This document shows, piece by piece, positions 1 through 64,000 of a stretch of 64,000 nucleotides of DNA. Origin of the DNA: Maritimibacter sp. HL-12 (lineage in GTDB: Bacteria > Pseudomonadota > Alphaproteobacteria > Rhodobacterales > Rhodobacteraceae); assembly GCF_900177545.1 (NCBI RefSeq), contig NZ_FXBQ01000001.1, positions 2,288,122 through 2,352,121 on the forward strand. The letters are read 5' to 3'. The translations under genes were made by a program, and so were the position numbers. Below the pieces are notes generated by a model. That model did not search any database. It saw nothing but the letters and a program-made list of their open reading frames with translations, and had not been told where the DNA came from. Each line of letters begins with the position of its first letter. Position 1 is the first letter of the stretch.

Positions 1-1065
1 TTGCAGTCGCTGGCGGCGGCAAAGCTCTACGTGCCCTCCGCCTGCGGCGGCGGCGGCACCTGCGCGCAATGTCGGGTGCGTGTGCTCGAAGGCGGCGGCG
101 CGATCCTGCCCACGGAAGAATCGCACATCACCAAGCGCGAGGCCGCCATGGGCGACCGGCTGTCGTGTCAGGTCCCGGTCAAGCAGGATATGGAAATCGA
201 GGTGCCCGAAGAGGTCTTCGGGGTGCGCAAGTGGGAATGCACAGTGCGCTCGAACGAGAACGTGGCCACCTTCATCAAGGCGCTGGTGCTCGATCTGCCC
301 GAAGGCGAGAACGTCGATTTCCGCGCCGGCGGCTACATCCAGATCGAGGCCCCGCCCCATCATGTCCGCTTCAGCGATTTCGACGTGGCCGAGGAATACC
401 GCGAGGACTGGGACAGGTTCGATCTCTGGTCGCTCGAAAGCCGGGTCGAGGAGCCGGTGGAGCGCGCCTATTCGATGGCGAACTACCCGGAGGAAAAGGG
501 CATGGTCATGCTCAACGTGCGCATTGCCACGCCGCCGCCGGGCAGCGAGGGCATACCGCCGGGGCAGATGTCGTCCTACATCTTCAGCCTCAAGCCGGGC
601 GACAAGGTCACCATCTCGGGGCCCTTCGGCGAATTCTTCGCCCGCGACACCGACAAGGAAATGGTGTTCATTGGCGGCGGCGCGGGCATGGCGCCGATGC
701 GCAGCCACATCTTCGATCAACTCAAGCGGCTCAAGACCCGCGACCGCAAGATCAGCTTCTGGTACGGGGCCCGCTCGAAGCGCGAGATGTTCTATGTCGA
801 GGATTTCGACGCGCTGGCGGCGGAATTCGACAATTTCGAATGGCACGTCGCCCTGTCCGACCCGCTCCCCGAAGACGCATGGACCGGCGACACCGGCTTC
901 ATTCACAGCGTGCTTTTCGAGACCTATCTCAAGGATCATCCGGCACCGGAGGATTGTGAGTACTACCTCTGCGGCCCGCCGCTGATGAACCGGTCGGTGA
1001 TCGAGATGCTGCTCGATCTGGGCGTTGACCGTGACGACATCATGCTCGACGATTTCGGCGGCTGA
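1..1065 (+). CDS. nqrF: Na+-translocating NADH:quinone reductase subunit F (5' truncated by window edge)
   Basis: NqrF is the NADH-oxidising subunit of the sodium-pumping Na+-NQR complex. It passes electrons from NADH via FAD and a [2Fe-2S] cluster into the membrane subunits. The visible 354 residues begin inside the ferredoxin domain, whose cluster cysteines are seen as [12 protein letters not shown] and later DRLSCQV. The FAD-binding motif RAYSMANYP, the nucleotide-binding motif [11 protein letters not shown] and the C-terminal YLCGPPLMN follow in the usual order. The N-terminal membrane anchor and the true start lie upstream of the window, so the TTG at base 1 is not a start. The gene ends convergently with torR. 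The remaining nqr genes presumably lie to the left, which is inference. Confidence 0.95.
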
Positions 1066-1120
1066 TGACCGATTGGCGTGGGCCTGGGGATTGCCGCGAA
1101 CACCCAGATCCACCGCGGCG

Positions 1121-1849
1121 CTACGGGGCCTCTGCGCGATGAAGACTGCCCAGAAAGACATAGCCCACCCCGTGCACCGTCACGATCAGGCGCGGGTCTT
1201 TCGGCGTTTTCTCGATCTTGCTGCGCAGACGCCCGATCAGCACGTCGACAGAGCGATCGTAGGGCTGCCATTCGCGTGAACTCAGGCAATCGAGCAATTG
1301 GTCGCGTTCGAGCACCTGGCCGGCGCGTCGGATGAGGTAGACAAGCAGTTCAAACTCGCCGCGGGTCAGGCGCACATCGCCGCCATCGGCGGCAAAGAGG
1401 CGGCGCGCGCCGGTGTCGAGCACCCAGCCTTCAAAGCCGATCCGCGTGGGCTGGGCCGTGGCTTCCTCGGGTGCGCGCCGCTCGCAGCGCCACAGCACGT
1501 TGCGCACGCGGACGAGGAGTTCGCGCAGGTTGACCGGCTTGTCGAGGTAATCGTCGGCCCCGATTTCGAGCGCCACGATGTGATCTATATCGTCGGTGCG
1601 CGCGCTTACCACGATGACCGGAAGATCGGAATGGCTGCGCAATTCGCGCAGCAGGGTCAGCCCGTCTTTTCCTGGCAGCCGCAGATCGAGCACCATGAGG
1701 TCGATCTTGTGGCGCGCGAGCGCGCGTTCCATCTCGTCGCTGTTCTCGGCGCGGATGACGCGGTAGCCCTCGACTTCGAAGTAGCCGCCCATCGCCTCCA
1801 GGCTGGTTGGCTCGTCCTCGACGATGAGGATCGTCTTGGGTGACAGCAT
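1121..1849 (-). CDS. torR: OmpR-family response regulator, TorR/DorR-like
   Basis: A 242-residue two-component regulator: receiver domain at residues 5-120 with the acidic pair in VEDEP and phospho-acceptor Asp55 in MVLDLRLPG, then an OmpR/PhoB winged-helix domain ending in TVHGVGYVF. In Rhodobacter and E. coli the TorR/DorR regulators activate the S-/N-oxide reductase operon when phosphorylated by TorS/DorS. The gene is divergent from torC with about 120 bases between the starts, and the hybrid kinase at 7602-9992 is the obvious partner. An AGG ahead of the ATG at 1849 supports this start. Assignment to this system rests on location and family; the phosphotransfer partner is inferred. Confidence 0.88.
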   Translation of the reverse strand: MLSPKTILIVEDEPTSLEAMGGYFEVEGYRVIRAENSDEMERALARHKIDLMVLDLRLPGKDGLTLLRELRSHSDLPVIVVSARTDDIDHIVALEIGADDYLDKPVNLRELLVRVRNVLWRCERRAPEEATAQPTRIGFEGWVLDTGARRLFAADGGDVRLTRGEFELLVYLIRRAGQVLERDQLLDCLSSREWQPYDRSVDVLIGRLRSKIEKTPKDPRLIVTVHGVGYVFLGSLHRAEAP

Positions 1850-1880
1850 CCCGATACCTTCCCTGGTCTTGTTTTCATTC

Positions 1881-1934
1881 CGTTTACAAAACTTTACGCC
1901 CCGTTCAAGCGCTTCGGGAACCGCATTTACACCC
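1881..1934 (+). promoter_or_regulatory. Putative TorR/DorR-box region upstream of torC
   Basis: The torR-torC intergenic region contains several copies of a short TTTACA-like word: CGTTTACAAA at 1881-1890, CTTTACG at 1892-1898 and GCATTTACAC at 1923-1932. Similar words occur upstream of torA (3769-3831) but were not noticed elsewhere. E. coli TorR and the Rhodobacter homologues bind direct repeats of short decameric boxes, so these are reasonable candidates. Function is inferred. Confidence 0.4.
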
Positions 1935-1969
1935 GGACGCTACCGAGAGGGCAGAAAAGGAGTTTCGTC

Positions 1970-3139
1970 ATGATCCGCAAACTGTGGAAAATTCTCTGGT
2001 CCCCGAGCGGGGTCTTTTCTCTCGGTCTCCTGCTGATCGCGGGCTTCATTGCTGGCATCCTGTTCTGGGGCGGGTTCCACTGGGCCGTCGAAGCGACCAA
2101 TTCCGAGAAATTCTGCATTTCTTGTCACGAGATGCACGACAACGTTTACCAGGAATACACCGAGACCGTTCACTATTCGAGCGCTTCGGGCGTTGGCGCG
2201 GTCTGCGCGGATTGCCACGTTCCGAAGGCCTGGCTTCCCAAGATGATTCGCAAGGTAAAGGCCTCGAAGGAACTCTACCACCACTTCCGCGGCACCATCG
2301 GCACGCCGGAAAAATTCGAGGAGCACCGCGCCGTGATGGCCCAACGGGTCTGGGACGAGATGAAGGCCAACGACTCGCTCGAATGCCGCAACTGCCACAT
2401 CGAAGAGCGGTTCGACTATACCGACATGGCCCCGGCCGATGCCAAGCAGATGCAGGACGGGCTTGCCGCCGGCGAAACCTGCATCGATTGCCACAAGGGT
2501 ATCGCGCACAAGATGCCGGACCTCTCGGGCGGCTACAAGAAGCTCTATGGCGGGCTGGTGTCGATGGCTCAGAGCCAGCAGGGCGCGGGCGATGCGCTCT
2601 ATCCGATCCGCACGATCTCGTATTACCTCAGTGCCGAAGATGCCAAGGCCCAGGCCAACGATGGCGGGCAGGTGCTCGCTGCCACCGAGATGCGTGTGCT
2701 CGACCGCGACGGCGACGTGATCAAGGTCCAGATCTCCGGCTGGCAGCAGGACGGCGTCGACCGGGTGATCTATGCCCTGCGCGGACAGCGCATCTTTGAA
2801 ATGACCCTGCGCCCGACGACGGTGGACTCCCTCGTGCGGCAGGGCACCGAGACCGACCCGAACACCGATCTTGTCTGGCATCAGGTAAGCCTCGAAGCCT
2901 GGGTTCGCCCTGAAGACGTGGTCAACGATATCGACGCGATCTGGGGCTATACCCGCGAGATGTATTCCGCCGCCTGCGGCACCTGCCACTCGGCGGGCGA
3001 CCCGGCCCATCACCTTGCCAACCAGTGGATCGGCATCATGAAGGCGATGGAGCGCTTCGTCTCGCTCGACAAGGAGCAATCCCGCGTGTTGCAGAAATAC
3101 CTGCAACTGCGCGCAAAAGACACCGGCGGGGCGCATTGA
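1970..3139 (+). CDS. torC: Pentaheme c-type cytochrome TorC (quinol dehydrogenase)
   Basis: Membrane-anchored NapC/NirT-family cytochrome that oxidises quinol and delivers electrons to the periplasmic reductase TorA. A single N-terminal membrane anchor (about residues 14-36) precedes four closely spaced haem motifs: CISCH (49-53), CADCH (79-83), CRNCH (139-143) and CIDCH (171-175). A C-terminal extension carries the fifth, CGTCH (336-340), followed by the family motif HLANQWIG. The 389-residue length fits pentaheme TorC/DorC. A good Shine-Dalgarno (AAAGGAG, 1956-1962) precedes the ATG. It is the first gene of the torCDA run and abuts torD directly. Confidence 0.96.
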   Translation: MIRKLWKILWSPSGVFSLGLLLIAGFIAGILFWGGFHWAVEATNSEKFCISCHEMHDNVYQEYTETVHYSSASGVGAVCADCHVPKAWLPKMIRKVKASKELYHHFRGTIGTPEKFEEHRAVMAQRVWDEMKANDSLECRNCHIEERFDYTDMAPADAKQMQDGLAAGETCIDCHKGIAHKMPDLSGGYKKLYGGLVSMAQSQQGAGDALYPIRTISYYLSAEDAKAQANDGGQVLAATEMRVLDRDGDVIKVQISGWQQDGVDRVIYALRGQRIFEMTLRPTTVDSLVRQGTETDPNTDLVWHQVSLEAWVRPEDVVNDIDAIWGYTREMYSAACGTCHSAGDPAHHLANQWIGIMKAMERFVSLDKEQSRVLQKYLQLRAKDTGGAH

Positions 3140-3140
3140 C

Positions 3141-3764
3141 ATGACCCCCGCTGAAATATCCCCGCTCGCCGTGGTCTGCCGCTGGGCGGCGGGGTTCTTC
3201 CTCGCGCCCCCCGATCACGCAGCCCTCGCGCTCTACCAGGAACCGGCTGGCGCGGCCCTGCTCGCGGCGCTTGAAACCGAACCCGCGTTGGCCGCCCCGA
3301 TACAGGACCTGCGCGCGATGACTGCTCCCGGTGCCGATCTGGCCGCCGCCGCCGACCGCCTCGCGGTGGCCCATTCCGGTGCCTTTCTGATCGGCGGGCG
3401 TCGGTCTGCGCCGCCCTATGCCTCGGTCTGGCTGAGCCCGCGCGGGCTGCTCAACCAGGAACCCGCGCGCGCGATGAACCGGCTGCTCGCTGCCGTCGAC
3501 CTCGGCTTGCCCGAGGAGGCTAGCGAGCCGCCCGACCACCTGAGTTTCCAGCTCAACCTGCTGGCCGAACTCGTAGATCGGGAGAACGGCGGGCTTGCCG
3601 TCCCGCTGACTGCGCAAGGCTTCCTGCGCGACCATCTGCTGACCTGGCTGCCTGACTTCGCGGCCGCCTGCCGGAGGCTGCGCGAACCGTTCTTCTATGC
3701 CGGTCTCGCGGCGGCACTGAATGAATATCTGAACCAGAAAAATAACGAAAACATAAAGGCTTAA
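3141..3764 (+). CDS. torD: Molybdoenzyme maturation chaperone TorD
   Basis: A 207-residue, largely helical protein of the TorD/DmsD family. These cytoplasmic chaperones bind the apo-reductase and its twin-arginine leader, assisting molybdenum cofactor insertion before export. The family signature is seen in the WAAGFFLAPP start, the central HSGAFLIGGRRSAPPYASVWLS region, and the second half LPDHLSFQLNLLAELV-like segment followed by LTWLPDFAAACR. It starts two bases after the torC stop and precedes torA, the classical torC-torD-torA order of Rhodobacter (dorCDA). Substrate is taken to be the adjacent TorA. Confidence 0.9.
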   Translation: MTPAEISPLAVVCRWAAGFFLAPPDHAALALYQEPAGAALLAALETEPALAAPIQDLRAMTAPGADLAAAADRLAVAHSGAFLIGGRRSAPPYASVWLSPRGLLNQEPARAMNRLLAAVDLGLPEEASEPPDHLSFQLNLLAELVDRENGGLAVPLTAQGFLRDHLLTWLPDFAAACRRLREPFFYAGLAAALNEYLNQKNNENIKA

Positions 3765-3768
3765 GGGC

Positions 3769-3831
3769 CATTTACATGATGTTTTCAAAAAATTACAGGC
3801 CGTTTAACAATCCCGCCAACCGCATTCACAT
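3769..3831 (+). promoter_or_regulatory. Putative second TorR-box cluster upstream of torA
   Basis: The 148-base gap between torD and torA holds CATTTACAT (3769-3777), CGTTTAACA (3801-3809) and GCATTCACAT (3822-3831). These words resemble those upstream of torC. The region is also AT-richer than its surroundings. It may allow torA to be transcribed separately under the same regulator. No experimental basis is visible in the sequence. Confidence 0.35.
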
Positions 3832-3912
3832 GCCTGTGGCATCGGTTGGGCCAAGGGCAATCCGGCCTGACACAGGACCAGAAGTGAAACGTGATCCCAA
3901 GGGAGTGACACC

Positions 3913-6372
3913 ATGTCTGACCACAAGAAAATGACCATGACCCGCCGCGGCGTGCTGAGGGGGGCAACCGCATTCGGCGCGCTCGCCGCACTTGCCCCGA
4001 GCCTGCTGCGCCCGGGCGCGGCCCATGCGCAGGGCAGCGGCTCGGTGATGTCGGGTTCGCATTGGGGCGTCTTCACGGCCAATGTCGAGGACGGCACCTG
4101 GACCAGCGTCAGCCCCTGGGCCGGCGACCCGCATCCCTCGCACCAGCTTGAAGGCGTGATGGACAGCGTCTATTCGCCCTCGCGCATCAAGTATCCGATG
4201 GTGCGCAAGGCCTGGCTCGAAGGCGGCCCGGGCGCTTCGCCGGAAACCCGCGGCGCGGACGACTTCGTGCGCGTAAGCTGGGACGAGGCGCTTGACCTCG
4301 TGGCGGGCGAACTCAAGCGCGTCTCCGAAACCTATGGTCCGGGCGGCGTGTTCGGTGGCTCCTACGGCTGGAAAAGCTCGGGCAAGCTGCACAACTGCCA
4401 GAGCTTGTTGCGCCGGATGCTGAACCTCGGCCTCGAAGGCATGTTCGTGAACTCCTCGGGCGACTACTCCACCGGCGCGAGCCAGGTGATCATGCCGCAC
4501 GTGATGGGCACGCTGGAGGTCTACGAACAGCAGACCGTTTTGCCTGTGGTCGTTGAAAGCACCGACGTGCTCGTGTTCTGGGGTGCCGACCCGATCAAGA
4601 CCAACCAGATCGGCTGGACCGTGGCCGACCACGACAACTACCCGTATTTCGAGGCGTTCAAGGCCACCGGCAAGAAGGTGATCGTGATCGACCCGGTGCG
4701 CACCGAGACGGTTGAATTCTTCGGTGCCGATCATATCCAGATCCGGCCGCATACCGATGTCGCGATGATGCTCGGCATCGCCCACGCGCTCTACAGCGAA
4801 GGGCTGCATGATCAGGATTTCCTCGACAACTACACCTCCGGCTTCGACCGGTTCCTGCCCTATCTCACCGGCGAGAGCGACGGCGTTGCGAAAACGCCCG
4901 AATGGGCCGCCGAGATCTGCGGTGTGCCGGCTGAAACCATGGTCGAACTCGCCAAGCTCTTCGCGTCCAACCGCACCATGCTGGGCTCGGGCTGGTCGGT
5001 CCAGCGCCAGCACCACGGCGAGCAAACCCACTGGATGCTTGTCACGCTGGCCTCGATGCTGGGTCAGATCGGCCTGCCCGGTGGCGGCTTCGGCCTTTCC
5101 TACCACTATGCCAACGGCGGCGCGCCGTCGCACAACGCGCTTACCCTGGGCGGCATGCCCGACGGTGGCGCGGCGGTCGAGGGTGCTGCGTGGATGGCCG
5201 AGGGCGGTGCCTTCTCGATCCCGGTGAGCCGGGTCGTCGAGATGCTGGAGAACCCGGGCGGCACGCTCGATTTCAACGGCACCCAGACCACCTTCCCGGA
5301 AGTGAAGATGGCCTATTGGGTCGGTGGCAACCCCTTTGCCCACCACCAGGACCGCAACCGCATGATCAAGGCCTGGCAGACCTTGGAGACCGTCGTCGTG
5401 CACGACTTCCAGTGGACCGCCACCGCGCGGTTCGCCGATATCGTGCTGCCGGCCACCACCGCCTACGAGCGCAACGACATCGAGAACGTCGGTGACTACT
5501 CGTCCAAGGCGCTGGTCGCGATGAAGAAGGTGGTCGACCCGGTCTTCGAGGCCCGCAATGACTACGACATCTTCGCTGATGTCGCCGAACGCCTCGGCGC
5601 GGGCGATGCTTTCACCGAAGGCAAGAGCGAGATGGACTGGCTGCGCGGTTTCTACGAAGACGCCTTGCCGCAGGCCGCCACCTTCGGCATCGACGCGCCC
5701 GACTTCGACGGGTTCTGGGAAGCCGGTATCCTCGAGTTCGACCTGCCGGAAGAAAACAAGCAGTTCGTGCGCTACGCCGACTTCCGCGACGATCCGCTGC
5801 TTGAGCCGCTCGGCACGCCCACCGGCCTGATCGAGATCTACTCGCGCAACATCGAGCGGATGGGTTACGACGATTGCCCGCCGCACCCGATGTGGATCGA
5901 GCCGATCGAGCGCCTCGGTGGCGCGGGCAGCTACCCGCTGCACGTCAACACCGCGCACTCGCAGAGCCGGTTGCACTCGCAGCTCAACGGCACGGTGCTG
6001 CGGGAAGGCTACGCCGTGGCGGGTCGCGAGCCCTGCCTGATCAACCCGGCCGACGCCGAGGCCCGCGGCATCGCCGACGGCGACGTGGTGCGCGTGTTCA
6101 ACGACCGGGGCCAGGTGCTGGCCGGGGCCGTTGTCACCGACGCGGTGCGCCCGAACGTGATCCAGATCTGGGAAGGCGGCTGGTATGACCCGGCCGAGGG
6201 CGGCGTGGTCGGCGCGCTCGACGCCTACGGCGACGTGAACGTGCTCACGCCCGATATCGCCACATCGAAGCTCGCCAACGGCAACTCCGGGCACACCTGC
6301 CTCGCCGATGTCGAGAAGTTCACCGGCGATCTGCCCGAGGTGAAGGTGTTCACCGCGCCGACCAACGGCTGA
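3913..6372 (+). CDS. torA: Periplasmic DMSO/TMAO reductase, molybdopterin subunit
   Basis: An 819-residue bis-MGD molybdoenzyme of the DMSO reductase family. It reduces DMSO and/or trimethylamine N-oxide as terminal electron acceptor. A twin-arginine signal (TMTRRGVLRG, residues 8-17) and hydrophobic stretch end near AHAQ (37-40), indicating folded export to the periplasm. There is no N-terminal iron-sulphur cysteine motif, as expected for the single-subunit type. The probable Mo-ligating serine is Ser186 in SGDYSTG. The SYGWKSSG segment (150-157) keeps the tyrosine typical of Rhodobacter DMSO reductase. An SD-like AAGGGAG precedes the ATG. It follows torC-torD and ends in a strong terminator-like hairpin. 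Confidence 0.96.
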   Translation: MSDHKKMTMTRRGVLRGATAFGALAALAPSLLRPGAAHAQGSGSVMSGSHWGVFTANVEDGTWTSVSPWAGDPHPSHQLEGVMDSVYSPSRIKYPMVRKAWLEGGPGASPETRGADDFVRVSWDEALDLVAGELKRVSETYGPGGVFGGSYGWKSSGKLHNCQSLLRRMLNLGLEGMFVNSSGDYSTGASQVIMPHVMGTLEVYEQQTVLPVVVESTDVLVFWGADPIKTNQIGWTVADHDNYPYFEAFKATGKKVIVIDPVRTETVEFFGADHIQIRPHTDVAMMLGIAHALYSEGLHDQDFLDNYTSGFDRFLPYLTGESDGVAKTPEWAAEICGVPAETMVELAKLFASNRTMLGSGWSVQRQHHGEQTHWMLVTLASMLGQIGLPGGGFGLSYHYANGGAPSHNALTLGGMPDGGAAVEGAAWMAEGGAFSIPVSRVVEMLENPGGTLDFNGTQTTFPEVKMAYWVGGNPFAHHQDRNRMIKAWQTLETVVVHDFQWTATARFADIVLPATTAYERNDIENVGDYSSKALVAMKKVVDPVFEARNDYDIFADVAERLGAGDAFTEGKSEMDWLRGFYEDALPQAATFGIDAPDFDGFWEAGILEFDLPEENKQFVRYADFRDDPLLEPLGTPTGLIEIYSRNIERMGYDDCPPHPMWIEPIERLGGAGSYPLHVNTAHSQSRLHSQLNGTVLREGYAVAGREPCLINPADAEARGIADGDVVRVFNDRGQVLAGAVVTDAVRPNVIQIWEGGWYDPAEGGVVGALDAYGDVNVLTPDIATSKLANGNSGHTCLADVEKFTGDLPEVKVFTAPTNG

Positions 6373-6379
6373 TGCCAAA

Positions 6380-6409
6380 AAGAGAGGGGGCACTCCGGTG
6401 CCCCCTTTT
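6380..6409 (+). terminator. Rho-independent terminator after torA
   Basis: A perfect GGGGGCAC/GTGCCCCC stem with TCCG loop spans 6386-6405 and is followed by TTTT, starting 13 bases after the torA stop. It lies directly ahead of the next gene's ATG at 6414, so it probably attenuates rather than fully separates the downstream cytochrome-DUF2478-kinase genes. Confidence 0.8.
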
Positions 6410-6413
6410 GCCC

Positions 6414-7043
6414 ATGCGCGCGATCCTTGGCCCCCTTCTTCTGCTGGCCTTTCCCGGTTTCGCCGATGCGCCCGGTCGCCTCGGTTTTGCCGCCGATACC
6501 GTGGATATCCACGCCACGTCCGGGGCGCAAAGCGGTCCGATCGGCAAATTGCTCACCGCCTCGCCCGTCACCGCGCTCGGCCCGGTCGAAGACGGTTGGC
6601 GGCCGGTCGCCGTTGCGGGCTGGACCCTGGTCGGGGCCGAACGCGCGCTTCAGGCTGCGCCCGGTATCCGTGTCACCCGCGCCGCGCTCGGCCCCGATGG
6701 GGTGGGGGCGCTGTCCTTCGGTGCGTCCCGCGACGATCCCGAGACCGGGCAGACCTGGACGCGCGCACGTCTCACCGGCTGGATCGCAGTGGATACCGTC
6801 GCGCTCAGTCCCGATCTCGACACGCTCTGGCGCCGCGCCGAGGCGCTCTTCGCCACCCGCTGCACCACCTGCCACGTCCGCCGCGTGCCCGCCCATTACA
6901 CCGCCAACCAGTGGACCAGCCATCTCAAGGTGATGGGGCCGCGCACCGGGCTGCCGCGCGCCGACCAGGCGCTGATCCGCGTTTTTCTGCAATATCACTC
7001 GGCCGATGCGGCGGCGCTTGCCGCGGCACTCACGGAGGACTGA
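6414..7043 (+). CDS. Exported monoheme cytochrome c resembling the C-terminal module of TorC
   Basis: A 209-residue protein with a cleavable-looking signal peptide (cleavage expected near GFADA, residue 19) and an SH3-like region (about 30-75). A C-terminal haem domain has CTTCH followed by HYTANQW. This closely parallels the last 150 residues of TorC (WVRPEDV, CGTCH, HLANQW), so it looks like a stand-alone copy of that module. The start at 6414 is preferred because an upstream in-frame ATG at 6372 would place the terminator hairpin inside the coding region and spoil the signal peptide. The role is probably periplasmic electron transfer or redox signalling to the tor system; this is inference. 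Confidence 0.75.
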   Translation: MRAILGPLLLLAFPGFADAPGRLGFAADTVDIHATSGAQSGPIGKLLTASPVTALGPVEDGWRPVAVAGWTLVGAERALQAAPGIRVTRAALGPDGVGALSFGASRDDPETGQTWTRARLTGWIAVDTVALSPDLDTLWRRAEALFATRCTTCHVRRVPAHYTANQWTSHLKVMGPRTGLPRADQALIRVFLQYHSADAAALAAALTED

Positions 7044-7045
7044 CC

Positions 7046-7609
7046 ATGTTCGATCTCGACCCGCGCACAAGCCTCGCGCCGATCACCGCTCTGCCGCATG
7101 CCAAGGGCGACAAGGTTGATCTCCTGCTGGCCGAGGCGGCGGATGCCCTGCGCGGAGCCGGTCACAAGGTTGCCGGTGTTGTCCAGCATGCCCGCGCCGG
7201 GCAAGCCGCGTGTTGCAGCGATTTCTACCTCGAAGACCTCGCCACCGGCACACAATACGAGATTTCGCAACGGCTCGGGCGCGAAGCGCGTGGCTGTCGG
7301 CTCAACTACGGCGTCCTCGCCGCAGTCCATGCCGCCGTGGAGTCCAGCCTGCGCGACGGTGCCGTGGCGCTCATCCTCAACCGCTTCGGCTATTCGGAAT
7401 CGCGCGGTCAGGGCCTGCGGCCGCTGATCGAACACGCGGTCAGCGCCGGGCTGCCGGTGTTGATTTCGGTCAACGACACCTACCGGCCCGAATGGCAGGC
7501 GTTCATTGGAGATTTCGCGCAGGAGATCGCGGCGGACCGGGGCGGGGTGCTGGCCTGGGCCGACGCGGTGCTCGCGGCCATCAGAACCGGGAAAGGCCCC
7601 AATGGATAG
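7046..7609 (+). CDS. DUF2478 family protein
   Basis: A 187-residue cytoplasmic protein of the DUF2478 family, proteins of unknown biochemistry usually encoded near molybdate transport or molybdoenzyme genes. Visible signatures are AACCSDFYLEDL, the RLGREARGCRLN segment with a conserved cysteine, and LILNRFGYSESRGQG. It begins three bases after the upstream cytochrome stop (GGAGG Shine-Dalgarno) and overlaps the start of the kinase gene by 8 bases. This indicates tight translational coupling with torS. A link between molybdenum status and the kinase is a reasonable but untested idea. Confidence 0.75.
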   Translation: MFDLDPRTSLAPITALPHAKGDKVDLLLAEAADALRGAGHKVAGVVQHARAGQAACCSDFYLEDLATGTQYEISQRLGREARGCRLNYGVLAAVHAAVESSLRDGAVALILNRFGYSESRGQGLRPLIEHAVSAGLPVLISVNDTYRPEWQAFIGDFAQEIAADRGGVLAWADAVLAAIRTGKGPNG

Positions 7610-9992
7610 ACTGAAGCGGCTCATTCTCGATCACGAGGACTGGTTGATCGACCGGGTCGTGCGCTATGCCCATGAACAGGATTATACGCGCTACACCTCG
7701 ACCCTGCGCGAGGCCTGGCGCGCCTCGATCGTGGGGCTGAGCGAGCCGCTCGCCGCCGCTCTGGACGCCCGGATGGCACCGCACTCCGCGACAAGCGCGC
7801 CGCTCGACGCGGCGGTGGCGTTCGGCGTTGCCGAGGCCCGCAAGCACCGGTCGCGTGGCATCGACATCGGGCTGTTTCTCGGCCTGATGAAGTATTATCG
7901 CCAGACCTACTTCGACCTCGTCGAGGAAAAGACCGCCGATATCGGCGACCGCCGGCGCCTGCGCCAGATCCTGCTCGAAATGTTCGACGCGATCGAGATC
8001 GGGCTGGTGCGGGAATGGACCGACACCTTGCCCGATACCGAGATCGAAGGTCTGCGCGCACAGAACCGCGCATTGGCCAACGAGAAAAACAAGTATCTCA
8101 CCGTCTTCGAAAGCATCGCCGAGCCCGCGATCCTGCTCGGACCCGACGACGAGCCGGTGCACATGAACGCCGCCGGCGGGCGGATCCTTCTGGGCGAAAC
8201 CAGCCCGGGGTTTGATTATTACGGTCATGTCGATCTCGACCGGCTGCGCCGCGTGGTGGTCGTGATCCTGACCGAGCTGGGGCGCGGCGCGACCCCCGAC
8301 CGGGTGACGCTCGACACCGCGCTGGGCCCGCGCATCTTCTCGATCTCGGTGCAGGAAATGCTTGATATTTCGAGCAAGTTTGCGGGCCGGGTCCTGATCC
8401 TCAAGGATGTCACCGACTACCTTGCCGCGATTGCCGCGGCGGAGGATGCCAACCGGGCAAAATCGGCCTTCCTCGCAACCGTCAGCCACGAGATAAAAAC
8501 CCCGATCAACAGCATCATCGGCTCGACCGAGCTGATCGACGACGGTGCGCTCGCGCCCGGCACCCGGCGCCATGTCGATGCCATCAGAACCTCCGGAAAA
8601 CTGCTGTCGGAACTGGTCGAGAACATTCTCGGCATGTCGCGGGCCGAAGCCAACGCGTTGCAACGGGTGGATCAGGACTTCGATGTCTGCGAGCTGATCG
8701 AAAGCATCCTGCGGGTTACCGAACCCGACGCCAGGGCGCGTGGCCTGAGCACCGAGGCCCGGTTTGCGCCCGGGATGCCCTGCCGAATGTGCGGCGATGC
8801 CCAGAAGCTGCGCCACGTGCTCATCAACCTGCTCTCGAACGCTCTGAAATTCACCACCCGGGGCGGCGTGATCCTGCACGTCGCCGATGCGCCCGGTTCG
8901 AGCGCCGCACGTCCTGTCCTCGCTTTCGAGGTGGCCGATACCGGCGTCGGCCTGCCGGCGGGCGCGAACGACTGGCTCTTCGAGCCGTTCACGCAATACC
9001 TTCACCCCGGTTTGGATCAGGGATCGCGCGGCACCGGGTTGGGCCTTGCGATCTGCAAGCGGCTGGTGACATTCCTCGGCGGCGAGATCGCCGCCCGCAA
9101 CGCGCCGGAGGGCGGCAGCGTGTTTGCCTTCACGCTGCCGTTTGCGCCTGCCCGGGTGCAGCAAAGCCGGCACCCCGTCGCATCGGGGCTTGACCTGCTG
9201 GTGGTCGAGGATAATCCGGTCAACGCGTTGATAACCGAGGGCTATCTCGCCGATCTCGGGCACGCGCCCTTCGTCGTCAACAGCTATGCCGGCGCGCTCG
9301 AAGCCCTGCGCGAGAGAGCCTTCGACCTCGTGGTCACCGACAACCTGCTCGATGAAGCGAGCGGGCTGGATCTGGCCCGCTACCTGCGCAATTCGTCCGA
9401 TCACAGGCTGCGCAACTTGCCGGTTGTGGTGGTCACGGCGGCAATCCCCAACCCCGCGGATGTCACGCCGGGCACGGTGCAACAATTCATCGAGAAACCC
9501 TTCGACCGGGGTGATCTGAACCGCGCGATCCAGACCGCCCTGAGCGACGCCGATCCGAAGCCGGAACACGGCATGTCCAAGGCCGCTGCATTGGAGCCCG
9601 CGCCGCAGGACGCCGTTGCGCAGGCGCCGGTCCTCGACACCGCGGTGGTCAACCGCTTGCTCACCGATCTCGGACTGGAGCGATGCCAACGCATTGTCGA
9701 CAGCTACCTGGCCAATGCCCCGCGCCTCGGCCGCTCGCTCGCCCGTGGTATTGCCGATAACGATCTTGCGGCGGTTTCCGAAGCCGCGCACCAGATGATC
9801 AGCGCGGCGAGCTTCGTGGGGCTTACGCCGGTCGCGCTCTCTGCCCGCGACCTGCACCGGTCCTGCGCGGCGCGGGACACCCGCAAGATCCGCGCGATTT
9901 ACGCCGAGCTTGAAGGATTGCACCAGCAAAGCACGGAAGCACTTCTCCAGCATTGGGAGCAGGCCGTTCAGGGTTATGCCGCTGGTGCGTGA
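7602..9992 (+). CDS. torS: Hybrid sensor histidine kinase, TorS-like, apparently cytoplasmic
   Basis: A 796-residue hybrid kinase with a helical N-terminal region (about 1-140, possibly RsbRD-like), a PAS-like segment (160-275) and a HisKA H-box with His296 (ATVSHEIKTP). A HATPase domain (DTGVGLP, GTGLGLAIC), a receiver with Asp580 (VVTDNLL) and an HPt domain with His730 (EAAHQM) follow. This H-D-H phosphorelay layout matches TorS/DorS and would feed the response regulator at 1121-1849. No membrane-spanning segment is visible, unlike E. coli TorS, which senses through a periplasmic domain. No torT-like gene is present. The ATG at 7602 overlaps the DUF2478 gene. The kinase role is secure; the signal is unknown. 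Confidence 0.85.
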   Translation: MDRLKRLILDHEDWLIDRVVRYAHEQDYTRYTSTLREAWRASIVGLSEPLAAALDARMAPHSATSAPLDAAVAFGVAEARKHRSRGIDIGLFLGLMKYYRQTYFDLVEEKTADIGDRRRLRQILLEMFDAIEIGLVREWTDTLPDTEIEGLRAQNRALANEKNKYLTVFESIAEPAILLGPDDEPVHMNAAGGRILLGETSPGFDYYGHVDLDRLRRVVVVILTELGRGATPDRVTLDTALGPRIFSISVQEMLDISSKFAGRVLILKDVTDYLAAIAAAEDANRAKSAFLATVSHEIKTPINSIIGSTELIDDGALAPGTRRHVDAIRTSGKLLSELVENILGMSRAEANALQRVDQDFDVCELIESILRVTEPDARARGLSTEARFAPGMPCRMCGDAQKLRHVLINLLSNALKFTTRGGVILHVADAPGSSAARPVLAFEVADTGVGLPAGANDWLFEPFTQYLHPGLDQGSRGTGLGLAICKRLVTFLGGEIAARNAPEGGSVFAFTLPFAPARVQQSRHPVASGLDLLVVEDNPVNALITEGYLADLGHAPFVVNSYAGALEALRERAFDLVVTDNLLDEASGLDLARYLRNSSDHRLRNLPVVVVTAAIPNPADVTPGTVQQFIEKPFDRGDLNRAIQTALSDADPKPEHGMSKAAALEPAPQDAVAQAPVLDTAVVNRLLTDLGLERCQRIVDSYLANAPRLGRSLARGIADNDLAAVSEAAHQMISAASFVGLTPVALSARDLHRSCAARDTRKIRAIYAELEGLHQQSTEALLQHWEQAVQGYAAGA

Positions 9993-10139
9993 TCGGCGCT
10001 GCGGTGGTCGCAGGTTCCCGCCTCGCTCCACCTGTCCTCCAGCCGGTCGGAAACGCCATCGGTTCCTTGTGCGAGACCCCTGTTTGGCAGAGCCTCTCCA
10101 ATCAACGCGGCGGGCCCGCCGGCAAGCCCGGCCCCGCGG

Positions 10140-13100
10140 TCATGCCCTGCCTTGCCCGGCGAGCAGGCTGGCGTTGCCGCCCGCCGCCGTGGTGTCGACG
10201 CAGAGGTGGCGCTCGTAGAGCACATGCGCGCTGTCGGGTTGGCCGGTGACAAGCGGCACGATCGGCCCGGCGCGGGTGGCTAGCGCCCGGGCATAGGCGC
10301 GGGCGGTGTCGGCGTCACCCCACCACAATACGGCACCGTAGGGTGCAAGCCCTGCGAGCGACTCGGGGGCCAACGATCCGGTTACGGCGATTGCCTGTCC
10401 GCCAAGCGCCTCGACGGCCGCCACCTGCGCGGCGCAGGCGGCCTCGCCGGGGCCGAGGCACAGTGCGGGCGGGCGGGGTACGGTGTTCAGCCGGTTGAGT
10501 TCGCCCGTCGGCCCCGGCATCAGCCGCGATGTCACCACCTGCGCGGCGCTTGCAGCCGCCAGCCCGGCGGTGATCGCGGCCGTGTCGGCCAACGCCCCGG
10601 GCGTGTCGTTGTGGCGCGGGGCCTCGGTCCGGGTGAAGCGAGCGAGGTAATGCGGCCCGCCCGCCTTCGGCCCGGTGCCCGACAACCCTTCGCCCCCGAA
10701 CGGTTGCGATCCGACGATGGCACCGATCTGGTTGCGGTTGGCGTAGATATTGCCCGCATGCACCGCGTCGGCGATGGTTTGCACCCGGTCGTCGATGCGG
10801 GTGTGCAGCCCGAAGGTGAGGCCATAGCCGGTGGCATTCACATCGGCGATCACCCGGTCGAGGTCGCGCGATTTGAAACTGGCGAAGTGCAGCACCGGGC
10901 CGAAGACCTCGCGTTCGAGATCGCCGACCCCGTTCACCGCGATCAGGGCGGGTGCCACGAAGGTGCCGGCATCGGGGGTCGCAAGCCGGTGAAGCAGCCG
11001 CCCCTCGGCCTCGGCCTTGTCGACATAGGCGGCGATCTCGTCGCGCGCCTCCGCGGTGATCACCGGGCCGACATCCGTGGACAGCGCCCAGGGATCGCCC
11101 AGTTCAAGCTCGTCCATCGCGCCGATCAGCATCTCCCGGATGGTGGCGGCGATGTCTTCCTGCACGTATAGGCAGCGCAGCGCCGAGCAGCGTTGGCCCG
11201 CCGACTGGAACGCGGAGGCGACGATATCGCGCACCGCCTGTTCGGGCAGGGCGGTGCTGTCGACCACCATGGCGTTGATCCCGCCGGTTTCGGCGATGAG
11301 CGGCGTGCCCGGTTCGAGGGTGTCGGCCATGGCGCGCTGGATATGGCGGGCGGTGGCGGTGGAGCCGGTGAAGGCCACGCCACTCACCCGCGCGTCGGAG
11401 GTCAGCGCCGCGCCGACCACGCCGCCTTCGCCCGGCAGAAGCTGAAGCGCCTCTCGCGGCACCCCGGCGTCGTGCATCTGGCGCACCCCCCAAGCCGCGA
11501 TCGCCGGGGTGGTTTCGGCCGGTTTTGCGAGCACTGCGTTGCCGGTGGCGAGCGCGGCGGCGATCTGGCCCGAGAAGATCGCGAGCGGGAAGTTCCACGG
11601 GCTGATGCAGGTGAATACCCCGCGCGCCGGGGCTTGCTGCCGCTCGGCCTCACCGGCGTAGTAGCGCAGAAAATCCACGGCTTCGCGCAATTCGGCCACG
11701 GAATCAGCGAGCGACTTGCCGGCCTCGGTGGCGAGCAGGGCGAACAATTCGCCGAAGTTCTCCTCGTAGAGATCGGCGGCCCGGCGCAGCACCGCCGCGC
11801 GTTCGGCCACTGGTGCGGCCCAGGGCCGCGCCGCCGCGAGCGCGGTTTGCACGTCGGCCGCGCTGGCGTTCACCACCTCGCCGATGATCTCGCCGGTGGC
11901 GGGATTGCGCGCGGGCGCGGGCGCGCTGCCCTCTACCGTCCCGGCGATGATCGGCTCCACGCGCCAACGCGTCGGCGTCCGTCGCTCGGCGTCGATCTTT
12001 GCCAGCACCGTCGCGTCGTTCAAATCGAACCCGCGCGAATTGGTCCGTTCGGGGTCGTAGAGCTCCGGTCCCTTGCGGATCTCCGGCTCGAACGGCCCCG
12101 GCGCGGTGTTCAGCGCGGCGAAGGGGCAGGCCGCAACCTCGCGCGCGGGCACGTCCGCATCGACGATCTGGTTGACGAAGGAGGAATTGGCACCGTTCTC
12201 CAGCAGACGCCGCACGAGATAGGCGAGCAGGTCGCGGTGCGCGCCAACCGGGGCGTAGATCCGGCAGCGGGCATCGGTCTCGGCGCGGACGATGTCGTAG
12301 AGCGCTTCGCCCATGCCGTGCAGGCGCTGGAACTCGTAAGCGCCGGGGTCGATCCCCTCGGCCATGTCGAGCACGGCGGCGACGGTGTGGGCATTATGGG
12401 TGGCGAATTGCGGATAGATCCGGTCGGTCATCCCGAGCAGCTTGCGCGCGCCCGCGAGATAGCTCACATCCGTTGCGGCCTTGCGGGTGAACACCGGGAA
12501 ATCGGCCAGCCCTTCCACCTGCGCGTGCTTGATCTCGGTATCCCAGTAGGCCCCTTTCACGAGGCGCACCATGATCCGCCGGTCGAGCCGGGTGGCGATC
12601 TCGTGCAGCCCGTCGATCACGTCGCCGGCGCGCCGTCCGTAAGCTTGCACCACCACGCCGAAGCCGTCCCACCCGGCAAGCTCGGTGTCGGCCAGCACCG
12701 CCTCGATCACCTTGAGCGAAAGCCCGAGCCGGTCGGCCTCCTCGGCGTCGATGTTGAGGCCCATGCCCGCGCGCGCAGCCAGCCTTGCAAGACCGCGCAG
12801 CACCGGCACGAGCTCGGCCATCACACGCTCGGTCTTGGCCACTTCGTAACGCGGGTGCAGCGCCGAAAGCTTGACCGAGATGCCGGGGTTTGCAGCGATT
12901 TCACCCGGCGTGCAGGCCGACGCGATGGCCGAAATCGCCTGGCTATATGCACGGGCGTAGCGGGTGGCATCGGTCGCCGTCATCGCCGCCTCGCCGAGCA
13001 TGTCGTAGGAATAGGTGAAGCCCTCGGCTTCTTTCGTGCGCGCCCGTTTCATCGCCGCTTCGATGGTCTCGCCAAGCACGAACTGGCGGCCCATCTCGCG

Positions 13101-13580
13101 CATCGCCCGGCCCACGGCGGTGCGGATCACCGGCTCACCGAGGCGACGGATCATGCCGCGCAGGGTGCCCGCGATGCCCGGATCGGCCTCGTCGAGCACC
13201 TTGCCGGTGAGCAGGAGCCCCCATGTCGAGGCATTGACCAGCGGCGAGGCGGATCGGCCGATGTGCTTCGACCAGTCCGACGGCGCGATCTTGTCCTCGA
13301 TCAGCGCGTCGATGGTATCGGCGTCGGGCACCCGCAGCAGCGCCTCGGCTAGGCACATCAGCGCCACGCCCTCGTCGGTCGAGAGCCCGTATTCGCCGAG
13401 GAAAACATCCATCAGCCCCGGGCGCGCGTCGCTGCGGATGCGCTCCACCAGCGCGGCGGCGCGGGTGACGATCCGCGCGCGGGCGGGCGGATCGAGCGCC
13501 GCGATGCCGATCAGGTCGGCCAGAAGCTCCGCCTCGTCGCGGCGCTTGTTCACATCCCAACGGGAATCGAGGTCGATCAT
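10140..13580 (-). CDS. putA: Bifunctional proline dehydrogenase / delta-1-pyrroline-5-carboxylate dehydrogenase
   Basis: A 1146-residue bifunctional enzyme that oxidises proline to glutamate. The N-terminal half is the FAD-dependent proline dehydrogenase barrel (motifs such as MVRLVKGAYWD and LRCRIYAPVGAH-type RIYAPVGAHRD). The C-terminal half is an aldehyde dehydrogenase: the probable nucleophilic cysteine lies in SAGQRCSALRC, with the NAD motif FTGSTATA and the AETGG glutamate segment. It lacks the ribbon-helix-helix domain of enteric PutA, as in Rhodobacter, where regulation is by PutR. Of two in-frame ATGs (13586 and 13580), 13580 has the better-spaced GGAG. The gene is divergent from putR. 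Confidence 0.95.
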   Translation of the reverse strand: MIDLDSRWDVNKRRDEAELLADLIGIAALDPPARARIVTRAAALVERIRSDARPGLMDVFLGEYGLSTDEGVALMCLAEALLRVPDADTIDALIEDKIAPSDWSKHIGRSASPLVNASTWGLLLTGKVLDEADPGIAGTLRGMIRRLGEPVIRTAVGRAMREMGRQFVLGETIEAAMKRARTKEAEGFTYSYDMLGEAAMTATDATRYARAYSQAISAIASACTPGEIAANPGISVKLSALHPRYEVAKTERVMAELVPVLRGLARLAARAGMGLNIDAEEADRLGLSLKVIEAVLADTELAGWDGFGVVVQAYGRRAGDVIDGLHEIATRLDRRIMVRLVKGAYWDTEIKHAQVEGLADFPVFTRKAATDVSYLAGARKLLGMTDRIYPQFATHNAHTVAAVLDMAEGIDPGAYEFQRLHGMGEALYDIVRAETDARCRIYAPVGAHRDLLAYLVRRLLENGANSSFVNQIVDADVPAREVAACPFAALNTAPGPFEPEIRKGPELYDPERTNSRGFDLNDATVLAKIDAERRTPTRWRVEPIIAGTVEGSAPAPARNPATGEIIGEVVNASAADVQTALAAARPWAAPVAERAAVLRRAADLYEENFGELFALLATEAGKSLADSVAELREAVDFLRYYAGEAERQQAPARGVFTCISPWNFPLAIFSGQIAAALATGNAVLAKPAETTPAIAAWGVRQMHDAGVPREALQLLPGEGGVVGAALTSDARVSGVAFTGSTATARHIQRAMADTLEPGTPLIAETGGINAMVVDSTALPEQAVRDIVASAFQSAGQRCSALRCLYVQEDIAATIREMLIGAMDELELGDPWALSTDVGPVITAEARDEIAAYVDKAEAEGRLLHRLATPDAGTFVAPALIAVNGVGDLEREVFGPVLHFASFKSRDLDRVIADVNATGYGLTFGLHTRIDDRVQTIADAVHAGNIYANRNQIGAIVGSQPFGGEGLSGTGPKAGGPHYLARFTRTEAPRHNDTPGALADTAAITAGLAAASAAQVVTSRLMPGPTGELNRLNTVPRPPALCLGPGEAACAAQVAAVEALGGQAIAVTGSLAPESLAGLAPYGAVLWWGDADTARAYARALATRAGPIVPLVTGQPDSAHVLYERHLCVDTTAAGGNASLLAGQGRA

Positions 13581-13634
13581 CGTCATGCTCCACGTGTTTG
13601 CGTCATGATATTTGAGACGGTGCGTGACATTCGC

Positions 13635-13645
13635 CCAAAATTTGG
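13635..13645. promoter_or_regulatory. Palindrome in the putA-putR intergenic region
   Basis: CCAAAATTTGG is an 11-base perfect palindrome (one central base) midway between the divergent putA and putR starts, in an AT-rich stretch of about 115 bases. Lrp-family regulators such as PutR bind palindromic AT-rich sites in this arrangement. It is a candidate operator shared by both promoters. Confidence 0.4.
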
Positions 13646-13695
13646 AAATTATCAGGCGATCAGACCAAATTAACTCAGGAAAACGAGACAAACGC

Positions 13696-14172
13696 ATGGC
13701 CGACGCGCCCACTTCCAAACTCGACAGGATCGACCGGGCGATCCTCAACGAGCTTGCCCGCAATGCCCGCATCCCGATGACCGAGCTTGGCCAAAAGGTC
13801 GGCCTGTCAAAAACCCCGGTGGCAGCGCGGGTGAAGCGGCTTGAATCAGAGGGCGTGATCACCGGCTACCGCGCAGAGCTTTCGGCCGGCAAGCTGGGGA
13901 TGGAGCACGTCGCCTTCCTCGAGGTGCGGCTGTCGGACACCCGCGAGGATTCGCTCGCCGCCTTCAACAAGGCGGTGCGCGAGATCGCGGAAGTGGAGGA
14001 GTGCCACCTGATCGCGGGCGGGTTCGACTACCTCGTGAAGGTGCGCACCCGCGATATCACCGAGTATCGCCGGGTATTGAGCGAAAGCATCTCTCGGCTG
14101 CCGAAGGTGGCCTCGACCTCCACCTTCGTCTCGATGGAAAGCGTGCGTGACCGGGGCGTGGCCCAAGTCTGA
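13696..14172 (+). CDS. putR: Lrp/AsnC-family proline-responsive activator PutR
   Basis: A 158-residue Lrp-type regulator with an N-terminal winged helix (LDRIDRAILNELARNARIPM, then GLSKTPVAARVKRLE) and a C-terminal RAM ligand-binding domain (VEECHLIAGGFDYLVKV). In Rhodobacter, PutR activates putA in response to proline and autoregulates. The divergent position beside putA makes that role nearly certain here. The ATG at 13696 is used because the upstream in-frame extension runs through the AT-rich operator region. The downstream end is convergent with cbbR. Confidence 0.92.
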   Translation: MADAPTSKLDRIDRAILNELARNARIPMTELGQKVGLSKTPVAARVKRLESEGVITGYRAELSAGKLGMEHVAFLEVRLSDTREDSLAAFNKAVREIAEVEECHLIAGGFDYLVKVRTRDITEYRRVLSESISRLPKVASTSTFVSMESVRDRGVAQV

Positions 14173-14193
14173 CAGCCCGCCCCGGTGCAGCGA

Positions 14194-15135
14194 TTACCCC
14201 GGCGGGTGCAGCGCCTTCGAGACCTCCTGTTCGCCCTCGGTGAGCAGGAAATCGAGAAACCGTTCCGCAGCATTGGACAGACGCTTGCCCTTGCGGTGCA
14301 CGGCGAACCAGCGCCGCCGCAGCGGAAAGCCCTGCACATCAAGCACGGCAAGTTCGCCGCTGGCCAGCTCGTGGCGCACCGTGTGCAGCGAGAGCGAGGC
14401 AATGCCGAGGCCGGAGACGACGCCTTGCTTGATCGCCTCGCTGTCGTCGAATTCCATGTGCGTGCGCAGCGTCACGCCCGCCGCCGCGCAGAGCCGTTCC
14501 ACCGCCAGCCGGGTGCCAGACCCCGGCTCGCGATTGAGCAGATCCTGCCGGGCGATCCGGGCGAGCGGAATCGCCTTCTGCCCGACCAGCGGATGATCGG
14601 GCCGGGCCACGAAGGCGATGACGTTTTCAAGGAAGGGCTCGGCGATCACCGATTGCGCCTCCTCCTCGGGCAGCCGCCCGATGATGTAGAGATCGTCGGC
14701 ATTCGCGCCCATCCGCGCAAGCAGCGTTTCACGGTTGGTGATCTGCAGCCGGGGCTCGACCTTCGGGAAGCGGCGTTTGAAGCTGCCGAGAAGCTGCGGC
14801 ATGAAATACTTGGCGGTCGAGACGACTGCGACAGACAGTCGCCCTCCAACCTCCCGGTCGAGATCCTCGAGCCCGGCTTCCATCTCGGCGAGTCGGGCGA
14901 GGATCTCGCGTGCCGCGGCGGTGACGATCTCGCCGGCCCGCGTGAGATGCAATGTCCTGCCGACCTGCTCGGTGAGCGGCATCCCGATTTTCTCTTCCAG
15001 GGTGCGCACTTGCATGGAAACCGAAGGTTGGGTCAGGTGCACTTCCTCGGCCGCTCGCGTGATCGAATGGTGCCTTGCCACGGCTTCAAGAAGCCGTAGC
15101 TGCTGGATCGTGGGCGTGATGATGGGCTTGCTCAT
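14194..15135 (-). CDS. cbbR: LysR-type regulator of the cbb operon
   Basis: A 313-residue LysR-type activator. The N-terminal winged helix reads LRLLEAVARHHSITRAAEEV followed by LTQPSVSMQVRTLE, and the effector domain contains the CbbR-like pieces STAKYFMPQLLG, DDLYIIGRLP and FVARPDHPL. CbbR controls RuBisCO and Calvin-cycle genes in response to metabolites such as RuBP or NADPH. It is divergent from cbbL with about 120 bases between starts, the canonical arrangement, and a T-N11-A palindrome lies in that gap. Confidence 0.93.
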   Translation of the reverse strand: MSKPIITPTIQQLRLLEAVARHHSITRAAEEVHLTQPSVSMQVRTLEEKIGMPLTEQVGRTLHLTRAGEIVTAAAREILARLAEMEAGLEDLDREVGGRLSVAVVSTAKYFMPQLLGSFKRRFPKVEPRLQITNRETLLARMGANADDLYIIGRLPEEEAQSVIAEPFLENVIAFVARPDHPLVGQKAIPLARIARQDLLNREPGSGTRLAVERLCAAAGVTLRTHMEFDDSEAIKQGVVSGLGIASLSLHTVRHELASGELAVLDVQGFPLRRRWFAVHRKGKRLSNAAERFLDFLLTEGEQEVSKALHPPG

Positions 15136-15148
15136 ATGGTATAAACTC

Positions 15149-15161
15149 TATGCTTAGCATA
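15149..15161. promoter_or_regulatory. CbbR operator candidate (T-N11-A palindrome)
   Basis: TATGCTTAGCATA is a perfect 13-base palindrome with the T-N11-A spacing recognised by LysR-type regulators. It lies 14 bases upstream of the cbbR start and about 100 bases upstream of cbbL, adjoining an A-rich tract. This is the expected position for autoregulation of cbbR and activation of cbbL. Confidence 0.65.
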
Positions 15162-15258
15162 AAAAAAATTTAGTGTTCTCTATTGATGCGGTCAACTACG
15201 AGTCGCTCAGGCCCCATCGTTTGGGCCATGTGATGCGATAGGGAGGAATACGACCGCC

Positions 15259-16677
15259 ATGGCGAAGACATACAACGCAGGGGTGAAGGACTATCGGGAA
15301 ACCTACTGGATGCCCGATTACACCCCACTCGACACCGATTTTCTGGCCTGCTTCAAGGTGATCCCGCAAGAGGGCGTGCCGCGCGAGGAAGCCGCCGCCG
15401 CCGTGGCCGCGGAAAGCTCCACCGGCACCTGGACGACGGTCTGGACCGACCTTCTGACCGACCTCGACTACTACAAGGGCCGGGCCTACGCGATCGAGGA
15501 CGTGCCGGGCAACGACGAAGCCTTTTACGCCTTCATCGCCTACCCGATCGACCTCTTCGAAGAGGGGTCTGTGGTCAACATCCTCACCTCGCTGGTCGGC
15601 AACGTCTTCGGCTTCAAGGCCGTGCGCGCCCTGCGCCTCGAAGACGTGCGGGTGCCGATCGCCTACGTCAAGACCTGTGGCGGCCCCCCGAACGGCATCC
15701 AGGTCGAGCGCGACAAGATGAACAAGTACGGCCGCCCGATGCTCGGCTGCACGATCAAGCCCAAGCTCGGCCTCTCGGCCAAGAACTACGGCCGCGCCGT
15801 TTACGAAGTGCTGCGCGGCGGCCTCGACTTCGCCAAGGACGACGAGAACGTCAACTCGCAGCCCTTCATGCGCTGGCGCGACCGCTACGACTACGTGATG
15901 GAAGCGATCCAGAAGGCGGAAGCCGAAACCGGTGAAAAGAAGGGCTCCTACCTCAACGTCACCGCGCCCACGCCGGAAGAGATGTACAAGCGGGCCGAAT
16001 ACGCCAAGGAACTTGGCGCGCCGATCATCATGCACGACTACCTGACCGCCGGCTTTACCGCCAACACCGGTCTGGCCAACTGGTGCCGCGACAACGGAAT
16101 GCTTCTGCACATCCACCGCGCGATGCACGCGGTGATCGACCGCAACCCGAACCACGGCATCCACTTCCGGGTGCTGACCAAGATGCTGCGCCTTTCGGGC
16201 GGCGACCACCTGCACTCGGGCACCGTCGTCGGCAAGCTCGAAGGCGACCGCGAAGCCACCCTCGGCTGGATCGACATCATGCGCGACAGCTTCATCAAGG
16301 AAGACCGTTCGCGCGGCATCATGTTCGACCAGGACTGGGGCTCGATGCCGGGTGTGTTCCCGGTGGCCTCGGGCGGGATCCACGTCTGGCACATGCCGGC
16401 GCTGGTCTCGATCTTCGGTGACGACTCGGTGCTTCAGTTCGGTGGCGGCACGCTCGGCCACCCCTGGGGCAACGCGGCGGGTGCCGCGGCCAACCGGGTG
16501 GCGCTTGAGGCCTGCGTCGAGGCCCGCAACCATGGCCGCGAGCTCGAGAAGGAAGGCAAGGACATTCTCACCAATGCCGCCAAGTCTTCGCCGGAACTCG
16601 CGACCGCGATGGAAACCTGGAAAGAGATCAAGTTCGAGTTCGACACCGTCGACAAGCTCGACGTGCAGCACCGCTGA
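15259..16677 (+). CDS. cbbL: RuBisCO large subunit, form IA (green type)
   Basis: A 472-residue catalytic subunit that fixes CO2 onto ribulose-1,5-bisphosphate. The start [10 protein letters not shown] and sequence style are those of proteobacterial form IA. Active-site elements are visible: TIKPKLGLS (lysine near 167-169), the carbamylated Lys193 in [18 protein letters not shown], and loop 6 GTVVGKLEG. The companion genes cbbQ and cbbO, with no carboxysome genes, place it in the non-carboxysomal IAq group. GGGAGGAA (15241-15248) lies slightly far from the ATG but is the only good ribosome site. Confidence 0.98.
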
Positions 16678-16693
16678 TCTCCGCGATACCGAC

Positions 16694-16721
16694 TGGCCCC
16701 GGGCAAAGTGCCCCGGGGCCA
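16694..16721 (+). other. Intercistronic hairpin between cbbL and cbbS
   Basis: TGGCCCCGGG (16694-16703) pairs perfectly with CCCGGGGCCA (16712-16721) around an 8-base loop. There is no following T-tract, so it is more likely an mRNA-stabilising or processing element protecting the cbbL message than a terminator. Confidence 0.6.
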
Positions 16722-16751
16722 CCCATCCAGACATATCAAGGGAGCCACACC

Positions 16752-17108
16752 ATGGCTGACATGCAGGACTACAAGTCGTCGCTTTCCGACGTCACCAGCC
16801 GCAAGTTTGAAACCTTCTCCTATCTTCCGGAGATGGACGACGAGCGCAAGCGCAAGCAGGTGGAATACATCGTCTCGAAGGGCTGGAACCCGGCCATCGA
16901 ACATACCGAACCCGAGAACGCGACCAGCAGCTACTGGTACATGTGGAAGCTGCCGATGTTCGGCGAGACCGATGTCGATGTCATCCTCGGCGAGGCCGAG
17001 GCCTGCCACAAGGCGCACCCGAACAACCACGTGCGCCTCGTCGGTTACGACAACTACGCCCAGTCGAAGGGCGCCGAGATGGTCATCTACCGAGGCAAAC
17101 CGGTCTGA
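16752..17108 (+). CDS. cbbS: RuBisCO small subunit, form IA
   Basis: A 118-residue small subunit that caps the L8 core of form I RuBisCO. It shows the typical pieces [38 protein letters not shown] and [15 protein letters not shown] Shine-Dalgarno AAGGGAG precedes the ATG. It lies 74 bases after cbbL with a hairpin between them and is followed by cbbQ. Length and motifs fit the green-type IA small subunit without carboxysomal features. Confidence 0.97.
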
Positions 17109-17117
17109 TCCGGATTT

Positions 17118-17144
17118 CCCGGCCCGCCACAACGACGGGCCGGG
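17118..17144 (+). other. Intercistronic hairpin between cbbS and cbbQ
   Basis: CCCGGCCCG (17118-17126) pairs perfectly with CGGGCCGGG (17136-17144) around a 9-base loop. There is no T-tract. It probably limits read-through or degradation so that cbbQ is expressed below cbbS. Confidence 0.55.
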
Positions 17145-17151
17145 GATCACA

Positions 17152-17176
17152 GGGGAGGAAGTACGGGGGAGGAAGT
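17152..17176 (+). promoter_or_regulatory. Duplicated Shine-Dalgarno upstream of cbbQ
   Basis: The word GGGGAGGAAGT occurs twice, at 17152-17162 and 17166-17176. The second copy ends one base before the cbbQ ATG (17178), so its GGAGG core is close to the start while the first lies upstream. A tandem duplication of the ribosome-binding site is unusual and might act as a standby site. Confidence 0.5.
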
Positions 17177-17177
17177 C

Positions 17178-17987
17178 ATGAACCAGCACGAATCCGATCA
17201 GTTCAAGGTCAAGGCCGAGCCGTTCTACAGGGTCGTCGCCGGCGAGGATGAGCTTTACGAAGCGGCCTATGCCCGGCGCATGCCGGTGATGCTGAAAGGC
17301 CCCACGGGCTGCGGCAAGTCGCGCTTCGTCGAATACATGGCCTTCAAGCTGGGCCGGCCGCTGATCACAGTGGCCTGCAACGAAGACATGACCGCCTCCG
17401 ATCTCGTCGGCCGCTTCCTGCTCGACAAGGATGGCACCAAGTGGCAGGACGGCCCGCTCACCATGGCCGCCCGGATCGGCGCGATCTGCTACCTCGACGA
17501 GATCGTCGAGGCCCGGCAGGATACCACCGTGGTGATCCACCCGATCACCGACCACCGCCGCCAGTTGCCGCTCGACAAGAAGGGCGAGTTGGTCGATGCC
17601 CATCCCGATTTCCAGCTCGTGATCTCCTACAACCCCGGCTACCAGAGCCTGATGAAGGATCTCAAGCAATCCACCAAGCAGCGTTTCGCCGCGCTTGATT
17701 TCGACTATCCCGAGGCCGGGATCGAAGCCGATATCGTCGCCCGCGAAACCGGGGTGGATGCCGAAACGGCGAAGAAACTCGTGCAGATCGCCCACCGCAC
17801 CCGCAACCTCAAGGGCCACGGGCTGGACGAGGGGATCTCGACCCGCCTTCTGGTCTACGCAGGCCAGATGATCGCCGAGGGCGTCGATCCGCTGGCGGCC
17901 TGCAAGATGACGCTGGTCACCCCGCTGACCGACGACCCCGACATGCGCCAGACCCTTCAGGCGGCGGTGGAGACCTTCTTCGTGTGA
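17178..17987 (+). CDS. cbbQ: RuBisCO activase subunit CbbQ (MoxR-type AAA+ ATPase)
   Basis: A 269-residue MoxR-family AAA+ ATPase. CbbQ forms hexamers that, with CbbO, remodel inhibited form IA RuBisCO to release tight-binding sugar phosphates. Walker A is GPTGCGKS (41-48) and Walker B is CYLDEI (104-109). The NPGYQS segment is a sensor region typical of the NorQ/CbbQ group. It sits between cbbS and cbbO, as in other IAq operons. The closely related NirQ/NorQ proteins act on nitric-oxide reductase, but the context here settles the assignment. Confidence 0.95.
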   Translation: MNQHESDQFKVKAEPFYRVVAGEDELYEAAYARRMPVMLKGPTGCGKSRFVEYMAFKLGRPLITVACNEDMTASDLVGRFLLDKDGTKWQDGPLTMAARIGAICYLDEIVEARQDTTVVIHPITDHRRQLPLDKKGELVDAHPDFQLVISYNPGYQSLMKDLKQSTKQRFAALDFDYPEAGIEADIVARETGVDAETAKKLVQIAHRTRNLKGHGLDEGISTRLLVYAGQMIAEGVDPLAACKMTLVTPLTDDPDMRQTLQAAVETFFV

Positions 17988-17995
17988 GAGGGCAG

Positions 17996-18015
17996 GCGCG
18001 CCCGCCCGGGCGCGC
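17996..18015 (+). other. Intercistronic hairpin between cbbQ and cbbO
   Basis: GCGCGCCC (17996-18003) pairs with GGGCGCGC (18008-18015) around a GCCC loop, without a T-tract. It is the third GC-rich hairpin in consecutive gaps of this operon. Confidence 0.5.
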
Positions 18016-18066
18016 AACGGTGCCGCGCGGTGCCGTCCCCCGTCCGCAACCCGCGAGGACCAGAGC

Positions 18067-20412
18067 ATGACGATCGACCTCGAAGACTACCGCGCCTGCT
18101 TCGCCAAGGCCCCGCCCGAGATGTTCGACACGCTCGAGGCAACCTTCCACGAAGCCGCCCGGGTGATGTCGCCCGCCGCACTTTCGGACTACATGGAAGG
18201 GGCGAAGGGCTTGTGCAGCCTCGGGCGCGGCTACGATCTCGTGCTGGCCTGGCTCGAGAACATGCCCGCCGTGGTCAAGGAATGCGGCGAGGACGTGATC
18301 CGCGATTGCCTCGGCGCGGCGATGAAGCTTTCGTCGATGACCAGCGGCGAGGTGATCGCGCTCCTGTTCTCCAGCCTGCCCACTGCCGCGCGCCGGCTGG
18401 GTGATCCGGAGCTTCTGCGCGGCTATCTCGGCCTCATCCACCAGCTTTCGGCCAAGGCGAGCCGGGGCCTTCGCCCGATGCTCGCCCATATCGACGAGCT
18501 CCTGTCGAAGCTCACGCTTTCGGGGCTGCGCCGCTGGGCCAATTTCGGTGCCGACGCCTACAAGCGCGACCTCGCTGGGCTCACCCGGTATTTCTCCCTC
18601 GAAAGCGCCGATGCGCGCAAGATGCTCCAGCAGGAGCGACGCGGCACGCTGTTCATCGACACCCAGCGCAAGCTCAACTTCTACCTGCGCGCGCTCTGGG
18701 GGCGCGATTTCTTCCTGCGCCCGACGGCGGCCGATTACGAGGGCTTCCGTCCCTATATCGAGCACCACGTCATGCACCTGCCCGACGCGCTCGACGATAT
18801 TGCGGGCATTCCGGGCCTTGAGCTTTACCGCGCGATGACCGCGCACCAGGCCGCGCATATGCAATACACCACCGCGCCGATCTCTGCCGAGCAGCTCAGC
18901 CCGGCACAGATGTTCTTCATCGGGCTGGTGGAAGATGCCCGCGTGGAATGGCGCGCGGCGCGCGATTTTCCCGGCCTCGCCAAGCTCTGGGGACGGCTCC
19001 ACGCGCTAGAACATCAAAGTCCCCTGGAGCATCCCACGGTCGAGGCGCTGGAGCGCTTCGCCCACTTGCTGCTCGACCCCGAGGCGCTCACCGGCAATCC
19101 CGAACTCGACGCGCTGGGGGCGAAGTTCCACGCCGAGATCGCCGCGCGGGCGGGCGACAACACGCTGTCGTGGCACCTTGGCATGGAGCTTTTCCACGTC
19201 TTCGCTGCCCGGCGTGACGTGCCCTCCTTGCGCATCCTCAACACGATCCGCATCCCCTACCGCGACGACAACCGCTTCGTCTGGGAGTTCGAGGAGTTCG
19301 ACTGGGACGCCCACGGCGGCGAATATGTGCCAGCCAGCCAGCGGCAGGTGCGCAAGTATGTTTCGGTCATGGAGATGGCGCACGAGGTCGATACCGAGCT
19401 TGCCGGGGATGACGCGCAGGAAATCTGGGTCTGCAACGACAATTTCATGCCCTACGAAGATGCCGGCGAGGCCACGGTCAGCTTCAACGACATGTGGGGC
19501 AAGGAGCCGATCTCGGCCCCGTTCCACTACCACGAATGGGATTACCAGGTGCAGCTCTTCCGGCCCGACTGGGCCACGGTCTACGAGCGCCGGGTGAACC
19601 GGGGCGACCCGGAACAGATCGACGAGATCCTCGCCGAGCACAAGCCGGTTGCTCACCGGATCCGCCAGATCATCGACATGCTGAGCCCCGCCGGGGTGCA
19701 GCGGGTGCGCGGCATGGAGGACGGTGACGAGATCGACCTCAACGCGGCGGTCGACGCGATGATCTCGATCCGGATGGGCGAACAGCCCAACCCGCGCATC
19801 ACCATGCGCAACGTGATCAAGAACCGCGATCTCGCGGTCACCGTGCTGCTGGACCTGTCGGAAAGCACCAACGATCTCGCGGGCGACGAAGAAACCAAGA
19901 CGGTGCTCGATCTCACCCGCGAGGCCGCCACGCTGGTGGCCACCGCGATCAACGGAATCGGTGATCCCTTCGCGCTTCACGGCTTTGCCTCCGACGGGCG
20001 GCACGACGTGCATTACTACAAGTTCAAGGATTTCGCCCAGCGGTTCGACGAAGAGGCCCGCGCGCGGCTTGCCGGCATGAAGGGGGGGCTGTCGACGCGG
20101 ATGGGCACCGCGCTGCGCCATGCCGGGGCGGGGCTTCTGAAGCAACCCGAGCGGCGCAAGCTGATCCTGCTGGTCACCGACGGTGCGCCGGCCGATATCG
20201 ACGAGCGCGATCCCCAGCACCTGCGCCACGATACCCGCAAGGCGGTGGAAGAGCTTTACGCCAAGGGGGTTTTCACCTACTGCCTGACGCTGGACCCGAA
20301 CGCGGATGCTTACGTCAAACGGATCTTCGGGGAGAACAATTATACCATCGTGGATCACGTGAACCGCCTGCCTGAAAAGCTGCCCACTCTGTTCGCGAGC
20401 CTCACCAGCTAA
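18067..20412 (+). CDS. cbbO: RuBisCO activase adaptor CbbO (von Willebrand A domain)
   Basis: A 781-residue adaptor that links the CbbQ motor to RuBisCO. The long N-terminal part is family-specific. The C-terminal domain is a von Willebrand factor A fold with the metal-binding DLSES (near residue 596) and a later LVTDGAPADI strand. It follows cbbQ by 79 bases. Length and architecture match CbbO/NorD proteins; the operon position distinguishes it from NorD. The stop codon overlaps a short inverted-repeat element starting at 20411. Confidence 0.95.
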   Translation: MTIDLEDYRACFAKAPPEMFDTLEATFHEAARVMSPAALSDYMEGAKGLCSLGRGYDLVLAWLENMPAVVKECGEDVIRDCLGAAMKLSSMTSGEVIALLFSSLPTAARRLGDPELLRGYLGLIHQLSAKASRGLRPMLAHIDELLSKLTLSGLRRWANFGADAYKRDLAGLTRYFSLESADARKMLQQERRGTLFIDTQRKLNFYLRALWGRDFFLRPTAADYEGFRPYIEHHVMHLPDALDDIAGIPGLELYRAMTAHQAAHMQYTTAPISAEQLSPAQMFFIGLVEDARVEWRAARDFPGLAKLWGRLHALEHQSPLEHPTVEALERFAHLLLDPEALTGNPELDALGAKFHAEIAARAGDNTLSWHLGMELFHVFAARRDVPSLRILNTIRIPYRDDNRFVWEFEEFDWDAHGGEYVPASQRQVRKYVSVMEMAHEVDTELAGDDAQEIWVCNDNFMPYEDAGEATVSFNDMWGKEPISAPFHYHEWDYQVQLFRPDWATVYERRVNRGDPEQIDEILAEHKPVAHRIRQIIDMLSPAGVQRVRGMEDGDEIDLNAAVDAMISIRMGEQPNPRITMRNVIKNRDLAVTVLLDLSESTNDLAGDEETKTVLDLTREAATLVATAINGIGDPFALHGFASDGRHDVHYYKFKDFAQRFDEEARARLAGMKGGLSTRMGTALRHAGAGLLKQPERRKLILLVTDGAPADIDERDPQHLRHDTRKAVEELYAKGVFTYCLTLDPNADAYVKRIFGENNYTIVDHVNRLPEKLPTLFASLTS

Positions 20413-20523
20413 AGCGTTTTGCGATTTTGTCGAGATGCAACGACGAGGCGAAACGCGCGGAACCCATTGATGTTGTGTGCGCTTCGCGAAATACCTGAAT
20501 CACTGCTTTTCGCGAAACGCGTT
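20411..20523. repeat. Small inverted-repeat (MITE/REP-like) element after cbbO
   Basis: The 122-base gap after cbbO begins with AAAGCGTTTTGCGA (20411-20424) and ends with TCGCGAAACGCGTT (20510-20523). The two are imperfect inverted copies (about 12 of 14 bases), and further GCGAAACGCG/CTTCGCGAA words lie inside. The style is that of short palindromic interspersed elements. It also reaches the ribosome site of the next gene. Confidence 0.4.
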
Positions 20524-20534
20524 AGGGGATGGCC

Positions 20535-20846
20535 ATGAAAGAACTCAAACGTTACGTCGGCATCGACAACGACCTGCACGGCGGGATGACCGATACCGGC
20601 AAGATCATCCGCGACGCCTGGGCGTTCGGGCTGATCCCCGAGACGGAAACCTGCGAGGGTTGGCTGGCGCAGGGGATCGAAGGGCTTTGGGTCAAGGTCA
20701 ACGCCGAGTGGGAAAAATACGGCTTCCGCGTTGGCGGCATGCCGCCCGAGATGCAGGAACGCTACCTGCGCATCCAGACCGAGGCGATGGAGCGGGCGAA
20801 GGCCGCGGGCTGGAGCGGCGCGCAGGAGCTTATGGGCGACGTTTGA
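20535..20846 (+). CDS. Small conserved-looking protein downstream of cbbO, function unknown
   Basis: A 103-residue soluble protein, not assigned to a family with certainty. It begins MKELKRYVGIDNDLHGG and contains GKIIRDAWAFGLIPE and TCEGWLAQGIEGLWVKVNAEW, then a charged helical C-terminus. The AGGGG at 20524-20528 is correctly spaced for the ATG at 20535 rather than the in-frame ATG at 20529. It is co-directional with cbbLSQO and the last gene before a convergent gene. A role in carbon fixation or RuBisCO activation is possible from location only. Confidence 0.6.
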   Translation: MKELKRYVGIDNDLHGGMTDTGKIIRDAWAFGLIPETETCEGWLAQGIEGLWVKVNAEWEKYGFRVGGMPPEMQERYLRIQTEAMERAKAAGWSGAQELMGDV

Positions 20847-20852
20847 TCCCGT

Positions 20853-21668
20853 TCAGCGGCGGGTGGGCGCGGTTTCGATCTTCGCCCAGACCGCGGCCAG
20901 ATCGGCGTGGTCCACGTCGAGGCGGAATTCCTCCCGCAGCACCCGGGCAAAGTCTTCGAACCGGTCGATCACCCGGGTTTCGGTCTCCGGCGGCATCCCC
21001 AGCGTGAGCGCGCGGTTGAACATCGCCCGCCGCCCGTCAGGGCCGTGCAGGGCCAACATGAGGTTCGCTTTGAACGGGGCACCGTCCCAACTCGCGCAAA
21101 GAAAATTCGCCGCTTCCAGATCAATCCGGCGCGCCGTGTGCCCGTCAAAGCCGTAGAGCGAGATCCAGACGTCGCCCGCCTGGCGCTCGACCACCGTCTC
21201 CCCCGCCACTGCGTCGCGCACCACGCGATATGCACCGTTCGGCAACACCTGCGGGCCGGGCTCGTCAAGGCCAACCGGATGCAGCGCGCCGTGGCCGCCG
21301 AAGCCGGTATCAGCCAGCCAGCGCGCGGCCTCCACCGTGACCTCGAAAGCCTGGTGGGTGCGCGCGCCACCCTCGGGCGCGCCATTGCGCACCCGGGCAA
21401 GCAGCGTGCGGGGCGCATAGCCGAGCGCCTCAAGCGCGTGGCCGAACAACCGGTTGTGCTCGAAGCAGTAGCCGCCACGTTCGCGGGCGAGAAGCTTGTC
21501 GGAAAGCGATTTTGGATCGAGGCTCGGCACCCGCCCGAGCAGCGGATCAATGTTCTCGAAAGGGATCGCGCGCATGTGCGATTCCTGCAAGGCACGCAGC
21601 CCCGCCAGCCCGTCCGGCACATTTGAAAGCCGGATTCGGTCAAGATATGCGTTTAGCCGAAAACCCAT
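20853..21668 (-). CDS. Arylamine N-acetyltransferase
   Basis: A 271-residue member of the NAT family, which transfers acetyl from acetyl-CoA to aromatic amines, hydrazines or related acceptors. The catalytic triad is visible: cysteine in ERGGYCFEHN, histidine in RTHQAFEV and aspartate in LADTGFGG. The N-terminal ESHMRAIPFENIDPLLG is a family signature. The ATG at 21668 is chosen because the open frame upstream runs into the neighbouring ligase gene. It lies just downstream of the glutamine-synthetase-like gene with only 7 bases between, so co-transcription is likely. Confidence 0.92.
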   Translation of the reverse strand: MGFRLNAYLDRIRLSNVPDGLAGLRALQESHMRAIPFENIDPLLGRVPSLDPKSLSDKLLARERGGYCFEHNRLFGHALEALGYAPRTLLARVRNGAPEGGARTHQAFEVTVEAARWLADTGFGGHGALHPVGLDEPGPQVLPNGAYRVVRDAVAGETVVERQAGDVWISLYGFDGHTARRIDLEAANFLCASWDGAPFKANLMLALHGPDGRRAMFNRALTLGMPPETETRVIDRFEDFARVLREEFRLDVDHADLAAVWAKIETAPTRR

Positions 21669-21675
21669 GTCATGC

Positions 21676-23145
21676 TCAGAACAACGAGAAGTATTCCGCC
21701 TGCTCCCAGTCCGAGAGCGCGGAGACGTAACGATCCCACTCGGCGTGCTTGATCCGGGCGAGATACTCCACGAACTCGTTGCCGAAGGTGGCGCGCAACA
21801 TCTGCGAGCCCTCGAAGGCGGTGATCGCGTCGAGCAGCGAAGCGGGCAGGCGCTCGGCGTCGGCGTCATAGGGGGTTTCGACCTTCGCGGGAGGGGTCAG
21901 CCCCTGCGCGATGCCCGACAGCCCGCCCGCGATCTGGGTGGCAAAGAGGTAATAGGGGTTGGCGGCAGGCTCCGGCACGCGGTTCTCGATCCGGCTGGCC
22001 GCATCGCCCGGCTTCATCAAGGCGCGGATCATCGCGCCGCGATTGTCTTCGCCCCACTGGATCCGGTCGGGGGCAAGCTGGAACGGCTGGTAGCGCTTGT
22101 AGCCGTTCACCGTGGGGGTGGTGATCAGGCAGCTTTCGCGGGCGTGCGCCAGCAGCCCCGCGATCCATTGCCCGGCCACCGGGGTGAGCGCGCCATCTTT
22201 TTCGGGCATGAACAGGTTGCGCCCCTCGGTATTCACCAGCGACTGGTGGACGTGCCAGCCGCTCGCGGCGGCGTTATCGACCTTGGGGCGGCACATGAAG
22301 GTGGCGTGCAACCCCTCGCGGGCACAAACTTCCTTCACCAGCGTGCGGAACATCACCATGTTGTCGGCCTGGCTCATAGGGTCGCCGGGGTCGAAGGTGA
22401 ACTCGAACTGGCTCGGCCCCATTTCCACTTCCATCGAGCGCAGCGGCAGGCCCAACTCGGCGGAGGCGCGGCGCAAGCGGTCCATCACCGGCTCCAGCCG
22501 GTCGTAAAGCGTTTCGGTGAGAAACTGGTAGCCATGGGCCAGCGCGCGGGTATCGGGCGCGCGCGCGGGCATGGTGGTGTCGCCGTGCGCGAGGCGGGGA
22601 TCGTCGAGGTGAAAAACGTGGAACTCCACTTCCAGCCCGACCACGAGCGCCATGCCGCGCTCGGCAAGCCGGGCCTCAGCCCGGCGCAACACCTCGCGCG
22701 GGGCAAAGCCGATCGGCGCGCCGGTGCGGAAATGCGCATCAGACATCAGCCACGCCGAATGCGGCGACCATGGCAGCGGGCGGAAGCTCGCCGGATCGGG
22801 CACGAGCAGGATATCGCCCGCACCATCCATCGGCCCCGAGCCGATGCCGCTGGCGGCAGACCAGACCGGAAAGGCGGTGCGGTGCGAAGTATCCTTGAGC
22901 AGCAGAGTCGAGGGCGCGGCGAGGCCATTGGCGAAGACCGAAGCCAGCGCCTCGGCCACCACCGCCTTGCCGCGCAAGATTCCGTGCTGATCGGCGAAGA
23001 CGACGCGGACGGTTTCGATCCCCTCCGCCCGCACCCGGGCGATGGTTTCGACGGCGGCCTCTATCCATGCGGCGTCGATCAATCCCATGCGGGCGAGTTG
23101 TCCGGAGGCGATCCGGTTGTGGTCGGCTTGTGTCACGTGCTTCAT
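21676..23145 (-). CDS. Glutamine synthetase family ligase (gamma-glutamylamide synthetase-like)
   Basis: A 489-residue type-I glutamine synthetase fold. It shows the beta-grasp piece VRVVFADQHGILRGK, the metal and ATP region GLEVEFHVF, MEVEMGPSQFEFTF, GWHVHQSLV, and the C-terminal RIENRVPEPAANPYY. Divergence from GlnA and the neighbourhood (Rieske oxygenase, arylamine N-acetyltransferase) suggest a catabolic ligase joining glutamate to an amine, as in PuuA or gamma-glutamylanilide synthase. The amine substrate cannot be read from sequence. It follows the Rieske gene on the same strand after 80 bases. Confidence 0.85.
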   Translation of the reverse strand: MKHVTQADHNRIASGQLARMGLIDAAWIEAAVETIARVRAEGIETVRVVFADQHGILRGKAVVAEALASVFANGLAAPSTLLLKDTSHRTAFPVWSAASGIGSGPMDGAGDILLVPDPASFRPLPWSPHSAWLMSDAHFRTGAPIGFAPREVLRRAEARLAERGMALVVGLEVEFHVFHLDDPRLAHGDTTMPARAPDTRALAHGYQFLTETLYDRLEPVMDRLRRASAELGLPLRSMEVEMGPSQFEFTFDPGDPMSQADNMVMFRTLVKEVCAREGLHATFMCRPKVDNAAASGWHVHQSLVNTEGRNLFMPEKDGALTPVAGQWIAGLLAHARESCLITTPTVNGYKRYQPFQLAPDRIQWGEDNRGAMIRALMKPGDAASRIENRVPEPAANPYYLFATQIAGGLSGIAQGLTPPAKVETPYDADAERLPASLLDAITAFEGSQMLRATFGNEFVEYLARIKHAEWDRYVSALSDWEQAEYFSLF

Positions 23146-23225
23146 CCCAAGGCTGTCGCGCGGCGCGGGCGGCTCACAGGGTGGGCGAGCCGCCGCGCCA
23201 AGGCAAGGTCAATCTGCCGAAAGGC

Positions 23226-24548
23226 TCAGGAGATGGCAGCGTCCCAGCCGGTGCAGGCGGCGCGGCGGGCAGCATCGCCCTCGGTGTAGGCCCGCTCCCA
23301 GTCGCCATCGCTGCACAGCGTATCGTTCGCCGCAGGGCCGTGGATCGTGGCCGGATCGACGCCGTTTCGCATCGGCAAATCCTCCTCCTTGCCCTCGCCG
23401 AGCGACGCGATCGCCGCGCGCAGCTTGCGCCGGTAGCGGATGATGGCGGTGTCGGTCTTGCCGAGGTGTTCCTCGGTGCGATCCTGGATCCGGCCCATGC
23501 TCTCCACCGCCCATTGATCGTGCACGTTGATGTCGAGCCCCATGCCGGTATAGGTTTCGCGCGTCTGTTCGTCGGGGTTGTAACCCCAGTTGTTGCGCGC
23601 GTTCTTGAGCGGGGCGTAATCGGGCAGGCGGTGCTCCTTGAGCCGTTGCTCGCGCATCAGCTCCTTGTTCACCGGCGCGCCGTAGCTCGTGAACATCGAG
23701 TACCAGTAGCAGTTCTCATCGTCGATCGGCACGTGCCACTGGGTGATGATCATCTCGCGGCTCATCGGGATGGTGATCGCCTCGGGGAAGATCTGGTTGG
23801 TGACACGCACATGGGTGCGGCCGTCGTCAAGATGGCGCAGGGCGATGATCCGCATGCCGAAATCAGTGTCTTCCACGCTGATCTCGGGGCGGGGATATTC
23901 GCGCAGGAGCTGCGTCATCGGGATCTCGGTATTCGCCGCCTTGTCGCGGAACTGCTTGCCGTAGCTCTCGGCCGGGTCTTCGTCCTGCAGGAAGCGGTGC
24001 AGGAAGGAGGCATGCGCGGGGTCGATCCCCACTTCGAGCGCCTGCAGCCAGTTGCACTCCCACAAGCCTTTGAAGGCGAAGACGTGGCTTTCCGGCGCGC
24101 GGAAACAATCGAAATCGGGGAAGGCAGGAGGCTCGCCCGGCCCCATCCAGGCGAAGATGATGCCGTTTTTCTCCACCACCGGGTAGGCGGCGGTGCGGAT
24201 GTTTTCATGCATCCGCGAGCCCTCCGGCTCGCCCGGCTGCTCGACGCACTGGCCCTCGCGGTTGAAATGCCAGCCGTGGAACGGGCAGCGCAGGCCGTTG
24301 TCTTCGAGCCGACCATAGCACAGATCAACCCCCCGGTGCGGGCAGCGCCGCCCGATCAGGCCGAGCTTGCCCTCCTCGTCGCGAAACAGCACGAGATCTT
24401 CGCCCAGCAGGCGCACCGGCACCACCGGGCGCTTGCCTTCAAGCTCGTCGGCAAGTGCCGCGGGCTGCCAGTAGCGCCGCAGCACCTCCCCGGCGGGCGT
24501 GCCCGGTCCGGTCTTGGTGATGGTATCGTTCAGGTCCTGGCTGATCAT
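23226..24548 (-). CDS. Rieske-type aromatic ring-hydroxylating oxygenase, alpha subunit
   Basis: A 440-residue oxygenase of the phthalate 4,5-dioxygenase-like (group I) branch. The Rieske [2Fe-2S] ligands are CPHRG and CPFHGW, about 17 residues apart. The mononuclear iron region is seen in EVGIDPAHASFLHRF. No reductase gene is adjacent, so electrons must come from elsewhere. The ATG at 24548 has GGAG upstream, and the frame beyond it enters the IclR operator region. It is divergent from the IclR gene, which probably regulates it. Substrate is unknown. Confidence 0.88.
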   Translation of the reverse strand: MISQDLNDTITKTGPGTPAGEVLRRYWQPAALADELEGKRPVVPVRLLGEDLVLFRDEEGKLGLIGRRCPHRGVDLCYGRLEDNGLRCPFHGWHFNREGQCVEQPGEPEGSRMHENIRTAAYPVVEKNGIIFAWMGPGEPPAFPDFDCFRAPESHVFAFKGLWECNWLQALEVGIDPAHASFLHRFLQDEDPAESYGKQFRDKAANTEIPMTQLLREYPRPEISVEDTDFGMRIIALRHLDDGRTHVRVTNQIFPEAITIPMSREMIITQWHVPIDDENCYWYSMFTSYGAPVNKELMREQRLKEHRLPDYAPLKNARNNWGYNPDEQTRETYTGMGLDINVHDQWAVESMGRIQDRTEEHLGKTDTAIIRYRRKLRAAIASLGEGKEEDLPMRNGVDPATIHGPAANDTLCSDGDWERAYTEGDAARRAACTGWDAAIS

Positions 24549-24586
24549 GGCTGGGTCTCCGCGCGTTCGAGTCCGGTTTCGTCGAT

Positions 24587-24607
24587 TATCGCACAAATTG
24601 TCGCATA
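24587..24607. promoter_or_regulatory. Gapped palindrome, candidate IclR operator
   Basis: Between the Rieske gene and the IclR gene lies TAT-N3-ACAA-N-TTGT-N3-ATA. It is symmetrical at every specified position and both spacers are CGC. It is 39 bases upstream of the Rieske ATG. IclR proteins bind short palindromes in divergent promoters, making this a good operator candidate. Confidence 0.5.
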
Positions 24608-24692
24608 GGCAAGAACCACCTGCGGTTTTGGGTCGCACTCCGGCACGTCTTGGCGCAAAAAGACAGAGGCAGACGAAAAGGGCCGCACCGGC

Positions 24693-25484
24693 ATGGAAAA
24701 TGACCGCGATATTTCGCTGACCTTCCTCAAGGGCCTCACGGTGCTGCGCGTCTTCGATGAAGACCGCGCGGCGCTAACCCTTGCCGAGATCGCCCGCCAG
24801 ACCGGGCTCGACCCGGCCACCGCCCGCCGCCTCGTGCTCACGCTGGTGCGGCTGGGCTACGTGCGCAAGGAGGGCAGGGCGTTCTCGCTCGCACCGCGCG
24901 TTCTGGTGCTCGCGGCGGGGTTCCTGCGCGGGCAGGGCTTCGGCACCCGGGTGCAGCCGGTGCTCAACCGCGCCGCCGCCGCGCTGGGCCTCGGGGTGTC
25001 GCTCGCGATCCGAGACGAGGACCGGGCACTGCTCGTGGCGCAATCGACGCTGGCCGACAGCACGGTGAGTTTCGGGTTCACCATCGGCAGCCGGTTGCCG
25101 CTCGTCCACACCGCGATGGGACGGATGCTGCTCGCCGGTGCCCCGGAAGCGGAACGACACCGCCTGCTCGCCGAGGCCCCGCTCGACGCCCTGACCGCCG
25201 AAAGCGAGACCGACGGCACACGGATCGCGGCAGAGATCGAAACGGCGGCGGCGCAGGGTTACGCCGTCGCGCGTGGCTTCGAGGCGGGCGTGACCGGGAT
25301 CGCCGTCCCGGTCGGGCCGCCGGGAGAGGCGCGCGCGGTGCTGGGTGTGTCCGACCTCCACGCAAGGTTCGAGGGCGAGGGCGCGGTTCTGGCCATTGTC
25401 TCGACGTTGCGCCGCGCGGCGGCAGAACTGGCGCATACGCCGCCGTTCGCGGGCAGAGATCCCGCAAACGGCGGCGTGACCTAG
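24693..25484 (+). CDS. IclR-family transcriptional regulator
   Basis: A 263-residue IclR-type regulator: an N-terminal winged helix (LTLAEIARQTGLDPATARRLVLTL) and the effector domain with SLAPRVLVLA, LPLVHTAMGRMLLA and the GYAVARGFEAGVTGIAVPV segment. The style is close to the PcaR/PobR branch that controls aromatic catabolism. It is divergent from the Rieske-ligase-NAT genes, its likely targets. The ATG at 24693 begins MENDRDISLTFLKG, a typical IclR start. Confidence 0.88.
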   Translation: MENDRDISLTFLKGLTVLRVFDEDRAALTLAEIARQTGLDPATARRLVLTLVRLGYVRKEGRAFSLAPRVLVLAAGFLRGQGFGTRVQPVLNRAAAALGLGVSLAIRDEDRALLVAQSTLADSTVSFGFTIGSRLPLVHTAMGRMLLAGAPEAERHRLLAEAPLDALTAESETDGTRIAAEIETAAAQGYAVARGFEAGVTGIAVPVGPPGEARAVLGVSDLHARFEGEGAVLAIVSTLRRAAAELAHTPPFAGRDPANGGVT

Positions 25485-25493
25485 GCGCGCCTG

Positions 25494-26198
25494 TCAGGCG
25501 GGCACCGACTGCGCGGCCTGCGGGTGGGCGCGGGCCGAAGCGGTGTTGCGCCCGACGATGGCGGGGGCCTCGTGGATCAGCCGGTCATCGGTCAGGGCGT
25601 GCACCATGAACAGCGCGAAGTCGGTGCGGCGGGTCAGGTTGGAGACCAGCACCGGGTCGCCGACATGACGCGCCCAGACCGGCAGGCCCTCGCTCTCGCC
25701 CTCCTCCAGGTCGGAGCCGCGCACCACCGTCCAGAGCCGCTCGGAGGCGAAGATCCGGTTGGTGGCCTCGACCTGATCGTTCAGGTCGACGAGCCGCAAA
25801 GCGCGGGCGATCTTGCCAAAGACGGCGACGAAGGCCCTGAGTTTCAAGGAATAGCGGTCCTTGCCGTCGCGGCTGATATGCCAGCCGCAGGAGAAGATGA
25901 GCCGCGCACCGGGGTCGGCGAAGTCGAGCACCGCTTGCGCCGTGCCGGAGGCGTAGTTGTCGGTGCCCCAGGGGGCGAGCACGGTGAGCACGCCGTCACA
26001 GCCCCGCACCGCCGCCGCGATCACGTCGCGGTCGTTGGTGCGGCCGGGGAAGAGGGTGATCTGGTCCTTGAAGCGGTCGAGCTTTCCCACGCTTTCGGGG
26101 CGGCAGACACCCACCACCTCGTAGCCGCGGGCAAGGGCATGTTCGGTCATGTATTGGCCAAGTTTGCCGGAGATGCCGATGATGCAGATGCGTTTCAT
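25494..26198 (-). CDS. Atypical SDR / NAD(P)-binding (NmrA-like) protein
   Basis: A 234-residue Rossmann-fold protein with the N-terminal dinucleotide-binding motif GISGKLGQ (residues 8-15), VVGVCRPESV and the GVLTVLAPWG strand. It resembles NmrA-like or atypical short-chain dehydrogenase proteins, which may be reductases or redox sensors. It follows the DUF4386 gene after 57 bases and the pair is divergent from a LysR gene. The substrate is unknown. Confidence 0.75.
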   Translation of the reverse strand: MKRICIIGISGKLGQYMTEHALARGYEVVGVCRPESVGKLDRFKDQITLFPGRTNDRDVIAAAVRGCDGVLTVLAPWGTDNYASGTAQAVLDFADPGARLIFSCGWHISRDGKDRYSLKLRAFVAVFGKIARALRLVDLNDQVEATNRIFASERLWTVVRGSDLEEGESEGLPVWARHVGDPVLVSNLTRRTDFALFMVHALTDDRLIHEAPAIVGRNTASARAHPQAAQSVPA

Positions 26199-26255
26199 TG
26201 TCTTGTTCCTTTCGTATGCGGGCGCGGGCGGAGGGGCCGCCCGCGCGGTGTGGGC

Positions 26256-26978
26256 TCAAGCGAAGGCCGGGGCCGGGGTGGCCGGGCGCGGGCCACGGAT
26301 CAGCAGCCAGAGCGCGAAGCCGACCTCGGCAAGGGTGACGATGGCGAGGAAGGCGCCGGTGACCCCGTCGAACACCGCCGAGCCGGTCACCACGGTGGCC
26401 GAGAGCGTGTCGAGCAGGTAGCCGACCGAGCCGAGCGTCATCGCGTGGCCGAGCAGGCGCGGATAGCGGCCCGAGCGGGCGACGAGTTGGCCAAGAATGG
26501 CAAGGTGGATCGTGAAGAAGATCTGCCAGACCCAAACGCCGGCGTCGTGCACGCCGAGCATAAGGCCGGCGAGGTCAAACCGCTGCGCCTCGGAAAAGCT
26601 GGCGAGGGTGATGCCCGGATCGGCCAGCGCATAGGCAGCGGCATGGAAGAGCAGCATCGCGGCCATCACGCCGACCATCGAGAGCCGCGCCAAGGCAGCG
26701 GCGAAGGAGAGCGTGGCATTCACCGGCTTGAACATGAAGTAGAGCATCGCGGTCGCCATGATCTCGGCAATCAGGATCACCACCTCGCCGCCGATCCCGG
26801 CGGCATAAAGCCCGCGATTGGCGAGGATATTGGCGAATGTCGCCGCGGCATCGCCCGCCACCTGCAATTGCGAGGGCACCCAGAGGATGGAGAAACCGCC
26901 GGCGATGGCGATGGTGAAATAGAATGCGCCCGTGAGGCGGGCGTAGCTGCGGGACTGGGGATCGTTGAACGTCTGCAT
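26256..26978 (-). CDS. DUF4386-type integral membrane protein
   Basis: A 240-residue membrane protein with about six hydrophobic segments. It begins MQTFNDPQSRSYARLTGAF and has the family-like RLTGAFYFTIAIAGG opening. Visible helices include EVVILIAEIMATAMLYFMF and LSMVGVMAAMLLFHAA. Proteins of this family have no known biochemical role. It is the first gene of a two-gene unit with the NAD(P)-binding protein and is divergent from a LysR regulator, a combination suggestive of a stress- or redox-responsive unit. Confidence 0.7.
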   Translation of the reverse strand: MQTFNDPQSRSYARLTGAFYFTIAIAGGFSILWVPSQLQVAGDAAATFANILANRGLYAAGIGGEVVILIAEIMATAMLYFMFKPVNATLSFAAALARLSMVGVMAAMLLFHAAAYALADPGITLASFSEAQRFDLAGLMLGVHDAGVWVWQIFFTIHLAILGQLVARSGRYPRLLGHAMTLGSVGYLLDTLSATVVTGSAVFDGVTGAFLAIVTLAEVGFALWLLIRGPRPATPAPAFA

Positions 26979-27146
26979 TTTCGTTTCCTTTCAATAGGCA
27001 AGCCGGTATCTGGCGCTCTCGCGGCGGGGTGCGGGAGCGGGGGATGAACCTGAACTGTTCGAAGTCTGTCGCGGCACCTCGGAGGCGCAGGAAATGTATA
27101 CCGCCGCAGCCATCCAAAGAAAATTGACCAATATGGCTGGCGTGAT

Positions 27147-27160
27147 ATGCATTAATGCAT
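27147..27160. promoter_or_regulatory. Perfect palindrome overlapping the LysR gene start
   Basis: ATGCATTAATGCAT is a 14-base perfect palindrome whose last two bases are the first two of the ATG at 27159. If the GTG at 27174 is the true start, it would instead lie just upstream of it. It is a candidate autoregulatory site. Confidence 0.45.
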
Positions 27161-28043
27161 GGATTGGCGTTCTGTGAACTTCGACTGGAATCGCGCCCGG
27201 GCCTTTCTCGTCACCGCAGAGGAAGGCTCGCTGTCGGCCGCCGCGCGCGCGCTTGGCCTTGCCCAGCCCACGCTGGGCCGCCAGGTTGATGCGCTGGAGG
27301 AAGAGCTGGGCGTGGTGCTTTTCGAACGGGTCGGGCGCGGCCTCAGGCTGACCCCGGCGGGGCATGACCTGATCGAACACGTCCGCGCGATGGGTGAGGC
27401 GGCCACGCGGCTGTCGATGTCGGCCTATGGGCAGAACGAGGCGATGGAGGGCGAGGTCTCGATCACCGCGAGCGACGCCTACGCCGCGATGCTGCTGCCG
27501 CCGATCCTCGCCCGGTTGCACGCGGCAGAGCCGCGCATCCGGATCGAGCTGATCGCGGTCAACGACGCCTCCGACCTCCTGCGCCGGGAGGCCGATATCG
27601 CGATCCGCAATTTCCGCCCGAAAGAGCCCGATCTCGTCGCCCGCAAGGTCCGCGACGCGATCGGGCGCTTCTACGGTGCGCCTGCCTACCTGGAGCGCCA
27701 CGGCCCGTTCGAGACGCCGCAGGATCTCGCCCGCGCCACGTTCATCGACATCGATCCGAACGGCGCGCTGTTGCGGTGGTTCAACGGTCACGGCATCGCG
27801 GTGACCGAGGCCAGTTTTCCGCTACGCTGTGCCAGCTACCCGGCAATGTGGGCAATGGTGAAGCAGGGCCTTGGCCTTGGCCTCATCGACGACCGCCTCG
27901 GCGACGCCGATCCCGCCGTGCGCCGCGCGGTGCCGGGTTTTGCACCCTTCGAGTTCCCGGTCTGGCTGGTGGCGCACCGCGAGATCCACAAGAGCCGGCG
28001 GCTCCGCTTCGTGTTTGATTTCCTTGCCGAAGCCCTGAAGTAG
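27159..28043 (+). CDS. LysR-family transcriptional regulator
   Basis: A 294-residue LysR-type regulator with the winged helix FLVTAEEGSLSAAARALGL and QPTLGRQVDALEEELGV. The substrate-binding domain includes GEVSITASDAYAAMLLPP and GLGLIDDRL. It is divergent from the DUF4386 and NAD(P)-binding genes, its likely targets. The ATG at 27159 has no clear ribosome site; a GTG at 27174 would give the more typical LysR beginning VNFDWNRAR, so the start is uncertain by five residues. Confidence 0.87.
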   Translation: MDWRSVNFDWNRARAFLVTAEEGSLSAAARALGLAQPTLGRQVDALEEELGVVLFERVGRGLRLTPAGHDLIEHVRAMGEAATRLSMSAYGQNEAMEGEVSITASDAYAAMLLPPILARLHAAEPRIRIELIAVNDASDLLRREADIAIRNFRPKEPDLVARKVRDAIGRFYGAPAYLERHGPFETPQDLARATFIDIDPNGALLRWFNGHGIAVTEASFPLRCASYPAMWAMVKQGLGLGLIDDRLGDADPAVRRAVPGFAPFEFPVWLVAHREIHKSRRLRFVFDFLAEALK

Positions 28044-28047
28044 GGCG

Positions 28048-28800
28048 CTACTCCGAGATGAACCGCCGCAGCATCTCGGCCTCCTGACCTTCCATCAGCT
28101 TCTGGGCCGTCGCCATGTGATCGCGCATCACCAGCCGGGCGGTGTCGGCGTCGCCGATCCTGAGGGCGTCGATCAGTTCGATCTGGAACGCCTTGCCGCG
28201 CTCCCAGAGCTCCAGGTTGGGGGGGGAATAGAGCTTCCGATAGACGGTGAGATCGGACAGCATGTTGACCATGAAATCGATCAGGAAGCCAAGAAGCGGG
28301 TTCTCGGATTGGTCGGCCAGCAGGGCATGGAAGCGCAGCGAGGCAACGTGCTGTTCGCGTTCCTCGTCGAGCGAGCGCGCAGGCTCGGAATACTCCCCGA
28401 TGATCGCTTCGAGTTGACCGAGTATGTCTTCGGAGAGCTTGCCCGCAAGCGCGGCGGCCAGCTCGGGCTCCAGCACCCGGCGTAGGTCGTAGATGTCGCG
28501 GATCGTGAGGTTCTTGAAATAGAAGTAGTTGCCGAGCAGGGCACGGGCGCGCTCCTTCGAGACCTCGTGCACGAAGGTGCCGCCGCCCGGTCCGGTGCGG
28601 CTTTTTACCAGTCCCTGCGCCTCGAGAATACGCATCGCTTCGCGGATCGTGCCCTTGGCCATGCCGAACCGTTCGATCAGTTCCGGTTCGGATGGCAGCC
28701 GGTCACCGGCGCTGAAATGTTCCTGCACGATCCAGGTCTTGATCGCCTCGGCCACTTGTGCGGGACGGCTCATGCGCGGACGGTCGGGGTCAGTATTCAT
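28048..28800 (-). CDS. GntR/FadR-subfamily transcriptional regulator
   Basis: A 250-residue regulator with a GntR winged helix (AGDRLPSEPELIERFGMAKG, then TIREAMRILEAQGLV) and an all-helical FCD effector domain carrying the metal-site style LRFHALLA and RDHMATAQ. FadR-type proteins respond to small organic acids or related metabolites. The gene overlaps the upstream ATPase gene by 11 bases, so it is the last gene of the importer operon and probably controls it. A start at 28773 (MSRPAQVAEAI) is the alternative. Confidence 0.87.
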   Translation of the reverse strand: MNTDPDRPRMSRPAQVAEAIKTWIVQEHFSAGDRLPSEPELIERFGMAKGTIREAMRILEAQGLVKSRTGPGGGTFVHEVSKERARALLGNYFYFKNLTIRDIYDLRRVLEPELAAALAGKLSEDILGQLEAIIGEYSEPARSLDEEREQHVASLRFHALLADQSENPLLGFLIDFMVNMLSDLTVYRKLYSPPNLELWERGKAFQIELIDALRIGDADTARLVMRDHMATAQKLMEGQEAEMLRRFISE

Positions 28801-29746
28801 GCGGGTGAATGCAGGCGGCAAGTTGATGCTCTCCCAGTGGTCTCAGGTCCGGTACTTCGGCCACGCATTCCGGAGTCGCGCGCGGGCAGCGCCCGGCAAA
28901 GGCGCAGCCGGGCGGCGGGTTCAGCGGATCGGGCAATTCGCTGTCCTTCTGCTCGGGGGCCTTGAGGGGCCTGCCGACAACCGGCGCGCTGTCTGCCAGG
29001 AGTTTCGTATAGGGGTGCCGGGGCGTCTTGAAAACCTCTTCGGCGGGGCCGACTTCCACCACCGTGCCGAAGTAGAGCACGAGGATGCGGTCCGAAACCG
29101 CCTCGACCACGGCGAGATCGTGGGAGATGAACAGGTAGGTAAGGTTGAATTCGCCCTTCAGATCGGCCAGCAGGTTGAGCACCTGCGCCTGCACCGACAC
29201 GTCAAGCGCGCTCACCGGCTCGTCGAGGATGATGATCCGCGGTGCCGCGGCGAGCGCGCGGGCAACGCCGATGCGCTGTGCCTGACCGCCGGAAAACTCG
29301 TGCGGGTAGCGGTCGAGAAACTCCTCTCGCAGGTTCACGCTGGCGAAGATCTCGCGGATGCGCGCGGCACGCTCCGCGCGGCCCATGCCATAGAGGCGCT
29401 TGAGTGGTGCCTCCATGATCTGGCGGATCGTCTTGCGCGGGTTGAGCGACGATACCGGGTCCTGGAACACGTACTGGATCAGCTTGCCGAAAGCCGCCGG
29501 ATCGGCGTTGTCGAGCGGCTTGCCCTCGATCTCGATCCGCCCGGTGGTGGGTTCGAGCAACCCCACCAGCATCCGCGCGAGGGTCGACTTGCCGCAACCG
29601 CTCTCGCCGACGATTCCCAGCGTTTCCCCCTTGGCCACCTCGAACGACATCGGACGCACCGCCCGCACCGCCGCCTTCGGCGCACGAAACAGCCCGCCGC
29701 CGACCGGGAAGGTTTTGGAAAGATCGTCTACCTTCAGGGCGGTCAT
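28790..29746 (-). CDS. Peptide-type ABC importer ATPase (DppF/OppF-like)
   Basis: A 318-residue ATP-binding subunit energising uptake. Walker A is GESGCGKST, the Q-loop lies in VFQDPVSSLNPR, the signature is FSGGQAQR and Walker B is IIILDEP. The C-terminal OppF/DppF extension with four cysteines (PGCAFAGRCP and later C...ACIHPHEY) is the oligopeptide-family type that can hold an iron-sulphur cluster. The ATG at 29746 overlaps the upstream gene's stop (ATGA). Confidence 0.92.
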   Translation of the reverse strand: MTALKVDDLSKTFPVGGGLFRAPKAAVRAVRPMSFEVAKGETLGIVGESGCGKSTLARMLVGLLEPTTGRIEIEGKPLDNADPAAFGKLIQYVFQDPVSSLNPRKTIRQIMEAPLKRLYGMGRAERAARIREIFASVNLREEFLDRYPHEFSGGQAQRIGVARALAAAPRIIILDEPVSALDVSVQAQVLNLLADLKGEFNLTYLFISHDLAVVEAVSDRILVLYFGTVVEVGPAEEVFKTPRHPYTKLLADSAPVVGRPLKAPEQKDSELPDPLNPPPGCAFAGRCPRATPECVAEVPDLRPLGEHQLAACIHPHEY

Positions 29747-31614
29747 GCCAGCTCCTCCTCGGGGTGGATACAGCGCGCGGTGTGGGTTTCGGTGCCTTCG
29801 AGCAAGATCTCGCCCTCGCGGCACGCGTCGGTCGCCTTGTGGCAGCGCGGCGCGAAGGCGCAGCCGGGCGGCAGATCATGCACCTGCGGCGGCAAACCGG
29901 GGATCGCCGCAAGACGGCGCTTGCCGCCCCCCAGTTCGGGCACGCAGGCCATGAGCTTCTTGGTGTAGGGATGGGCCGGGTGTTCGAGGATCGTCTCGGT
30001 CGGCCCTTCCTCCACGATCCGGCCGGCATACATCACCGCGACCCGGTCGCACAATTGTGCCACCACGCCGAAATCATGGGTGATGAAGATGATCGCGAGC
30101 CCCCGTTCGCGGCGCAAATCGTCAAGCAGGCTCAGGATCTGGGCCTGCACCGTCACGTCGAGCGCGGTGGTGGGCTCGTCGGCGATGATCACGTCGGGAT
30201 CGTTCGCCATGGCCATGGCGATGCCCACCCGCTGGCGCATGCCGCCCGACATTTCGTGTGGGAAGTTGCGAATGCGGCTTTCCGGGTTGGGGATGCGCAC
30301 GGCCCGGAACAACTCGATCGCCTTTGCGCGGGCCTCGGCCTCGGGCACCCGGTTGTGGGCCTGGATCGCCTCGATCAACTGGTCGCCGACACGGTAGAGC
30401 GGGTGCAGCGTGCTGAGCGGGTCCTGGAAGATGTAAGCCACGTTCCGGCCCCGCTTGGCGCGCAGGCTGTCATAACTTGCCGCAAGCAGGTCTTCGCTGT
30501 CGTAGCGCACCGCGCCGCCGGTGATGACCCCGGGGGGCGAGGCGACGAGCCCCATCACGCTGAGCGCGGTGACCGATTTGCCGGAACCGGATTCGCCGAT
30601 CACCCCGACAGCTTCGCCCGGGTTCACATGCAGGGAAACCTGGTTCACAGCCCGGTAGATGCGCGGGCCGACATGAAACTGCGTCTCCAGCTCCTGGATG
30701 TTGAGCAGCCCCTTCTGGTCGGCGCGCGGCACGTTGCCGCGACGCTCGACGAGCGTGACGGCGCGTGGCCGGGTCAGCGCGCCCGAGCGCAGCCGCGGGT
30801 CGAGCGCATCGCGCACGCCGTCGCCGAGCAGGTTGATGCTCATCACGATCAGGAAGATCATCACCCCCGGCACGATCGAGGTATGCGGCGCTGTGATCAG
30901 CGCCGAGCGGGCCTCGCCCAGAATCGAGCCGAGGTCGGCCTGTGGCGGCTGGCTGCCGAGGCCGAGAAACGACAGGCCCGCGGTTTCGAGGATCATCCAG
31001 CCCACGGTGGTCGACATCGCGATCACGATGGTGGAGGCGACGTTGGGCAGAAGCTCGGTGAGGATGATCCGCCCGTGCCCCATGCCCGCCAGCCGCGCCG
31101 CGTCGATGAATTCGCGGCCCGCGAGCCCGACGGTCACGCCACGGATGTTGCGCGCAAAGAACGGGATGTTGACGGCGGCCACCGCGATCAGCGCGTTGGT
31201 CAGCCCCGGCCCGAGGGCGGCGACGATCGCGAGCGCGAGCAGGATGTAGGGAAAGGCCATCAGCATGTCGACGCCGCGCATGATCACGTTGTCGGTGCGA
31301 CCGCCAAAATACCCGGCGATGATGCCAATCGCGGAGCCGACGCTGGCGGCGATCAGGGCGGCGAAGATGCCCACGGCGAGCGAGAGCCGCGTGCCCCAGA
31401 GCAGCCGCGACAACAGATCGCGCCCGAGGTGGTCGGTGCCGAGCAGGTGGCCTTCGGTGAACGGCCGCTTGAACCGGTCGCCGGTGGCGATGGCGTCGGG
31501 GTCGGCGAGCGGCAGGAGCGGGGTGATCAGCGCAAGGATCAGGATCGCCGAGAGCACCACCGCGCCCATCGCCGCCAGCCGGTTGCGAAACAGGAGCTTG
31601 AGAAAGGCGATCAT
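29743..31614 (-). CDS. Fused ABC importer permease (DppC-like) and ATPase (DppD-like)
   Basis: A 623-residue natural fusion. Residues 1 to about 275 are a DppC-type permease with the BPD motif region [13 protein letters not shown] and several membrane helices. Residues from about 305 on are a complete DppD-type ATPase (Walker A GESGSGKS, signature MSGGMRQR, Walker B VIIADEP, and the C-terminal cysteine motif PGCAFAPRC). The linker ([17 protein letters not shown]) is short, and no stop or frameshift separates the halves. Both neighbours overlap it by 4 bases, so the operon is fully coupled. Confidence 0.9.
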
Positions 31615-32558
31615 GTCTTGATCCTCGGATCGAGCAGCGACTGCGCCACGTCCACGACGATGTTGAAGAACACGTAGCAGGCCGCGACAAAGACGACGCC
31701 GCCCTGCACCAGCAGAAGATCGCGCTTGAGGATCGCGTCAACCAGCATCCGGCCAACACCGGGCCACTGGAACACCAGCTCGATATAGACCGATCCCGAC
31801 AGCACGAAGCCGGCCTGGATGCCGAGCACCGGGATGATCGACACCATCGCCGAGCGCATGGCATGGCCCATGATCACCCGGCGTTCGTCGACCCCCTTGG
31901 CGCGCGCCGTCCGGATGTAGTCCTGCCGCAGAACTTCGAGCATGGCCGAGCGTGACAGCCGCGCGATCACCCCGGTGGCCACCACAGCCAGCGCCGAGGC
32001 GGGCATGATCAGGTGGCGGATGAGGTCGAGCATATCGCCGCCGCCATAGATCGCGTACATCCCCGAAACCGGCAGCCAGCGCAGGTTTACCGCGAACAGC
32101 AGGATCATCATCATCCCGAGGAAGAACGATGGCACCGAGATGCCGATGATCACGGTGAAGGTGATCAGCTTGTCGGCCAGCCCGTATTGCCGCGCCGCCG
32201 ATACGACACCGGCGAGGATACCAAGCAGCGAGGCCAGCACGAAGCTCACCCCGGCGAGCACAAGCGTGGCGCTGAACCGGTCGAGGATCTCGTCGAAGAC
32301 CGGGCGGTTGAGGCTGAAGGAGCGGCCGAAATCGCCGGTGAGCATGTTGCCCAGCCAGATGAAATACCGCTGCACGATCGGTTTATCGAGGCCGAGATCG
32401 CGGTTGATCTTGGCCACGTTTTCCGGCGTGGCATAGCTGCCGAGGATCGCCGTGGCCGGGTCGCCCGGGATCATCGCCATGATCAGGAACACGATGACGG
32501 TGATGCCGAGCAGCACCGGGATCGCGGATAGAAGTCGTTTCAGGATATAGGCGCCCAT
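31611..32558 (-). CDS. Peptide-type ABC importer permease (DppB-like)
   Basis: A 315-residue inner-membrane permease of the DppB/OppB type: N-terminal MGAYILKRLLSAIPVLLGI, six predicted helices, and the cytoplasmic coupling segment QDYIRTARAKGVDE. It forms the channel with the permease half of the fused downstream protein. It overlaps that gene's start by 4 bases. The substrate-binding protein gene lies upstream, separated by 129 bases containing hairpins. Confidence 0.92.
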   Translation of the reverse strand: MGAYILKRLLSAIPVLLGITVIVFLIMAMIPGDPATAILGSYATPENVAKINRDLGLDKPIVQRYFIWLGNMLTGDFGRSFSLNRPVFDEILDRFSATLVLAGVSFVLASLLGILAGVVSAARQYGLADKLITFTVIIGISVPSFFLGMMMILLFAVNLRWLPVSGMYAIYGGGDMLDLIRHLIMPASALAVVATGVIARLSRSAMLEVLRQDYIRTARAKGVDERRVIMGHAMRSAMVSIIPVLGIQAGFVLSGSVYIELVFQWPGVGRMLVDAILKRDLLLVQGGVVFVAACYVFFNIVVDVAQSLLDPRIKT

Positions 32559-32601
32559 GGCACTCCCCCCGGTGTCGAAAAGGCGTCAGCCCCCTTTTGC
32601 C

Positions 32602-32652
32602 CTTCTCGGGTCAAAAAATACCTCGGGGGGCGCGGGGGGCAGAGCCCCCCGC
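32602..32652. repeat. Dispersed GC-hairpin repeat, copy 1
   Basis: GCGGGGGGC-AGA-GCCCCCCGC forms a 9-bp hairpin (32632-32652), adjoined on the left by a conserved tail that includes AAATACCTCGGGGGG and GGTCAAA. Read on the minus strand, this 50-base unit is nearly identical to 45463-45512. The copies lie in unrelated intergenic regions, so this is an interspersed palindromic repeat family. Confidence 0.7.
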
Positions 32653-32658
32653 ATGGAT

Positions 32659-32680
32659 CGGGCCGCCGCAAAGCGGCCCG
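32659..32680 (-). terminator. Hairpin after the substrate-binding protein gene
   Basis: CGGGCCGC (32659-32666) pairs with GCGGCCCG (32673-32680) just downstream of the substrate-binding protein stop. Only a short T-run is present, so it may act to raise the level of the binding-protein message over the downstream permease genes. Confidence 0.5.
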
Positions 32681-32687
32681 AAACTTC

Positions 32688-34265
32688 TCAGTTCTTCACC
32701 ACGTCTTGCAGCAGGAGCAGGAACGAAGGCTCGAGGTCGAAGTTCTCCACCTTGTCGCTGGTCACCGCGTTCTGTTTCCAGTTTGCCACGAAAACCCAGG
32801 GCGCGTCGTCCTGCACGATGGCCTGCATCTCCTTGTAGAGCTCCGCGCGGCGGTCCTGATCGGTGGCAACGCGGGCCTCTTCGAGCAGCTTATCAACCTC
32901 GGGGTTGGAGTAGTAGCCCGAGTTGAAGCCGCCCGCATCGGGCCATGCATCGGTGCGCAGGGCAAGGAAGGGCAGGGTGTCGGGATCATTGGTCATCCAT
33001 GCCATCTCGGCCATGTCGGCCTTGCCTTCAAGACCGGGGTTCACCTCGCCAAGGAAGGTGTTCCACTCGTAGGTCTCGATATTCACATCGAGCCCCACCG
33101 CCTTGAGATCGGCCTGGATCGCGGTGCCCATCGGGATCGGATCGAGCATCCCCGAACCGCCTTCGGTGACATAGAAGGTCAGCTCCGCGCCCTCCGCATC
33201 GGCCTCTGCGAGCAATTCGCGCGCGCGGTCGGGGTCGTAGGGGTAGGGGTCGAGATCCTCGTTATAGGCCCAGGCGAAAGCGGGCGGAATCGGCCCGGCC
33301 GCCACCTCTGCGGTGCCTTCGAGCACGTCGGTGACGATCGCTTCCTTGTTGATCGCGTAGTTCGCGGCCTGGCGCACGCGCTTGTCCGCGAAGGGCCCTT
33401 CCTTGGCGTTCAGGATCAGGAACCACACGTGCGGCCCGGCCTGTTCGACAACGTTGAAACTCTCGTCGCGGAACTCGCTGAGCGCGGTCGGCGGGACTTC
33501 CACCATCATGTCGATCCCGCCCGAAAGCATCTCGGCCACGCGGGTGTTGGCATCGGTGATCGGGCGGAACACCACCGCGTCGGTGCCGGCGGGCTCGCCC
33601 CAGTAATCGGGGTTCTTCTCGACCACCACCGCCTCGTTCGAACGCCACTCGCCGAACCTGAACGGGCCGGTGCCCGACGGGTTGCGGCCGAAATCGTCGC
33701 CATGGGCCTCCACCGCGGCGGGCGAGACCATAAGCCCGGTCGGGTAGGCGAGGTTCGACAGGAACGGTGCGTAGGGTTCGTTGAGCGTGAACTGCACGGT
33801 CAGGTCATCGACCACGGTGGTTTCCTCAACCGCCGAGAAGAAGAAGGCGAGCGGGAAGGGGCCGGTATCGTGGTAGGGGTGATCCTCGTTCAGCATCCGG
33901 TCGAAATTGAACTTCACGGCCTCGGCGTTGAACGGGGTGCCGTCGTGGAAGGTCACGCCTTCGCGCAGCTTGAAGGTGTAGACGGTGCCGTCTTCCGAAA
34001 CCTCCCAGCTCTCGGCGAGGCCGGGCGCCACTTCCAGCGTGCCGGGGGCGTATTGCAGCAGGCCCTCGTAGAGATTCACGAGGATGCGGAAATCGTTCAC
34101 CGCGGTCACCGCGGCCGGATCGAGCGATTTCGGCTCGGCGATCTGGCCGACGACGAGCACGCCGGGCGGGGTCTGCGCCAGCGCGGGCGCGCCGAGGCTG
34201 GCCGCCATCGCCATGCCTGCGGCGGCGGCGAACAGGCTGCGCCGCGTCCATTCAATCGGTTTCAT
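32688..34265 (-). CDS. Periplasmic substrate-binding protein of a peptide-type ABC importer
   Basis: A 525-residue family 5 extracellular solute-binding protein. The leader MKPIEWTRRSLFAAAAG has an RR pair and ends near APALAQ. The body shows the SBP_bac_5 pieces FKLREGVTFHDGTPFNAEAVKFN-like FHDGTPFNAEAV, RQAANYAINKEA and YPYDPDRARELLAEA. It should capture the ligand (peptides or peptide-like or amide compounds) for the downstream permease/ATPase genes. The ATG at 34265 is chosen because the upstream frame has no leader character. It is divergent from the DUF1028 gene. Confidence 0.92.
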   Translation of the reverse strand: MKPIEWTRRSLFAAAAGMAMAASLGAPALAQTPPGVLVVGQIAEPKSLDPAAVTAVNDFRILVNLYEGLLQYAPGTLEVAPGLAESWEVSEDGTVYTFKLREGVTFHDGTPFNAEAVKFNFDRMLNEDHPYHDTGPFPLAFFFSAVEETTVVDDLTVQFTLNEPYAPFLSNLAYPTGLMVSPAAVEAHGDDFGRNPSGTGPFRFGEWRSNEAVVVEKNPDYWGEPAGTDAVVFRPITDANTRVAEMLSGGIDMMVEVPPTALSEFRDESFNVVEQAGPHVWFLILNAKEGPFADKRVRQAANYAINKEAIVTDVLEGTAEVAAGPIPPAFAWAYNEDLDPYPYDPDRARELLAEADAEGAELTFYVTEGGSGMLDPIPMGTAIQADLKAVGLDVNIETYEWNTFLGEVNPGLEGKADMAEMAWMTNDPDTLPFLALRTDAWPDAGGFNSGYYSNPEVDKLLEEARVATDQDRRAELYKEMQAIVQDDAPWVFVANWKQNAVTSDKVENFDLEPSFLLLLQDVVKN

Positions 34266-34301
34266 GTCAGGCTCTCCCAGTTGGTTTGGATGGGCGATAA
34301 T

Positions 34302-34338
34302 TATCATGATTAATTGTTTCCGTCAATTTTTCATGATA
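34302..34338. promoter_or_regulatory. Inverted TATCATGA repeats, candidate GntR operator
   Basis: TATCATGA (34302-34309) and its reverse complement TCATGATA (34331-34338) lie in the AT-rich gap between the divergent importer and DUF1028 genes. Each contains the palindrome TCATGA. The GntR-type regulator encoded in the same cluster is the natural candidate to bind here. Confidence 0.45.
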
Positions 34339-34367
34339 GATGGAAACATGCGAAACACGGAGCAGAC

Positions 34368-35033
34368 ATGACCTTTTCACTTCTTGCCCGCGATCCCGAG
34401 ACCGGTGCCATCGGGGGTGCCGCGGCAACCGGCAGCCTCTGCGTTGGCGGATGGGTCTTGCGCGGCAATCTTGCCGGCGGAATGAGCGCGAGCCAGGGCA
34501 TGGCCCCGTCCAGCTTCTGGGGCGAGGTCGTGCTTGATCTGATGGCGGCCGGAGCCAGCGCGCAAAAGGCGATCGAGGTTGTCACCGGCCCGGATGCGGG
34601 CCGCGCGCAACGCCAGTTGGCGGCGTTGCCGCTGGTCGGCGCGGGCGCGGTTTTCACCGGTGCCGAGAACACCCCGGAACGGGCCGAACGGCTGTTCGAG
34701 GGCGGCGTGGCGGCGGGCAACATGCTGGCCGGACCCGAGGTTGTCGAGGCATTGGTGGATGGCTTCCTCAAAGCGTCGGGCAGCTTTCCCGAGCGCCTGC
34801 TCGCGGGCCTGCGCGCCGCCGATTCGGCGGGCAGCGATTCGCGCGGTCTGATGTCGGCGGCGCTGCTGGTGCTCTCGCCGTCCCACGCGCCGCTCACCCT
34901 GCGGATCGACCATGCCGACGATCCGCTCGCCGCGCTCGAAGCCCTGCACCGTCGCGCCACGACGGGCGATTATGCCGATTGGGCCCGCCAGGTGCCCTGC
35001 CTCGACGACCCGGAGCGCACCTATGAAAACTGA
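34368..35033 (+). CDS. DUF1028 protein (Ntn-hydrolase-like)
   Basis: A 221-residue protein of the DUF1028 family, which has an N-terminal-nucleophile hydrolase-like fold. It begins MTFSLLARDPETGAIGGAAAT, the diagnostic start, and includes GGMSASQGMAPSSFWG and GAVFTGAENTP. Threonine 2 would be the nucleophile if the methionine is removed. Family members occur near peptide importers and amidohydrolases, as here. It overlaps the downstream M20 gene by 11 bases, indicating a shared pathway, probably hydrolysis of an imported amide or peptide-like compound. Confidence 0.85.
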   Translation: MTFSLLARDPETGAIGGAAATGSLCVGGWVLRGNLAGGMSASQGMAPSSFWGEVVLDLMAAGASAQKAIEVVTGPDAGRAQRQLAALPLVGAGAVFTGAENTPERAERLFEGGVAAGNMLAGPEVVEALVDGFLKASGSFPERLLAGLRAADSAGSDSRGLMSAALLVLSPSHAPLTLRIDHADDPLAALEALHRRATTGDYADWARQVPCLDDPERTYEN

Positions 35034-36261
35034 ACGAGACTGGGGCGCACGCGCCGCCGATCGCCTTGCCGCGCTGGCAGAGCTTTCCGCCCCCGGCCCC
35101 GGCGTCACCCGCCTGCCGTTCACGCCCGAGCACCGGGCCGCGCTCGATCTCATCGGCAGCTGGATGACCGAGGCCGGGCTGGATGTGCACATCGACGCGG
35201 CGGGCACCCTGATCGGCCGTCGCGAAGGCCCGCCCGGCGCGGCCACCTTCCTCATCGGCTCGCACCAGGACAGCGTGCGCGAAGGCGGCGCATTTGATGG
35301 CATCATGGGCGTCGTGCTGCCGATCCTTGTGCTGGAAAAGCTGCGCGCCGATGGCGTGGATCTGCCCTTCGCGGTCGAGGTGCTGGCCTTTGCCGACGAG
35401 GAGGGCGTGCGCTTTCCCACCGCGCTGATCGGCCCGCGCGCGCTTGCGGGCACCTTCGATCCCGCGGTGCTCGACATGCAGGACGCCGAGGGGAAGACCC
35501 TGCGCGCGGCGATGCGGGAATTCGGCCTCGACCCCGACGCCATCACGGCGCTGAAACGCGATCCGGCCAGAATCATTGGCTATCTTGAAGCGCATATCGA
35601 ACAGGGCCCGGTGCTGGAGGCGGAAGCCGAGGCGCTGGGCGTGGTCACCGCGATCTGCGGCATCGAACGGCATCCGGTGGTGATCTCCGGCGAGACCGGG
35701 CATGCAGGTACCCTGCCGATGCACATGCGGCGCGACGCGCTGGTGGGGGCGGCGGCGCTGGTGGGCGAGGTCGACCGCATGGCGCGGGCCGAGCCGGGGT
35801 TGCTTGGCACCGTCGGCACGCTCTCGGTGCTGCCCGGCGCGGTCAACGCGGTGCCGCGCGAAGCGCGCCTGACGGTGGAACTGCGCGCCCCGGACGATGC
35901 GGTGCGTGAGCGGGCCGGGCAGGCGCTGAGGGCTTTTGCGGAATCCATGGCAGCCGAGCGCGGCCTCACCCTCAGCATGCAGCGCAGCTATCACCAGCCC
36001 GCCGCGCCCTGCGATCGGGGGCTGACCGACGCCCTCGTTCAGGCCGTGCGCAGCACGGGCGGAAAGGGCTTGGCGCTGCCTTCGGGCGCGACCCACGACG
36101 CCTCGGCGATGGCCGACTTGTGCCCGATCGCGATGCTGTTCCTGCGCTGCGCGGGCGGTGTCAGCCACCGCCCCGAAGAGCATGCCTCGGCCGCCGACAT
36201 GGGCAAGGCGGTTGATGCGATGGCGGCGTTCCTGCAAGGCATCGCCACGCAGCCTGCCTGA
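35023..36261 (+). CDS. M20-family Zn-dependent amidohydrolase (allantoate/N-carbamoyl amino acid hydrolase type)
   Basis: A 412-residue dinuclear-metal amidohydrolase of the hydantoinase/carbamoylase branch. Metal ligands are seen in GSHQDSVREGGAFDG (His, Asp), ADEEGVRF (Glu pair), LEAHIEQGPVLE (His) and HRPEEHAS (His). Family reactions include allantoate, ureidoglycolate or N-carbamoyl-amino-acid hydrolysis. Coupled to the DUF1028 gene and divergent from the importer operon, it probably processes the imported compound. Exact substrate unknown. Confidence 0.88.
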   Translation: MKTERDWGARAADRLAALAELSAPGPGVTRLPFTPEHRAALDLIGSWMTEAGLDVHIDAAGTLIGRREGPPGAATFLIGSHQDSVREGGAFDGIMGVVLPILVLEKLRADGVDLPFAVEVLAFADEEGVRFPTALIGPRALAGTFDPAVLDMQDAEGKTLRAAMREFGLDPDAITALKRDPARIIGYLEAHIEQGPVLEAEAEALGVVTAICGIERHPVVISGETGHAGTLPMHMRRDALVGAAALVGEVDRMARAEPGLLGTVGTLSVLPGAVNAVPREARLTVELRAPDDAVRERAGQALRAFAESMAAERGLTLSMQRSYHQPAAPCDRGLTDALVQAVRSTGGKGLALPSGATHDASAMADLCPIAMLFLRCAGGVSHRPEEHASAADMGKAVDAMAAFLQGIATQPA

Positions 36262-36316
36262 GCGCGGCCCGGGGCCGGTGGTCGGAAGCGCAGGGCCGGG
36301 AGCAGCCCCGGCAGGT

Positions 36317-37129
36317 TCAGAAATCCACCTCGACCCCGGGCAGGCGCAGCGCCTTCACAAGGTCGCGCAACTCCTGCCGGGCGGCGACGTTGGAGATGTT
36401 CATCTGCCCGACCACGCCGACATCGCGCAGGTCGAGCAGGGTCAGCCCGCGCGGAAAAAGCTCGCGGAAGATCACCCGCTCGTTGAACCCGGGCACGGTG
36501 CGGAAACCGATCCGGCGGGAAAGCTCGTCGAGCGCCTTGCCCATCTTCTCCTTGTTGATCATCGCCTGCGCCCCGAGCCGGTTGCGCAGCACGATCCAGT
36601 CGATCGGCTTCAAACCGGCCTGGGCGCGCAGCTTGCGGGCGTGCCAGACCATCTCGGAATAGACCGAGGGGCTCTTGATCGCGCCGGTTTCGCCGTCGAT
36701 ATGGGCGAGCAGGTCGAAATCGACGAAGCTGTCGTTGAGCGGGGTCACCAGCGTGTCGGCCAGCGTATGGGCAACCTGGCTCAACCGGGTGTGCGAACCG
36801 GGGCAGTCGATCACGATGAAATCGCTTTCCGCTTCGAGCGCGGCAACGGCCTGGCTAAGGCGGCGGTCATAGGCGTTTTCGCCCGGCCCGAGCGTGCTCT
36901 GGTCGATCTCGGCCAGATCGCGGAAAGCCGGGGAAGGCAAGTCCAGGCCATGGCGCTGCATGGTGGCGGCGCGGTTCGCGATGAACCGCGCGATGGTCTT
37001 CTGGCGCAGGTCGAGATCGAGCATGCCGACCCGGTGCCCCATCCGGGCAAGCGCGGTCGCGATGTGCATCGAAACGGTCGATTTGCCCGCGCCGCCCTTC
37101 TCGTTTCCGACCACGATGATATGCGCCAC
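36317..37129 (-). CDS. mipZ: Division-plane positioning ATPase MipZ (ParA family)
   Basis: A 270-residue ParA-type ATPase. MipZ binds ParB near the chromosome origin and inhibits FtsZ, restricting division to midcell in alphaproteobacteria. The deviant Walker A is GNEKGGAGKST near the N-terminus, followed by MLDLDLRQKTIARF and the DFIVIDCPGS strand. The GTG at 37129 (VAHIIVVGNEKGG) is taken as the start because a GGGGACGGAG ribosome site precedes it and the typical MipZ beginning matches. It lies downstream of rpmE beyond a terminator. Confidence 0.92.
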   Translation of the reverse strand: MAHIIVVGNEKGGAGKSTVSMHIATALARMGHRVGMLDLDLRQKTIARFIANRAATMQRHGLDLPSPAFRDLAEIDQSTLGPGENAYDRRLSQAVAALEAESDFIVIDCPGSHTRLSQVAHTLADTLVTPLNDSFVDFDLLAHIDGETGAIKSPSVYSEMVWHARKLRAQAGLKPIDWIVLRNRLGAQAMINKEKMGKALDELSRRIGFRTVPGFNERVIFRELFPRGLTLLDLRDVGVVGQMNISNVAARQELRDLVKALRLPGVEVDF

Positions 37130-37220
37130 GCTCCGTCCCCCGGCTTGTGCTGCGCCTTTCCGGCGCTTCGGCAGACCATACCGCGCCACCGCGCCCGATG
37201 GAAGCCACGGGAGCGCAAAG

Positions 37221-37247
37221 AAAAACGCCGCCCCGGGGGGCGGCGTT
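37221..37247 (-). terminator. Rho-independent terminator after rpmE
   Basis: AACGCCGCCCC (37224-37234) pairs with GGGGCGGCGTT (37237-37247), an 11-bp stem. On the minus strand it is followed by a run of five T (complement of 37221-37225). It separates the ribosomal gene block from mipZ. Confidence 0.85.
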
Positions 37248-37270
37248 CAAACTCTGCGAGATGTCTTGGC

Positions 37271-37492
37271 TCAGAAGCCGAGACCCGAGTATTTGTTCTT
37301 GAACTTCGACACGCGCCCGCCGGTGTCCATCAGGCGCGAGGAGCCGCCGGTCCAGGCCGGGTGCACCGAGGGGTCGATTTCGAGGCTCAGGGTATCGCCT
37401 TCGGCGCCCCAGGTCGATTTCATCTTCAACACCGTGCCATCGGTCAGCTTGACGTCGATGAGGTGGTATTCGGGATGGATTTCCTTTTTCAT
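37271..37492 (-). CDS. rpmE: 50S ribosomal protein bL31
   Basis: A 73-residue large-subunit ribosomal protein. It begins [14 protein letters not shown] and contains [21 protein letters not shown], the L31 signature. The zinc-binding cysteines of the C+ form are absent, so this is a zinc-independent version as usual in these bacteria. The ATG at 37492 is placed after GGAG; a GTG three bases upstream is the alternative. It follows rplS closely and ends the block. Confidence 0.97.
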
Positions 37493-37503
37493 CACGCCTC
37501 TCC

Positions 37504-37881
37504 TTACTTGTCGGCCAACGGTTTATAGGTGCTGTCTTCCGCGATCCGGGCCGATTTGCCGCGACGCGACCGCAGGTAGTAGAGCTTGGCACGGCGCACA
37601 CGGCCGCGACGGACCACCTCGATCGAATCGATGTTGGTCGAATACAGCGGGAAGACGCGCTCGACGCCCTCGCCGAAGGAAATCTTGCGGACGGTGAACG
37701 AGCCGGCGATGCCCTTGCCGTTGTTGCGGGCGATGCAGACGCCTTCGTAGTTCTGCACGCGGCTCCGGGTGCCCTCGGTCACCTTGTAGCCGACGCGGAT
37801 GGTGTCGCCGGCCTTGAAGTCGGGGATCTGTTTCCCCAGCGAGGCGATCTGTTCGGCCTCGAGTTGTGCGATCAGGTCCAT
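37504..37881 (-). CDS. rplS: 50S ribosomal protein bL19
   Basis: A 125-residue ribosomal protein at the 30S-50S interface. Visible signatures are [44 protein letters not shown] and [14 protein letters not shown]. The ATG at 37881 has AGGAG eight bases upstream, better than the GTG at 37890. It is co-directional with trmD upstream and rpmE downstream, the standard order. Confidence 0.97.
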
Positions 37882-38125
37882 GCCCGTCACTCCTATGTCT
37901 GCTCGCGGTTCGTCCCGCGAAGATGTGCCGCCCCAGAGCTCCGCGTCTTCGATCGGGTCCGCCGCGCCTTGGAAACAGGCCGCGCCCGCGGGAGGTTCAG
38001 GTCGTCTTTGCTTTGCACGCCTTGCCTCGCGAAGCTCCGCCGAAGAAGGCGGGCGAAAACAACAGCGGTCCGCTGGCCGATTCCGGCCCCGGACGGGCGG
38101 GGTATAGGGCCGGGGGGCGAGGCGA

Positions 38126-38944
38126 TCAAGCCTTATCTTGCTTGGCCAGCCGGGCGAGATGGGCGGCCCAGAGATCGGGCCGGCGCGCGCGGGTGATGCG
38201 CTCGGACTGGTCGCGGCGCCAACGCTCGATCTCGCCGTGGTGGCCCGACATCAGAACCGGCGGGATCGCCCGGCCGCGCCACTCGGCGGGACGGGTATAT
38301 TGCGGGTGCTCCAGCAGCCCGTGCGAAAAGCTCTCGTCCTCGGTCGAGGCGGCGTTGCCGAGAACGCCGGGCAGCAGCCGCACGGTGGCGTCGAGCAGCG
38401 CCTGTGCGGCGATCTCACCGCCGGTCAGCACGAAATCGCCAAGGCTGACCTCTTCGATGTCGTATTCCTCCAGCACCCGCTCGTCGACACCCTCGAAGCG
38501 CCCGCAGATCAGCGTGATCCCGTCACCGGCGGCAAAACGACGGGCCATCGCCTGATCGAAGCGCGCCCCGCGCGGGCTGAGGTAGACCAGCGGCCAGCGC
38601 GCCCGGTCGGTGGGCTCGCCCGCGCTCGCGGCGTCGATTGCGGAGGCCAGCACGTCGGCGCGCAGCACCATGCCCGCACCGCCGCCCGCGGGCGTGTCAT
38701 CGACGTTGCGATGTTTGCCTTCGCCGAACTGGCGCAGCTCTACCGTTTCGAGCCGCCAGAGACCTTCGTCGAGCGCGCGACCGGTGAGGCTTTCGCCGAG
38801 CACGCCCGGGAAGGCGTTGGGAAACAACGTGATCACCCGCGCCTCCCATGCGCTGGCGAGCCGGGGCCGCTCATCCATCAGCGCGCGCGGGGTGAGGGTG
38901 GGGGCGATCTTCAGCCGCCCGTGGCTCTTGGGTTTGTCGCTCAT
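38126..38944 (-). CDS. trmD: tRNA (guanine-N1)-methyltransferase TrmD
   Basis: A 272-residue SPOUT-class methyltransferase that makes m1G37 in tRNAs and prevents frameshifting. The trefoil-knot SAM site is visible in [33 protein letters not shown] and LPGVLGN. The N-terminal 30 residues ([17 protein letters not shown]) precede the usual beginning [15 protein letters not shown], so a slightly longer N-terminus is annotated; a shorter start is possible. It lies between the membrane protein gene and rplS. Confidence 0.95.
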
Positions 38945-38988
38945 GGCGCGTTCCTAGCGCGAAGCCGGGCCACTGAGAACGGCTTTCT

Positions 38989-39879
38989 TCATGTATTGGC
39001 CAGGGCAGGACAGCCAGAAAGCAAGGTGGCATAGCCCTCACCGGGGAACTCGACGTCGAGTTCCGCGAGCGATGTCTGATCGGGAAGCTGTTCCGGCGGC
39101 GCACCGGCTTCGACGAGGTCGAGCACACGGCCGCGGGCCTCGTGGCGCGTGCGGGCGTCGGGGGCGTTCAGCAGGATCGCGGGCAGGATACCGCCCTCTC
39201 CCCGCGCGATCAGCGCATGCATCACGGCCGGCGCGGCGATGAAGCGCAGCGCGGCGAAATCGAGCCGCGCATCGCCGCCCTCATCCGCACCGCCGACATC
39301 GTCGCAGAGCAGATCGAAGGCCTCGATCCCGGCCTCGGTGTGGAGCTGGTGCACCAGCGCGTCGATCGAGGACACAGAGCCCCGGTCAACCAGCGAAAGC
39401 GCGGTGCGAAAGCGGTCGTAGGCCGCGCTTGCCGCGGGGGAGACCTCGGGCCACGCGGGCGCGGATGTGGAGGCGGGGGCCTGCATCGCTTCGATCTCGC
39501 GGATCGCGTGGTCGAGCATCACGTTCATCTCCGCCGCGTCGCGCCAGGCCCAGGCCCCGATCCCCGCAGCCAACCCGGTGATCGCGAGCGGTGCCCAGAG
39601 CGGCAGGGTGACCGGGCCAAGCAAATACGCCGCGGCCAGTCCGCCGCCCCAAGCAAGGCCGACGATTGCGGTTTGGGCGACAACCATGATCGACAGCGCC
39701 GCCCAGCCGACGCCGGTCGACAGATCGGGTTTGCGGGCAACGGCCATGTAGAGCAGGAACAGCGCCACGAAAACCGGAAGCGTCTGCCCGCCGTGCCCCG
39801 CCATCCCGGCAAGCACCGGCCCGCCGTAGAGCGCGGCACCGAACAGCACCAGCCCGATATGTCCGTAGCGGTGAATCAC
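38989..39879 (-). CDS. Membrane protein with cytoplasmic C-terminal domain, function unknown
   Basis: A 296-residue protein with about four N-terminal membrane helices (HIGLVLFGAALYGGPVLAG, LPVFVALFLLYMAVA, GVGWAALSIMVVAQTAIVG, LAITGLAAGIGAWAW). A soluble domain of some 190 residues follows, rich in Ala/Asp, with no recognisable motif. The GTG at 39879 (VIHRYGHIG) after a GGGGGGCGGA stretch is the best start. It sits between rimM and trmD, which are normally adjacent. I do not recognise the family. Confidence 0.65.
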   Translation of the reverse strand: MIHRYGHIGLVLFGAALYGGPVLAGMAGHGGQTLPVFVALFLLYMAVARKPDLSTGVGWAALSIMVVAQTAIVGLAWGGGLAAAYLLGPVTLPLWAPLAITGLAAGIGAWAWRDAAEMNVMLDHAIREIEAMQAPASTSAPAWPEVSPAASAAYDRFRTALSLVDRGSVSSIDALVHQLHTEAGIEAFDLLCDDVGGADEGGDARLDFAALRFIAAPAVMHALIARGEGGILPAILLNAPDARTRHEARGRVLDLVEAGAPPEQLPDQTSLAELDVEFPGEGYATLLSGCPALANT

Positions 39880-40000
39880 GAAAGTCCGCCCCCCCTCTGG
39901 CGGCTGGTCTTGATGCCCGCCGCGGTTATGGCTCAGGAAACGGCAAAACCCCGCGCAATGCCACAACGAATGTGTTCCGGGCTGCCCGGGCGTGACCCGT

Positions 40001-40513
40001 TCACTCGGGAAAGACGCCCTCCGGCGGGTCGATGACGATCCGGCGCGCGGCGAGATCGACGGTGGGCACGGCGGCGCGGGTAAAGGGCAGGAGCGCAGGC
40101 GTTTTCAACCCCTCCCCGGTGATTTCGAGAAGGTCGCCGGCGCCGTGGTTGTGCACCGCGCTGACCCGGCCGAGGGCCATGCCGCCGGTATCGACCACGT
40201 CCAGCCCGATCAGGTCGGCGTGGTAGAACTCGTCGTCGGGCAACGAGGGCAGGGCGGTGCGATCGACAAACAGCCGGGTGCCGCGCAGCGCATCGGCGGC
40301 TTCCTTGCCGGATACGCCGTCGATCAGCGCGGCGAAGCCGTTCTTGACCGGGCGGGTGATCTCGACAGTGAAGCTGCGTGCGCCGTCTTCGGTCCAGAGC
40401 GGGCCATAGGTTCCGATATCTTCGGGCTCGGCGCAGAAGCTCTTCAGCCGCACCTCGCCCCTGACCCCGAAAGCGCCCGCGATCACGCCGACGCAGATCC
40501 GATCGTCACTCAT
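40001..40513 (-). CDS. rimM: Ribosome maturation factor RimM
   Basis: A 170-residue 16S rRNA processing factor that binds uS19 and helps mature the 30S head. The N-terminal domain reads [21 protein letters not shown] and the C-terminal PRC-barrel part [30 protein letters not shown] and the terminal DPPEGVFPE. The ATG at 40513 is preceded by a GAGG; longer upstream frames are not supported. It lies downstream of rpsP. Confidence 0.95.
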
Positions 40514-40586
40514 GGCAGACCTCGCATTGCCGGAACGGCGCGGGACCGGCTGGCCCCGCGCCTGTAGCTTGTCCGCAAACGTCTGA

Positions 40587-40991
40587 TTACTCAGCGTTTT
40601 CCTCGGTCGCAGCCGCCTCGACGGGGGCTTCTTCCTCGGCCGGGGCGTTGGCGGCGGCTTCCTTCTCGGCGCGGGCGGCGGCGCGCTCCTGGGCGGCCTT
40701 GCCCGGGGTGCCCTTCTTCGGGTTCGAGCGCTCTTTCTTCTCGAGAATCCCGGCGGCCTCGAGCAGGCGGGCAACGCGGTCGGTGGGCTTGGCGCCTTTC
40801 TCGATCCAGGTTTTCACGCGGTCGAGGTCCATCTTCACCCGCTCTTCGCTGTCTTTCGGGAGCAGCGGGTTGTAGGTGCCGAGTTTCTCGATGAAGCGGC
40901 CATCGCGCGGCATGCGGCTGTCGGCGGCGACGATCGAGTAATGCGGGCGCTTTTTCGAGCCGCCACGGGCGAGACGGATTTTCATAGCCAT
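40587..40991 (-). CDS. rpsP: 30S ribosomal protein bS16
   Basis: A 134-residue ribosomal protein. The conserved core [19 protein letters not shown] and [14 protein letters not shown] occupies the first 80 residues, followed by an Ala/Glu-rich tail common in alphaproteobacterial S16. The ATG at 40991 (MAMKIRL) has GGAG seven bases upstream. It follows the chorismate mutase gene and precedes rimM. Confidence 0.97.
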
Positions 40992-41028
40992 GGTATTTCT
41001 CCTGTTTTTGCGAGCTGTCGCAGGGGGT

Positions 41029-41334
41029 TCAGTCCTGCTGTTCCTTGTGTTTTTCGTGGTGCTGAATGACTTCAGCGATGATGAAGTTGAGAAACTTCTT
41101 GGCGAATTCCGGGTCGAGATCGGCCCGTTTTGCCAGGTCTTCGAGCCGTGCGATCTGTTCAGCCTCGCGGCTTGGATCGGACGGGGGAAGGTCGTGCTCG
41201 GCCTTGAGCTTGCCCACCGCCTGGGTGTGCTTGAAGCGTTCGCCGAGGGTGTAGACGAGGATCGCGTCGAGCCTGTCGATCGAGGCGCGGTGCTCGCGCA
41301 GGAGCGCCGCGGCGCGGGTTGCGTCATCGGTCAT
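41029..41334 (-). CDS. Chorismate mutase (AroQ class)
   Basis: A 101-residue all-helical AroQ-type chorismate mutase, which converts chorismate to prephenate for Phe/Tyr synthesis. The pattern [35 protein letters not shown]-like [22 protein letters not shown], and [14 protein letters not shown] contains the expected Arg/Lys/Glu active-site positions. The ATG at 41334 has GGAG seven bases upstream. It sits between the GNAT cluster and rpsP, a known Rhodobacteraceae arrangement. Confidence 0.9.
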
Positions 41335-41434
41335 TCGAGGTCTCCGGATAGGGAAAAACCCGGTCTGCAAATCGTCGGCAAAACGTATGGCAGGGGTCTG
41401 CTCATCTGCCACGGGCATGCTTCGAGACCGGTCA

Positions 41435-41980
41435 TCACAGCACACCCCCCGCGCCGGGGTGGCGCCAGATGTTCATCGCGCCGTGGACCGGGTGCAACCA
41501 GGCGCGTTCGAGCGTTGCGTCGAGCCGGGAGGCGAGCGTCTCCGAACGGGTGTTGCCGGCGGCGATCAGCGAGATTGCCGTGGTCCAGCCGAGGTGGTCG
41601 TAGGCGAAGGCCCGGGCGGTGAGCGCTGCCTCGCGCGCGAAGCCACGCCCCTCGGCATGGGCCATCAGCGTCCAGCCCAGTTCCGGCTCGGGCCAGCCAT
41701 CGGGTGCCCAGAGACCGACCCGGCCGAGGTAGCGCCCGCTCGCCTTTTCCTCCAGCGCCCAGAAGCCGAAACCGCGCAGGGCCCAGTGGCCGATCATCGC
41801 CGCCACCACGCGCCAGACCTGGTCGCGGGTGAGCGGTCCGCCGACGAGAGCCGAGCGCTCGGAGGCGAAGAATGCGGTCTCCTCGGCAACATCGTCCTCG
41901 CGCAGCGCGCGCAGGAACAAACGCTCGGTTTCGAGAGTCGGGATATGGAAGCTGGTGGGGGCGAGGATATGCGCGGTCAT
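41435..41980 (-). CDS. GNAT acetyltransferase, fourth of tandem
   Basis: A 181-residue RimJ/RimL-type GNAT domain: HIPTLETERLFLRALREDD start, LGRVGLWAPDGWPEPELGWTL, then the acetyl-CoA loop HAEGRGFAREAA and the C-terminal AAGNTRSETLASRLDA. It overlaps the preceding GNAT gene by 4 bases (ATGA). The substrate may be a protein N-terminus or a small molecule; unknown. Confidence 0.88.
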   Translation of the reverse strand: MTAHILAPTSFHIPTLETERLFLRALREDDVAEETAFFASERSALVGGPLTRDQVWRVVAAMIGHWALRGFGFWALEEKASGRYLGRVGLWAPDGWPEPELGWTLMAHAEGRGFAREAALTARAFAYDHLGWTTAISLIAAGNTRSETLASRLDATLERAWLHPVHGAMNIWRHPGAGGVL

Positions 41981-42501
41981 GCCAGCGCCTCCCGGCCCGG
42001 GTGACGCCAGATCACCGTTCGGGCACCGCCCGGCGTGCTCCATTCCCGTTCCGGCCACGCGCCGAGGCGGCGGGCCAGCGCCTCGGAGCGACGGTTTCCG
42101 GGTGCGATCACGCTGGTGAGCGGCCCCCAGCCCCAGTCTTCGTAGGCATGGGCGCGGGCGGCAAGCGCCGCCTCGTGGGCATAGCCCTTGCCCTCGCCCC
42201 CGTCGAACATCATCCAGCCGATCTCGACCTCGCTCCAGCCCTCGGGGTGCCAGAAACCGACCTGCCCCACCGTCTCGCCGGTTTCGGTGACATCCACCGC
42301 CCAGAGGCCATAGCCGCGCAGCACCCAATGGCCGAGTTCGGCGGCAAACCGGCTCCAGGCCGCCGGACGTTCGGCGGGGCCGCCGATGCCGCGGCTGCGC
42401 TCGGAGGCGAGCAGGGTGGCATAGCGCCCGAAATCCTCGCGACAGGGCGCACGCAGGGTCAGGCGCGCGGTGGTGAGCACGGGAACGGTGGCGGAGATCA
42501 T
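41977..42501 (-). CDS. GNAT acetyltransferase, third of tandem
   Basis: A 174-residue RimJ/RimL-type GNAT protein: VLTTARLTLRAPCREDF start, GFWHPEGWSEVEIGWMMF, acetyl-CoA loop GGEGKGYAHEAA and VIAPGNRRSEALARRLGAW. It overlaps both neighbours by 4 bases. Strong similarity of layout to the flanking GNAT proteins suggests tandem duplication. Function unknown. Confidence 0.88.
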   Translation of the reverse strand: MISATVPVLTTARLTLRAPCREDFGRYATLLASERSRGIGGPAERPAAWSRFAAELGHWVLRGYGLWAVDVTETGETVGQVGFWHPEGWSEVEIGWMMFDGGEGKGYAHEAALAARAHAYEDWGWGPLTSVIAPGNRRSEALARRLGAWPEREWSTPGGARTVIWRHPGREALA

Positions 42502-43070
42502 GCGCAAGCCTCCATGCCATCGGCGGCCAACGCCGCGGGGGCGGGGTGGCGGAAGACAATCGTCTCGGCCGCGGTTTCGCCGTCGGGCAGGGCGGCGGCC
42601 GGGTCGGCAACCGCGCCGAGCCTTTCGGCAAGCCGGATCGAGGCGGCGTTGCCGGGGTCGATATAGCTCACAAGGGTCGTGAGACCGGCGTTCGCAAAGG
42701 CCCAGTCGCGCAGCGCCGCCGCCGCTTCGGTGGCATAGCCCTGACCTTCGTGGCCTTCGTAGATGAACCACCCCAGTTCGATCTCGGGGAAGTGCGGCGG
42801 CTGTGCGATCGCGACCTGGCCGACGACCTCGCCTGCGCGGTCCAGCATCAGCCCGCCGAGGCCGAGCAGCGCCCAGCTTGCCAGGTCGTTGACGAAGAAG
42901 GACCACGCCGCATCGCGGCTGAACGGGCCATCCATGTACCCCGTGCGGGGCTTGGCGAGCTCCGCCGCGAACCCGTCGAAATCCCCGCGCCGGGCCGCAC
43001 GGAGCGTAAGCCGCGCGGTTTGCAGCGTGGGAATGTGGATCGAGGTGGGGGCAAGGGTGCGGCGGCTCAT
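42498..43070 (-). CDS. GNAT acetyltransferase, second of tandem
   Basis: A 190-residue RimJ/RimL-type GNAT protein: LQTARLTLRAARRGDFDGF, VAIAQPPHFPEIELGWFIY, acetyl-CoA loop GHEGQGYATEAAAAL and YIDPGNAASIRLAERLGA. It overlaps both neighbours by 4 bases. It shares the R-L-T-L-R-A start and ELGW/EIGW strand with the other three. Function unknown. Confidence 0.88.
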   Translation of the reverse strand: MSRRTLAPTSIHIPTLQTARLTLRAARRGDFDGFAAELAKPRTGYMDGPFSRDAAWSFFVNDLASWALLGLGGLMLDRAGEVVGQVAIAQPPHFPEIELGWFIYEGHEGQGYATEAAAALRDWAFANAGLTTLVSYIDPGNAASIRLAERLGAVADPAAALPDGETAAETIVFRHPAPAALAADGMEACA

Positions 43071-43693
43071 GTATAGGCCTCCATGCCGCCGTCTTCGTCC
43101 ATCGGCGGCCAGTGCCGCCAGACCTGCACCGGCGCGCCGAAGGCCGCTTCGAGCGCGGCTTCCTCGCCCGGGTCGCGGCTGGCACCGAGACGCGCGGCAA
43201 GGGCGGCGGAGCGGGTGTTGGAAGGATCGACGTAGCTCACGAGACTGTCGAGCTTCAGGGTCTTGAGGGCATGGCTGCGGGCCGCCGTCGCCGCCTCGAA
43301 GGCAAAGCCCCGCCCTTCGGCGGAGGCCGTGAGGAACCAGCCCAGCTCGGGCTCGCGGTCACCGTATTCCATGTGGACAAGGGTGAAACCGAGGGTTTCG
43401 CCGCCGGATTTTTCCTCGATCGCCCAGGCCCCGTGGCCGCGCAGGAGCCAGCCCGAGACGCACTCGGTGAACTCGTCCCAGACTCCGGCGCGGTCGAACG
43501 GGCCGCCGAGGCCCTGCGCGCGGGCGGGGTCGTTGAAGATCTCGTGGAAGGTGGGAAAATCGGCCAGCGTGATCGCGCGCAGCACGAGCCGCGGCGTTTC
43601 GATCCGCGGCAACAGCCCTTGCAGCCGCGCCGCGAAGGCGGCGGCCGCGCCGGTCGGCGCTGCCTCGTGGGGATATGTGGCCTGCGCGGTCAC
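43067..43693 (-). CDS. GNAT acetyltransferase, first of tandem, coupled to ffh
   Basis: A 208-residue RimJ/RimL-type GNAT protein: IETPRLVLRAITLADFPTF, LVHMEYGDREPELGWFL, acetyl-CoA loop SAEGRGFAFEAATAA and YVDPSNTRSAALAARLGA. The GTG start at 43693 overlaps the ffh stop by 4 bases, so translation is probably coupled to SRP production. The other three GNAT genes follow at 4-base overlaps. Function unknown. Confidence 0.87.
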   Translation of the reverse strand: MTAQATYPHEAAPTGAAAAFAARLQGLLPRIETPRLVLRAITLADFPTFHEIFNDPARAQGLGGPFDRAGVWDEFTECVSGWLLRGHGAWAIEEKSGGETLGFTLVHMEYGDREPELGWFLTASAEGRGFAFEAATAARSHALKTLKLDSLVSYVDPSNTRSAALAARLGASRDPGEEAALEAAFGAPVQVWRHWPPMDEDGGMEAYT

Positions 43694-45198
43694 TTCTTCT
43701 TTCCGAGCCCCGAGAGGCCGGAGGGCAGTTGCATGCCGCCGCCGCCGAGGCCGGGCAACCCGCCGCGCTGCTGGCCGAGCATCTTCGCGGCCTCTTCCAT
43801 CGCCTTGGGATCGGTCATGTCGGGCATGCCGCCCGGCGCGCCAGCCTTGCCGCCAAACATGCCCTTCATCGCCTGCTTGAGGGCGCCGCCCTTGCCCATG
43901 CGCCCGAGCTTTTTCATCATGTCCGACATCTGCCGGTGCATCTTCAAAAGCTTGTTCAGCTCCGACACTTCCTGCCCGGCACCGCGCGCGATCCGTTTCT
44001 TGCGGCTGGCCTGCAGCAGGGCGGGGTTGGCGCGTTCCTTCTTCGTCATCGACTGGATCAGCGCGATCTGGCGCTTGAGCATCTTGTCGTCGATGCCGGC
44101 ACCTTCCATTTGCTTGGCCATCTTGCCCATGCCGGGCATCATGCCCATCACGCTTTCCATGCCGCCCATCTTGACCATCTGCTCGAGCTGCATCTTGAGG
44201 TCGTTCATGTTGAACTGACCCTTCTGGAAGCGCCGCATCATCCGTTCGGCCTGTTCGGCCTCGATGGTTTCCTGCGCCTTCTCGACGAGCGCGACGATAT
44301 CGCCCATGCCGAGGATCCGCCCGGCGATGCGCTCGGGCTCGAAGGTTTCGAGCGCGTCCATCTTCTCGCCAAGCCCGACGAAGCGGATCGGCTTGCCGGT
44401 GACCGCGCGCATCGAGAGCGCGGCCCCGCCGCGCCCGTCGCCGTCCATCCGCGTCAGCACCACGCCGGTGATGCCGATCTTGGCGTCGAACTCCTGCGCC
44501 ACCTCGACCGCGACCTGGCCGGTGAGCCCGTCGACCACGAGCAGGGTCTCGCGCGGCGAGACCACCGCCGAAACCTGCTCGACCTCGCTCATCAGCACTT
44601 CGTCGATGTGCAGCCGCCCGGCGGTGTCGAGCATGTAGACATCGTAGCCGCCGAGGGAGGCCTGGGTTTTCGCCCGGCGGGCAATGTCGACCGGCTTTTC
44701 GCCCGGCACGATCGGCAGCGTGTCGACGCCGATCTGCTGGCCGAGGATGGCGAGCTGATCCATCGCGGCGGGGCGGTAGACGTCGAGCGAGGCCATCAGC
44801 ACGCGCTTGCCCTCGCGGTCCTTGAGCCGCTTGGCGAGCTTGGCGGTGGTGGTGGTCTTGCCGCCGCCCTGCAGGCCGACCATCAGGACCGGCGCGGGCG
44901 GGTTGTCGATCTTGAGGGCGCCCGGATCGCCCTCGCCGGTGAGCACGGCGACAAGCTCGTCATGCACGATCTTGACCACCTGCTGGCCGGGAGTGACCGA
45001 CTTGGTGACCGCCTGGCCGGTGGCCTTTTCCTGCACCCGCTTGACGAAATCGCGCGCCACGGGCAGCGAGACATCCGCTTCCAGCAGAGCCACGCGGACC
45101 TCGCGCAGCGCCGTTTTAACATCGTCTTCCGAGAGCGCGCCCTGCCTGGTCAGCCGGTCGAAGACGCCGGAGAGGCGGTCGGAGAGGCTTTCGAACAT
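43690..45198 (-). CDS. ffh: Signal recognition particle protein Ffh
   Basis: A 502-residue SRP54 GTPase that binds signal sequences and 4.5S RNA and targets nascent membrane proteins. The N-domain begins MFESLSDRLSGVFDRL. The G-domain has VGLQGGGKTTT, DTAGRLHID and TRMDGDGRGGAAL. The C-terminal M-domain is methionine-rich (MMPGMGKMAKQM and later MSDMMKKLGRMGKGG) with the RNA-binding RKKRIARGAG. It is the first gene of the ffh-GNATx4-chorismate mutase-rpsP block. Confidence 0.97.
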   Translation of the reverse strand: MFESLSDRLSGVFDRLTRQGALSEDDVKTALREVRVALLEADVSLPVARDFVKRVQEKATGQAVTKSVTPGQQVVKIVHDELVAVLTGEGDPGALKIDNPPAPVLMVGLQGGGKTTTTAKLAKRLKDREGKRVLMASLDVYRPAAMDQLAILGQQIGVDTLPIVPGEKPVDIARRAKTQASLGGYDVYMLDTAGRLHIDEVLMSEVEQVSAVVSPRETLLVVDGLTGQVAVEVAQEFDAKIGITGVVLTRMDGDGRGGAALSMRAVTGKPIRFVGLGEKMDALETFEPERIAGRILGMGDIVALVEKAQETIEAEQAERMMRRFQKGQFNMNDLKMQLEQMVKMGGMESVMGMMPGMGKMAKQMEGAGIDDKMLKRQIALIQSMTKKERANPALLQASRKKRIARGAGQEVSELNKLLKMHRQMSDMMKKLGRMGKGGALKQAMKGMFGGKAGAPGGMPDMTDPKAMEEAAKMLGQQRGGLPGLGGGGMQLPSGLSGLGKKK

Positions 45199-45553
45199 CC
45201 TTCGGCTCCTTTGCCGTTGACTTTGCCCCTAGATAGGAGCGCGCGCGGGGCGGGCCAAACGGCGAGCGCCCCCGTGGGCGCATCCGCGCTGACGGGGGGC
45301 GATCCCGGGCCTGGTGCCCATGGGACCGGAAGACAGGGCTTCCGGGGTTGCGCGCGGTTTACGCGCGGGCGGGGGGCGAGTCAAGCACGGCAGGCAAGCG
45401 CCTGCGGCGAGGGGGGCGGGGGGCCAGCCCGTCGTGCCGGAGGCACGCCTGCGGCGAGCGGGGCGGGGGGCTCTGCCCCCCGCACCCCCCGAGGTATTTG
45501 AGGACCCAAGAAGACAGCTTGTGCCCGGCGCGGCTTTGCGGCTTTCTGCGCGA
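45199..45553. other. Gene-free, repeat-rich GC stretch between ffh and a glycosyltransferase gene
   Basis: No credible gene is seen. The region presumably holds the ffh promoter. It contains a direct repeat of 25 bases (45400-45424 and 45447-45471, GCCTGCGGCGAG then G/C-rich) and the dispersed hairpin repeat at 45463-45512. Simple G/C-rich runs dominate. Confidence 0.6.
45463..45512. repeat. Dispersed GC-hairpin repeat, copy 2
   Basis: GCGGGGGGC-TCT-GCCCCCCGC (45463-45483) followed by ACCCCCCGAGGTATTTG and AGGACC is nearly identical to the minus-strand sequence of 32602-32652. The order is hairpin, then CCCCCCGAGGTATTT, then a GACC word. Both copies lie in intergenic DNA. Confidence 0.7.
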
Positions 45554-46333
45554 ATGGAAAAGGGTGTGATCTACGTGGCCACGGGGCCGGATTACCGTGC
45601 CCTGGCGGAAGCCTCGGCGCGCTCGCTCAGGGTGGTGGAGCCGGGGCTGGCGGTGGACCTGTTTACCGACGACCCCGACGCGGCGGTGCCGGGGCTGTTC
45701 GACGTGGTGCACCGGATCGAGACCCCGCATCCGCGCTCCAAGCTCGACTGCATGGCTGAAACGCGGTTCGCGCGCACGCTGTTTCTGGATGCCGACACGC
45801 TGGTGGTGAACCCGCTGGGCGATCTTTTCGACATTCTCGACCGCTTCGAGATGGCGCTGGCGCATGACGTGCGCCGGGCCACGGCGCTGATCCAAGCGGG
45901 CCGCGAAGAGGTGACACCTTATGCCTTCCCGCAGCTCAACTCGGGCGTGGTGCTTTACCGGCGCTCGGCGGTGATGCTCGATTTCCTCGCCGAATGGGCG
46001 CGGCGTTACGGCGAGGCGGGAGGCGGACGCGATCAGCCGATCCTGAAGGACATGCTGTGGCGCTCGGACATCCGCTTCTTCGTGCTGCCGCCCGAGTTCA
46101 ACCTGCGCCGGGTGACCGTGCTCGACGCATGGGAGCCAGGCGACGCGGTGCCCACGGTGCTGCATTCGCACCGGCTGATGGATCACATGCGCGGGCAGGG
46201 GGCGCGGATCGCGGATGTGGGCGCGCTGATGGAGGCCGAGCGGGCGGCGCTGGCGGCGGAATGGGAGGCCGTGGGCGGGCGGGACGCCGACCCGGTGGCG
46301 CGCTTTGCCCCGGCCGTCAGCCAAAGCGCCTGA
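45554..46333 (+). CDS. Glycosyltransferase-like protein (nucleotide-sugar type, GT-A fold)
   Basis: A 259-residue protein. It starts MEKGVIYVATGPDYRALAEAS and has the DxD-type motif in TLFLDADTLVVNP, followed by ALAHDVRRA, QLNSGVVLYRR and GGRDQPILKDML. This pattern matches small GT-A nucleotide-diphospho-sugar transferase domains, which use a metal-bound sugar nucleotide. The acceptor is unknown. The gene has no strong ribosome site and its last 17 bases overlap the convergent ammonia-lyase gene. The upstream region is repeat-rich. Confidence 0.75.
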   Translation: MEKGVIYVATGPDYRALAEASARSLRVVEPGLAVDLFTDDPDAAVPGLFDVVHRIETPHPRSKLDCMAETRFARTLFLDADTLVVNPLGDLFDILDRFEMALAHDVRRATALIQAGREEVTPYAFPQLNSGVVLYRRSAVMLDFLAEWARRYGEAGGGRDQPILKDMLWRSDIRFFVLPPEFNLRRVTVLDAWEPGDAVPTVLHSHRLMDHMRGQGARIADVGALMEAERAALAAEWEAVGGRDADPVARFAPAVSQSA

Positions 46334-47288
46334 GCGCCTCGGCGAAGAGCGGCGCATCGACGTTGCCGCCGGAGGCCACGACGATCAGCGTATCGGCCTC
46401 AATCGCGGTGCCGTGGTAGAGCGCCGCCGCCAGTGCCACCGCGCCGCCCGGCTCGATCACGATTTTCAACCGGGTGAAAGCCGCCGCCATGGCGCGCAGG
46501 GCGTCGTCGTCGGGCACCGCGAGGCCTGGGCCGCAGAGCCGCGCCATGTGCGGGAAGGTGAGCTGACCCGGCGACGGCGTGACAATGGCATCGCAGAGCG
46601 AGCCGGTGAGGCGGGCATTCGCCACGATATCGCCGGCGGCCAGCGAGCGGGCGGTATCGTCGAAGCCTTCGGGCTCGACCGGCCGCACGGTGAGGCCCGG
46701 CGCCTCGGCTTCGCAGGCGAGTGCGATGCCGGAGGTGAGCCCGCCGCCGCCGCAAGGCACCAGAACCTCGGCCTGGGCGATCCCCAGCCCGGCGGCCTGC
46801 GCGGCGATCTCCAGCCCGGTGGTGCCTTGCCCCGCGATCACCTCGGGTTCGTCGAAGGGCTTGACCAGCGTCAGCCGCCGTTCGGCGGCGAGGCGCGCGC
46901 CGATCTCGTCGCGATCCTCAGATCCGCGATCATAGAGCACCACCTCGGCCCCGAGCGCGCTTGTATTGGCGATTTTCAGCGCCGGCGCATCGGCGGGCAT
47001 GATGATCACCGCGGGCACGGCAAATTCACGCGCGGCCAGCGCCACGCCCTGCGCGTGGTTGCCGGAGGAAAAGGCGATTACGCCGCGCGCGCGGGTGGCC
47101 GTGTCCATCGCCGCCAGCGCGTTGCGCGCGCCGCGATACTTGAAGCTGCCGGTGTGCTGGAGGCATTCGGGCTTCACCAGCACCCTCCGGCCGGCGATCT
47201 CGTCGAGGAAGGGGGAGGCGAGCAGCGGGGTGCGGCGGGCGCGGCCTTCGAGGCGGGCGGCGGCCGCGCGGATCATGTCGATGTTCAT
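46317..47288 (-). CDS. PLP-dependent threonine/serine ammonia-lyase-like protein
   Basis: A 323-residue fold-type II PLP enzyme. The PLP lysine is in TGSFKYRGARNA, the glycine-rich phosphate loop is CGGGGLTSG and SSGNHAQGVALA is the substrate loop. Length and motifs fit biodegradative threonine/serine dehydratases or the related hydroxy-aspartate/serine racemase group, all lacking the ACT domain of biosynthetic IlvA. It overlaps the upstream alpha/beta hydrolase by 4 bases. The exact substrate is uncertain. Confidence 0.85.
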   Translation of the reverse strand: MNIDMIRAAAARLEGRARRTPLLASPFLDEIAGRRVLVKPECLQHTGSFKYRGARNALAAMDTATRARGVIAFSSGNHAQGVALAAREFAVPAVIIMPADAPALKIANTSALGAEVVLYDRGSEDRDEIGARLAAERRLTLVKPFDEPEVIAGQGTTGLEIAAQAAGLGIAQAEVLVPCGGGGLTSGIALACEAEAPGLTVRPVEPEGFDDTARSLAAGDIVANARLTGSLCDAIVTPSPGQLTFPHMARLCGPGLAVPDDDALRAMAAAFTRLKIVIEPGGAVALAAALYHGTAIEADTLIVVASGGNVDAPLFAEALRRFG

Positions 47289-48136
47289 GCGGGGTTTCCT
47301 GGCTGGGTGGCGGCGGCAATGTCGGCGAGCCAGGCGTGGATCGCGGCCAGCGCCTCCGGCTCGTCGAGCCAGGGCACGTGGCCGCGATCGTCGAGCCGGG
47401 CATAGGCCATGTCGGGGCGGCGGCGGCGCATCTCGTCGGCGGTGGCCTGCGCGAGAATGTCGGACCCTGCGCCGTGGATGAGCGCGATGGGCAGGCCATC
47501 GAGCGCGTCGAACAGCGGCCAGAGCGGCGGGATCTCGGCGCCTTCGGCGAAGCCGCGGGCAAGCGCCGGGTCGTAGGTGATCGCGAGCCCGGCGCCGGTT
47601 TCGGTGAAGAGGTTCTTCACATCCGCAAGCCAGCGCTCCGGCGGGACATCGGTGAAACCCACGGCGGTGCGCGCCCGGGCTTCGGCGGCGGCCTCGAAGC
47701 TGTCCGCGCCCGGGTTGCGGCCGATGTAGGCGGCGATGGCGGCGAGGCCCTCGGGGGCGATCTCGGGGCCGATATCGTTGAGGCAGACGCCGAGGAGGCG
47801 CTCTTTTGCCGTGGCCGCCATGAGCATCGCGATCAACCCGCCGCGCGAGGTGCCGAGGATCGCGGCACGGGCGAGGCCGAGGTGATCCATCAGCCCGAGC
47901 ACGTCGCGCGCCTCCTGCTCGATGGTGTAGCGGGCCGGATCGCCCCATTGCGAGCGCCCGCGCCCGCGATAATCGGGGCGGATCAGCCTGACGCCCGGAA
48001 GGTGTGGGGCGACGAAATTGAAATCGTCGCCGTTGCGGGTGAGCCCGGCGAGCGCGATCAGCGGCAGGCCCGCACCTTCGTCGCGAAAGGCAAGCCGGAG
48101 CCCGTCTTCGGAGGTGAAATACTGCGGTGCGCTCAT
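47285..48136 (-). CDS. Alpha/beta hydrolase
   Basis: A 283-residue alpha/beta-hydrolase fold protein. The nucleophile elbow is GTSRGG, the oxyanion region LIALAGLTRNGDDF is present and the catalytic histidine is in DDRGHVPWLDEP. Adjacent PDYRGRGRSQW is a usual strand. It is coupled by 4-base overlaps both to the HAD gene upstream and the ammonia-lyase downstream, so the three probably belong to one catabolic route. Substrate unknown. Confidence 0.85.
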   Translation of the reverse strand: MSAPQYFTSEDGLRLAFRDEGAGLPLIALAGLTRNGDDFNFVAPHLPGVRLIRPDYRGRGRSQWGDPARYTIEQEARDVLGLMDHLGLARAAILGTSRGGLIAMLMAATAKERLLGVCLNDIGPEIAPEGLAAIAAYIGRNPGADSFEAAAEARARTAVGFTDVPPERWLADVKNLFTETGAGLAITYDPALARGFAEGAEIPPLWPLFDALDGLPIALIHGAGSDILAQATADEMRRRRPDMAYARLDDRGHVPWLDEPEALAAIHAWLADIAAATQPGNPA

Positions 48137-48822
48137 AGGGCCGACGCGATCTCGGGGATGGTGGCGAGATCGGGCAGTTCCTCGTGCGGGGGGTGGCCGA
48201 GGCGATCCTGTGGCGCGCCTGCGCGGTTGATCCAGGCGGTGAGGAAGCCGAAACCGGCGGCGGCGGCGGCGTCCCAACCATTGGCGGAAACGAAAAGCAC
48301 GGCGTCGCGGGCGCAGGAAAACCGGGTCGTGACCAGTTCATAGACCTGCGGCGCGGGCTTGAAAATGCCGACGCGCTCGACCGAGATCACATCGTCGAGC
48401 AGCGTCTCGACCCCGGCCGAGCGCACCGCGGCGTCGAGCATCGCCGGAGACCCGTTCGACAGGATCGCGGTGGCGATCCCGGCGGCTTGAAGGCGGGCCA
48501 GCACCTCGGGCACCTCGGGGTAGGCCGGGAGTTGCCAATAGAGCGCCAGCAGGCGTTCGCGCAGGTCTGCGTCGCCCCGGAGGCCCTGTGCGTCGAGCGC
48601 CCAGTCGAGCCCGTCGCGGGTGACGGCCCAGAAATCGCGGTGCTCGCCGGTGATCGCGCGCAACCAGCTGTATTCGAGCTGTTTCTGGCGCCAGTCGGTG
48701 GCGAGCCTTGGCCAGCTTTCGGCAATGGCCGCGTTTTCGGGCTGGGCGGCGGCCTCGCGCGCGGCGGCGGCGACGTCGAACAGGGTGCCGTAGGCGTCGA
48801 AGATGCAGGCGGCGATGGGCAT
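48133..48822 (-). CDS. HAD-superfamily haloacid dehalogenase type II
   Basis: A 229-residue HAD hydrolase. The nucleophile is Asp9 in CIFDAYGTLFDV, SNGSP is motif 2, and VSANGWDAAAAAGFGF is the type II (S)-2-haloacid dehalogenase signature in which SAN and Asp position the substrate. It would convert 2-haloacids to hydroxyacids. The ATG at 48822 begins the reading frame that makes family sense; the upstream frame belongs to the region described separately. It is the first gene of a three-gene coupled unit. Confidence 0.9.
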   Translation of the reverse strand: MPIAACIFDAYGTLFDVAAAAREAAAQPENAAIAESWPRLATDWRQKQLEYSWLRAITGEHRDFWAVTRDGLDWALDAQGLRGDADLRERLLALYWQLPAYPEVPEVLARLQAAGIATAILSNGSPAMLDAAVRSAGVETLLDDVISVERVGIFKPAPQVYELVTTRFSCARDAVLFVSANGWDAAAAAGFGFLTAWINRAGAPQDRLGHPPHEELPDLATIPEIASAL

Positions 48823-49545
48823 GGTCTTTCCCTCGGGTATTGGCGCGGGCGACGATGCCACGGCGGGCGCGGGGAGGGAAGGGGGCAGACCCCGAGCGGC
48901 ATCAGCCGGACAACCCACCAGCCGCCGAGAAAGAAGGCACCGAGGGTCGCGAAACAGGCCGCGAAGACAAGCCGGGCCTCGCGCCGGGTCAGGCGCGGGC
49001 GGAAATGGCGCGACCGCCGGGAAGCGGCAGGATGCGGAGCCGGGCCGAGTGTCGCCGGCAAGCAGGTGGCCGAGGACGTGGACGAGGTCTTTCACCATCA
49101 GGGCCACGACGAAGGCGGCGGCGCGCCCGAGGCGAACCAGCATGGCGCCGCCAATCACGCGCACAAAGGCGATGAGCACCGCCTTGCCGTCGATCCCATG
49201 CAGCGCGACGGGCACGCCCTGGACCACGGCAGGCCGGACCACGAGAAATTGGTCACGACCGGGCCGACGGAAAGCAGAAGAAAGGCCACCGGACCTCGGG
49301 TTGAGCAAAGGTCGCCAGACCGGGATTCACACCGGGATTCACAGGGGGCGGCGCGGAGAGATGAACGAGGGAAGGATCACCGCGCCGCCCGTTGCCGGGA
49401 ATGTGCCGAGAAGGTGGCGGCGAGGCAAGCACCATGGCGGAAAAGGTCTGTTTCCGTTTACGGGACGAGGGCCGCGCCGGCAGCGACCGCGCTGGTCATC
49501 CGCCGCGCCGTTTGGCAGACTGCGCACAACAATCGGGAGGTTGCC
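48823..49545. other. Region without a confident gene, with remnants of a membrane protein
   Basis: No intact gene is seen. On the minus strand, one frame encodes a hydrophobic stretch with AVLIAFVRVIGGAMLVRLG and AAAFVVALMVKDLVHVLGHLL (about 49053-49248). A neighbouring frame carries LVFAACFATLGAFFLGGWWVV (about 48891-48974). A frameshifted or decayed membrane protein gene would explain both. The rest is G/C-rich spacer. Confidence 0.45.
48891..49248 (-). pseudogene. Possible frameshifted small membrane protein gene
   Basis: Hydrophobic, protein-like segments lie in two minus-strand frames in the correct order: residues with AVLIAFVRVIGG and AAFVVALMVKDLVHVLG first, then RREARLVFAACFATLGAFFLGGWWVVRLM. 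A single frameshift near 49000 would join them into a protein of about 120-130 residues. I see no ribosome site I trust, and the family is unknown. A sequencing error is possible. Confidence 0.25.
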
Positions 49546-50133
49546 ATGAAAACGAGCCTTGAGAACCTGCGCGCGCGGGCGCGCGAGATCGAGGCTGCGG
49601 TGGAGGAGGAGGTTGACCGTCGCCGCGAGGCACTGGGCGCGCGGCTCGAGCGCGGGCGGGTGGTGTTCGAGGCGGATGTGCGTGCCCGGCATCGCGCGGC
49701 GCGCCAGAAGCTGGGCGATTATGTCAGGGGCATCCGGCCCGCGGTGGTGCTTTCGGCGCCGGTGATCTATTCGCTGATCCTGCCGCTCGCGCTGGTCGAT
49801 CTCTGGGTGACGCTCTACCAGCGGATCTGCTTTCCGGTCTACGGGATCGCGCGGGTGAAGCGGCGCGAGTTCATCGTGATCGACAGGCACAGGCTGGGCT
49901 ACCTGAACACGCTGGAAAAGATCAACTGTGTCTATTGCGGATATGCGGGCGGGGTGATCGCCTATGCCCGCGAAGTGGCGTCGCGGACCGAGGCCCACTG
50001 GTGCCCGATCAAGCATGCGCGCCGCTGGCCCGGTGCCCATGCGCGCTACGGCGGTTTCATGGACTATGGCGACGAGACGGATTTCATTGCACGGTGGGCG
50101 GCAGAACGGGCGCGACTGAAAAACGAGCTGTGA
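49546..50133 (+). CDS. Coiled-coil, single-pass membrane protein with cysteine motifs, function unknown
   Basis: A 195-residue protein: N-terminal charged coiled-coil (residues 1-60, rich in Glu/Arg), a hydrophobic segment with VVLSAPVIYSLILPLALVD, then a soluble domain with VYCGY, HWCPIKHARR and other cysteine/histidine residues that could bind metal. A Shine-Dalgarno GGGAGG precedes the ATG at 49546. I do not recognise a named family. It is followed after 66 bases by a small membrane protein. Confidence 0.65.
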   Translation: MKTSLENLRARAREIEAAVEEEVDRRREALGARLERGRVVFEADVRARHRAARQKLGDYVRGIRPAVVLSAPVIYSLILPLALVDLWVTLYQRICFPVYGIARVKRREFIVIDRHRLGYLNTLEKINCVYCGYAGGVIAYAREVASRTEAHWCPIKHARRWPGAHARYGGFMDYGDETDFIARWAAERARLKNEL

Positions 50134-50199
50134 CGCCAGGACGCGTTGCGGGCGGCGGCGTGGTGTGATCGGGCGAGGCAAGTCAGCGGAGGATCGGCA

Positions 50200-50391
50200 G
50201 TGCGGCTATTGGCATACGCAATTGGCGGGGCGTTGGTCGCCCTGGGCGGGATCGCCTTCCTTGGGGCGGTGGAGCTTCTGCGCGACGGCGCGGGGGCCGA
50301 AGACCTTGCGCAGGGATTTCTCGTGCCGGTCACCCTCGTCGTCATCGGTGGCTTCGTGATCTGGATGGGGCTGAAGGGGCGGAACGAGTGA
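50200..50391 (+). CDS. Small two-helix membrane protein, function unknown
   Basis: A 63-residue protein with helices LAYAIGGALVALGGIAFLGAV and FLVPVTLVVIGGFVIWMGL. The GTG at 50200 is chosen because GGAGG (50188-50192) lies seven bases upstream; in-frame upstream codons would give an unlikely Ala/Cys-rich extension. Too short for a family call. Confidence 0.5.
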   Translation: MRLLAYAIGGALVALGGIAFLGAVELLRDGAGAEDLAQGFLVPVTLVVIGGFVIWMGLKGRNE

Positions 50392-50709
50392 TCGCCGCCG
50401 GTCCTGCCGGCCTGCGCCCGGGTGACCGCCGCGCCGCCCGAAGCAGGCTCTCGATGCGACGCCAGGGCCAACCGAGGGATGCGGACACCCGCATCAGGCG
50501 GCTGCCGACCGCGCCCGCGCGGCGGCGTCGAACCGGGCAGGCCGCGCCCCGGCGACCCCTTGTGCCAACCGGGTTTTCTGCAAGTATCGTTCGAGTTCGG
50601 ATTGCCGCGGGAAGACGCGGGGCCACGCTCGGCAGTCCGCCCCGAAGATCGCGCAGGCCCCCCGATTTCCCCCTTGTTTTCCGCGGGGCATGCAAATAGA
50701 CACGCCAGC
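50392..50709. other. Spacer before tRNA-Ser without a confident gene
   Basis: Open frames here translate to Arg/Pro-rich composition typical of non-coding GC-rich DNA. No ribosome site is convincing. The region presumably contains the tRNA promoter. Confidence 0.6.
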
Positions 50710-50799
50710 GGAGACGTGGCCGAGTGGTCGAAGGCGCTCCCCTGCTAAGGGAGTAGACGGGAAACCGTCTCGTGGGTTCGAATCCCATCGTCTCCGCCA
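50710..50799 (+). tRNA. tRNA-Ser (anticodon GCU)
   Basis: A complete 90-base class II tRNA: acceptor stem GGAGACG pairing with CGTCTCC, D-arm GTGGCCGAGTGG, anticodon loop CTGCTAA with GCT at 50744-50746, a long serine-type variable arm, TTCGAAT in the T-loop and encoded CCA. It reads AGC/AGU serine codons. Downstream sequence changes character (AT-richer, restriction and recombinase genes), so this is a likely island integration site. Confidence 0.97.
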
Positions 50800-51125
50800 C
50801 CTGCCCCCGCGAAAGCATTCTCCCGGTCCGGCTGCGGCCGGATTTTCTCGTTGTTTTAGTGGGTTATCGGGAAGGGCTGAGCACCGCCTCCGGCGCCAGG
50901 AGGTCCGGAAGCGGTCTCTCAGGGCCGATATTCTCTGGGCCTCTCGACCGCGTAACTTTGGTGGAGAGCCTGTAAGCACATGAATCGCAATCGATATTTA
51001 GCGGCTGCAGCTCAGCACTTCGATCCCAGAACCTTTCGCAAGAAGGAACAGAAATCGAACCAGTGCCAGCTCTAATCGGCATTACCCACCGAGACCAGGT
51101 CGGACGGCACCAGACTAAGCAGGCG
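50800..51125. other. Island edge after tRNA-Ser, no gene
   Basis: No convincing gene. It contains the tRNA terminator (50827-50846) and an AT-richer stretch up to the end of the helicase gene at 51126. I see no second copy of the tRNA 3' end in this window. Confidence 0.6.
50827..50846 (+). terminator. Terminator after tRNA-Ser
   Basis: TCCGGC (50827-50832) pairs with GCCGGA (50837-50842) around a TGCG loop, followed by TTTT, about 30 bases after the tRNA 3' end. Confidence 0.75.
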
Positions 51126-53822
51126 TCAGACGATGAACATTTGTTTGAGAAGAGGTTCAACCGGTTCGAGCTTCTCCGGCAAGGCAGCACCGTGACAGGT
51201 AAGCCCGAGATATGTGGCAGCGCGCGTCGTGCCGACATAGAGATACTTGTCAAAGAGATCGGGATGCTGTTCGGCCAGTTCGTCCACGCCGACAAAGAAC
51301 ACAGCCTCAAACTCCAAGCCTTTGATATGCTGGACATCGAACACGCGGATATCGTTGTTCTGCCCTGCAAACTGGCCCTCGTAGCACGGAACAACATTCA
51401 TGTTGTGGGCTTCCACGCGCTTACGTAGTGCCTCGGCAAGCGGCCCAACATCCTGCTCGTTGTTTACCAGGACGGCGACCGAGGGCAGAGGCGATGTGAG
51501 ACCTTCGACTTCGACCAGTCGCGCTGCCAGCCAGTCGGCGATGGCATTGTGGCCTACGAGGTTCGTGGCAAGCACGGGATCGATGCCGTCGCTCTTGAGG
51601 TCTTTGGGCAGAGTCACATGAACCGTTTGGCCGGAGCAGATGCGAACGATTTCCGAAGCGAGGTGGCTGAGCTGCCTGCTGTGGCGGTAAGTCACTTCGA
51701 TAGGCCGCACGTCGATACCGGGAACCGCCCAGATCATGTCGTCGTTCGACCGGCTGCCCCATTGGGTAATGCGCTGGTTGAAGTCACCACAGGCAAAGAA
51801 CGAACGAATGGTCGGATTGGATAGAGCCGCCATGCTGCGAAGCTGGAGCGGTGAGAAATCTGTTGCTTCGTCGACCATGATCTGGTTGCGGACGAGTGTG
51901 CGATATTGGCGCACAGGTTCGAGCGCCCCGCTGTCCGGCAATCGGCCGAGTGCCGGTTCCGTCACGATTTCTGCCAGGACGCCGAGTGTACCTGCCAGCA
52001 TCAGATCGACCTCAAGCGGATGGGCATCTGCAGCCGACTTGACAGCAGCATCGTACCACCGCGCCTCCATGATGCGCGCCCGACGGAAACGTCGGTATCG
52101 AGCTGGGAGGCCGTTGACATACCGGCTGATGGGATTTGTGAAACGCCGCAGTGCTGTTTGGAGTTGAAGGCTGTCGCCAAGCTGTCTTAGTTCGGTGCGC
52201 TCCATGGTTCTGTCGCCGATCCAAGTAGCGATGCGGGCTGCCCGGCCGCCTCGCAGGGCTGTCCGGCCGGAGGCGGCAGCAACGGCCTGACTCCTTATGT
52301 TGGAGGTGAATGCAGCCAAGGCCTTTGCGACCGGCGTCTGCGCCGGTGTAACGTCTTCATCGTCTTCGCCGTCGCCTTCCTCAAGGTCCTCTTCTGGCGT
52401 GAGCGTATCGAGAAAGCGCGCGAAGTCCGTCAGCAGCCCGCGGTCATGGTTGAGCCGAAAATTGATGTGACGGCGGATGCGTTCGTCTGACTCGACTCGC
52501 AGGCTAGACAGAGGCCCTTGGACCGATCCAATGAAGCGGACAAGTTCCAGCAGGGCGCCGGCAGTGGTAAGCCTCCGTAGACGGCCGAGAAGGGCTTCAG
52601 CTGCATTGCCGAGACGAGCGACATCCGCGCGCTTGGATTTTTTCAGTGTCTCGGCGGCGGCGACGAGGTCGGACCAGAACTCCGCAAGCTGCCATTCGTT
52701 GAAGTCAAGAAACCAGTCGGTCTGCCCGGTTATCGTCTCCGGAAGGAGAATCTTTGCGTCACGTTGCTGCACGTAAGCACCGCCGCCGGTGCTGGATTTC
52801 AGGATGCGGAAATGATTGCGGGCAAGCTCCAGACGATACCGGTCCCAGGTCGATATCTTCTGGTCAGGTGCCGCGATGCCCTCTCGCGCGAAAGCCTCTT
52901 TAAGGTACTGTTTCAGCAGGTCGGTCGGGGTGAACATGAGCCAGCTGTCTTTATGTGGCAGCCCGCTCTCGGCCTCAGCCGCGGCGGCAACACGCTTCTC
53001 GTCGTCTTCGAGATAGGCCTGATCCAGTTTTTGGCCGAGCCTGCGGATCAGCGTGGTGGTCTTGCCTGTCCCCGGCGGCCCAATAATCAGGAGCTGCTGT
53101 TGGAGCGGCAGCCGGAAAATTTCGTCCTGGTAGCGGTCTAGAATGGGTTGATCGCGCAGGCCCATTTTGGTGATGACCGTGCGCCTGATCCCTTCGATGG
53201 TGTCATCGGCTTGCTGCGCTTCAGCCAGAATATGAGCGAGAAGATCTTCCTCAGTCAGCGGTGCTTGGCCTGGCTCGATCAGCAGCTTTCGCATCGACGG
53301 CACGGTGATCGGGCCGTACGCTTCTGTGGACAGAACCGAGTTGTGTGAATCCCAAAGCGCGTCCGTAAACCGTGGATGCAGGAGTCCTTTCTCAAGCACC
53401 GTGACGGTGACTTCACCTTTGGGCAGCCGCAGTTCAAAATCGTCGCCGACGTCCAGCGACGCCAAGCGGCCAGCGGGAGTGTTGCGACCGGCGAGTCTAA
53501 ATGTCGCTTTGCCGAAGCTCTCCGCGGTGTTTCGGCAAATATAGTAAGTTACCGTCTCCCCGTCTTCGAGTTCGACCACGATACGGGCGATGGCTGGTTC
53601 CTGCGCAAGCGAGGCGAGACTGCGCGTGCGCGCGTCATCGATATCGCCGAGAGACTTCAGCGCCCCGCCGGACGTAAACGTATTGATGCTCGCGAACGAG
53701 TCCGCACCGGAGGCACGGTTTTCGGCGAGCCGCGCGCGCGCGGCGGATGCCAAGTCCGTCAACGCAGCGAGTGTATCCTTGGATATTCGCGCAACATCAT
53801 CCCTCTGGCCCGGCTCGGTCAT
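51126..53822 (-). CDS. Superfamily 1 (UvrD/HelD-like) helicase with a Gre-factor C-terminal-like domain
   Basis: An 898-residue protein. Helicase motifs are clear: Walker A GPPGTGKTTT (about 248-257), MVDEATDFSP (Walker B, near 650), YRHSRQLS, HIKGLEFEAVF and LYVGTTRA. About 400 residues separate the Walker motifs, including an acidic stretch (LEEGDGEDDED). Residues about 79-148 read ELEDGETVTYY, then NTPAGRLASLDVGDDF and LPKGEVTVTVLE, the layout of the GreA/GreB C-terminal domain that contacts RNA polymerase. The ATG at 53822 follows a GGGGGGAAG site, and the frame upstream would need a TTG. It lies 62 bases after a DUF45 gene at the end of an hsd operon. Confidence 0.85.
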   Translation of the reverse strand: MTEPGQRDDVARISKDTLAALTDLASAARARLAENRASGADSFASINTFTSGGALKSLGDIDDARTRSLASLAQEPAIARIVVELEDGETVTYYICRNTAESFGKATFRLAGRNTPAGRLASLDVGDDFELRLPKGEVTVTVLEKGLLHPRFTDALWDSHNSVLSTEAYGPITVPSMRKLLIEPGQAPLTEEDLLAHILAEAQQADDTIEGIRRTVITKMGLRDQPILDRYQDEIFRLPLQQQLLIIGPPGTGKTTTLIRRLGQKLDQAYLEDDEKRVAAAAEAESGLPHKDSWLMFTPTDLLKQYLKEAFAREGIAAPDQKISTWDRYRLELARNHFRILKSSTGGGAYVQQRDAKILLPETITGQTDWFLDFNEWQLAEFWSDLVAAAETLKKSKRADVARLGNAAEALLGRLRRLTTAGALLELVRFIGSVQGPLSSLRVESDERIRRHINFRLNHDRGLLTDFARFLDTLTPEEDLEEGDGEDDEDVTPAQTPVAKALAAFTSNIRSQAVAAASGRTALRGGRAARIATWIGDRTMERTELRQLGDSLQLQTALRRFTNPISRYVNGLPARYRRFRRARIMEARWYDAAVKSAADAHPLEVDLMLAGTLGVLAEIVTEPALGRLPDSGALEPVRQYRTLVRNQIMVDEATDFSPLQLRSMAALSNPTIRSFFACGDFNQRITQWGSRSNDDMIWAVPGIDVRPIEVTYRHSRQLSHLASEIVRICSGQTVHVTLPKDLKSDGIDPVLATNLVGHNAIADWLAARLVEVEGLTSPLPSVAVLVNNEQDVGPLAEALRKRVEAHNMNVVPCYEGQFAGQNNDIRVFDVQHIKGLEFEAVFFVGVDELAEQHPDLFDKYLYVGTTRAATYLGLTCHGAALPEKLEPVEPLLKQMFIV

Positions 53823-53884
53823 CTTCCCCCCGAAGTTTGTTCTCTTTGCGTCCGTCAAATGTAGTGGCGAAACCCGTCATCACT

Positions 53885-54598
53885 TCAGCTCCCAGCAAGC
53901 TGGGGAACAGGTAGTTCGTTGAGCTCATGTCGCGCTTCAGACCAACTCGGATAGTGTTCAGAAAGTAGGGCAAAGAACCGAGGGCTGTGCGTCGGCTCTG
54001 AAATATGGACCAACTCATGAACGATTACATATTCCAGCAAGTCGCGAGGCTTCTTTACAAGTTCGGTGTTCAGCCGAATGGTGCCAGCCTTGGAATTGCA
54101 GCTTCCCCACTTGGTGGTCATCCGCTGCAAGAAGTAGTGGCGGACCTTAACGCCGATGCGGCCTTCCCATTTGTCGATGATGGGGGGGACTACGCCATGA
54201 AGAAGCTTCAGATGCCAAGCGTGAATCACCTTGGCGCGTCCGTCGCGGGGAGTCCCGGGGCGCACTTGGAGATGGATCGTGCGATGATCTAATCTTACCT
54301 CAGGCTTCGCATCCAGCTCCGTCACACGGAGGAGATGGCGGCGTCCCCAGAGGTAGTGGGTTTCGCGACCCACGAATTCACGTGGAGATTCTCGCACCTG
54401 CGAAAGCAGCTTTTTTTGCTGTTGCCGGATCCATCCAATCCGTGTGATCGCGTATGCGCGCGCAACATCTATTCTAGTCGAAGCCGGCGCTACAAGAGTG
54501 ACGCGCCCGTCAGGTGGGTGGACCGAAAGGTGGACGTTCTTGACATCTTTTCGGGTCACACTGATGGAAATATCGCCGATTTCGATCAACTCGCCCAT
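53885..54598 (-). CDS. DUF45 / YgjP-type metallopeptidase
   Basis: A 237-residue protein with the catalytic zinc motif HELVH (194-198), a third ligand candidate in EPTHSPRF, the family segment TTKWGSCNSKAGTIRLNTEL (161-180), and a helical N-terminus. DUF45 (YgjP) proteins often accompany type I restriction genes; their function is unknown. Its ATG overlaps the hsdR stop by one base (TAATG). It is the fourth gene of the unit. Confidence 0.92.
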   Translation of the reverse strand: MGELIEIGDISISVTRKDVKNVHLSVHPPDGRVTLVAPASTRIDVARAYAITRIGWIRQQQKKLLSQVRESPREFVGRETHYLWGRRHLLRVTELDAKPEVRLDHRTIHLQVRPGTPRDGRAKVIHAWHLKLLHGVVPPIIDKWEGRIGVKVRHYFLQRMTTKWGSCNSKAGTIRLNTELVKKPRDLLEYVIVHELVHISEPTHSPRFFALLSEHYPSWSEARHELNELPVPQLAGS

Positions 54599-57500
54599 TA
54601 ATACCCCTGTTGGTTCTTGATGATCTCGAACATCGCGAGCGTTGCATCTCTATCACGATTGAATAGCGGGAAGAGCACGTTCTTCACTTCGCGCTCTCGG
54701 ACCGGATCACCCTTCCAGCCTGCGGGGGCGTGTTCACGGATGGCCCGGTCCACCTCAAGCGCAAGCTCAGCCCTTTCTTCCTCATTGCCAGGGCAGGTAA
54801 ACTTGTCAGCAGGCAAACTTTGAAGGTTATTGAACACCACGGTAGCCTCCCGATTTCCGTGTAGCCCGGTCGGCAGATCAGGTCCGACTTCGCGCGTCGC
54901 CATCTTTCGAACCAAGTCTTCGGCCTTTTTCAAGAAGTCCTCGTAGGCCTTTGCACTGTCTCGGCTCTGCTTGATTAAGTCCTCTAGGAGTTTGGACATC
55001 TCGTCATAAAACCGGGGGTCTGTGAGCTGATCGCGAATAATGGTTTTCCGAATATTGTTGATAATTCCCTCAGCCACAGCATTCTTCGACAGCTTGCCTT
55101 TCTGGTTCAATTGCTTGGCGATAGCGTCATGGATCCCAGTTTCTATGATGGCTTGGGTGAGCGAGACGTTCGACAGGGCTCCGAGCGCTTGGGCAGGATC
55201 GGCCTGAATGTAGGTGTTCAGGAGATGTCGCATGTCGGCTTCATAGGGCTTGATGTCGAGCTCTTCGCCCGAATGCTTTTTGATGGCGGCCCTGAGATCA
55301 CTGTAGAAATCGACATCACGCTGGATGTCGTTCTGTTCGGAGGGGGAATACCCTGCGTCGTCCAAGTTCTGCGCGATGGCTGCATAGGCCCGAACGAACG
55401 ACGCCACGGATTTGTAGAACGATATCCTCAGCGCCTCGGTCTCGGTCAGGGCGTTCGGATCGGCGGCATCACCGCAGAAGTACCGCAGGAACTGCTCTAC
55501 TTCTCTCGGAGGGGGCACCGGAGCGCAAAGATAGTGAAGCCCTTCGCGTGTTGCGTCGAGGCGGGCCTTCCCCTCTTCGATCCAGTTCTTGATCTCGACG
55601 TTGTTGTCGCCGCCGCTGCCCGCATCCAGATCGAGTTCATCCGAACTGTAGACGGCAATCGCGTGCTGGACGTCGCCGAACAGCTCCTTGAAGTCGACGA
55701 TGTGACCGTAATCCTTGTCGTCCCCATCGATCCGGTTGGTCCGACAGATCGCCTGGAACAGCGTGTGGTCCCGCAGCTTGTCGTCGAGATAGATGTAGCT
55801 GCAGCTCGGCGCGTCGAAGCCGGTGAGAAGCTTGGACACCACGATCAGCAGCTTCATGTTCGCCGGCTCTTCGATGAAGCGCCGCTTGACCTCGGTCTCA
55901 TAGGCTGTCGTGCTCTGGCCGCCTTTCAGCACGAAATTTGTGTACGTGTCGTACTTGTATCGCTCGTCGCTGTTGGCGGGCTCCCTCGAGATCGCATTGT
56001 GGTTCGGCTCGAAGGACGTGACGATCCCCACATGCGGCCCGAGCCGGGTGCTCTGGAACTCGCGGTAGAACTCGCAGGCGTCGCGGATCGAGGAGGCCAC
56101 CAGGATTGCTGTGCCCCTGTCGTCGCTCAGCCGAGGCTTCAGATCGAAATCCTGCACGACCTCGGCGACGATCCGGCGCTTCCGTTCGGTGGCGCTAAGC
56201 AGCTCCTCCATATTGGCCCAACGCTTCCGCAGCACGGCCTTCTGGAAGTTGTTGAGGTTCTTGGTCTTCTTCTCGAACCAGGCATCGATCGCGGCCGGGC
56301 TGGTCATGCGCTGCGGCACGTCGCGCGCTTCGTATTTCAGGTCGAGCACGACCTTGTCCCGGACCGCTTCCTGGAACTTGTAGGTGTGGATGTACGTGCC
56401 GAAGACCTCGCGCGTGGTCTGCCGGTCCTTCCGCAGCAACGGGGTTCCGGTGAAGCCGACGAAGATGGCGCCCTCGAGCCAGCGCTTCATCTGCTTGTTC
56501 ATGTCGCCGCCCTGGGTGCGGTGGCACTCGTCGACGAACACGTAGAAGCGGCCGGTGACGCGCGGCGGCGGCCCTGTCAGCTCCGTCGTGTCGAACTTGT
56601 GGATCAGCGCGCAGATCAGGCGAGGCGACGGCGCGCCCAACCAGCTTACGAACTCATCGCGGCGCGTCACTCGAGGCGATGGCGCATCGGCAGCGACTAC
56701 GCCCGCGTTGCGCATCACGCCCTCGATCTGTTTGTCTAGCTCGTCGCGGTCGGTGATGACCAGCACGCGGGCATCCGGTTCGCGTTCGAGGATCCATTTG
56801 GCCAGCAGCACCATCAGGATGCTCTTGCCGGACCCCTGGGTGTGCCAGATAACACCGCCCTCGCGCTTGGCCAGCCGTTCCTGCGCCAGCTTCACGCCGA
56901 CGAACTGGTGTTGCCGGGGGACCTTCTTGATGCCCGCGTCGAAAATCACGAAATTCCGGATCAGGTCGAGCAGCCGGTCCTTGCGCAGCATCTGGCCCAC
57001 TGGTCTGTCGAGGAGCGCACCGGCCGCCAGATCACCAATCGGCGGGTCTTCGTCGCGCCATTCGACGAACAGCGTTTCGGGCGTGCCGACCGTGCCGTAG
57101 CGCAGGCCCTGCGCATCGCTGCCTGCCAGCAGAAGCTGCGCGGTGGCGAAGAACGGCGCGTTGAAAATCTCGTCCTGGTTCGAAATCAGCTGCCGGATAC
57201 CGTCGCCGATCTCGACCGAGGAGCGTTTCAGCTCGATCACCGCGACGGCGAGGCCGTTGAGGTAGACAACCAGATCGGGGCGCCGTTCGTGGCCGCCCTT
57301 CAGCGTCACCTCCTCGGCGAGGGCGAAGTCGTTGGCGGCGGGGTTGTCCCAATCGATCAGATGCACCGTCTTGTGCGGGGCGGCGACCGAGGTCTGCACA
57401 TCGACGCCGTAGCGAAGCAGCGTGTAGGTGCGCAGGTTGGCCTGATAGAGCGTGGTGCCGGTCACCTCGATCGCCTGCATCAGGCGCGTCAGGGCGGCGT

Positions 57501-57693
57501 TGATCTCGTCGTCGGAATAGCCGCGAGCGGAGAGGTTGTCGCGCAGCAGGTCAGGCTCGACACAGCGGTTGCTAAGGCGGCCCGACCAGTCGCCGAGGTT
57601 CCGGTAGCCGAGACCGCCCTTGTCCTCGGGCATGGTGATGTGGGCCGCCAGGCGGTCCTGCGTGACGCGTTCGCTGCGGGGACGTTCAGGCAT
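54598..57693 (-). CDS. hsdR: Type I restriction enzyme, R (endonuclease/translocase) subunit
   Basis: A 1031-residue HsdR. The nuclease core RRPDLVVYLNGLAVAVIELK (PD-ExK) is near the N-terminus, followed by SF2 translocase motifs: HTQGSGKS (Walker A), VFVDECHRTQ (DEAD-like DECH), GFTGTPL and CRTNRI. It cleaves unmodified DNA after ATP-driven translocation in complex with HsdM and HsdS. The ATG at 57693 overlaps hsdS by 8 bases and is preceded by GGAAG. No internal stop or frameshift is seen, so it appears functional. Confidence 0.95.
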   Translation of the reverse strand: MPERPRSERVTQDRLAAHITMPEDKGGLGYRNLGDWSGRLSNRCVEPDLLRDNLSARGYSDDEINAALTRLMQAIEVTGTTLYQANLRTYTLLRYGVDVQTSVAAPHKTVHLIDWDNPAANDFALAEEVTLKGGHERRPDLVVYLNGLAVAVIELKRSSVEIGDGIRQLISNQDEIFNAPFFATAQLLLAGSDAQGLRYGTVGTPETLFVEWRDEDPPIGDLAAGALLDRPVGQMLRKDRLLDLIRNFVIFDAGIKKVPRQHQFVGVKLAQERLAKREGGVIWHTQGSGKSILMVLLAKWILEREPDARVLVITDRDELDKQIEGVMRNAGVVAADAPSPRVTRRDEFVSWLGAPSPRLICALIHKFDTTELTGPPPRVTGRFYVFVDECHRTQGGDMNKQMKRWLEGAIFVGFTGTPLLRKDRQTTREVFGTYIHTYKFQEAVRDKVVLDLKYEARDVPQRMTSPAAIDAWFEKKTKNLNNFQKAVLRKRWANMEELLSATERKRRIVAEVVQDFDLKPRLSDDRGTAILVASSIRDACEFYREFQSTRLGPHVGIVTSFEPNHNAISREPANSDERYKYDTYTNFVLKGGQSTTAYETEVKRRFIEEPANMKLLIVVSKLLTGFDAPSCSYIYLDDKLRDHTLFQAICRTNRIDGDDKDYGHIVDFKELFGDVQHAIAVYSSDELDLDAGSGGDNNVEIKNWIEEGKARLDATREGLHYLCAPVPPPREVEQFLRYFCGDAADPNALTETEALRISFYKSVASFVRAYAAIAQNLDDAGYSPSEQNDIQRDVDFYSDLRAAIKKHSGEELDIKPYEADMRHLLNTYIQADPAQALGALSNVSLTQAIIETGIHDAIAKQLNQKGKLSKNAVAEGIINNIRKTIIRDQLTDPRFYDEMSKLLEDLIKQSRDSAKAYEDFLKKAEDLVRKMATREVGPDLPTGLHGNREATVVFNNLQSLPADKFTCPGNEEERAELALEVDRAIREHAPAGWKGDPVREREVKNVLFPLFNRDRDATLAMFEIIKNQQGY

Positions 57694-58984
57694 GGGCCAC
57701 TTCCAACGCCCCCAGCTTCTCACCCTTGACCGGCAGGCGCACGCGGCCGGTCAGCAAGGCCTGCATCACCCCCTGCTTGAGCGCCTTGGTCTTCTCGAGA
57801 CGGGCGTCCAGTGAAGTGATTTCAGAATCCATATCCGCCAGAACAGCCGCGATCGCGCGTTGTTCTTCAATCGGCGGAATTGCCAACAGCAAATCGCCTA
57901 AGTGCTTTGAATTCAATGCGGGCAGTGCCGTTGTCGAGACAATGGCTCCTAGCTTTATGGTAAGCAAAAGAGAATGGACGTAGGCTACATCCACTATTTT
58001 CGTATTGAGTGAGAACGCCCCCATGTTGTTATCGATGCAGCTTGCTTGGCTAAGAATCTTTTTTCTTTCCAAAAACACTGCAGCACCAACTTTGGCAAAA
58101 ATGATGCTCCCGGCCGGAAACGGCGTGGCACCGACGCGCTTGCGCGTTTCTTCTGAGATGTAGTGGTTTGCGGTGCTGATGAAGGTTTCATTTCCCTCAA
58201 GGTTCATGTCCGAGACTTTTAGGAATGGGTAATCACCTGAGACTTCGCCCTGAGCGGACAATGGAAAGCCACTCCCTCCCTTAAAGGCTCCGATTTCACG
58301 CGCTTCTAGGGTTGACCACTCTTCATCGAAGCCAGGCAAACGGAACTCGCCAGTCAACATACGTCGCCCAGCGGCCGATCGAAGAACTCGCTTCTTCGCT
58401 AGCAAGCTGCTCAGAGCTGCTATCGTTTCATCTAGGTCCGCAAGTGCCTCCGCAATTGCGCGTTGTTCCCAAATCGGCGGAACGACGAGGAAAGCCGCTG
58501 ATAGCGAGCGCCCATTGGTCAATGCCCGCGTCGTGTAGGTCGCCCGCGCAACGACCTGTCGGCGAAAGTAGCGTGGCGCAAAGCAGTAGGCTTTGAACAG
58601 GTCGTCAAGCATGTCGTTCGTGGGGCGAGCGCGCAGGACAAAGCCGCTGAACACTGTGTTATGCGCCTGGTCCAGCATCGCCGCTGCGACGCCGATTTCC
58701 TCAACGGTTTCGGAAGTGCGGGTAAAGAACACGTCGCCCTTCCGCACCTCGAAGGCTTCTAGCTCCGACTTGGAAACGTCGACTCGCCCTTCGATCCGGT
58801 CAAGACGCAAGCCAGGCTGACGGAACACATCCATGTAGTTCACGATGGGCGTGCCATAGCCGAAATACTTCTTCGCCTTGTTCAGCCCGTTCTTGAAGGT
58901 GAACAGATCGCCCAGGGGCACCGCGTCCCAGTCCTCGGGGATCGGGCCAATCTCGGTCTGCTTGTAGCCGGGCCTCAGGTCCAT
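57686..58984 (-). CDS. hsdS: Type I restriction enzyme, S (specificity) subunit
   Basis: A 432-residue HsdS that chooses the DNA target for both restriction and methylation. Two target-recognition domains are each followed by a helical spacer: PPIWEQRAIAEALADLDE and PPIEEQRAIAAVLADMDS are the two conserved copies, at about 170 and 375. The second recognition domain is AT-richer in DNA, the usual mosaic pattern. The recognition sequence cannot be read from here. The ATG at 58984 overlaps hsdM by 10 bases. Confidence 0.93.
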   Translation of the reverse strand: MDLRPGYKQTEIGPIPEDWDAVPLGDLFTFKNGLNKAKKYFGYGTPIVNYMDVFRQPGLRLDRIEGRVDVSKSELEAFEVRKGDVFFTRTSETVEEIGVAAAMLDQAHNTVFSGFVLRARPTNDMLDDLFKAYCFAPRYFRRQVVARATYTTRALTNGRSLSAAFLVVPPIWEQRAIAEALADLDETIAALSSLLAKKRVLRSAAGRRMLTGEFRLPGFDEEWSTLEAREIGAFKGGSGFPLSAQGEVSGDYPFLKVSDMNLEGNETFISTANHYISEETRKRVGATPFPAGSIIFAKVGAAVFLERKKILSQASCIDNNMGAFSLNTKIVDVAYVHSLLLTIKLGAIVSTTALPALNSKHLGDLLLAIPPIEEQRAIAAVLADMDSEITSLDARLEKTKALKQGVMQALLTGRVRLPVKGEKLGALEVAHA

Positions 58985-61467
58985 GCGGCCCCCATCGCCT
59001 TCAGATGGGTTGCGACACGGGCGGCAAGCAGATCGACCTCTTCCTCCAGCTTGGGCAGCGGCATGGCATAGCGCTCGGCCAGCCCCTTGACCCGGGTGGA
59101 CAGGGCTTGCGCCACATGCGCCACCTCGTCGGTCACGCGCGCCTCGATGGTGTCGAGCCACTTGTCCGCGACCACCAGCGTCTTGGCCTCCTCCTCGGTC
59201 AGCGTGCCATAGCGGTCGTGCACCATTTTCCACAGGGCATCGTCCGCCGCCTTGCGCTTCTTCTTCGTGGCGTCGAGCGCGGTCATCCCCTTTTGGTAGG
59301 CTTCGAGTGCCTTCCGTTCGTCGGCCATGTCCGGGTCGCGGCCGATTTCCTTCAGCCGGGCCTTCAGCGCCTTCGCAGTGATCTTCTGCTTGTCGCCTTC
59401 GCCCTCGATTACCTCGGCCAGCAGCCCGTCCTCGCCCGCGCCCTCTTCGAGCTTTTCGGCAAGGTCCTGCTCCAGTTCCGCGATGCGGACGTCGAAGGCT
59501 TCTATCTCGGCCTGCTCGGCTGCGAAGAACCGCGCCACCATCAGGCGGGCCGGGATCAGGTCCGAGGTGAACCGCCGCCGCCCGAGGACGTAATCGCCCG
59601 GCTCGGGCCAAGCGAGCTTGCCGTCCTTGTTCTTGCGCTTGAGGATCTCGCGCGGTTTGGCACCGGCGACCCATCCGGTGGCCGCGATGACATAGGAATC
59701 GTCCTGCAGCGCCTCGGCCCAGTAGTCCATCAGGTGCTGGTACACGTCATAGGGGTCGACCAGCGGCACCTTGCGGAAGGCTTCGAGCAGGTCCTCCGAT
59801 GTGGTCTCGATCAGCTCCTTCGGCTGGTCACCGGGCGCGAAGGCCCGGCAGGCCGCATCCGTCCTGCCCCGCCAAGCGGCAAAGGTTCCCGCGGCCGCCG
59901 CGGTGAAGGTACGGAATTCCGCATGCTCCTCGATGCCCGTCTTCACCTCGGCGATCGGGCGGGTCAGCGACAGATATCCGGGCCGGAGGTCTTCGAAAAG
60001 CTCGCCGCGCAGCGACGGCATGACCTTCCACCAGCCTTCCAGTGCGTCGATGTCCCGTTTCGGGATGCCGCCCTGCAGATGCGCGTCGATGTCGTGGATA
60101 TCCTCGGGCTCCGAGGTGTCGATATAGCGCGCCAGGTTGAGGTTGAAGGCATTGCGTGGGTCCGCGATCTCGTCGAAGGGCACCATGCGGGCATAGCCTG
60201 GCGCGTCCGCGCCCTTGCGGTAGGTGTCGACGATGCGGTGGATGTCCTGCTCGCGCAGGCGGTTCTTGGCGCCGTCCTTGCGGAACCCCTTGGACGCGTC
60301 GATCATGAAGATCCCGCGCCGGGCGGTGGCGTTTTCCTTGTCTAGGACGAGGATGCAGGCGGGGATCCCAGTCCCAAAGAAAAGGTTCGGCGGCAGACCG
60401 ATGATCGCCTTGAGATAACCGGACTTGATCAGCGCCTCGCGCAGGTCGGCCTCGGCATTGCCACGGAACAGCACGCCATGGGGAAGGATGCAGGCGGCCT
60501 TGCCCGCGCTTTTCATGGTGCGGATGATGTGCAGAAGATAGGCATAATCGCCCTGTTTCTTTGGCGGCGCGCCCCATTCGAACCGCTTGTGCTTGTCCGA
60601 AATCGCGCCCTTGTCGTCATAGCTGAAGCCGGTGCTCCAAGCCTTGTCAGAGAACGGCGGATTGGCGACGACGTAGTCGTATGTCCGCAGGCGCTCCCCC
60701 TCGAGGAACTTGGGGGTTGTGAGGGTGTTGCCCGCCACGATCTTTGCCGTCGGGAAATCGTGCAGGATCATGTTCATGCGGGCGAGACCGGCGGTGGTCA
60801 CGTCCTTCTCCTGGCCTTCCAGCGTGATCCGTTTGCCGGCCTCGGCCGCCACCTTGAGGAGCAGCGAGCCCGAACCGCATGTCGGGTCGTATGCGGTAGT
60901 TCCGGCAACCGTGTTCTTTGGCGAGATACCGATCACCTTTGCGATGATCCGGCTGACCTCCGACGGGGTGTAGAACTGCCCCTTGCTCTTGCCGCTTTCG
61001 GTTGCGAAGTGGCGCATGAGGTATTCATAGGCGTCGCCCAGAATATCGTCGTGGTCCGCGCGGTTCTTCGCGAAATTCAGATCCGGGCTGGAGAAAATGG
61101 AAATCAGACGACCAAGCCGGTCGACGCGGTCATTGCCTTCGCCAAGCTTGTTCGGATCGTTGAAATCCGGAAAGTCCGTGCGTGCCAACATCTCATTCGC
61201 GTCAACGAGCGGCTGAATGACCTGCGTATTAATCAGATCTCCAATATTCGGGTTGCCTGTGAGGGCCGCCATGTCATTGAAGCTCGCGCCTTTCGGAATG
61301 ATGATTGGCGGTTCGAGATCATCGCTGTCCCCATATTTATCGGAGACATATTTGATGAAAAGCATAAATAGGACGTAATCTTTGTATTGGCTTGCGTCCA
61401 TTCCGCCGCGCAACTCGTCGCATGATGCCCAGAGGGAGGAATAGAGATCTGATTTCTTGACTGCCAT
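58975..61467 (-). CDS. hsdM: Type I restriction enzyme, M (methyltransferase) subunit, long form
   Basis: An 830-residue HsdM. The N-terminal helical domain begins MAVKKSDLYSSLWASCDEL. The adenine methyltransferase motifs are YDPTCGSGSLLL (SAM site) and VVANPPFSDKAW (catalytic NPPF, about 265-270). Length is well above the usual 500 or so, with a C-terminal extension of some 300 residues rich in charged helices (ELEQDLAEKLEEG). With HsdS it methylates adenines in the target. It heads the five-gene unit, with the strongest promoter space upstream of it. Confidence 0.94.
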   Translation of the reverse strand: MAVKKSDLYSSLWASCDELRGGMDASQYKDYVLFMLFIKYVSDKYGDSDDLEPPIIIPKGASFNDMAALTGNPNIGDLINTQVIQPLVDANEMLARTDFPDFNDPNKLGEGNDRVDRLGRLISIFSSPDLNFAKNRADHDDILGDAYEYLMRHFATESGKSKGQFYTPSEVSRIIAKVIGISPKNTVAGTTAYDPTCGSGSLLLKVAAEAGKRITLEGQEKDVTTAGLARMNMILHDFPTAKIVAGNTLTTPKFLEGERLRTYDYVVANPPFSDKAWSTGFSYDDKGAISDKHKRFEWGAPPKKQGDYAYLLHIIRTMKSAGKAACILPHGVLFRGNAEADLREALIKSGYLKAIIGLPPNLFFGTGIPACILVLDKENATARRGIFMIDASKGFRKDGAKNRLREQDIHRIVDTYRKGADAPGYARMVPFDEIADPRNAFNLNLARYIDTSEPEDIHDIDAHLQGGIPKRDIDALEGWWKVMPSLRGELFEDLRPGYLSLTRPIAEVKTGIEEHAEFRTFTAAAAGTFAAWRGRTDAACRAFAPGDQPKELIETTSEDLLEAFRKVPLVDPYDVYQHLMDYWAEALQDDSYVIAATGWVAGAKPREILKRKNKDGKLAWPEPGDYVLGRRRFTSDLIPARLMVARFFAAEQAEIEAFDVRIAELEQDLAEKLEEGAGEDGLLAEVIEGEGDKQKITAKALKARLKEIGRDPDMADERKALEAYQKGMTALDATKKKRKAADDALWKMVHDRYGTLTEEEAKTLVVADKWLDTIEARVTDEVAHVAQALSTRVKGLAERYAMPLPKLEEEVDLLAARVATHLKAMGAAWT

Positions 61468-61621
61468 TGTTTCTTTTCAGCCCATTTCCGTCGAAGAAAG
61501 CCCTGAGGGCACTTCGGCATGAATGTGATTTTCCGGACCAGAGTAGCGATTAAGAGGGACGCCTTCCAGAGCCAACTGCCATGGAGCGGCGGTGCCTTGC
61601 GTTACGAGAGCGCGGCAGCTG

Positions 61622-62023
61622 CTAAGAGCCTGCACTGTCAAGCTCGAAGGCCGCGCCTTGACCGCCCCATTCCATTGGGAACGGCTCAAGCAGGCGCGCC
61701 AAGGTCATCTCTGGTACCTGCTTGCCGTCCAAGATCACCTCGACGATGTCGGGCGCGAGCAGAGTCAGGCGCAGGATGCGCGCCATGTAAGTGAAAGCGA
61801 TGCCCTCTTGATCAGCCAGATCGGAAATCGACACGAAATCCCCCGACTCCAGCATCCGCTTCCAGCGGAAGGCGCGGGCCAGCGCCTTGACGAGGGTGCT
61901 GTCCGTCCGCCGCGGCTGCGCCGCTCCCTCCGGCAGCTGCATCTCCTTTCGGCCGCCGCGCTTCACGACGCGGAACGGGATATGAACAGTCACCGTTTCC
62001 GGCACTAGCTTCGCGCGGTTCAT
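61622..62023 (-). CDS. Recombinase-associated hypothetical protein (133 aa)
   Basis: A 133-residue basic protein. A central segment SDLADQEGIAFTYMARILRL looks like a helix-turn-helix-type DNA-binding region and the N-terminus (VTVHIPFRVVKRGGRKEM) is beta-rich. Its ATG overlaps the upstream recombinase stop by 4 bases, so it is the downstream partner of that gene. Function unknown, possibly a regulator of excision. Confidence 0.65.
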   Translation of the reverse strand: MNRAKLVPETVTVHIPFRVVKRGGRKEMQLPEGAAQPRRTDSTLVKALARAFRWKRMLESGDFVSISDLADQEGIAFTYMARILRLTLLAPDIVEVILDGKQVPEMTLARLLEPFPMEWGGQGAAFELDSAGS

Positions 62024-63327
62024 GCTACCGTTCCGAGATCAGCCATCATTTCCTGCGCCAGTGCGGTCAAACCGTCCACGCGCAGCCGGAGGTTCAGCCC
62101 GTCAGTATCGACATCGACCCGTTCGACTAACAGCGCCACGATGCGCGCCTGCTCGGCCGGGAAGAGTTCGTCCCACAGCGGGTCGAGCTGCTGCAGGGCG
62201 GCTTGGGCGTCGGTTTCAGCGATGCCGTCATTGTGGGCGCGCGCTGCCTTCCATGTGCCTGCCACGATCTCAGGCTGGCGGAACACGGTGCGCAGCTGGT
62301 CAATGACCGCGGTCTCAATCTCCCCTGCTGGCACGCGGCCGATGGGGCAGGATCCAGCGCCATGCTTCAGCACTGTCTGGCTGACATAGTAGCGGTACAG
62401 TCGCCCGCCCTTGCGGGTGTGGGTCGGCGAGAACGCGGCGCCATCGGGGCCGAACAGCAGCCCCTTCAGCAGCGCCGGCGTGTTGGCGCGGGTGCGCGCG
62501 GCGCGCTTGCGTGGGCTCTCCTGCAATATGGCGTGGACACGGTCCCACATTTCGCGGTTGATGAGCGCGTCATGCTCGCCGGGATAGCCATCGCCCTTGT
62601 GGACCGCTTCGCCGATATAGGCGCGGTTGTTCAGCATCCGGTAGAGGTACTTCTTGTCGATCGGGTTGCCGCGCGGGGTGCGGATACCGCGCTTGGCCAC
62701 TTCGCGCGCGAGCACCGTGCAGGACCCGATCTCGAGGAAACGGGAGAAGATCCAGCGCACATGCTCGGCGCGTTCTTCGTCCACCAGCAGCTTCCGGTTC
62801 TCGACACGATAACCATAGGGCGGCACCCCGCCCATCCACATGCCCTTCCTGCGGCTCGCGGCGACCTTGTCGCGGATGCGCTCGGCGGTGACCTCTCGCT
62901 CGAATTGGGCGAACGAAAGCAGGATGTTGAGCGTCAGCCGCCCCATGGACGTGGTGGTGTTGAAGCTCTGCGTCACCGAGACGAAGGTGACCCCGTTGCG
63001 GTCGAACACCTCGACCAGCTTGGCGAAGTCCGCCAGCGAGCGGCTGAGGCGGTCGATCTTGTAGACGACGACCACGTCAACCAGCCCGTCCTCGATGTCT
63101 TCCAGCAGCCGCTTCAATCCGGGGCGTTCCAGCGTGCCGCCGGAAATGCCGCCGTCGTCATACTGATCGCGGACCAGCACCCAGCCTTCCGACCGCTGGC
63201 TGGCGATGTAGGCCTCGCAGGCCTCCCGCTGGGCATGCAGCGAGTTGAACTCCTGCTCGAGCCCTTCCTCGGAGGACTTTCGGGTGTAAATCGCGCATCG
63301 CAGTTTCCGGACGATTGGTTTGGTCAT
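62020..63327 (-). CDS. Large serine recombinase
   Basis: A 435-residue serine-integrase-type recombinase. The resolvase domain has the catalytic Ser18 in CAIYTRKSSEEG, and the downstream arginines in KIDRLSRS and EREVTAERIRDK. The Recombinase domain contains SPTHTRKGGRLYRYYVSQ and a zinc-ribbon-like region. Such proteins integrate and excise mobile elements. It is coupled by an ATGA overlap to the DUF2924 gene upstream and to the 133-aa protein downstream. GGAGGGGC lies ahead of the ATG at 63327. Confidence 0.93.
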   Translation of the reverse strand: MTKPIVRKLRCAIYTRKSSEEGLEQEFNSLHAQREACEAYIASQRSEGWVLVRDQYDDGGISGGTLERPGLKRLLEDIEDGLVDVVVVYKIDRLSRSLADFAKLVEVFDRNGVTFVSVTQSFNTTTSMGRLTLNILLSFAQFEREVTAERIRDKVAASRRKGMWMGGVPPYGYRVENRKLLVDEERAEHVRWIFSRFLEIGSCTVLAREVAKRGIRTPRGNPIDKKYLYRMLNNRAYIGEAVHKGDGYPGEHDALINREMWDRVHAILQESPRKRAARTRANTPALLKGLLFGPDGAAFSPTHTRKGGRLYRYYVSQTVLKHGAGSCPIGRVPAGEIETAVIDQLRTVFRQPEIVAGTWKAARAHNDGIAETDAQAALQQLDPLWDELFPAEQARIVALLVERVDVDTDGLNLRLRVDGLTALAQEMMADLGTVA

Positions 63328-63776
63328 GCGCCCCTCCGGTGGTTTTTCAGGCCGAAGAAGACCCACCCGTTCCAGCGCGTACCGGTGATCGCGCGCGCGA
63401 TGGCAGACAGCGACTTGTAGGGCCGCCCCTCCCATTCGAACCCGTCCACTGTGACGGTGACAACGTGCTCGACGCCCTGCCACTCGCGGATCAGCCGCGT
63501 GCCTACAATGGGCATCAGATCGGCACGGATGCGGCTTTTCTTGCGATCACCGCCGTCAAGCTGCTCGCCGAGGGCTTCGAGCCGCTTCACTGTTTCCGGC
63601 TTCAACCCGCCATAGGCCAGCTCCTGGATGCGATACGCCAGACGGCTCTCGAGGTAGCGGCGATTGAACGGCGGCGGCTCGCTGTCGAACAAATCGCGCC
63701 ACTGCGCCTTCAGGTCTTGCGTCGAGGTGGTCTTGAGCGCGGCCAGGCGCGCGGGGATGGGATCATGCGTCGTCAT
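63324..63776 (-). CDS. DUF2924 protein
   Basis: A 150-residue protein of the DUF2924 family: LAALKTTSTQDLKAQWRDLFDSEPP, FNRRYLESRLAYRIQELAYGGL, then TRLIREWQGVEHVVTV and EWEGRPYKSLSAIARAITGTRWNGWVFFGL. The C-terminal part resembles a small DNA-binding-like module. It commonly precedes serine recombinases in alphaproteobacterial islands. It overlaps the recombinase start by 4 bases. Function unknown. Confidence 0.88.
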   Translation of the reverse strand: MTTHDPIPARLAALKTTSTQDLKAQWRDLFDSEPPPFNRRYLESRLAYRIQELAYGGLKPETVKRLEALGEQLDGGDRKKSRIRADLMPIVGTRLIREWQGVEHVVTVTVDGFEWEGRPYKSLSAIARAITGTRWNGWVFFGLKNHRRGA

Positions 63777-63976
63777 GTTATCTCCTCATGAGTTGGAGTT
63801 GCATGACGGCATGCGCATGCCGGAGAGTGTAGGCGTATTTCTCCAGTATTGTCAGATTGTTCGCCACGCTCGCGCAACTTCAACCGGAGCAAACCGAGCG
63901 CGAGCAGACCGCACAGCTCAGTGCGGCGTTCGATGGCGGTCATCCGGTCGGGTGGGAGTGGATTGGGGCGTTTCAT
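63773..63976 (-). CDS. Small hypothetical protein at the head of the recombinase module
   Basis: A 67-residue protein, MKRPNPLPPDRMTAIERRTE..., with a conserved-looking basic/proline N-terminus and a helical ELCGLLALGLLRLKLRER. It overlaps the DUF2924 ATG by 4 bases, so it is the first gene of the coupled module visible here. Similar small proteins occur ahead of DUF2924 in related islands, from general knowledge. Function unknown. Confidence 0.6.
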   Translation of the reverse strand: MKRPNPLPPDRMTAIERRTELCGLLALGLLRLKLRERGEQSDNTGEIRLHSPACACRHATPTHEEIT

Positions 63977-64000
63977 GCGGGACTCGGATTGGTTGTCTCC

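Follow-up and report, generated by a model that had tools for sequence, protein, structure and literature searches.

A probable helper of green form IA RuBisCO: a small conserved protein encoded in or beside cbbLSQO operons

A RuBisCO operon followed by a small gene

The window, i.e. the whole stretch of 64,000 nucleotides that was analysed, contains a RuBisCO operon on the plus strand. The large subunit of a green form I RuBisCO is encoded by cbbL (15259..16677; Pfam RuBisCO_large, 5.4e-139), the small subunit by cbbS (16752..17108; RuBisCO_small, 6e-38), a MoxR-type AAA+ ATPase by cbbQ (17178..17987; CbbQ_C, 6.6e-35; AAA_5, 6.1e-34) and the VWA-domain adaptor of the CbbQO activase by cbbO (18067..20412; VWA, 1.9e-6), which has homologues in the operons of relatives. 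These genes had been named cbbLSQO in an earlier sequence-only reading, and the names were corroborated by Pfam for cbbL, cbbS and cbbQ and by the VWA domain and position for cbbO. CbbL of the window ends in KLDVQHR, a tail of the CbbQO type. Divergent from cbbL, on the minus strand, lies an open reading frame for a LysR-type regulator (14194..15135), which we infer to be cbbR-like from its position and sequence; its homologue is likewise divergent in many relatives.

Downstream of cbbO an open reading frame of 103 codons plus stop, here called X, is found on the plus strand (20535..20846 including the stop; coding 20535-20843). Its ATG is preceded at a distance of 6 nt by a putative, ribosome-binding-site-like AGGGG (20524..20528, plus strand); the frame after cbbO, with a putative ribosome site of its own, was found as described before. 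Translation could also begin at an in-frame ATG at 20529, but 20535 is the start favoured by the aligned homologues. The intergenic stretch between cbbO and X is 122 bp long (20413..20534, plus strand) and carries imperfect inverted repeats at 20479-20491 and 20508-20520; imperfect repeats of the type TTCGCGAAA / GCGAAACGCG were seen between the two genes (window 20405-20540). Neither a consensus promoter nor a terminator was found in the 122 bp, and an RNA structure 5' of X was dismissed as not convincing (fold z = -1.77; 11 of 200 shuffles equally good). The deduced protein has a GRAVY of -0.46 and a pI of 4.9 and is, judging from its sequence, plausibly soluble.

X represents a conserved family without a name

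With a four-sequence alignment as query, 187 pattern matches were obtained from a collection of species genomes, 138 of which encode relatives of X. The loci of the best 80 of these 138 were examined; two of them (L059 and L060) belong to a single MAG, so that the same X gene is perhaps counted twice. The mean column identity among 52 members was 63%, with Y7, G9, M18, T19, D27, F31, W43, W59, Y62, V66, A88, G92 and W93 invariant and C40 nearly invariant. Nei-Gojobori dN/dS ranged from 0.03 to 0.23 in 16 of 17 close pairs, which were chosen by hand; the remaining pair was saturated at synonymous sites and gave a pN/pS of 0.10. The relatives found and the purifying selection confirmed that X exceeds a chance open reading frame.

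The family had been called unknown, and indeed X had no match at E<=1 in Pfam or NCBIfam. When the 52 members were scanned singly for a named family, the best E-values were 0.0059 (Pfam) and 0.0037 (NCBIfam); each of these weak matches was restricted to a few members and they were read as chance. As to a phage origin, no match was found among 50,697 phage records and none was confirmed in a scan of viral contigs; one relative of X is present in plasmid records. An AlphaFold2 model of X was confident and helical (pLDDT 87.6; helices 20-31, 45-61 and 71-90). No PDB chain was found at E<1 in the fold search (Foldseek, best E 1.3), and the best Z of VIA-align was 2.7 over 55 residues; the fold therefore gives no function. 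A PDB profile match (H12, E 9e-5, positions 49-96; next match 0.05) was read as a likeness of helical stretches and set aside. By sequence and model, X is thus an unnamed, strongly conserved family with no Pfam or NCBIfam family and no informative PDB match. In the accessible parts of the open literature on form IAq, cbbLSQO, the gap between cbbS and cbbQ and form IA assembly factors, X is not described, and it is not mentioned in the portions available of PMC5506194, PMC8718961, PMC2942843, PMC6458275, PMC7895386, PMC4660213, PMC12628692, PMC5371394, PMC12175532 and PMC9164163.

X is linked to cbb genes at most loci

At 70 of the 80 loci (best 80 of 138) X lies on the same strand within 1.7 kb of cbbS, cbbQ or cbbO. 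The arrangements among these best 80 of 138 were cbbS-X-cbbQ (47), cbbO-X (18), cbbS-X (3) and X-cbbQ (2). The sequence-only reading had proposed a survey of homologues behind cbbO and had named homologues scattered away from cbb genes as the outcome that would speak against it; the order cbbO-X does recur and such scattering was not observed. X follows cbbO in the window, in relatives among the Rhodobacteraceae, in the beta-type sample and in some gammaproteobacteria. One of the cbbO-X loci (L018) has X beside a cbbO remnant: the degenerate piece (L018:9065-9400) stands directly 5' of an intact X, and no CbbL was detected in the MAG concerned. At another locus (L043), on a contig of 967 kb, X follows cbbS and the 10 kb beyond it contain neither cbbQ nor cbbO; CbbL of this locus has the CbbQO-type tail KLDVKHK, and CbbQO may therefore sit elsewhere in that genome.

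The ten unlinked loci among the best 80 of 138 are L022, L023, L025, L039, L041, L044, L072, L077, L078 and L083. In a tree of X with 89 rows and few columns, the positions relative to the operon were strongly clustered. The unlinked label, which comprises 11 rows including a plasmid of Nitrobacter hamburgensis, needs six changes, at least five of which are forced by well-supported branches. Since the unlinked loci fall among linked ones, exit from the operon looks secondary, and we read the tree as X having left the operon several separate times.

Some neighbours of relocated X genes are related to inorganic carbon or ions. On plasmid 1 of N. hamburgensis (NC_007959.1) the homologue (L002:9007-9300; 45-46% identical) is divergent from a DabB-DabA-PII set; this set, which is duplicated, is located upstream of a carboxysome operon that has CbbQ and CbbO genes of its own. 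A gene for a SulP-type permease, possibly a transporter of inorganic carbon (Ci), is located 82 bp upstream of X at L077 (8149-9900), and another gene for a SulP-type permease, again possibly a Ci transporter, is near X at L018 (3771-5552), the locus with the cbbO remnant. Genes for CitMHS-type transporters are upstream of X at L083, and Mrp-type genes and a phosphoribulokinase gene are near X at L078. A class II fructose-bisphosphate aldolase with a C-terminal Dabb domain is encoded near the relocated X of L039 (11432-12568); the accessible part of PMC2942843 lists cbbA of A. ferrooxidans with the same two Pfam domains. At L022, L023, L025 and L097, one of which was domain-scanned, the neighbours looked unremarkable on reading the open reading frames.

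A second unnamed family, Y, is encoded at 43 of the 80 loci (best 80 of 138), two of which (L044 and L072) hold short remnants. Y is 113-152 residues long with starts as set by the analyst, and its gene occurs close to X, behind cbbO or in the cbbR-cbbL interval (e.g. L004:1803-2207, L014:10312-10713, L274:5648-6082 and L275:9454-9879, among others); in G981 it lies beside X, which is there away from the cbb genes. It was not found in the 64-kb window. Pfam and NCBIfam scans of 39 members of Y gave nothing below E 0.01. The model of Y is of the alpha/beta type (pLDDT 92.5); its best structural match, the domain of the Atp11 assembly factor (Z 6.5, 107 residues, 4.8 A), is below the tool's guide value of 8 and was therefore not used as evidence.

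X accompanies green form IA RuBisCO

The joint occurrence of X and CbbL was determined in four population samples, the order of genome G629, the order of genome G665, the phylum and the Rhodobacteraceae; the phylum sample and each of the two order samples have genomes in common. The query for X was the single sequence P0001 in the Rhodobacteraceae and a profile in the other samples, and in the phylum sample at most 12 X candidates per genome were scored. In the order of G629, X was present in 7 of 61 genomes, and a green CbbL (at least 84% identical) was found in exactly those 7; CbbL-like matches in the other genomes were at most 38% identical. G671, of the same order, has the arrangement cbbO-X and a CbbL 91% identical to that of the window, a pattern as expected if the operon and X had moved together. 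The order of G665, which we infer to be betaproteobacterial, had X in 11 of 75 genomes, all among the 15 with a CbbL at least 83% identical. X is at most 1.3 kb from cbbO in nine of these eleven (in G955 from a broken cbbO), the exceptions being G665 and G981. G955 carries two copies of X (L273 and L274), one of them beside a broken piece of cbbO with an internal stop. The four X-less genomes among the 15 are G982 (carboxysomal) and G951 (cbbLS), both without adjacent cbbQO, and G978 and G967, in which cbbLSQO is present and X was not found; cbbO of G967 is cut by the contig end.

In the phylum sample, X was found in 12 and green CbbL in 11 of 398 genomes, and all 11 have X; the twelfth genome with X is 56% complete and has X beside cbbQ/cbbO. 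None of the 28 genomes of this sample with a CbbL of 56-59% identity, read as red form I, has X. In the Rhodobacteraceae, X was present in 3 of 198 genomes, all three with a CbbL at least 91% identical, and green CbbL in 8 of 198, a match in G492 (73% over 83 residues) being left out of the count. The five genomes with a CbbL of 83-85% identity lack X; two are carboxysomal without CbbQO and three have cbbLSQO. In a class sample, X was found in 1 of 385 genomes, which is the window's own. One-sided Fisher tests gave P-values of 2e-9 (order of G629), 3e-10 (order of G665), 1e-20 (phylum) and 4e-5 (Rhodobacteraceae), with relatedness ignored and the samples overlapping.

Hence, in three samples X was found in no genome other than those with green form IA CbbL, the fourth sample having the one incomplete exception. 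In none of the four was X found in a genome whose only CbbL was red form I or form II. X accompanies green form IA RuBisCO in these samples but the converse does not hold: nine genomes with green form I lack X (five of eight in the Rhodobacteraceae and four of 15 in the order of G665). Genetic linkage to RuBisCO and co-occurrence with it, two marks of RuBisCO accessory factors, were thus both found for X, and the part of the sequence-only reading that saw in X a RuBisCO-linked factor is supported by them. A comparison of 56 operons with X and five without it revealed no separating column in CbbL or CbbS, a separating column being one conserved at 90% in one set with a residue never present in the other; by the same criterion CbbQ had none either.

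X is also found where form-I-type CbbO was not detected

The same reading had suggested, as an example, that X could be a further component of the CbbQO activase. This was not shown and is partly contradicted, since eight MAGs keep X with no form-I-type CbbO detected. X and the 52 members had no match to an AAA+ or VWA domain, and CbbQ and CbbO of the window did match in the same scan. CbbL was found in 10 of 13 genomes or records whose X does not lie at an intact cbb cluster; three MAGs with X had no CbbL match. In six such MAG regions (L116-L121) carboxysome genes adjoin CbbL. CbbO was searched for in 23 chosen genomes, and no match was obtained in six MAGs with X and a form IA CbbL (G935, G936, G937, G939, G941 and G942), in which gaps are possible; G938 gave only a 30% match, and in G940 CbbO is on the contig of the form II-like gene. 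CbbL of these eight MAGs (G935-G942) ends in KLDVA, KLDI or KLDVN, two of the sequences being fragments. As far as the text accessible of PMC8718961 goes, CbbQO needs a longer CbbL tail with HK/R, and form IA RuBisCOs of activase-less carboxysome clusters are without this longer tail. In one clade with a short CbbL tail, X is still constrained (dN/dS 0.07-0.11, three pairs). X thus persists in genomes without a detected form-I-type CbbO and does not occur only where CbbQO does, with MAG gaps as the caveat to the latter. Conversely, cbbLSQO is present but no X was found in five genomes (G443, G485, G480, G978 and G967). According to the accessible part of PMC4660213, CbbQO reconstituted in vitro is a two-protein complex, and form I RuBisCO of A. 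ferrooxidans was obtained in functional form from E. coli with X going unmentioned there. The form IAq operon tables for A. ferrooxidans in the portions available of PMC2942843 and PMC6458275 list L, S, Q and O only.

Pairwise distances of X in 55 complete operons, a duplicate operon (L046 = L099) being left out, correlated best with those of CbbO (0.86) and CbbQ (0.85), followed by CbbL (0.75) and CbbS (0.51); the correlation between CbbQ and CbbO was 0.90. In the 22 cbbO-X loci the values for X were 0.76 (CbbO), 0.69 (CbbQ), 0.47 (CbbL) and 0.54 (CbbS), and in the 33 cbbS-X-cbbQ loci 0.49, 0.56, 0.32 and 0.34, respectively. Part of this gap may be due to unequal variability of the proteins, CbbL being very conserved. 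In an exploratory comparison, uncorrected for relatedness, CbbO columns 72 and 99 differed between 56 operons with X and four without it.

Discussion

Taken together, X is probably a helper of RuBisCO. We see about an even chance that it is a RuBisCO-directed accessory factor without a strict tie to the activase, and propose the following mechanism. X, an acidic protein of about 100 residues that is predicted to be mostly helical and is encoded in or beside the RuBisCO operon, would be dedicated, as an accessory protein, to green form IA RuBisCO of Pseudomonadota. It would act on RuBisCO itself by binding either of its subunits, an intermediate of its assembly or the L8S8 enzyme, and may thereby raise the amount or quality of active RuBisCO; where CbbQO is present, X would work beside it and not as a structural part of it. 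A role in assembly, stability or quality, to which we give this even chance, is preferred to one in the activase, since X is kept together with RuBisCOs that are without the activase tail. Several results count against the proposal: the distances of X follow CbbO and CbbQ more closely than CbbL or CbbS, nine genomes with green form I lack X, three MAGs with X had no CbbL match, no CbbL or CbbS column sets operons with X apart from those without it, form I RuBisCO of A. ferrooxidans was functional from E. coli with X unmentioned in the accessible part of PMC4660213, and the CbbL tail of L043 leaves room for CbbQO elsewhere in that genome.

A weaker form of the earlier idea would make X a regulator or facultative partner of CbbQO which, for example, binds CbbO or tunes the docking of CbbO on RuBisCO. 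X lies beside cbbQ or cbbO at 67 of the 80 loci (best 80 of 138), and its more concerted divergence with CbbQ and CbbO, seen in both position classes, fits such a partnership too, as do the two differing CbbO columns from the exploratory comparison. However, we consider it unlikely, since X is constrained where form-I-type CbbO was not found and the CbbL tail motif is absent, the five genomes named above combine cbbLSQO with no detected X, and two proteins suffice in vitro as far as the accessible text of PMC4660213 shows; moreover, one X copy of G955 stands beside cbbO pieces broken by a stop with an intact csoCbbO on another contig, and the distance correlations depend also on protein variability, which is very low in CbbL. 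Less probable still is that X, carried along with the RuBisCO operon, serves as a sensor or adaptor for inorganic-carbon status, in Ci uptake or CO2 concentration, without touching RuBisCO. The Ci- or ion-related neighbours of some relocated X genes (N. hamburgensis, L077, L083 and L078) would suit a sensor, but they are single loci, the neighbours at L022, L023, L025 and L097 looked unremarkable, the main location of X is inside the RuBisCO operon, and Pfam recognised no sensor domain in X or the 52 members. A general function of X in autotrophic metabolism, with mere hitch-hiking in the cbb operon, appears quite improbable: the ten unlinked loci among the best 80 of 138 and the three MAGs with X and no CbbL are in line with it, but in the samples no genome whose only CbbL is red form I or form II was found to have X, and the position of the unlinked loci among linked ones in the tree argues for a secondary exit.

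A RuBisCO-directed accessory factor can be compared with known ones. CbbQ and CbbO share an operon with X at most loci and diverge in correlation with it, but X has neither an AAA+ nor a VWA domain, is kept where no form-I-type CbbO was detected and was not detected in some genomes with cbbLSQO. A pterin-dehydratase-like factor, acRAF, serves RuBisCO assembly in alpha-carboxysomes. Like X it is a small protein of RuBisCO clusters, and the two occur together in several X genomes; unlike acRAF of N. hamburgensis, which matches Pfam Pterin_4a (2.7e-9), X and the 52 members lack a Pterin_4a match, and X does not align with acRAF. RbcX and Raf1 are RuBisCO assembly chaperones of cyanobacteria and plants. 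RbcX is small and helical, is encoded beside the genes of the RuBisCO subunits and binds the C-terminus of CbbL. X resembles it in size, predicted helicity and gene position and would be similar in action if the assembly reading is right. Neither X nor the 52 members had a Pfam-A match to RbcX or Raf1, the presence of these models in the library being unconfirmed, and the absence of both proteins from the fold-search results excludes nothing.

More tentatively, and at somewhat less than an even chance, X, often together with Y, may constitute an unrecognised system for the biogenesis or maintenance of green form IA RuBisCO of Pseudomonadota, which would be separable from CbbQO and unlike RbcX, Raf1 and acRAF. 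Many bacteria that oxidise sulfur, iron or nitrogen, as well as animal symbionts, use form IA RuBisCO, and several such oxidisers and symbionts are among the X loci examined (best 80 of 138). A conserved operon gene without a name in Pfam or NCBIfam suggests that not all proteins required by form IA RuBisCO in vivo have been listed; this would matter for the heterologous expression of these enzymes and for their comparison in vitro.
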